From positions 1-23,092 of the IMG/VR virus record IMGVR_UViG_3300020020_000159: DNA of 23,092 bases; one strand, written 5' to 3'. The DNA comes from a virus. Shown one piece after another: positions 1-23,092 of this stretch (within the stretch, counting starts at the first letter, position 1; every line of letters starts with the position of its first letter). Under the pieces are notes generated by a model. That model was not told the DNA's origin, ran no database searches, and worked only from the letters and a program-made list of their open reading frames with translations. Made by a program: the position numbers and the translations under genes.

Positions 1-62
1 CTCACGGAGAGGTTTTTTTCGATTTGAGGCGAGTTCCAAGCAGTTCCAGAGGAAATTCTGAA

Positions 63-326
63 ATGCCAGCCCGTTTATCTCCGGCGCCAAGACCCGTCAT
101 TGACGACCCTAACATGATGCCCTTGGACTACATGCTCCAAGTCATGCGGGATGTAACCGCCAGCAAAGCCAGGCGTGACCGGATGGCGTCCCTGGCCGCA
201 CCCTACTGTCACGCCCGCGTGGCCGACGTTGTAAAGGGCAAGAAGGACCAGGAGGCCGAGGCGGCGGGAACGGCCGGCGTGGGAACGCCGTGGGCCAACG
301 TTCTTGACGAGATCCGCGCCAACTGA
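63..326 (+). CDS. Terminase small subunit-like protein
   Basis: This 87-residue protein is likely the small terminase, which recognises phage DNA and hands it to the large subunit for packaging. The segment MPLDYMLQVMRD followed by an Arg-rich helix and APYCHARVA resembles a small family that sits directly before terL in rhizobial prophages; this is recognition by eye. I chose the ATG at 63 because AGAGGAAA at 48-55 is a good ribosome binding site seven bases upstream. An in-frame TTG at 24 would add 13 residues but lacks such a site. The stop overlaps the terL start (TGATG), so the two are probably translationally coupled. The C-terminal third is Ala/Gly/Glu-rich and probably disordered. No classical helix-turn-helix could be confirmed by eye, so the DNA-binding role is inferred from position and family resemblance. 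Confidence 0.7.
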   Translation: MPARLSPAPRPVIDDPNMMPLDYMLQVMRDVTASKARRDRMASLAAPYCHARVADVVKGKKDQEAEAAGTAGVGTPWANVLDEIRAN

Positions 327-2002
327 TGCTGACAAAGTCTTGGGACACCGCCTGCCTTGACTGGGAGGACAGGATCCTCGATGGCAGGACGCTGATCCCG
401 GAACTACCGTTATTTGAGGCCGAGGCGGCCAGGGCGCTGTGGGTATTCAAGCAATTGCGGTTGCCGGACGTGATCGGGACGCCGACCATGGGCGACGCCT
501 GCGGACCGTGGTTTTTCCCGATCGTGGAGGCGCTGTTCGGCAGCTACGATCCGGACAGCAACATGCGGCACATCAGTGAAGTGTTTCAGCTGATCCCGAA
601 AGGCAACAGCAAGAGCAGCAACGGCGGCGCGGTGATGCTGACCGCGATCATCACCAACCGGCGACCGGAAGCGGAATTCCTGTTTGTGGCGCCGACGATG
701 GAGATCGCCGCGATCGCTTACAAGCAGGCCAAGGGCACCATCAGGCTGGACCCTGTGCTGGACAAAATGTTTCATGTGCAGGATCACCTGCGCAGGATCA
801 CCCACCGCGAGATGGGTGCCACGCTGCAGATCAAGGCGGCCGACACCGACGTCATCACCGGCTCGAAAGCCGTCGGCACCATGATCGACGAAACCCATGT
901 GTTTGCCAAACGGGGCAACGCCGCTGACGTCTTCATCGAGTTGCGCGGCGCGCTGACAAAGCGGCCGGACGGGTTTCTGTTTCAGACCACGACGCAGAGC
1001 AAGCAACCGCCGGTCGGGGTATTTGCCTCCGAGTTGGCGATGGCGCGCAGCGTGCGCGACGGCAAGGCCAAGATGCCGCTGCTGCCGGTGCTGTACGAAC
1101 TGCCGGATGCGCTGGCGCGCGACGACGGCTGGAAGAACCGGAAATACTGGCCGCTGGTCAACCCGAACCTGGGCCGCTCGACCAATGCCGACTTCCTCGC
1201 CCGTGAGGTGATGCGGGCCGAGGCGGACGGACCGGCTGCGGTGGCGCTGATCGCGAGCCAGCACTTCAACGTCCAGATTGGCATGTCGCTGCGCGTCGAT
1301 GGCTGGGCCGGCGCCAACTACTGGAACCGGGGTGTCGAGCGGGGGCTGACGCTGGATGCGGTGCTCGAGCGATCGGAAGCGGTCGTGGTCGGGATCGACG
1401 GCGGCGGGCTTGATGACCTGCTCGGCATTGCCGTGCTGGGGCGGGAGAAAAATACCAAGACGCATTTGTGCTGGACCCACGCGCTGATCTCGCCGGAGGG
1501 GTTGGACCGGCGCAAGGCCAATGCCTCGGTCTATGAACGGTTTTCGGCCGACGGCGATCTGACCGTGGTGCAGGAACTGCCGGACGATATCTCGTTCGTG
1601 ATCGACATCGTCGAGAAGATCAAGGTGACCAAGAAGCTGGCCGGCGTCGGCGTCGACGCGATCGGCATCGGCGGCATCGTCGACAGCCTGGCGCGCATCG
1701 GCGTCACCCAGGAGAACAACCTTTTGGCCGGCGTGCGGCAGGGCATCTCCCTGATGGGCGCGATCAAGACCGTCGAGCGCAAGCTGGTGGACGGCTCGTT
1801 CAAGCACAACGGCTCAGCGCTGATGGCCTGGTGCGCCGGCAACGCGCGCATCGTGCCGACGCCGACCGGGATGCGGATCGCAAGGGATGATAGCGGTTAC
1901 GGCAAGATCGATCCGCTGATGGCGCTGTTCAACTCGGCTGCGCTGATGGCGCTAAACCCGGCGCCGGTTACCTCGCCGGAATTCCGGCTGTTCTTCGCCT
2001 AA
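326..2002 (+). CDS. terL: Terminase large subunit (HK97-like TerL)
   Basis: The 558-residue protein is the packaging motor: an N-terminal ATPase and a C-terminal RNase H-like nuclease. A Walker A-like segment IPKGNSKSSNGG lies at about residues 90-101, in the variant form usual in Terminase_1 (COG4626) proteins. Walker B is TMIDET at about 185-190, with Asp188 and Glu189 as the expected metal-binding and catalytic pair. The nuclease half shows VVVGIDGGGLDD, then GVGVDAIGIGG, and near the end KIDPLMALFNSAALM, which fits the third conserved Asp of this family. The length is normal. The start overlaps the small terminase stop. The stop TAA overlaps by three bases the stop of the HNH gene on the other strand (CTAA at 1999-2002). 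Confidence 0.95.
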   Translation: MLTKSWDTACLDWEDRILDGRTLIPELPLFEAEAARALWVFKQLRLPDVIGTPTMGDACGPWFFPIVEALFGSYDPDSNMRHISEVFQLIPKGNSKSSNGGAVMLTAIITNRRPEAEFLFVAPTMEIAAIAYKQAKGTIRLDPVLDKMFHVQDHLRRITHREMGATLQIKAADTDVITGSKAVGTMIDETHVFAKRGNAADVFIELRGALTKRPDGFLFQTTTQSKQPPVGVFASELAMARSVRDGKAKMPLLPVLYELPDALARDDGWKNRKYWPLVNPNLGRSTNADFLAREVMRAEADGPAAVALIASQHFNVQIGMSLRVDGWAGANYWNRGVERGLTLDAVLERSEAVVVGIDGGGLDDLLGIAVLGREKNTKTHLCWTHALISPEGLDRRKANASVYERFSADGDLTVVQELPDDISFVIDIVEKIKVTKKLAGVGVDAIGIGGIVDSLARIGVTQENNLLAGVRQGISLMGAIKTVERKLVDGSFKHNGSALMAWCAGNARIVPTPTGMRIARDDSGYGKIDPLMALFNSAALMALNPAPVTSPEFRLFFA

Positions 2003-2328
2003 CCAGACTTCTCGAAGGTCATGATCAGCTGTTCGTTATCGTTGGCGGGACGCGGCGGCATCACCGAGCGATGGATGCGCCAGTGACAGTGAACGCAGAC
2101 CGCGCACAAGTCCTGCGGGTTTTCGTGGCCGAGATTTTCATAGGTCCAGTGATGGACCTGGATGGCGGAACGCTGGTGGCAGATCTCGCACCAATGTTCG
2201 GTGGCTTCGAGATGCTCGCGGCGGCGGGCAGCCCACTGCGGCGACGTGATGTAGCTGAGATAACGTTTCGTCGGCATCGAGTAGATGCCATTGGCGAGAA
2301 GCTTGCAGGCGTTTGCGGGTGACGACAT
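1999..2328 (-). CDS. HNH endonuclease on the minus strand
   Basis: This 109-residue protein has a compact HNH fold: CEIC at residues 47-50, the HH pair at 59-60, TYENLGHENPQDL, and CVHCHWRIH at about 78-86. These supply two CxxC zinc pairs and the catalytic His region. The start at 2328 is supported by a GGAGG site five bases upstream on the minus strand; a second Met at 2277 is less likely. HNH proteins next to terminase in HK97-like phages help cos cleavage and packaging (established for HK97 gp74), so the position fits such a helper. However, the gene faces against the late operon, so it would need its own promoter, and a homing or cargo nuclease is equally possible. Its stop CTA is shared with the terL stop on the other strand. 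Confidence 0.85.
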   Translation of the reverse strand: MSSPANACKLLANGIYSMPTKRYLSYITSPQWAARRREHLEATEHWCEICHQRSAIQVHHWTYENLGHENPQDLCAVCVHCHWRIHRSVMPPRPANDNEQLIMTFEKSG

Positions 2329-2372
2329 GGCGACCTCCGTGGTTTGGGTTTGAACGTCTGGACAACGTCAAT

Positions 2373-2401
2373 CCTAAACGCGGCGGGCCGCGCATCGTCA
2401 A
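2373..2401 (-). promoter_or_regulatory. Possible promoter for the minus-strand HNH gene
   Basis: On the minus strand, TTGACG (plus positions 2396-2401) and TTTAGG (2373-2378) are separated by 17 bases and lie upstream of the HNH start at 2328. The -35 match is good and the -10 match is weak. A second ATTGACG copy overlaps the -10 region (plus 2366-2372). The stretch 2329-2433 is the divergent intergenic region between the HNH gene and the 2434 ORF; I see no other clear element in it. Confidence 0.25.
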
Positions 2402-2433
2402 TTGGGCCGCCATAACCACGGCGAGAAAGCAAC

Positions 2434-2886
2434 ATGTTGCAATATCCGAAGGAACAGCGAGATCGAAGAACCAGGCGGAACCAAAGCTCCAAGAATTCCA
2501 AGAAACTCCACGGGCAAGGATTGGCTTGTGCAAGAGTGATTGCGAGCAAGGATGATGCTGAGATTTTGAATGCCTGGAAAGAATTAGATATTCCTGTTGT
2601 GATTGATCCAGCTGTGCGTAGGCAGATTGAAATGGAAGCATCCCAGCAGGCGTTTCATACGATGATCCGGGAAAAACTCCAGAATGCTCGCAATGGCAAG
2701 ACGGACCTGACGCACACATTCTGGGAACATGAAGACGGATCTTGCACTCAGGAATTCTCAGACGGAACGAAAACCGTTTTCCTGCCTGCAGCATGGAGAA
2801 GGGCTAAACACAGTCTCCAAAACGGAGGAGGCTTGTCCTGGTGTGGCTGGGAGAGTGACGACGGCGTCACGATAATCCGGGAATAG
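2434..2886 (+). CDS. Unrecognised 150-residue protein in a low-GC island
   Basis: I do not recognise this protein. The N-terminal 30 residues are very basic (RDRRTRRNQSSKNSKK) and probably disordered. The middle (residues 35-90) looks like mixed helix, with DDAEILNAWKELDIPVVIDP. The C-terminal part is Trp- and Gly-rich, containing SWCGWESDDG. There is no signal peptide or membrane span. Base composition is unlike the neighbours: one sampled 60-base line counts about 42 percent G+C, and codons end often in A or T. The start is uncertain; the ATG at 2434 has only a weak GAGA upstream, and a GTG about 100 bases downstream is possible. With the divergent HNH gene it forms an accessory block between terL and the head genes, so it may be cargo. 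A decayed gene cannot be excluded. Confidence 0.5.
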   Translation: MLQYPKEQRDRRTRRNQSSKNSKKLHGQGLACARVIASKDDAEILNAWKELDIPVVIDPAVRRQIEMEASQQAFHTMIREKLQNARNGKTDLTHTFWEHEDGSCTQEFSDGTKTVFLPAAWRRAKHSLQNGGGLSWCGWESDDGVTIIRE

Positions 2887-2897
2887 GACTAACCATC

Positions 2898-3239
2898 ATG
2901 CCGCGCGTATTCGTCAACGGGACCATCCTGGCGGGCCAGTCGCTATCGGGGCCGCTCGACTGTCGCAGCGGCGCGCCGTTGCTGCTGTTCCTGCCGACGC
3001 AGTGGACGTCCTCGCGCATTTCCTACCAGCTGTCGCCTGACGGCGTGACGTACTGGGATCTGTACGATCGGACCGCCAAGGAAATCGCCGTCAATGTCCG
3101 CGCCGGCACCGTGGCCAGGCTCAATCCTGAATGGACCGAAGTGGCACTCGGCTGTTGGCTGAAAATCCGGTCCGGCTCCAGCGACGGGCCGATCGTGCAA
3201 ACGGCAAACCGCGACTTTAAGCTTCTAGTCGAAACCTAA
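2898..3239 (+). CDS. Conserved small phage protein, probably structural
   Basis: This 113-residue protein has a beta-rich pattern: AGQSLSGPLDC, PTQWTSSRISYQLSPDGVTY, and a C-terminal LKIRSGSSDGPIVQTANRDF. I recognise this as a small conserved family found among head and tail genes of alphaproteobacterial phages (a hydrophobic start, a central SPDG-x-TY-x-DLYD strand pair, then LKIRSG). Its molecular role is not known to me. It has no signal peptide or membrane segment. Composition returns here to the GC-rich style of the phage, unlike the ORF just upstream. An AGGA lies about nine bases before the ATG. It directly precedes the protease-capsid gene with an 11-base gap, so it belongs to the head operon. 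A minor head or decoration protein is a reasonable inference from position only. Confidence 0.65.
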   Translation: MPRVFVNGTILAGQSLSGPLDCRSGAPLLLFLPTQWTSSRISYQLSPDGVTYWDLYDRTAKEIAVNVRAGTVARLNPEWTEVALGCWLKIRSGSSDGPIVQTANRDFKLLVET

Positions 3240-3250
3240 AGGCACCCACC

Positions 3251-5212
3251 ATGTTGAACCGGGCTTACAGCTTGCTTGAAATCAAGCAGGTGGACGATGA
3301 CTCACGCGAGATCACCGGCTGGGCCACGACGCCGACGGCCGATCGCATGAACGACGTGGTCGAGCCGGACGGCGCCAAGTTCATGCTGCCGATCCCGCTC
3401 TTGTGGCACCACAACCAGGGCGACCCGATCGGCCACGTTACGGCGGCACGGGTTTCCAGGGCCGGCATCGAGATCACGGCGAAGATCGGAAAGGATGTCA
3501 CGGCAGAGATTGAGCGCTATTGGCGATTGATCAAGGCCGGCTTGGTCAAGGGTTTGTCGATCGGGTTCACGTCGATCGAGCACGAGCTCATTAAGGAAAC
3601 CAGGGGCATTCGCTTCAAGAAATGGAATTGGCTCGAGCTCAGTGCCGTGACCATTCCGGCGAATGCCACCGCTAGCATCACCATCATCCGTTCGATCGAC
3701 ACTGCGCAGCGGGCCGCGTCAGGCCAGACGCTGGGCAGCGTCGTTTACCTCAACCCACCGGGCGCCTCCGGACGATCAACACCAGATGTCCCGGAGGACA
3801 ACATGAAAACCACTGCCGAGCAGATCACTGCTCTCGAGGCCAAGCGGTCGGCTGACGCCGCGCGCATGGATGCCGTCATGCAGAAAAGCATCGACGAGGA
3901 CAGGACGTCGGACGCGGCCGAACAGGAAGAGTTCGACACGCTCTCATCCGAGGTCGAGGCGATCGACAGCCAGCTGGTGCGCCTGCGCAAGCTGGAAACC
4001 GCCAAGGCGATCACGGCCAAGCCCGTAGTAAAGGCCGAGACCGCCCGTGAGGGGTCGCTGGTGCGCGGCGGCTTCTCGCCGGTCTACGCGGTGCCGGAAC
4101 AGCCTATTTCAAAACAGGACTATGTCTGGCGCTCGCTGGTCTGCGCGGTGAAGGCGCATCACACCAAGCAGAACCCGTTCGATATCATGAAAGCCGAGTA
4201 CGGCGACGACGAGCCGACCCGCGCGGTGTTGTCGTTCATCACCAGGGCGGCCGTCATACCGGCCGACACCGTGACGGTGGGCTGGGCCGACAAACTGGTC
4301 GCGACATCGATCCAGGACTGGTTCAACGCACTGATGCCGAATTCGGTTTATCCTTCGCTGGCAGCCAAGGGTGCCAAGTTCTCGTTCGGCCGAAATGGCA
4401 TTGTCACGATGCCATCGCGGGCGGCAACGCCGACCATCAACGGATCGTTCGTGGCCCAGGGCGCGCCAATCCCGGTGAAGCAGGCCGCGTTCACCTCCAT
4501 CAGTTTCACACCGAAAAAGATGGGCGTGATCTCGACCATGACACGCGAGATCGCCGAGCATTCGACGCCGGCGATCGACGGGCTAATCCGCCAGGCCATC
4601 ATCGAGGACACCAACGTCGCAATCGACAGCGTGCTGCTCGATGCGACCGCGGCCACCACGACGCGGCCGGCCGGCCTGAAGTCCGGCGTCTCGGCCACCA
4701 CGGCAACCGCGGGCGGCGGCATCGCTGCCCTGATCGGCGATATCCGCGGCCTGACCTCGGCGCTGATCACCGGTACCAACGGCAACCTGCGTTCGCCGGT
4801 GTGGCTGATGAACCCAGGTGACGTGCTGGCGGCTTCGCTGTTGCCGGCCACCGCCGGCGGCGGCGAATTCCCCTTCAAGACTGAACTGACCGGCGGAACG
4901 CTGCAGGGCATTCCGGTGATCAGTTCGTCCAACGTCACCGCCGACACCATGATGCTGGTCGACGCCGCCGATTTTGTTTCGGTGACCGGCGACAGCCCGC
5001 GGTTTGATGTCAACGACCAGGCGACGTTGCACATGGAAGACACCACGCCGTTGCAGATCGCCACCGGCGTCCAGGGCTCGGGCGTGCTGGCCACGCCGAC
5101 CCGTTCGCTGTGGCAGACCGACTCGATCGGCATCCGGATGCTGTGGGATCTCAACTGGGGTATGCGCCGCACCGGCGTGGTTGCATGGACCCAAACCATG
5201 ACCTGGAACTAG
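3251..5212 (+). CDS. Fused prohead protease and HK97-fold major capsid protein
   Basis: This 653-residue polyprotein joins two genes that are separate in HK97. Residues 1-150 are a U35-type prohead protease: REITGWATTPTADRMNDVVEPDGA, LLWHHNQGDPIGHV (His53/54), GLVKGLSIGF (Ser103) and WNWLELSAVTIPANA (Glu129) give the expected His-Ser-acid set. Residues 185-255 are charged and helical, matching the capsid delta (scaffold) region. Residues from about 280 to the end are the capsid, ending IGIRMLWDLNWGMRRTGVVAW, a typical HK97-fold finish. The protease would cut off the scaffold after assembly. An AAAGG site lies eight bases before the ATG. An internal in-frame ATG at 3803 with its own GGAGG can give capsid alone (separate entry). 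An intrinsic terminator follows the stop. The fusion itself is known in other phages. Confidence 0.92.
   Translation: MLNRAYSLLEIKQVDDDSREITGWATTPTADRMNDVVEPDGAKFMLPIPLLWHHNQGDPIGHVTAARVSRAGIEITAKIGKDVTAEIERYWRLIKAGLVKGLSIGFTSIEHELIKETRGIRFKKWNWLELSAVTIPANATASITIIRSIDTAQRAASGQTLGSVVYLNPPGASGRSTPDVPEDNMKTTAEQITALEAKRSADAARMDAVMQKSIDEDRTSDAAEQEEFDTLSSEVEAIDSQLVRLRKLETAKAITAKPVVKAETAREGSLVRGGFSPVYAVPEQPISKQDYVWRSLVCAVKAHHTKQNPFDIMKAEYGDDEPTRAVLSFITRAAVIPADTVTVGWADKLVATSIQDWFNALMPNSVYPSLAAKGAKFSFGRNGIVTMPSRAATPTINGSFVAQGAPIPVKQAAFTSISFTPKKMGVISTMTREIAEHSTPAIDGLIRQAIIEDTNVAIDSVLLDATAATTTRPAGLKSGVSATTATAGGGIAALIGDIRGLTSALITGTNGNLRSPVWLMNPGDVLAASLLPATAGGGEFPFKTELTGGTLQGIPVISSSNVTADTMMLVDAADFVSVTGDSPRFDVNDQATLHMEDTTPLQIATGVQGSGVLATPTRSLWQTDSIGIRMLWDLNWGMRRTGVVAWTQTMTWN
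3793..3805 (+). promoter_or_regulatory. Internal ribosome binding site and start for unfused capsid
   Basis: Inside the protease-capsid gene, GGAGG at 3793-3797 stands five bases before an in-frame ATG at 3803 (Met185 of the fusion). Initiation here would give a 469-residue protein starting MKTTAEQITALEAKRSADAA, exactly where the capsid delta domain begins. The protease domain ends about 35 residues earlier, and the linker between is rich in Gly, Ser and Pro. This would let the ribosome make many capsid copies per protease fusion. The site and frame are seen directly; its use is inferred. Confidence 0.7.
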
Positions 5213-5220
5213 CCATTAAC

Positions 5221-5247
5221 GAGCCGCGCCAACGCGGCTCGCTTTTT
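5221..5247 (+). terminator. Intrinsic terminator after the capsid gene
   Basis: A perfect 8-base-pair stem (GAGCCGCG at 5221-5228 with CGCGGCTC at 5233-5240) closes a CCAA loop and is followed by GCTTTTT (5241-5247). It begins eight bases after the capsid stop and 28 bases before the next start. The next gene lies in the same direction with its own ribosome site and no evident promoter, so the terminator is probably partial or is bypassed by late antitermination. Confidence 0.8.
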
Positions 5248-5274
5248 CCAATTCTCAAACAGGAGGCCATCGAC

Positions 5275-5673
5275 ATGGCACAGACACCAGCCAAGACCAA
5301 GGACCACCCCGACGTCCAAGCGATGCAGAGGCAGCGCGAGGAGATCAACAAGTCGAACGAGGAAGCGATGCAGCGGATGGAGTCGACACAGCCGACGCCG
5401 ACCCAGGAGGAAAGCGATCTCTTCCGGCTCGGCGTCGCCGTCGACGAAAAAGAACCCGATGGTTCGGGGCCGACCATCATTCGCACCCTCACCGTGGCCA
5501 ACGTGCCGCTCGGCGCCGAGCCGCCGGATATCACCGATCCTTACTCCGCCGAGGGCAAGGCCGCGCAGGAGCGGTCCACGCGCGAGCGGAACGAACAACG
5601 GGAAAGAACTGAGCGCGAGAGGGCCGAGCGCGAACGCGCAGCAAAAGCCAAGAGGGACGAGGCGCGCGGCTAA
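5275..5673 (+). CDS. Charged coiled-coil protein between capsid and portal
   Basis: This 132-residue protein is very hydrophilic. Its ends are rich in Gln/Glu/Lys (residues 10-45) and Arg/Glu (about 100-130, repeated RER/AER units), suggesting helices or coiled coil around a short central hydrophobic piece with TIIRTLTVANVPLG. I chose the ATG at 5275 because GGAGG at 5262-5266 precedes it; upstream in-frame starts would overlap the capsid gene and the terminator. The stop TAA is followed directly by the portal ATG. The position between capsid and portal suggests a head protein, perhaps a scaffold accessory or portal partner, but I recognise no family. There is no signal peptide or membrane span. 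Confidence 0.7.
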   Translation: MAQTPAKTKDHPDVQAMQRQREEINKSNEEAMQRMESTQPTPTQEESDLFRLGVAVDEKEPDGSGPTIIRTLTVANVPLGAEPPDITDPYSAEGKAAQERSTRERNEQRERTERERAERERAAKAKRDEARG

Positions 5674-7053
5674 ATGCGCATTCTCGGACTGCAAATTCCA
5701 TTCACCGGCGAGAAGGCGATGTCCTCCTTGCCGGTGGATGCCAACTATGCCGGGCCGATCGTGCGCGAGTCGTATGCCGGCGCCTGGCAGCAGAACGTCA
5801 CCATCTCAACCGACAGCGCGACGTCGTTTCATGCCGACTTCGCCTGCAAAACCCTGATCGCCCGCGACATCGGAAAACTGCGGCTGAAGCTGGTCGAGAA
5901 GGACGACGACAACATCTGGAGCGAGGTGGTCAACCCGGCCTATTCGCCGGTGCTTCGCCGCCCGAACGATTACCAGACGCATAATCAATTCTGGGAATGC
6001 TGGGTGCTGTCGAAACTGTCGCGCGGCAACACCTATGTGCTGAAAGAGCGCGACAACCGCAACGTGGTCACCGCGCTGCATATCCTCGATCCCAACCGGG
6101 TGCAGCCGCTGGTCGGCGACGGCGGCGCGGTGTTCTACCGGCTGTCGAGCGACAATTTAGTCGGCACCGGCGAGATCACGGTGCCGGCGCGCGAGATCAT
6201 CCACGATCGCATGAACTGCCTGTTCCATCCGCTGGTCGGCACGCCGCCGGTGTTTGCGAGCGGCCTGGCCTCGATGCTCGGCCTCAACGCGCAGAAGGCG
6301 TCGGCGCTGTTGTTTCAGAATGCTTCCACGCCTGGCGGCATCATCACGGTCCCCGGCGAGGTCAGCGAGATCCAGGAACAACGCGCCAAGGAGCAATGGG
6401 AAAACCGTTTCTCGCGCGGCAACCTCGGCCGCGTTGCCATCCTGTCGGCCGGCGCGAAATACGAAAAAGTGGCCATGACCCACGTCGAAGGCCAGATGAT
6501 CGAGCAATTGAAATGGTCGGCCGAGGTGGTCTGCAGCGTCTATCATGTGCCACCCTACAAGGTCGGCGTCGGCGCGTTGCCTTCCTACAACAACGTGCAG
6601 GCGCTCAACGTCGAATATTATTCGCAGGCGCTGCAAAGCCACATCGAGGAGATCGAGGAGCTGCTCGACCACGCGCTCGGCATCGGCTGGGGCGAAGGGA
6701 TCGGCACCGAGTTCGATACCGAGAACCTGCTGCGGATGGACAGCGTCACCCAAATCACCGCGATTCAGCAGGCGGTCGGGGCCGGCGTGATGGCGCCGAA
6801 CGAGGGCCGCGCCAAGCTCGACCTGAGGCCGGTCGACGGCGGCGAGTCGCCGTACCTGCAGCAGCAGAACTATTCGCTGGCGGCATTGGCAAAACGCGAC
6901 GCACAGGAAGATCCGTTCAAGGCGAATGCGCCAGCGGCGCCGGCCGCGCCTGACGCCGAAGAACCGGCCGAAGAGCCGGTGGCAGCCAAGGAAGAAACCA
7001 AGTCGATAGATGATCTCTACTGGATTAACGATCTGTTTCCGAGGGCCGCGTGA
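5674..7053 (+). CDS. Portal protein (HK97 family)
   Basis: The 459-residue protein matches HK97-type portals (Phage_portal, PF04860) in length and landmarks. These include [20 protein letters not shown] near the start, the stem-region [67 protein letters not shown], and the late segment [17 protein letters not shown][16 protein letters not shown]. The portal forms the dodecameric DNA channel at one capsid vertex and docks terminase and connector. The C-terminal 50 residues are Ala/Pro/Glu-rich and likely flexible. The start follows the previous stop with no gap, and the stop overlaps the collagen-like gene (TGATG). The gene lies after the capsid gene rather than before protease and capsid as in HK97, an unusual order. 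Confidence 0.95.
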
Positions 7054-7685
7054 TGGATCTGCGGGAAGCGTTTGAGACCGTCAGGAAATATATCGACGCA
7101 GAGATAGCCGTCCTGAAATCGCGCGCGCCGGTGCCGGGGCCGCCGGGTGAACCGGGACCGCCAGGCGACCGGGGTCCACCCGGCGAGCCTGGCGAGAAGG
7201 GCGATCGCGGCGAACCAGGGCAGGCAGGCGACCGCGGCGAAAAGGGCAGCCCTGGCGAACCCGGACTCACGATCAAGGGCGAGCCTGGCGAGAAAGGCGA
7301 CACTGGTCGCGACGGCCGCGATGCCGCCGATCTGTCGCTGCTGAAAGGCTACATCGCCGAGCAAATGGCGGCGGGCATCGCCGAGATGGTCAAGGCGATA
7401 TCGATCACCTCGCCGGACTTCGGCCGCACGCTGCAGGTTGCGATCGGCGACCAGATCCACGAGATCAAAACCGCCATCCCGCTCGATCAGGGCGTATGGA
7501 CCGAACGCGGCTTTGCCGCCGGCGACGCCGTCAGCCACGGCGGATCGCTGTTCATCGCAAAGGCCGAGACATCAGCCAAGCCTGGCAAGTCGGACGACTG
7601 GCGCCTCGCCGTCAAGCGCGGCAACGACGGCCGCGACTATCGCGCCGACGACAAGCGCAACCCCGAACCGATCAGGTTCAAATAG
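7053..7685 (+). CDS. Collagen-like protein with C-terminal CBM-like segment
   Basis: The ATG at 7053 overlaps the portal stop and gives 210 residues; a GTG at 7050 is the alternative. Residues 1-25 form an amphipathic helix. Residues 29-92 are Gly-X-Y repeats: 15 uninterrupted triplets (GPP, GEP, GDR, GEK types), a two-residue break (IK), then five more. Residues 95-140 are helical. Residues about 148-190 contain [18 protein letters not shown][10 protein letters not shown] followed by a Trp, a layout seen in small carbohydrate-binding-like modules of phage tail proteins. It probably trimerises as a rod. Collagen-like phage proteins are usually fibres or head fibres; here the gene sits between portal and connector, so a head- or neck-attached fibre is inferred. 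It could be mistaken for a tail fibre if context were ignored. Confidence 0.85.
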
Positions 7686-7687
7686 CC

Positions 7688-8305
7688 ATGCACCAGATCC
7701 TTGAAATTCTCGCCGAGGAAGCGGCCAGCGCCGGACCCGACCTGGTCTCGCTCGACGACCTCAAGGCGGCGCTCGGCATCACCGGCTTCAGCGAGGACGC
7801 AGCGCTGGAGGCCGCGATCACCTTCCATTCAAAGATCATTGCCGATTACTGCAACCGGCGGTTCGGGTTGGCTGAGGCGCTGGAGACCTTCACCTTCGAC
7901 CGTTACGAGATCTGGCCGGTGCGGCAGGCGCTGACGCTGTCGCTGTACCCGGTGGTCGAGATCAGCGAGTTTTCAACGCTGGGTGCCGGCGGCGAATACG
8001 GTTTCGATCCGACGAGCGGGCGGGTGTGGTCTGCAAGCGGCTACCTGCAGGGCGAAGTCTCCGTGGCCTATTCCGGCGGCTACGACCTGCCTGAGGAAGC
8101 ACCCTCCCGGCTGGCGATGGCGGTGATCCACGCCGTCAACGATGGCCGCGTGTCCGGCAGTCGCGACCCCTCGATCCGCGAGGTGCAGCACGGCGACACC
8201 AGGATCAGCTACTTCACGTCCGCCACCACTTCGGCCTCGACGGGCTTCCTGTCGGCCACGGTGCTGGACCTGATCAAACCGTACCGGCGGCTGCATGTCG
8301 CTTGA
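7688..8305 (+). CDS. Head-tail connector (gp6-like)
   Basis: The true start is the ATG at 7688, two bases after the previous stop, giving 205 residues; upstream in-frame codons are a shadow of the collagen-like gene. The family pattern is clear: VSLDDLKAALGI, then ALEAAITFHSKIIADYCNRRF, a Pro-Val/Leu-rich strand, TSGRVW, VAYSGGYDLPEEAPSRLAMAV and a C-terminal LDLIKPYRRLHVA. These connectors (HK97 gp6-like and phiE125 gp8-like adaptors) form the ring under the portal. The 3' end overlaps the next gene by 11 bases. Identification is by family resemblance and by position directly after the portal block. Confidence 0.85.
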   Translation: MHQILEILAEEAASAGPDLVSLDDLKAALGITGFSEDAALEAAITFHSKIIADYCNRRFGLAEALETFTFDRYEIWPVRQALTLSLYPVVEISEFSTLGAGGEYGFDPTSGRVWSASGYLQGEVSVAYSGGYDLPEEAPSRLAMAVIHAVNDGRVSGSRDPSIREVQHGDTRISYFTSATTSASTGFLSATVLDLIKPYRRLHVA

Positions 8306-8639
8306 TTACGCCGCACTGCTTTACGACCCGGTCTATGGCGAGATCGGCGTGCCCTGCGAGTTCGCCGCGGGCGAGCTCGAGGCATCGATCACCGTGATCG
8401 ACGACACCAGGCCGAAGCAACTACCGGCCGGGCCGTATGTCGATGTGCGTGGCATGGGGCCAGGCGCGTTCGCGCGCATTCCTGAACTGGTGGCCAACGG
8501 CATCGCCCGCGCGGACTGGCAGGACGCGGTGCTGACCTTCAACGGCAAGGACTGGGTGGTGCGGTCCTATGAATTGCGCGGCAGCCCGAACGGCGAGGAT
8601 CAAGGCGAGGTGCGGTTTCTCCTGAAGGCATTGGAATGA
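8295..8639 (+). CDS. Head-tail stopper-like protein
   Basis: This 114-residue protein starts with YAALLYDPVYGEIGVPCEF and ends in a beta-rich WQDAVLTFNGKDWVVRSYEL plus EVRFLLKALE. That layout resembles head-tail joining proteins of the gpFII/stopper kind in alphaproteobacterial siphophages. Such proteins close the connector until the tail docks. It overlaps the connector gene by 11 bases and the next gene by four (ATGA), so translation is probably coupled. Size, beta content and position between connector and tail completion protein support the call; the fold itself is not verified. Confidence 0.65.
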   Translation: MSLDYAALLYDPVYGEIGVPCEFAAGELEASITVIDDTRPKQLPAGPYVDVRGMGPGAFARIPELVANGIARADWQDAVLTFNGKDWVVRSYELRGSPNGEDQGEVRFLLKALE

Positions 8640-9070
8640 CCGACGTTCGCGAGGCCATCCTGGCGCGGCTGGTCGAGGTGGTGGCAACGGTGCCGAACCT
8701 GATTGCGGTCCAGCGCAATAACACCGATTGGCCGGACATTCTGCCGGCGGCGCTGGTGCTAGACGGTGATGAGGAAGTTTCCACCGGCAACGATGGCTCG
8801 CGTCCGTCGAACCGGCCGATGCTGGTGGAGATGACACCGGAGATCGAGATCGTGGAGCAGTCCGATGCGATCGGTTCGGACCTCACCACGTTCCGGCGCG
8901 ACCTGATGAAACTGGTTTTGGCCGACGCCACGCTGAACACGCTGACCGGCAGCAACGGCAAGATCAGCTATCTCGGCTGCGTCACCGCGTTCGGCTGGAA
9001 AGAGAAGAATTTCGGCGCGCTGCAGATGCGTTTCTCGTTCAAATACCCGCTGAAACCCGACGACCTCTAA
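8636..9070 (+). CDS. Tail completion (terminator) protein
   Basis: The 144-residue protein has an N-terminal helix TDVREAILARLVEVVATV, then RNNTDWPDILPAALVLDGDEEV, a central VEMTPEIEIV strand, and a helix with FRRDLMKLVLADATLN. This is the usual arrangement of tail completion or tail terminator proteins (gpU-like role), which cap the tail tube and join it to the head. Its position between the stopper and the major tail protein is canonical. The start overlaps the previous stop by four bases. No unusual features are seen. Confidence 0.75.
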   Translation: MTDVREAILARLVEVVATVPNLIAVQRNNTDWPDILPAALVLDGDEEVSTGNDGSRPSNRPMLVEMTPEIEIVEQSDAIGSDLTTFRRDLMKLVLADATLNTLTGSNGKISYLGCVTAFGWKEKNFGALQMRFSFKYPLKPDDL

Positions 9071-9085
9071 CAGGAGATCACCACC

Positions 9086-9613
9086 ATGCCTGCATCGCCA
9101 AGCGTCCAGAACTACCACATCGGAAAGGGCATCGTCTCTTTCAAGGAAGAAGGCGGCTCGACGTTTGTCGACCTCGGCAACGCGCCGTCGTTCACTTATG
9201 AGCCGTCCGTAGAAAAGATCGAACACTTCTCGTCGCGCGAAGGTGTCAAGACCAAGGACTTCAGCGCGGTTTCCCAGGTCGGCGCCACCATCACGCTGGA
9301 GCTGGACGAGATCACCGCGCTCAACCTCAGCTTCTTGCTGCTGGGCGAGGCGGATGACACCGTGCCGACCGCCGTCACGATTGCCGCCCTGAGCAAGACC
9401 GAGTTCACCGGCGACATTAAGGTGGTCGGCACCAACGACATCGGCCAGCGGGTCGACTTCCTCGCCACCGTTTCGTTCGTTCCGTCCGGTGAGTTTTCTT
9501 TCATTACCAGCGAGGACGACTTCTCGGTGATTACGCTGGAGTGCGAAGTGCAGAGGGACGAGGATGGCGCGTTCGGCGTGGCGACCATCAACGAGCCGGC
9601 GGTGACGCCGTAA
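9086..9613 (+). CDS. Major tail (tube) protein
   Basis: This 175-residue protein is rich in beta strands and Ser/Thr/Val, with KGIVSFKEEGG, FVDLGNAPSFTYEP, KIEHFSSREGVKTKD and GATITLELDEITALN. The 'EHFSSREGVK' segment is typical of major tail tube proteins. The tube forms from stacked hexamers around the tape measure. AGGAG lies about nine bases before the ATG, a strong site suited to an abundant protein. The stop TAA shares its last A with the start of the tail chaperone. Size and place in the order are as expected for a siphovirus. Confidence 0.88.
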   Translation: MPASPSVQNYHIGKGIVSFKEEGGSTFVDLGNAPSFTYEPSVEKIEHFSSREGVKTKDFSAVSQVGATITLELDEITALNLSFLLLGEADDTVPTAVTIAALSKTEFTGDIKVVGTNDIGQRVDFLATVSFVPSGEFSFITSEDDFSVITLECEVQRDEDGAFGVATINEPAVTP

Positions 9614-10071
9614 TGGCCGACCTTCTGGACATTGCACCGTCAACCGCGGTTGACGTGGTGGTTGTCGCTGGCGAGCCTGTCGATGTGCGGCGCCTGAAGG
9701 TCGACGAGGTGGCCGCGCTGGCAAAGCGGTTTCCGAGCGTGCTGGCGATGTTTGTCACTGGCATCGATGCGGCGATGCTGCCGGGCCAGGCACTTGCCGC
9801 CATCATTGCCGCCGGGTGCAATCACATTGGCGACGAGAATGCGGAGGCGAAGGTCGGTTCATTCCTGATCGAGGATCAGTTCAAACTGCTCGATGCGATC
9901 ATGGGGCTTACATTCCCAAATGGGGTGGTCCCGGCAATGGAGGCGTTCGGAAATCTCGCGCGCCACATCGTCGGGGCGGCCGAAGATCCCAAGGTAGTGA
10001 AAATGCGCTTGAAGCCATCGCCATCGCCGTCACCGCCCTCATCCGAAGAGGCTTCCCGCCAGACTATGTGA
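9613..10071 (+). CDS. Tail assembly chaperone, G-like product
   Basis: The start at 9613 shares one base with the major tail protein stop and gives 152 residues. The sequence is helical: VDVRRLKVDEVAALAKRF, DAAMLPGQALAAIIAAG and LIEDQFKLLDAIMGLTFPNG. It fits the gpG role of binding the tape measure and recruiting tube subunits. From about residue 133 the frame turns into low-complexity Lys/Pro/Ser codons, where the same DNA encodes a helical hydrophobic segment in the -1 frame. This is typical of dual-coding regions in the G/T chaperone pair. A slippery site candidate is listed separately. Confidence 0.75.
   Translation: MADLLDIAPSTAVDVVVVAGEPVDVRRLKVDEVAALAKRFPSVLAMFVTGIDAAMLPGQALAAIIAAGCNHIGDENAEAKVGSFLIEDQFKLLDAIMGLTFPNGVVPAMEAFGNLARHIVGAAEDPKVVKMRLKPSPSPSPPSSEEASRQTM
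9915..9921 (+). promoter_or_regulatory. Candidate -1 frameshift heptamer
   Basis: CCCAAAT is read C CCA AAT in the G frame, matching the X XXY YYZ pattern for -1 slippage. No stop intervenes in the -1 frame from here to 10223. Against this site, the G-frame protein still looks family-like to about 10005, and the -1 frame between 9921 and about 10005 is Gly/Arg-rich and looks like a shadow. A slip near GTG AAA ATG (around 10000-10008) would fit the protein sequences better but has no canonical heptamer. Confidence 0.35.
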
Positions 10072-10223
10072 TGAGCCTGTCCCCGCGACAGATCGTGGCC
10101 TACCTGGAATTCTCCGACAAGCTGGACCGGATCGCACGCGCTATATCGCTGGGCGACACTGTGATGGGCACTCGCGGCGACGAGAAGGCGATCAGAAAGG
10201 CGATCAAGGATCTGAGTGGCTAG
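9921..10223 (+). CDS. Tail assembly chaperone T-frame extension
   Basis: This frame is -1 relative to the G-like gene and encodes ALEAIAIAVTALIRRGF, then PPDYVMSLSPRQIVAYLEFS and a basic helical end. The pattern matches T-type extensions, which are made as a G-T fusion by frameshifting (known in lambda and many siphophages). A G-T fusion here would be about 203 residues whatever the slip point. The given start is only the first codon after the candidate slippery heptamer; the real boundary may be near 10005. Alternatively, translation could restart at the ATG at 10071, which overlaps the G stop (TGATG), but that would omit the conserved-looking helix. The stop TAG at 10221-10223 overlaps the minus-strand gene stop. 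Confidence 0.6.
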   Translation, partial: WGGPGNGGVRKSRAPHRRGGRRSQGSENALEAIAIAVTALIRRGFPPDYVMSLSPRQIVAYLEFSDKLDRIARAISLGDTVMGTRGDEKAIRKAIKDLSG

Positions 10224-10606
10224 TCAAGAGCCACGCCGTTTGCGTCGACAATCCTGAGCAGCCCATTTTCGTGCTTGCTATGGCATCGAATGGCTGCCTT
10301 GGCACCGAGCCGCGCAGTTTCGTTTAGCGTTTTCCAGAATGGGTATGAGACGGTGGCCGTGGTGACAGGTCTTCCGGCCTGATAACCATCCTCGATCCTG
10401 GTTACTGCGAAATGCAGGCCATCCTGGATGAATTGCTTGTTTGCCTGGCACCACTCGGCGCGTTTTAGCCGTTCGGTTTTAACCTGTTCATCAATCCTGG
10501 CAGCTTCTTGCTTTTGGGCATCCGACGGACGAAACGCCGAAATTATCAAGCCCATCATCATCAACCAAAGCAGGACCAGCGCTCGCCTGAAATTCTTCTC
10601 TGACAT
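10220..10606 (-). CDS. Membrane-anchored small protein on the minus strand (moron-like)
   Basis: This 128-residue protein starts at 10606, where GAGGGGG lies about five bases upstream on the minus strand; a Met six codons earlier is less favoured. A basic N-terminus (KNFRR) precedes a hydrophobic span at residues 9-25 (ALVLLWLMMMGLIISAF), predicting an anchor or signal sequence with the rest outside the cytoplasm. The remainder has a charged helix with KQEAARIDEQVKTERLKRAEW and two cysteines (WCQ, RCH). I recognise no family. It is transcribed against the tail operon between the chaperones and the DUF6441-like gene, is lower in GC than its neighbours (about 48 percent in one sampled line), and looks like a moron: an independently expressed accessory gene, possibly acting in the lysogen or in exclusion. 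That role is inference. Confidence 0.65.
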   Translation of the reverse strand: MSEKNFRRALVLLWLMMMGLIISAFRPSDAQKQEAARIDEQVKTERLKRAEWCQANKQFIQDGLHFAVTRIEDGYQAGRPVTTATVSYPFWKTLNETARLGAKAAIRCHSKHENGLLRIVDANGVALD

Positions 10607-10676
10607 TGTTTCCCCCTCTTTCAACCGGGCACCATAACGACCGAGACGCCGACCCGTCCATGCTTATTCCTGCCAC

Positions 10677-10704
10677 ATTGTTGTTAATCCACGCCAAAGG
10701 TTAA
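10677..10704 (-). promoter_or_regulatory. Weak promoter candidate for the minus-strand gene
   Basis: On the minus strand, TTAACC (plus 10699-10704) and AACAAT (plus 10677-10682) are 16 bases apart, each matching four of six bases of the sigma-70 consensus. They lie about 70 bases upstream of the start at 10606. The stretch 10607-10709 is otherwise empty. This is the only divergent promoter space for the gene, so the guess rests mostly on need. Confidence 0.2.
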
Positions 10705-10709
10705 GCCGC

Positions 10710-11264
10710 ATGGCTGAGTTCAAGGTCACGTCCGACACGCCTGCCTGGCTGAAGGCAATCCGCGACAAGCAGAAGCCGGTGGCCGAGGCTGCGGTGGCTG
10801 CCTTGCGGGAGACCGCCGCCAATTCGGTGCAGGAGGGGCGCAAGGACATTGCCAGCGCCGGGCCGGGGTTTCGCGAGAACTGGCAGAAGCGTTTGGTTTA
10901 CCGCACCAAGGGCGCCAGGGAAGGCGACGCGCCGTCGCTGAATGCGCAGGCCACCATCTATCACCTCTATGGCATCGCCGGCGTGTTTGAGCATGGCGCC
11001 ACGATTTCCGGCAAGCCGCTGCTGTGGATCCCCACCACGCGCGGCGGACCGGCACCGAAGAAGTCCGGCAAGAAACTGGTGTCGGCCACCGTCAACGGCA
11101 AGCCGATGCTGTTCGATGCCGGTGACCGCGATCGCAACCGCAAGCCGCTCTATGTCGGCGTGCCGCAGGTCACCATCAGAAAGGTTTTCCACATCACCGA
11201 GATCGTCAAGCGCAACCTGGACAACATGGCCAGGCTGTTCATCAAGAACTTCAAGGACAGTTAG
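10710..11264 (+). CDS. DUF6441-like minor tail protein
   Basis: The 184-residue protein has an N-terminal helical half (AWLKAIRDKQKPVAEAAVAA), then FRENWQKRLVYRTKG, IYHLYGIAGVFEHGATISG, LLWIPTTRGGP and LYVGVPQVTIRKVFHI. This layout resembles the DUF6441 family of phage proteins, which often lies just before the tape measure in alphaproteobacterial phages; recognition is by eye. The segment with a Gly-Ala-x-Ile turn followed by a Trp/Leu-Ile-Pro-Thr strand is characteristic. A tail-related role is inferred from position. The ATG at 10710 is preceded by AAAGG. The stop lies three bases before the tape measure start. Confidence 0.6.
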   Translation: MAEFKVTSDTPAWLKAIRDKQKPVAEAAVAALRETAANSVQEGRKDIASAGPGFRENWQKRLVYRTKGAREGDAPSLNAQATIYHLYGIAGVFEHGATISGKPLLWIPTTRGGPAPKKSGKKLVSATVNGKPMLFDAGDRDRNRKPLYVGVPQVTIRKVFHITEIVKRNLDNMARLFIKNFKDS

Positions 11265-11267
11265 GGC

Positions 11268-13391
11268 ATGGCCGAGAAACTATCGATCACGATCGCGCTG
11301 GAAGGCGGCAAAGCAATCGAGCAGCAGCTCGAGGGCATTGGAGACGCTGGCAAGAAGGCGTTCGAGGAGATCGCACAGGCGGCGGAAAAGGCCGGCGGGT
11401 TCAAGAACCTCAAGCCCGAGGAGGTGACGGCGAAGCTCAAGGACATGGGCGTCGTCGGCAAGGAGGCGTTCGACAAGATCAAGGACGCCGTCGCGAGCGC
11501 ATCCAATTGGGAAAGGGTTGTCGGCGCGGTCCAGGGCGTGGAGAAAGGGTTTACCGGTCTGGCTTCGGCGGCTGCCGGATTTGCCCGTGCGCTGGGGCCG
11601 ATCGGCGTGGCCGCATCCGCCGTTGCCGTGGGGCTTGTGAAGGTGATGGGCGATGCGGCCGAGGCGATCAACAAGGTCGATGCTGCGGCGATCCAGGCCG
11701 GCTTGTCGATCGAGAAGTTTGACAAGATAAGCCAGACGTTCCAGCAGGCCGGCATCTCTGCCGGCGCTGCCGCGCAGGGCATTGCAAAAATCACCTCGGT
11801 GATGGAGCAGGCCAACCTTGAAAAGGTCACCCAGTCACTCAAGGAATTGCAGGAAGCCTCAACGCGCGGCTTTGGTGGCCAGGGCACCGCGCAGATGCAG
11901 TTTCTGTTTGAGACCGCGCAGAAGGTCGGTCCGGCGGCCGATGCGGCACGCGCGGCGCTGGAAAAACTCGGCGTCGTCAACATTCCGGAAAGCCCCGTCA
12001 CCAGGCTGAAGGAAATAATCACATCGAGCAACGGTGCGGTCGCGGCGGCAAGGGGGCTGATCGCCGCGCTGGAAGCCATGCCGGACACGGCGCAGCGCAG
12101 TGCGGCGGCGATCGCCATCCTCGACCAGAAGCTGGGAACCGAACTGGTGCAGGCGCTGCGCACCGGCAGCCTGACCGCCGCGCAGTTCGATCAGGTGGTT
12201 AACACGCTGACGCAGAACCAGGCCAACGCCGCCAATCTCTGGGAGCAGAATTCCAACAAGATGTCGTCCAGCTGGGAGCGCTTCAAGACATCGATCGGCG
12301 GCGACCTGCTCGCGACCAACACCATGCGGGAAATCCACACCGTCCTCGAGTCTCTCAACACGCTGATCAATGCCTCCGGCGAGCAGTGGACGGCAGCCTT
12401 TAGCCGCATGGGTGAGGGGGTCGTCGGCCTGTTCGCCAAGCTCGGCGAGCTTGAGGTGAAGCTCGCCGGTGCGATATGGGATGGGTTCGCAAATGCCGGC
12501 ACTGCGGCGATCAACGCGATTGTCAGTGCGCTTGACACACTATGGGAAAAACTCAAGGGCATCGGCGCGGCGATCAAAGGCGCATTCAGCGGGGGCGGTG
12601 AACCCGGCTCGACGACGCCGATCCCCGGCAACGCCAGGGGTGGTTGGATCGGCGGACGCGGCACGGGGACGTCGGACAGCAACCTCGCTTGGCTGTCCCG
12701 CGGCGAATACGTCATGCCGGCCAGTGCTGTCCGCCGGCCTGGCGTGCTGTCGTTCCTTGAAATGATGCGGCGGAAGGGCGGTATTCCCGGCTACGCCGGG
12801 GGCGGGCAGGTTGGATCGGGCGGCGCCGTCGGGATCCTCGACAAGATCGTCAGCGAGATCGCCGCGCTGTGGCCTCCGCATCAGGCGGCCATGGCCGAGG
12901 CGTATCGAGGCATTAATCAGGCGATGCTGAAACATCTCGATGCCATCCAGGCACTTGTGAACTCGATTGAACGGCAGCGGGACGGGTTGAGTAGCGCCAC
13001 CAGCAATGCCCGCGGCGGACTGCTTGGCGGTCGCGGTACCGGGACATCGGATTCCAACCTCGCCTGGGTATCGCGTGGTGAACACATCATGCCGGCATCA
13101 GCGGTGCGGCAGCCTGGCGTGCTGGCGCTATTGGAAGCGTTGCGGAGAAATGGCGGAAACCTGCGCGGCGTGCTGGACGGCATGGGGCGGTTCGCAATGG
13201 GCGGTCCGGTCGGGATGCCGGCGCTGGCAACCGGCGGCGGGGGCATGGGCCACCTTGGCACCGTCGACCTGCGCACCGACCACGGCACGGTGAGGCTGAT
13301 GGCTGGGGGCAGCGCGATGGAGCAACTGTCGCGGCTGGCGGTGACGAAAAGAATTACGAGTACCGGCCGGAAGCCGGGCTTCGTGAGTTGA
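11268..13391 (+). CDS. Tail tape measure protein
   Basis: This 707-residue protein sets tail length and is ejected ahead of the DNA. Its N-terminal 90 residues are charged helix. Residues 94-128 are hydrophobic and Ala/Gly-rich, and a second hydrophobic helical region spans about 388-445. The C-terminal part is Gly-rich and carries two copies of a 51-residue unit (residues 455-505 and 580-630) built around GGRGTGTSDSNLAW-x-SRGE-x-x-MPASAV, a motif common at tape measure ends. At about 1.5 angstrom per residue (established for tape measures) the tail would be near 106 nm. It is the longest ORF between chaperones and tip genes, as expected. No lysozyme or peptidase motif was seen in it. Confidence 0.9.
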   Translation: MAEKLSITIALEGGKAIEQQLEGIGDAGKKAFEEIAQAAEKAGGFKNLKPEEVTAKLKDMGVVGKEAFDKIKDAVASASNWERVVGAVQGVEKGFTGLASAAAGFARALGPIGVAASAVAVGLVKVMGDAAEAINKVDAAAIQAGLSIEKFDKISQTFQQAGISAGAAAQGIAKITSVMEQANLEKVTQSLKELQEASTRGFGGQGTAQMQFLFETAQKVGPAADAARAALEKLGVVNIPESPVTRLKEIITSSNGAVAAARGLIAALEAMPDTAQRSAAAIAILDQKLGTELVQALRTGSLTAAQFDQVVNTLTQNQANAANLWEQNSNKMSSSWERFKTSIGGDLLATNTMREIHTVLESLNTLINASGEQWTAAFSRMGEGVVGLFAKLGELEVKLAGAIWDGFANAGTAAINAIVSALDTLWEKLKGIGAAIKGAFSGGGEPGSTTPIPGNARGGWIGGRGTGTSDSNLAWLSRGEYVMPASAVRRPGVLSFLEMMRRKGGIPGYAGGGQVGSGGAVGILDKIVSEIAALWPPHQAAMAEAYRGINQAMLKHLDAIQALVNSIERQRDGLSSATSNARGGLLGGRGTGTSDSNLAWVSRGEHIMPASAVRQPGVLALLEALRRNGGNLRGVLDGMGRFAMGGPVGMPALATGGGGMGHLGTVDLRTDHGTVRLMAGGSAMEQLSRLAVTKRITSTGRKPGFVS
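12630..12782 (+). repeat. Tape measure 51-residue repeat, copy 1
   Basis: In-frame coding repeat for residues 455-505 of the tape measure. By hand alignment about 40 of 51 residues match copy 2 with no gaps. The core is GGRGTGTSDSNLAW. Confidence 0.85.
13005..13157 (+). repeat. Tape measure 51-residue repeat, copy 2
   Basis: Second in-frame copy, residues 580-630, separated from copy 1 by a helical segment of about 74 residues. Codons differ at many third positions, so the duplication is not very recent. Confidence 0.85.
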
Positions 13392-13395
13392 ACCG

Positions 13396-13848
13396 ATGCC
13401 CATAGGCGCCGACAATAATTTTACGTTGCTTGTAATGAGCCCAATAGGCGTTCCACTTTACAGCGCACGTGGGCTCACGCAAACACTCACTCCTGTTGCA
13501 GAGGCCAAGCCAAGTCCGCGAAGGACTATAAACGGAGAATTGAGGTGGCTGGGGCTCAGTCAAATGCAAAAGTATGAGTCCACGATATCTTGTACGGATC
13601 AGATGACGCCAGCCATCGACGGCATCTGGCCGGGGCAGGCGATATTAGTAAACTGTGTTTGCGAATTGGCATACCGAGATGGAGAAGCGCCCGGTCGTAC
13701 TGTCGTGCCCGGTACGACGCCACGCGAAACGCCGGACGGCTTTGTGTACTATTTCCCACAGATCGCTTTTATGGTGGTGGATTATTCAACATCATTTGAC
13801 GAATACGCGCACGATCTGCAATGGCAACTCTCACTGCGAGAGATATAA
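13396..13848 (+). CDS. Minor tail protein of unknown role
   Basis: The 150-residue protein has ARGLTQTLTPVAEAKPSPRR, then TINGELRWLGLSQMQKYEST, TPAIDGIWPGQAILVNCVCEL, and a C-terminal VVDYSTSFDEYAHDLQWQLSL. I recognise this layout from alphaproteobacterial phages, where it sits between the tape measure and the hub. A distal tail or baseplate role is plausible from position but not shown. Unlike the genes around it, the codons are A/T-richer (sampled lines about 47 to 57 percent G+C), a shift that continues through the HNH gene. The gene ends in a double stop (TAA TAA) directly before the HNH start. There is no strong ribosome site before the ATG at 13396. Confidence 0.7.
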   Translation: MPIGADNNFTLLVMSPIGVPLYSARGLTQTLTPVAEAKPSPRRTINGELRWLGLSQMQKYESTISCTDQMTPAIDGIWPGQAILVNCVCELAYRDGEAPGRTVVPGTTPRETPDGFVYYFPQIAFMVVDYSTSFDEYAHDLQWQLSLREI

Positions 13849-13851
13849 TAA

Positions 13852-14451
13852 ATGATGGTCTCAATTGCTCATTCTCCAAAGGAAGCAAAGCAGCAAGGAT
13901 TGACCCGATATTTTACGGGCAAGCCTTGCCCCAAGGGACATGTCGCGGAACGGATGGCTGTCAACTCGGACTGTGTTGGCTGCATGAACGATCGCAACAG
14001 TCTCCGCTATTCATTTAAAGAGGACTATCGCGCACGCACCAAATCGCGAATGAATAAATCATACGACGCCGATCCGGAAAAGTTTCGTCAGCGAGCTAAC
14101 GATCGGTATCTCATGGAGCCGGAGGTTATTAGGTCTCGCGTAAAGCGGTACCAAGAAAGGAATCCCGAGAAGTGCCGTGCCTGGAGAAGGGCCAAACACG
14201 CGCGCAAACAACAGGCTCCTGGCGCATTTAGCAGGGAAGATGTTGAACGAATATTCAAGGAGCAATCAGGCAGGTGCTTGTGTGGCTACGATCTTAACCT
14301 GAGCTATCACATAGACCACAAAACGCCCTTCTTGCGCGGCGGCTCTAATTGGCCGGAAAACATTCAGTTGCTTTGTCCGAAATGCAATATGAACAAGCAC
14401 ACCAAAACGATGGAGGAGTGGCTTCCATCCGCTTGGTGGAAGCAGTCTTGA
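13852..14451 (+). CDS. Free-standing HNH (homing-type) endonuclease
   Basis: This 199-residue protein has two zinc-type modules. Residues 18-50 carry GLTRYFTGKPCPKGH and CVGC (Cys26, His30, Cys41, Cys44), an N-terminal finger frequent in phage homing nucleases. Residues 60-120 are a basic helical linker with repeated YDADPEKFR/RNPEKCR-type units. Residues 141-185 form the HNH site: CLCG, YHIDHKTPF (His153, Asp155, His156), WPENIQLL (Asn170) and CPKC plus His183. It lies flush between a double TAA and the next ATG, and its GC content is lower (one sampled line 45 percent) than that of distant neighbours. That suggests a mobile gene that entered by homing. ATG at 13855 is an alternative start. 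Confidence 0.88.
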   Translation: MMVSIAHSPKEAKQQGLTRYFTGKPCPKGHVAERMAVNSDCVGCMNDRNSLRYSFKEDYRARTKSRMNKSYDADPEKFRQRANDRYLMEPEVIRSRVKRYQERNPEKCRAWRRAKHARKQQAPGAFSREDVERIFKEQSGRCLCGYDLNLSYHIDHKTPFLRGGSNWPENIQLLCPKCNMNKHTKTMEEWLPSAWWKQS

Positions 14452-17094
14452 ATGCCCATTGCTGGACCCTTTTACTGGGCGTGGTGTGAACCAGAAGAAA
14501 CTGTATTTGGTCCTGAGCATCACCGGATGGACGAATACATTTTCTCGGCCAGGCGCACCCTGGCTGAGGGCGAGAAGCCGCTGCTGGAGATCGAGATCCA
14601 GAACCCGCACGTTGGCATCCTGTCACCGGAGCGGAAATACTGGGCGTGGTTCGCCTGGGACAATGGCGACGAGATTGTGCCGCTGTTCTTTGGCGCAGTG
14701 GTCGGTTCGCCCTCGTCGATCTTCGAGGAGGTCATCACCCTGCAGCTGATCGCGGACCCGATGGACTATCAGCAAAGGGTGCAGCGGGTCGCCGAGACCC
14801 TGAAAGTTCAGCCCTATTACGACCAGGTTTTTATCGACGTCGGCAACCGCGACGATCCCAACACCATCCTCGAGGCATACGCCAGGGTCTGGGATGTCGA
14901 CCCGGTGACGCATGAGGTGATCGCCAACGACATCATCACCGGCATTGACGGCAACGAGGACTTCACCGGCGACGACCATTTTTATGACGCCATGAACATG
15001 ACGATCGGCCAGCCGCCGGCAACTGCGATCCTGATGGACGCCTCGGTGTCGTGGACGCAGTCCGCGCGCGGCATCGTCGATATCACCAACGGCTATCGGA
15101 AGTTTACCGGCATTGCCGGCGACGCCATCATCGGCGACTGGCCAAAACCGCAGACCGACATCGGTGGCGGCTACAGGGTTTATTTCAGCGACTGCTACGA
15201 CACCGCGGGCGCCGACGTGGCCACTGGCGTGTCATTTTCATACTCATGGAGAAATGGGGAAAAGGAGCACTCGGACGGCGACGCTCTGAGCACCAGCGTA
15301 AGTTATACCTATCCGATGGGTGGCACCATCTATGCGGAAAGATTGCTGACCTTTGAACAGCAGATCGGGTTCCTCGACCCGTATGCCGTCGATGGCAACA
15401 ATGATCCGGCGCCCGTGAATATTCCGGCGTCCCACAAGACGACTACTGCCTATCTCATGGGGTGGAATGTCGCGGCATCGCTGGTGCTGGAATATCATGC
15501 CGAACGGCCGCGCACCGAGCGGGTCGTTTTTTCGGTGACTGCCGATACGCAGTTCACCGGCCTGCAGCCGTTGCAACAGATTGAAATGCTTAACCGGAGC
15601 GGCGCCGATGTCGGGGTGCCGATCATCAACCTGTTGAACTGGAGCACGATCGCCGGGACCGCGGTTGCTGTCGGCCAGATCATCTTTCCCGACAACCTGG
15701 ATATTCCTGGGGCCAGGACCGCACAGATTTGCACGGTGGCTGGCACCGCAGGCACCGTCGCGCCGCAGTTCTCTGACATCCCCGGTGTAACCACTGTGGA
15801 CGGCACCGTGACATGGTCGAGCATGGGCGCCGCCACGCCGCCGGACAATGCGGTGGACTGGACCGCGATATCACACGTCAACGCAGGAACCGTGATCCTG
15901 CCGACGCGACCGTTCTACATATCGTTCGGCACCCTGGTATTGCCGGGCACGCATGTGTTTCCGCAAACCGGCGTATCGGCGGCAGAGGGCCAGGTGATCC
16001 AGGCTGCCAACGGTTCGTTCCAGGTCTGCACGCTGGCTGGCGAGATACCGGTCAATGCCAACCCGGCATTCGCTACCAGCTGGGGCACGGTGACCATTGT
16101 CGGCTCGTCGGAATGGACCTCGCTCGGCATGAGCCTGCCGTCTGGCACATCCTACTTTGTCGCAACCACGGCCGGCACCACCGGGGCACCGCACGTCATT
16201 CCGCCGTTCGACGAGACGCTTCATGCCACCACCGATGACGGCACCGCGGTCTGGACCTGCATCGGCAGCGGCGACATTCCGGCCGGTGGCATTCCTGGCG
16301 ACGTGCGCACCGCCACCTATTTCGCCACCGATCGCGGCCGGCAAAGTCTGGAATATCTGGCGGCGCTGGTGCGGGCGAAATTGTTGTATCGATCGCGCTG
16401 CATCGAGATCACCTTCGACTGCGACTATTTGCGTGGCACCGCTGTCACCACGCGAAAGACGGCGACCTTGCACGATCCGCGCATTGCCGGCGGCGTGGCG
16501 CTGGGTAAGGTCAAGGGCGCGGTGCTCGAGGTGAGCGACAGTGGCGTCGCCGCGTGCCATGTCACGATCGCCTGCTGCGCGGGGTTCGGTGAAGCGGTCG
16601 AGGAGGTCATGGGCGATCCAGCCTATGTCGACGAGGGGTATGTCGAGTTCGGTTACCAGCAATACGATAACTCGCTGATCGTGTTGCCGGATGCGACCGA
16701 CCTCGGCTATGCGCCACCGGTCTATACGGCAACGGACGATGGTGTGACCTTCCCGCTGACCAGGGACATGATCACGGTGGTCGACACCTGGCACCAGGGC
16801 GAGGATGTTTCTGGCAAGGCGCTGGATGCGATGGCAGCTGCGGCGCAATTCGCGCAGGGAGATTCGACAACAAGCACGGGTGGAGACCCGCTTGATGCCT
16901 TGTATCGCAAGCAGCAGCAGGCGGCGGTGCTGCAGGCAAACTCACTGCCCAAGATGCTGAAGGAAAATCCGTCGTGGCAGGAGTTTCAATTCAGGCCGGT
17001 CAACAATGGACCGTTCCACAAGGTCTACAATGTAAAGTTCTCTGACCTGCAGATCCCGATGGGGATAGATCTGCAATCGAGCGTCGCCGCATGA
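14452..17094 (+). CDS. Tail hub/tip protein with inserted repeat modules
   Basis: This 880-residue protein begins with a domain I recognise from alphaproteobacterial phage tail hubs: FSARRTLAEGEKPLLEIEIQ, NPHVGIL, RKYWAWFAWDNGDEIVPLFF, then EEVITLQLIADPMDYQQR and LKVQPYYDQVF. Residues about 424-605 hold three modules of the type C-x-x-AG-x-x-G-x-x-P-F ... DGT-x-x-W-x-x-x-G. After them, RQSLEYLAALVRAKLLYRSR, FDCDYL and LHDPRIAGGVALGKV return to the hub pattern, so the modules look inserted between hub halves. The hub joins tube to tip. The first 80 bases are A/T-richer, matching the HNH gene upstream, and the start follows the HNH stop with no gap. It overlaps the next gene by four bases. Confidence 0.75.
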   Translation: MPIAGPFYWAWCEPEETVFGPEHHRMDEYIFSARRTLAEGEKPLLEIEIQNPHVGILSPERKYWAWFAWDNGDEIVPLFFGAVVGSPSSIFEEVITLQLIADPMDYQQRVQRVAETLKVQPYYDQVFIDVGNRDDPNTILEAYARVWDVDPVTHEVIANDIITGIDGNEDFTGDDHFYDAMNMTIGQPPATAILMDASVSWTQSARGIVDITNGYRKFTGIAGDAIIGDWPKPQTDIGGGYRVYFSDCYDTAGADVATGVSFSYSWRNGEKEHSDGDALSTSVSYTYPMGGTIYAERLLTFEQQIGFLDPYAVDGNNDPAPVNIPASHKTTTAYLMGWNVAASLVLEYHAERPRTERVVFSVTADTQFTGLQPLQQIEMLNRSGADVGVPIINLLNWSTIAGTAVAVGQIIFPDNLDIPGARTAQICTVAGTAGTVAPQFSDIPGVTTVDGTVTWSSMGAATPPDNAVDWTAISHVNAGTVILPTRPFYISFGTLVLPGTHVFPQTGVSAAEGQVIQAANGSFQVCTLAGEIPVNANPAFATSWGTVTIVGSSEWTSLGMSLPSGTSYFVATTAGTTGAPHVIPPFDETLHATTDDGTAVWTCIGSGDIPAGGIPGDVRTATYFATDRGRQSLEYLAALVRAKLLYRSRCIEITFDCDYLRGTAVTTRKTATLHDPRIAGGVALGKVKGAVLEVSDSGVAACHVTIACCAGFGEAVEEVMGDPAYVDEGYVEFGYQQYDNSLIVLPDATDLGYAPPVYTATDDGVTFPLTRDMITVVDTWHQGEDVSGKALDAMAAAAQFAQGDSTTSTGGDPLDALYRKQQQAAVLQANSLPKMLKENPSWQEFQFRPVNNGPFHKVYNVKFSDLQIPMGIDLQSSVAA
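15721..16266 (+). repeat. Three tandem beta modules inside the tail hub protein
   Basis: Three related coding units lie at about 15721-15828, 16018-16128 and 16153-16266. Each begins with a Cys- or Ala-Thr-containing strand followed by Ala-Gly and ends in a Gly-Thr/Ser-x-x-Trp strand (TVTWSSMG, SSEWTSLG, TAVWTCIG). Similar small beta modules occur in many phage tail proteins, where carbohydrate binding is commonly proposed. The copies are diverged, so they are recognisable at protein level only. Confidence 0.65.
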
Positions 17095-17387
17095 GCCAGG
17101 AATTCGAATCCATTGTCCGGCCGTTTCAGGACAACCGCATCACGCCGGCACAGACCTACTACAAGCCGGGGCAGATCGGCGTCCCCAACGTGACCTTAAG
17201 GATCGGTCGGGGTGGCGGGTCGGGCAAGGTGATCACCGGATCCTACAGTTATAACCAGACCTACTACATGATCAACGCGGAGACAGAACGGAAGGAATTG
17301 TTCAAGACCGACAGCATGCTCTACAGGCAATACGCCGGCAAGTTTGGCCAGGGCACCATCGGTGATCCTACGAAGCCGGGCGGATAG
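17091..17387 (+). CDS. Small conserved tail-region protein
   Basis: This 98-residue protein overlaps the hub gene by four bases. It has FESIVRPFQDNRITPAQTYY, KPGQIGVPNVTLRIGRGGGS and SYSYNQTYYM, with a C-terminal charged helix and a Gly-rich end. I recognise it only as a small conserved phage tail-region family, with no known function. There is no signal peptide or membrane span. Translational coupling to the hub gene suggests a tail tip component. Confidence 0.6.
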   Translation: MSQEFESIVRPFQDNRITPAQTYYKPGQIGVPNVTLRIGRGGGSGKVITGSYSYNQTYYMINAETERKELFKTDSMLYRQYAGKFGQGTIGDPTKPGG

Positions 17388-17390
17388 AAC

Positions 17391-19337
17391 TTGCCATATA
17401 ATCCCGGCGACATCCGGGCATCGCACACTATCCGGATCTTCGGCACCAACAAGAACGATGAAGTGCTGCAGGACATCTGGCTCGATATCGAGCGCATCGA
17501 TGTGTACCGCGTATCGACACAGCGCAACGGGCGCTTCCAGGGCATGTTCCGGCGCCTGTACTGGCTCGATGATCCAACCGATCCGGAATATACCGGGCGC
17601 GGCAATCAGGCCAGGGTCGAGGGGACATTGAGGATATGTTCGCCCGACGAGGAGGACCAGGAAAACCCCGAGCAATGGGTGCCGGTCAGGACCATCATCG
17701 AAATGAGGTGGAACAAGAGCGCCGAGCACAACCAGGTCAGGGTGGTGCGGGGCAATCGCACCGATGCCGAAAACCTGGCCCGCGCCGTGGCGGCGCGCCG
17801 ATGCTTTCACCGCGACACCACCATCGACAAGGATGTCGATGCGGCAACGGCCGGCCACCCTGATCTGAAAGCCTATGTAGTGCCGTCCGACAAGTATGCT
17901 TTTGTCGAGGATAGCGAGGACAAGGATAATTATCTCGAAGTGCAATATGCTTCTTACACGCGGGATATGGCGAGCCGCGAGAACGGCCACAACCAAGGCG
18001 TGGATCTTATCCTGAAGAATTCGCACTATCTCCGGTTCACCGACGAGGCCAAGGGGCCGAACAATCCGGTGCATGGCTTCGATCCACCATGGGCGCTTGA
18101 TCCGTTTCAAGCCATCGTCAACGTGCAGTGGTCGTCGCTGGAAGAAGCCGTGTTGGGGATCGCATCGCCGCCGGGCGATCGAGTCAATTCCACAACCGAA
18201 ACATCGGAGGACGGGCTCGAGTGGGAGGCCGGTTTCGACGGCGCGATATCATCGAACGCGGCGACCGGCCTCGGCAAGACAGTGGTTTGCAAGGCCGAGA
18301 AATTCATCGCGTACGGCAAGCCGCGCAACGGTGACGCATGCTTCATCACCGCCAGCGATGACACCGTGCAGCGCGGCGTTCTTGACCCGGAAGGCGAATT
18401 GACCTGGGTGACCGTGGCGACGTTGCCCGGCTTCGTTGCCGACCATTTCGTCGGCGCTCGATCGTGCAGCTTTGCCGGTGGCGCGTTTTTCGTGTCGTAC
18501 CTGAGGGACAACGATGCGGCTGACGTCAGTTATCTGGCCGTGTCGTTTGACGGGGAAACGTTTCAACTCGGCGTCAATCCATTCCCTGGCGTTGTCGCCG
18601 CCGCGAACGGCACCGGGATGGATGGCGACGAACATCCCAGCCCGGTTGGCGGCAATGTCGCCTATGACAAGACCAACGAAGTATACGTCACCACTGGCGG
18701 ATACAACCGATCCTACTGGAACCAACAGAATATCGGTGCCGGCGAAACCACGCCGACCCGGTTCACCGACAACAATTTCATGTCGGCCAGTTCCGACAAC
18801 GGCACCAGTTGGACGGCGCAATTCGATACGTCGGAGTGTTCCGGGTTTCCCCCGACTGCGCCAGGCGGCATCGGGTCTGGCGGCAGCAGGTCGGGCGTGA
18901 CCTTCGGTAACGGCCTGTTCGTGGCGGCAACATCGTTCAAACTGGCTTATGATTTTCCATCCTCTCCCACCTTTGTGCCATACAAATTGACTGCCTATGC
19001 GGGGGCGGTTGCGACATCGACCAACGGCACGACCTGGGTCAACCAGCGACTGCCGGGGACCGCGTCAGCCGGATGGGTTTACGGCGCGCTGGTTAGTGCT
19101 GGCGGCAATGCCGTTGCCACCAGGTTCTTCAAGGCCAAAAAAAACGCCAGCGGTGTTCCGGGGTTCTTTGTCGCAACCGCATTCGAAAGCGTGAGCGGCG
19201 GCACTGTCGCGCAAAGCAAGCTGTGGCAGTCGGAGAACGGCACGACATGGGCGCTCGTCAGAACCGACGCCGGAAAGAACGGCTGGATTCTGAGCGCCAT
19301 CAACAAGAGCCGCGGCACCATCGTGCATCGCGATTAG
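17391..19337 (+). CDS. Tail protein with C-terminal Asp-box repeats (predicted beta-propeller)
   Basis: The 648-residue protein seems to start at TTG 17391, three bases after the previous stop; no upstream ATG is in frame, and the protein resembles itself from MPYNPGDIRASHTIRIFG onward. Residues 1-225 form an uncharacterised tail domain (DIWLDIERIDVYRV, RGNQARVEGTLRICSPDEED). The C-terminal part carries Asp-box-like motifs: SEDGLEW (272), SFDGETF (385), SDNGTSW (468), STNGTTW (543) and SENGTTW (614). Only the third matches the full S-x-D-x-G-x-T/S-W form. Spacing of 71 to 113 residues fits propeller blades, as in sialidase-type and BNR proteins. A tail spike or receptor-binding role is inferred; no catalytic Arg triad was identified, so enzymatic activity is not claimed. 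Confidence 0.75.
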   Translation: MPYNPGDIRASHTIRIFGTNKNDEVLQDIWLDIERIDVYRVSTQRNGRFQGMFRRLYWLDDPTDPEYTGRGNQARVEGTLRICSPDEEDQENPEQWVPVRTIIEMRWNKSAEHNQVRVVRGNRTDAENLARAVAARRCFHRDTTIDKDVDAATAGHPDLKAYVVPSDKYAFVEDSEDKDNYLEVQYASYTRDMASRENGHNQGVDLILKNSHYLRFTDEAKGPNNPVHGFDPPWALDPFQAIVNVQWSSLEEAVLGIASPPGDRVNSTTETSEDGLEWEAGFDGAISSNAATGLGKTVVCKAEKFIAYGKPRNGDACFITASDDTVQRGVLDPEGELTWVTVATLPGFVADHFVGARSCSFAGGAFFVSYLRDNDAADVSYLAVSFDGETFQLGVNPFPGVVAAANGTGMDGDEHPSPVGGNVAYDKTNEVYVTTGGYNRSYWNQQNIGAGETTPTRFTDNNFMSASSDNGTSWTAQFDTSECSGFPPTAPGGIGSGGSRSGVTFGNGLFVAATSFKLAYDFPSSPTFVPYKLTAYAGAVATSTNGTTWVNQRLPGTASAGWVYGALVSAGGNAVATRFFKAKKNASGVPGFFVATAFESVSGGTVAQSKLWQSENGTTWALVRTDAGKNGWILSAINKSRGTIVHRD

Positions 19338-19347
19338 AAGGTAGCAC

Positions 19348-20565
19348 ATGACGCAAACCTACCGCACCGACGATCTTGCACGATGGGGCTCTGGCCAGGG
19401 CTTCAACCTGACCGCCGCCCAGGTCGACATCAATTTCTGGGACCTGGTGCAGCGGATGATCGCGCAGGAGGCGCGCCCGGATCCTTCGGCCGGCATCGAC
19501 TATTTCGAGATCGTCGGCATCAATATGTATGTGCACATGACCGACGCCACCGTGCTCGGTCCATACGAGTTGCCGGTCGCTACATTCCAGGATCGCGGCG
19601 AATGGCAACCTGAAACCATCTACTCAAAGATGGATACGTTTTCCGTCAACGGCGGGCTTTATGTTGTCATCTTCGATCATACCAGCGAACTGACATTCGA
19701 TCCCGGCGCCAACGACGGGGCAGGGCATGACTACTACCAGCTGATGATCCAGACGCCGGGCTCGGCGTTGCCATCGGGCGGTGCCGTGGGCATGGCGCTG
19801 CTCAAGGCAACCGAAACAGACTACTCGACGATGTGGGGGAAGCCCGACGCATTGAACGTCTGGTTCGAATCGTCCGAAGACAGCGCGCTGACCTCGTCCA
19901 ATGTTGCCGAGGCGCTGGAAGAACTCGAGGCGATGGCGGCGAGCTTCAGCGGCGATGCCGTCGATGTCGTCTATGATCCCACCACCAGCGGATTGACCGC
20001 GACCAACGTGCAGGCCGCGATCGACGAGCTGGCCACAGCGGGCGCCGGTGGCGCAGTCGGACGGCAGACCATCTGGATCCCGGCCGCGGCGATGATCCCG
20101 CGCACCACCAACGGGCCGGCGTTGAACACGGTCGAGATGACCACCAACAAGAACATGGTGCGGACGCTCGATTTCGACGCCACCACGGCCGAATATGCGC
20201 AGTTCGACATTGCGATGCCGAAGTCATGGGACGAGGGCGATCTTTATTTCAAGGTGTTTTGGTCGCACGCGGCAACCACGACAAATTTCGGTGTGACCTG
20301 GCAGATGGACATGGTCGAAATGGGCGCGAGCTTCCTGGATGCCGCGTTCGTTGGACCGCAAACGATCACGGACACCGGCGGCACCACCAACGCATTGCTC
20401 ACCAGCGACGAGTCGCCTGCGATGTCACTGGGTCCGGACGAAGGCAACCCGGTGGCGTTCCGGATCAGCCGCAAGCCGGCCGACGCCGGCGACACGCTGG
20501 TGATCGACGCGCGGCTGCACGGGGTCCAGGTCTTCTACACCACCGACGCCGCAACGGACGATTGA
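19348..20565 (+). CDS. Tail fibre-like protein with fibre repeats
   Basis: This 405-residue protein starts with RTDDLARWGSGQGFNLTAAQ, a segment found at tail fibre N-termini. Residues about 84-110 contain GEWQPETIYSKMDTFSVNGG-x-YVV, a small carbohydrate-binding-like strand pattern like that in the collagen-like protein. Two fibre repeats follow: SALTSSNVAEALEEL and TSGLTATNVQAAIDEL, typical of trimeric fibre shafts. The C-terminal third (QTIWIPAAAMIPRTTNGPAL and following) is a beta-rich module seen in phage tail proteins. It lies between the Asp-box protein and the receptor-binding-like protein. The stop overlaps the next start (TGATG). A structural fibre role is likely; the receptor is unknown. 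Confidence 0.75.
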   Translation: MTQTYRTDDLARWGSGQGFNLTAAQVDINFWDLVQRMIAQEARPDPSAGIDYFEIVGINMYVHMTDATVLGPYELPVATFQDRGEWQPETIYSKMDTFSVNGGLYVVIFDHTSELTFDPGANDGAGHDYYQLMIQTPGSALPSGGAVGMALLKATETDYSTMWGKPDALNVWFESSEDSALTSSNVAEALEELEAMAASFSGDAVDVVYDPTTSGLTATNVQAAIDELATAGAGGAVGRQTIWIPAAAMIPRTTNGPALNTVEMTTNKNMVRTLDFDATTAEYAQFDIAMPKSWDEGDLYFKVFWSHAATTTNFGVTWQMDMVEMGASFLDAAFVGPQTITDTGGTTNALLTSDESPAMSLGPDEGNPVAFRISRKPADAGDTLVIDARLHGVQVFYTTDAATDD

Positions 20566-21536
20566 TGCTCAGGGTCACGCAACTCAGCGGGTTCGGCATC
20601 GGGTCCGGCGAGGTCACCATCCCCGGCACGCTGACGGCAACGGCCGGTGCCTACAGTCTCACCGGCACAGCGGCGACCATCACCAAGGCAACCGCTACCA
20701 ACAAGACGCTCACGGCTGGCGCGGGTGCTTACAGCCTCACCGGCGCCGCCGCGGGCCTGACGAAGGCCGGTAGCATGAGCTCGGAGGCCACGGCATTCCT
20801 AGCGCGAACATCCGGTCTCGATACGACGCACATCAACGCCTATGTCGCGCTGATCGACGGGCTGGTGGCGGATGGCATCTGGGCCAAGCTGGACGTGCTG
20901 CACGTCTATGCCACACAGGACAGCACCACCGCCAGGCTGAACCTTGTTTCAACCAGTTACCCCGCCACCCTCAGCGGTTCGCCCACCTTCACGGCGGATC
21001 GTGGTTACACAGGCGTTGAAAGCAGCTTTACGATCTATATCGACACCGGGTTTAATCCAACAACCGCCAGCTCGCCGAAATATGTTCTCAACAGCGCGCA
21101 CCTGTCGGTGTGGAACGTCACAGATGTGGCGAGCAACAATTCCGCCATTGGCGCACAGGACGGCAGCGCAAATTCCGCCTACATCATCGTCAAGTATGCG
21201 GGTGGGTCGACCTACTTCCGCATCAACACCGGCAATGTCGGAAGCGGTTCATATGCCGCGCCCAATACGACGGGCCACTACATCGGTAATCGTACCGGCA
21301 GCGGGGGCACGGTCAATTACAGAAACGGGACTGCCGTTGCCACGGAGTCGGTAGCTTCTTCAACCTTGCCAAATGGTAAAGTTTACACGCTCGGCGGCGC
21401 GAGCAACGGCGTTAATGTTATCGGCGTCGGAAACCAGCAAGCCATGGCCAGCATCGGCTCGTCGTTGAACGGGACCGAGGCGGGTAACTTCTATACCCGG
21501 CTGCGCACCTACATGACGGCTGTCGGCGTGCCGTGA
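20565..21536 (+). CDS. Receptor-binding-like tail tip protein
   Basis: The start at 20565 overlaps the previous stop and gives 323 residues; longer in-frame readings upstream would be shadows of the fibre gene. Residues 23-42 and 49-68 are two copies of a 20-residue unit with the core GAYSLTG-x-AA, a short beta repeat frequent in phage tip proteins. The remaining 250 residues are Ser/Thr/Gly-rich beta structure: FLARTSGLDTTHINAYVALI, LHVYATQDSTTARLN, TADRGYTGVESSFTIYIDTG and others. Ordinary for a jelly-roll-like receptor-binding head; the fold is inferred. The stop overlaps the GTG start of the membrane protein. No protease or lyase motif was found. Confidence 0.7.
   Translation: MLRVTQLSGFGIGSGEVTIPGTLTATAGAYSLTGTAATITKATATNKTLTAGAGAYSLTGAAAGLTKAGSMSSEATAFLARTSGLDTTHINAYVALIDGLVADGIWAKLDVLHVYATQDSTTARLNLVSTSYPATLSGSPTFTADRGYTGVESSFTIYIDTGFNPTTASSPKYVLNSAHLSVWNVTDVASNNSAIGAQDGSANSAYIIVKYAGGSTYFRINTGNVGSGSYAAPNTTGHYIGNRTGSGGTVNYRNGTAVATESVASSTLPNGKVYTLGGASNGVNVIGVGNQQAMASIGSSLNGTEAGNFYTRLRTYMTAVGVP
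20631..20768 (+). repeat. Two 20-residue GAYSLTG repeats
   Basis: Two 60-base in-frame units at 20631-20690 and 20709-20768, separated by 18 bases, encode LTATAGAYSLTGTAATITKA and a close variant with Gly-Ala and Gly-Leu changes. Both carry GAYSLTG in the same phase. Confidence 0.8.
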
Positions 21537-21811
21537 CCGAACTCAAGGGGTGGGTCAGAGAAAACGCCACACTGGTCTATTTCCTGATTGCGCAAGCCAT
21601 CGCGATCGGCGCTGCCGGTGCCAGCGTGCTGGCCTACATGGTTAAGCTGGAAAGCCGAGTGATGACCATGGAGACGCGCGGCGCCGAGTACAGTGTGGCG
21701 CGCATGGGACGCATGGAAGAACGCATCACAGTCATCGAACAGAAGATGGCCAACAACGACATCATCATGAGACGCCTCATTGATGAGTTTGTGAAAGACA
21801 GGCAAAAATGA
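21533..21811 (+). CDS. Single-span membrane protein with coiled coil, holin candidate
   Basis: The 92-residue protein starts at GTG 21533, overlapping the previous stop by four bases. A hydrophobic segment spans residues 13-36 (LVYFLIAQAIAIGAAGASVL and onward). The rest is a charged heptad-like helix, with RMGRMEERITVIEQKM, ending in basic DRQK. Immediately downstream are a small protein and the endolysin, which has no signal peptide and so needs a holin to cross the membrane. This makes a one-span holin or a spanin-like partner the natural candidate. No lipobox is present. The family is not recognised beyond this. Confidence 0.6.
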   Translation: MTELKGWVRENATLVYFLIAQAIAIGAAGASVLAYMVKLESRVMTMETRGAEYSVARMGRMEERITVIEQKMANNDIIMRRLIDEFVKDRQK

Positions 21812-21969
21812 GCGAGGCAATCGTCGAGTATCGCATCGAGGTCATCGGCAGCGAGGTGACGGTGGTCATCCTTGCCAGCGACGATGACGCCGCGCACCGG
21901 ATGGCCGATCTGCTGGATCGTCAATTCAAAAGCGGCGTCGTCGACGAGGAGGATCCGGATGAGCCGTAG
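21808..21969 (+). CDS. Small acidic protein in the lysis block (53 residues)
   Basis: The ORF starts at ATG 21808, overlapping the preceding stop (ATGA), and ends at TAG 21967-21969, overlapping the endolysin start at 21959. It has two strands (EYRIEVIGSEVTVVILAS), a helix with DDDAAHRMADLLDRQF and an acidic end (DEEDPDEP). Codon choice is GC-rich like its neighbours and the overlaps are tight, which argues that it is translated. No function can be assigned; there is no membrane span. Confidence 0.6.
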   Translation: MSEAIVEYRIEVIGSEVTVVILASDDDAAHRMADLLDRQFKSGVVDEEDPDEP

Positions 21970-22762
21970 AGCAAAGGCGACACAGAAACTGCTGGATCAG
22001 GTCAACGAGTCCTGCCCGGCGCGCAACAAGGGCAGCGATGGCTGGATCGGCGATGCAGCCCATGCGAGTACTAAATCGGACCACAACCCCAACAGCGCCG
22101 GCGTGGTGCAGGCGCAGGACATCACGCACGATCCGAAGAACGGGTTCGACAGCCACAAGTTCGCTGAGTACCTGCGCACCCACAAGGACAAGCGCATCAA
22201 GTATGTGATCTCGAACCGCAAGATTTTCTCCGGTCCTGCCGGACCGCAGCCGTGGGTCTGGCGCTCTTACTCAGGCAAGAACCCGCACGATGCCCATGTC
22301 CATGTATCGGTTGGGGACACCGCGGCGCTTTATGACAACGCAGCGGCATGGGAGATCCCGTTCACCACCGGGCTGCCCGACCTCGATGCGCCCGACATTA
22401 CCTTGCCGGTGCTGAAGAAGGGGTCGAAGGGTATCTATGTCGCGATCCTGCAGGTGCTGCTGGGCTTCACCAATGGCGAGATCGACGGCGACTTCGGCAA
22501 CATGACCGACGGCGCGCTGAAGCAGTTCCAGCGCGAGCACAAGCTGGGCGCCGACGGCATCTGTGGCACCTATTCCTGGCGCGAACTGATGCGACCGTGG
22601 GCCAAGGAAATCGGGTTGCTGCCGACCGATCCCAAGCAGAAGCTAACCGAGATGGCGCTGATCGCGCAAAAGACCGGATCGACGGCAGCGGTCGACGAAT
22701 TGGTCAGCGCGTTCGTGGTGGTGCTGGAGGACATCCTGCCGCCGGGGTTCATCGTTAAATAA
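21959..22762 (+). CDS. Endolysin: M15-type peptidase with peptidoglycan-binding domain
   Basis: The start at 21959 has GAGGAGGAT just upstream and gives 267 residues; it overlaps the 53-residue gene. The N-terminal domain has TKSDHNPN (His42), AQDITHD (Asp54) and NPHDAHVHVSV (His113/115), the zinc-ligand pattern of M15-like D-Ala-D-Ala or L-Ala-D-Glu peptidases in phage lysins. Residues about 150-212 are a peptidoglycan-binding domain (PF01471 type): LKKGSKGIYVAILQVLLGF, then GEIDGDFGNMTDGALKQFQ and DGICGTYSWREL. The C-terminal 50 residues are helical with a hydrophobic stretch near the end. There is no signal peptide, so export is expected through a holin. Confidence 0.88.
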   Translation: MSRRAKATQKLLDQVNESCPARNKGSDGWIGDAAHASTKSDHNPNSAGVVQAQDITHDPKNGFDSHKFAEYLRTHKDKRIKYVISNRKIFSGPAGPQPWVWRSYSGKNPHDAHVHVSVGDTAALYDNAAAWEIPFTTGLPDLDAPDITLPVLKKGSKGIYVAILQVLLGFTNGEIDGDFGNMTDGALKQFQREHKLGADGICGTYSWRELMRPWAKEIGLLPTDPKQKLTEMALIAQKTGSTAAVDELVSAFVVVLEDILPPGFIVK

Positions 22763-22791
22763 CGTCTAGACAACCCAGAAGGAGACTGACC

Positions 22792-23092
22792 ATGGCGACA
22801 TATTTAAAATACGACACCGCGATCGAGAAGCTCTGCGACAAGAAGATCGACGCCTTCGGCACCACCGACGTGTGGAAGGCGGTGATCCACACCGACGCGC
22901 CGGCGCCGACCACCGACAGCGTGCTGACCGACCTGGTGCAGATCGCCGGTTCGAACGGCTACACCACCGACGGCAGCGACATCACGTTCAACTCGACGCG
23001 GACCGGCGGCACCGTCACCGCCACCGGCACCGACGTGGTGTGGACGGCATCGGGCGGCAACCTCGGCGCGTCGACGACGGGACGCTATGTCT
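22792..23092 (+). CDS. Conserved phage structural-type protein, partial at the right edge
   Basis: The ORF begins at ATG 22792 after a strong site (GAAGGAGAC at about 22778-22786) and is open to the window end. It reads MATYLKYDTAIEKLCDKKID, then VWKAVIHTDAPAPTTDSVLT, IAGSNGYTTDGSDITF, and a Thr/Gly-rich stretch. The pattern (a start helix, 'HTDAPAPTTDSVLTDL', then GY-x-x-xG) matches a small phage protein family common in siphophages, usually unassigned. A structural role is guessed from composition. The end is missing, so the length is unknown. The gap from 22763 to 22791 has no terminator. Confidence 0.7.
   Translation, partial: MATYLKYDTAIEKLCDKKIDAFGTTDVWKAVIHTDAPAPTTDSVLTDLVQIAGSNGYTTDGSDITFNSTRTGGTVTATGTDVVWTASGGNLGASTTGRYV

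Follow-up and report, generated by a model that had tools for sequence, protein, structure and literature searches.

In bacteriophage HK97 the prohead protease gp4 and the major capsid protein gp5, which has a delta domain, are encoded by two separate genes, with the protease gene directly before the capsid gene and a gap of 2 nt between them. In lambda, the annotation places C at 4418-5737 and nu3 at 5132-5737; here the two genes share one frame and one stop codon, and an internal start gives a protease-free product. The tripartite capsid gene of Gifsy-2 joins protease, scaffold and capsid in one ORF with a ClpP-type protease, and we know of no internal starts that have been established in it. 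Many phages carry genes annotated as protease-capsid fusions. If such a fusion were simply self-cleaving, a protease would be placed on each of several hundred subunits. The homologue in PAJU2 has been described in the literature in this way, as an autocatalytically cleaved protease-capsid fusion.

We analyzed a fused gene of this kind in the uncultivated virus record IMGVR_UViG_3300020020_000159, all 23,092 bases of which are referred to as the window. The gene order is terminase, small ORFs, the plus-strand ORF 3251-5212 and the portal gene. The ORF encodes 653 amino acids comprising a prohead protease, a linker, a delta domain and an HK97-fold major capsid protein. In Pfam searches, Peptidase_S78 matches residues 48-151 (48.3 bits, curated cut-off 21) and Phage_capsid matches residues 385-581 (46.3 bits, cut-off 24.2). 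Moreover, phrog_617 covers essentially the full length (residues 2-652, E 4e-114), and the NCBIfam protease/capsid fusion family NF045541 scores 62.9 bits, below its curated cut-off of 525 bits. The protease family and the capsid fold are those of HK97 gp4 and gp5. His54 and Ser131 are invariant in alignments of 12 and of 40 homologous sequences, and we take them to have the catalytic role known for their equivalents in HK97 gp4. As in Gifsy-2, protease and capsid lie in one ORF, whereas the protease type differs. Searches of PDB sequences for a solved protease-capsid fusion returned separate capsid proteins only.

In the AlphaFold2 model (mean pLDDT 64), the folded protease extends to about residue 137 and is followed by a low-confidence stretch at residues 137-186 and by delta-type helices from residue 188. 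Together with Pfam and the alignment, the model delimits an S78 protease domain at residues 1-137 (3251-3661, plus strand), followed by a disordered, poorly conserved linker (3662-3802, plus strand; pLDDT <50) that ends at the internal start described below. The residues from 188 on form a predicted N-terminal helical delta domain, scaffold-like and putatively removed by the protease, whose beginning (3803-4012, plus strand) consists of modelled helices at 188-215 and 222-254. Positions 193-275 of the family profile align with residues 3-82 of 9gyi, a solved stand-alone capsid protein, and Foldseek matches the model, which is of modest quality (pLDDT 64), to the HK97 and R4C capsids (E about 1e-7 to 1e-8). 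Two of the related loci, L010 and L025, closely resemble the window ORF in the protease and the early delta region and have a capsid of a different type beyond about residue 265. It thus appears that the protease-delta module is conserved while the capsid domain behind it has been exchanged.

The original prediction was that an in-frame ATG at 3803, preceded by GGAGG at a distance of five bases, marks the start of the delta region, and that the ORF could therefore yield both the fusion and a shorter capsid precursor. The motif and its spacing are borne out by the sequence: GGAGG lies at 3793-3797 on the plus strand, separated by ACAAC from ATG 3803-3805, which encodes Met185. The position at a domain boundary also holds, since the linker ends at residue 186, the helices begin at 188 and the profile match to 9gyi covers the same limit. 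The putative nested gene runs in frame from Met185 to the stop (3803-5212, plus strand) and would encode the capsid precursor alone (469 amino acids). Its Shine-Dalgarno duplex has a predicted energy of -9.5 kcal/mol, compared to -3.2 kcal/mol for the weak AAAGG (3238-3242, plus strand) located 8 nt before the upstream start, and it is the best among the 44 in-frame ATG, GTG and TTG codons beyond the first 20 codons. However, 51% of synonymous shuffles of the window gene give an equally good site, which is not significant by codon choice, and the case for the internal start therefore has to rest on the relatives. RNA folding predicts a mild hairpin that could mask part of the internal site (MFE -14.8, z -1.49), and RNA structure examined at both starts revealed no decisive feature. 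Rfam and tRNA scans as well as a plasmid search gave no match.

We therefore turned to relatives drawn from viral contigs, bacterial genomes and annotated phages, about 290 loci in total. Both the protease profile and the delta N-terminus profile were found in 239 of them; in 191 the two parts are fused in frame, and in the other 48 they are split. All 191 fused homologues in which the delta domain is detectable have a start codon no more than three codons away from the Met185 position; the junction start was defined as the start codon nearest to the homologous position, which slightly biases the count toward finding one. In 108 representatives the mean Shine-Dalgarno energy at the junction start is -8.94 kcal/mol, compared to -2.60 kcal/mol at 1473 other in-frame ATGs (Mann-Whitney p about 1e-54, a value that overstates independence because the representatives are mutually related). 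Synonymous shuffles of the same genes give a mean of -6.73 (z -10.4). The motif is retained although the junction start is preceded by 90 different pentapeptides, and every one of the three codon phases is represented (81, 20 and 6 cases). The junction codon itself is ATG in 105 representatives and GTG, the sole substitute, in three. Furthermore, nucleotides +4 to +12 after it contain 45% A, compared to 20% overall, in genes of high GC content. The AAA:AAG ratio there is 37:18 versus 688:2146 elsewhere (p 3e-11, with kinship ignored), and other internal Met codons lack this preference (13:26).

The predicted Shine-Dalgarno sequences, the GTG substitution and the A-rich codons are nucleotide-level marks of translation initiation, not of protein function. 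By these comparisons of sequence, a chance origin of the junction site is excluded across the 108 representative homologues, and the diversity of peptide contexts and lineages is a stronger argument for this than the p-values. The check on conservation that accompanied the original prediction has thus come out in its favor, site and start being kept in close, medium and distant homologues. The strength of the site does vary. Of 103 representatives, 69 have a stronger internal than upstream site, and in about a third the order is reversed, so an argument from the ratio of the two is not universal. A few fused members are nearly devoid of a Shine-Dalgarno sequence (e.g., -0.9 in L119).

The 48 split relatives encode protease and capsid separately, and there the first codon of the capsid gene corresponds to that of Met185. 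Examples are the Moraxella phages Mcat7 and Mcat9, the Stenotrophomonas phage SOVA965 and prophages of Acinetobacter, Caballeronia, Paraburkholderia, Devosia, Sphingomonas and others. Many of these capsid genes overlap the protease gene by a 4-nt ATGA. On a tree of the protease domain, which was quickly built from a short alignment, parsimony counts 18 changes between the fused and the split state, at least five of them on well-supported branches. Since split capsid genes start at this point and the state has changed repeatedly, the start has been kept through fusion and fission. The median Shine-Dalgarno energy, with lineages pooled, is -10.0 in fused and -5.9 in split genes; stronger sites in the fused genes are as expected if internal initiation cannot use coupling to a stop codon.

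The conserved start and the start points of the split capsid genes support the suggestion that one ORF yields the fusion as well as a shorter precursor, and the retention of the internal start in hundreds of related phages makes dual products very probable. Our preferred reading, with a probability of roughly 0.88, is that ORF 3251-5212 consists of two genes, nested in one frame with a common stop, which provide a majority of delta-capsid and a minority of protease fusion that co-assemble. Usage of the internal start, the ratio of the two proteins, their co-assembly and their cleavage are what we infer from these features. Ribosomes initiating at 3251, at the weak Shine-Dalgarno sequence, would make the minority 653-amino-acid protease-delta-capsid protein. 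Free 30S subunits would load at the strong site before 3803 and yield mostly the 469-amino-acid delta-capsid precursor, and the internal start would in this way set the capsid:protease ratio. Both proteins may then co-assemble via their common delta and capsid domains, which would give each procapsid a limited and tethered dose of protease. At maturation the protease would later remove the delta domains plus itself.

All capsid subunits might instead be made as the fusion, with the protease cleaving itself off and Met185 being an ordinary residue. The retention of His54 and Ser131 fits such a polyprotein. However, it leaves unexplained why a Shine-Dalgarno sequence is conserved in changing peptide contexts, gives no reason for GTG as the only substitute of Met or for the A-rich codons 2-4, and does not account for split capsid genes that begin at the same point. 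We consider it very unlikely. The existence of split relatives, together with the frequent shifts of the fusion state on the tree, would also agree with a relic, that is a former stand-alone capsid start that has been unused since a recent in-frame fusion. This is less probable still: a relic should decay, but the site endures in fused lineages that share only 35-45% identity, and its strength in fused genes exceeds that in split genes.

Two further explanations concern the motif and the transcript. The position of the site, at a domain boundary within a disordered linker, would suit a Shine-Dalgarno-like pause that delays elongating ribosomes and lets the protease fold ahead of capsid synthesis. 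Such a pause, however, needs neither a correctly spaced start codon nor GTG substitution nor A-rich early codons, and in split genes the site serves as a start; we find this explanation extremely improbable. We give just as little credence to an internal promoter whose capsid-only transcript supplies most of the short protein. There is a model for it in the herpesvirus proteases (UL26/UL26.5), whose short product comes from a separate transcript made from an internal promoter, and the same two products would be expected. Yet what is conserved is a ribosome-binding site, and a search of 2850-5700 restricted to the sigma-70 type found no such promoter.

We also looked for the arrangement of two nested genes in other fusions. 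In a divergent group (L012-L031, about 40% identity), whose delta domain is of another kind, all 17 members inspected retain the boundary Met, with a weaker Shine-Dalgarno sequence, about -3 to -5 in many of them. Fusions of Microbacterium phages, annotated as 'major capsid and protease fusion protein', have an in-frame ATG with a Shine-Dalgarno sequence in 13 out of 13 cases and linkers of varying length. Among ClpP-type protease-scaffold-capsid fusions matching NF045541, the two readable cases (L298 and L300) have an in-frame ATG with a Shine-Dalgarno sequence near codon 221 and no clear common pattern. It is reasonably likely that in two or more widely separated groups of tailed phages, the proteobacterial PAJU2-like and the actinobacterial Microbacterium ones, protease-capsid fusions are as a rule dual-start genes rather than polyproteins, and that the internal Shine-Dalgarno sequence sets, by its strength, the number of protease-tagged subunits.

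Directly after the capsid stop lies a strong predicted intrinsic terminator (5220-5241, plus strand), a 9-bp stem followed by CTTTTT, so the fusion and the short protein may form an expression unit. HK97 is also annotated with a terminator after gp5. Elsewhere in the window, a gene for a collagen-like protein (7050-7685; GPPGEPG repeat, Pfam Collagen) directly follows the portal gene, an HNH endonuclease gene (13852-14451) is inserted among the tail genes, and 21872-22762 encodes a probable endolysin with a peptidoglycan-binding domain. Between the terminase and head genes, a minus-strand ORF (1999-2328) has an HNH-like CxxC...HH pattern and no Pfam match.

The suggestion that the internal start might be undescribed holds for the openly readable literature that was searched, in which we came across no account of such a start in these protease-capsid fusions. 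A conserved internal start would revise where many annotated capsid proteins begin and offers a directly testable rule for the protease dose during capsid assembly.

The PAJU2 protein is homologous to the window protein over its whole length (37% identity). Its gene likewise has the portal gene downstream and the same internal start, with AGGAGG, but it is annotated as a single fusion without an internal start. Among head genes nested in frame, lambda C/Nu3 is the clearest precedent, and the window ORF has the corresponding sequence features: an internal start in frame, a predicted ribosome-binding site of its own and a shared stop. The two systems differ in that the lambda protease belongs to S49 and that of the window to S78, and in that the short product of lambda is a separate scaffold, with the capsid encoded by a third gene, E, whereas the short product in the window would combine a scaffold-like delta domain with the capsid. 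By the same energy measure, the Nu3 site of lambda is weak (-2.7). In the window and its relatives, a conserved internal start would remove the difficulty of one protease per subunit, in a manner that resembles the protease dosing of lambda.
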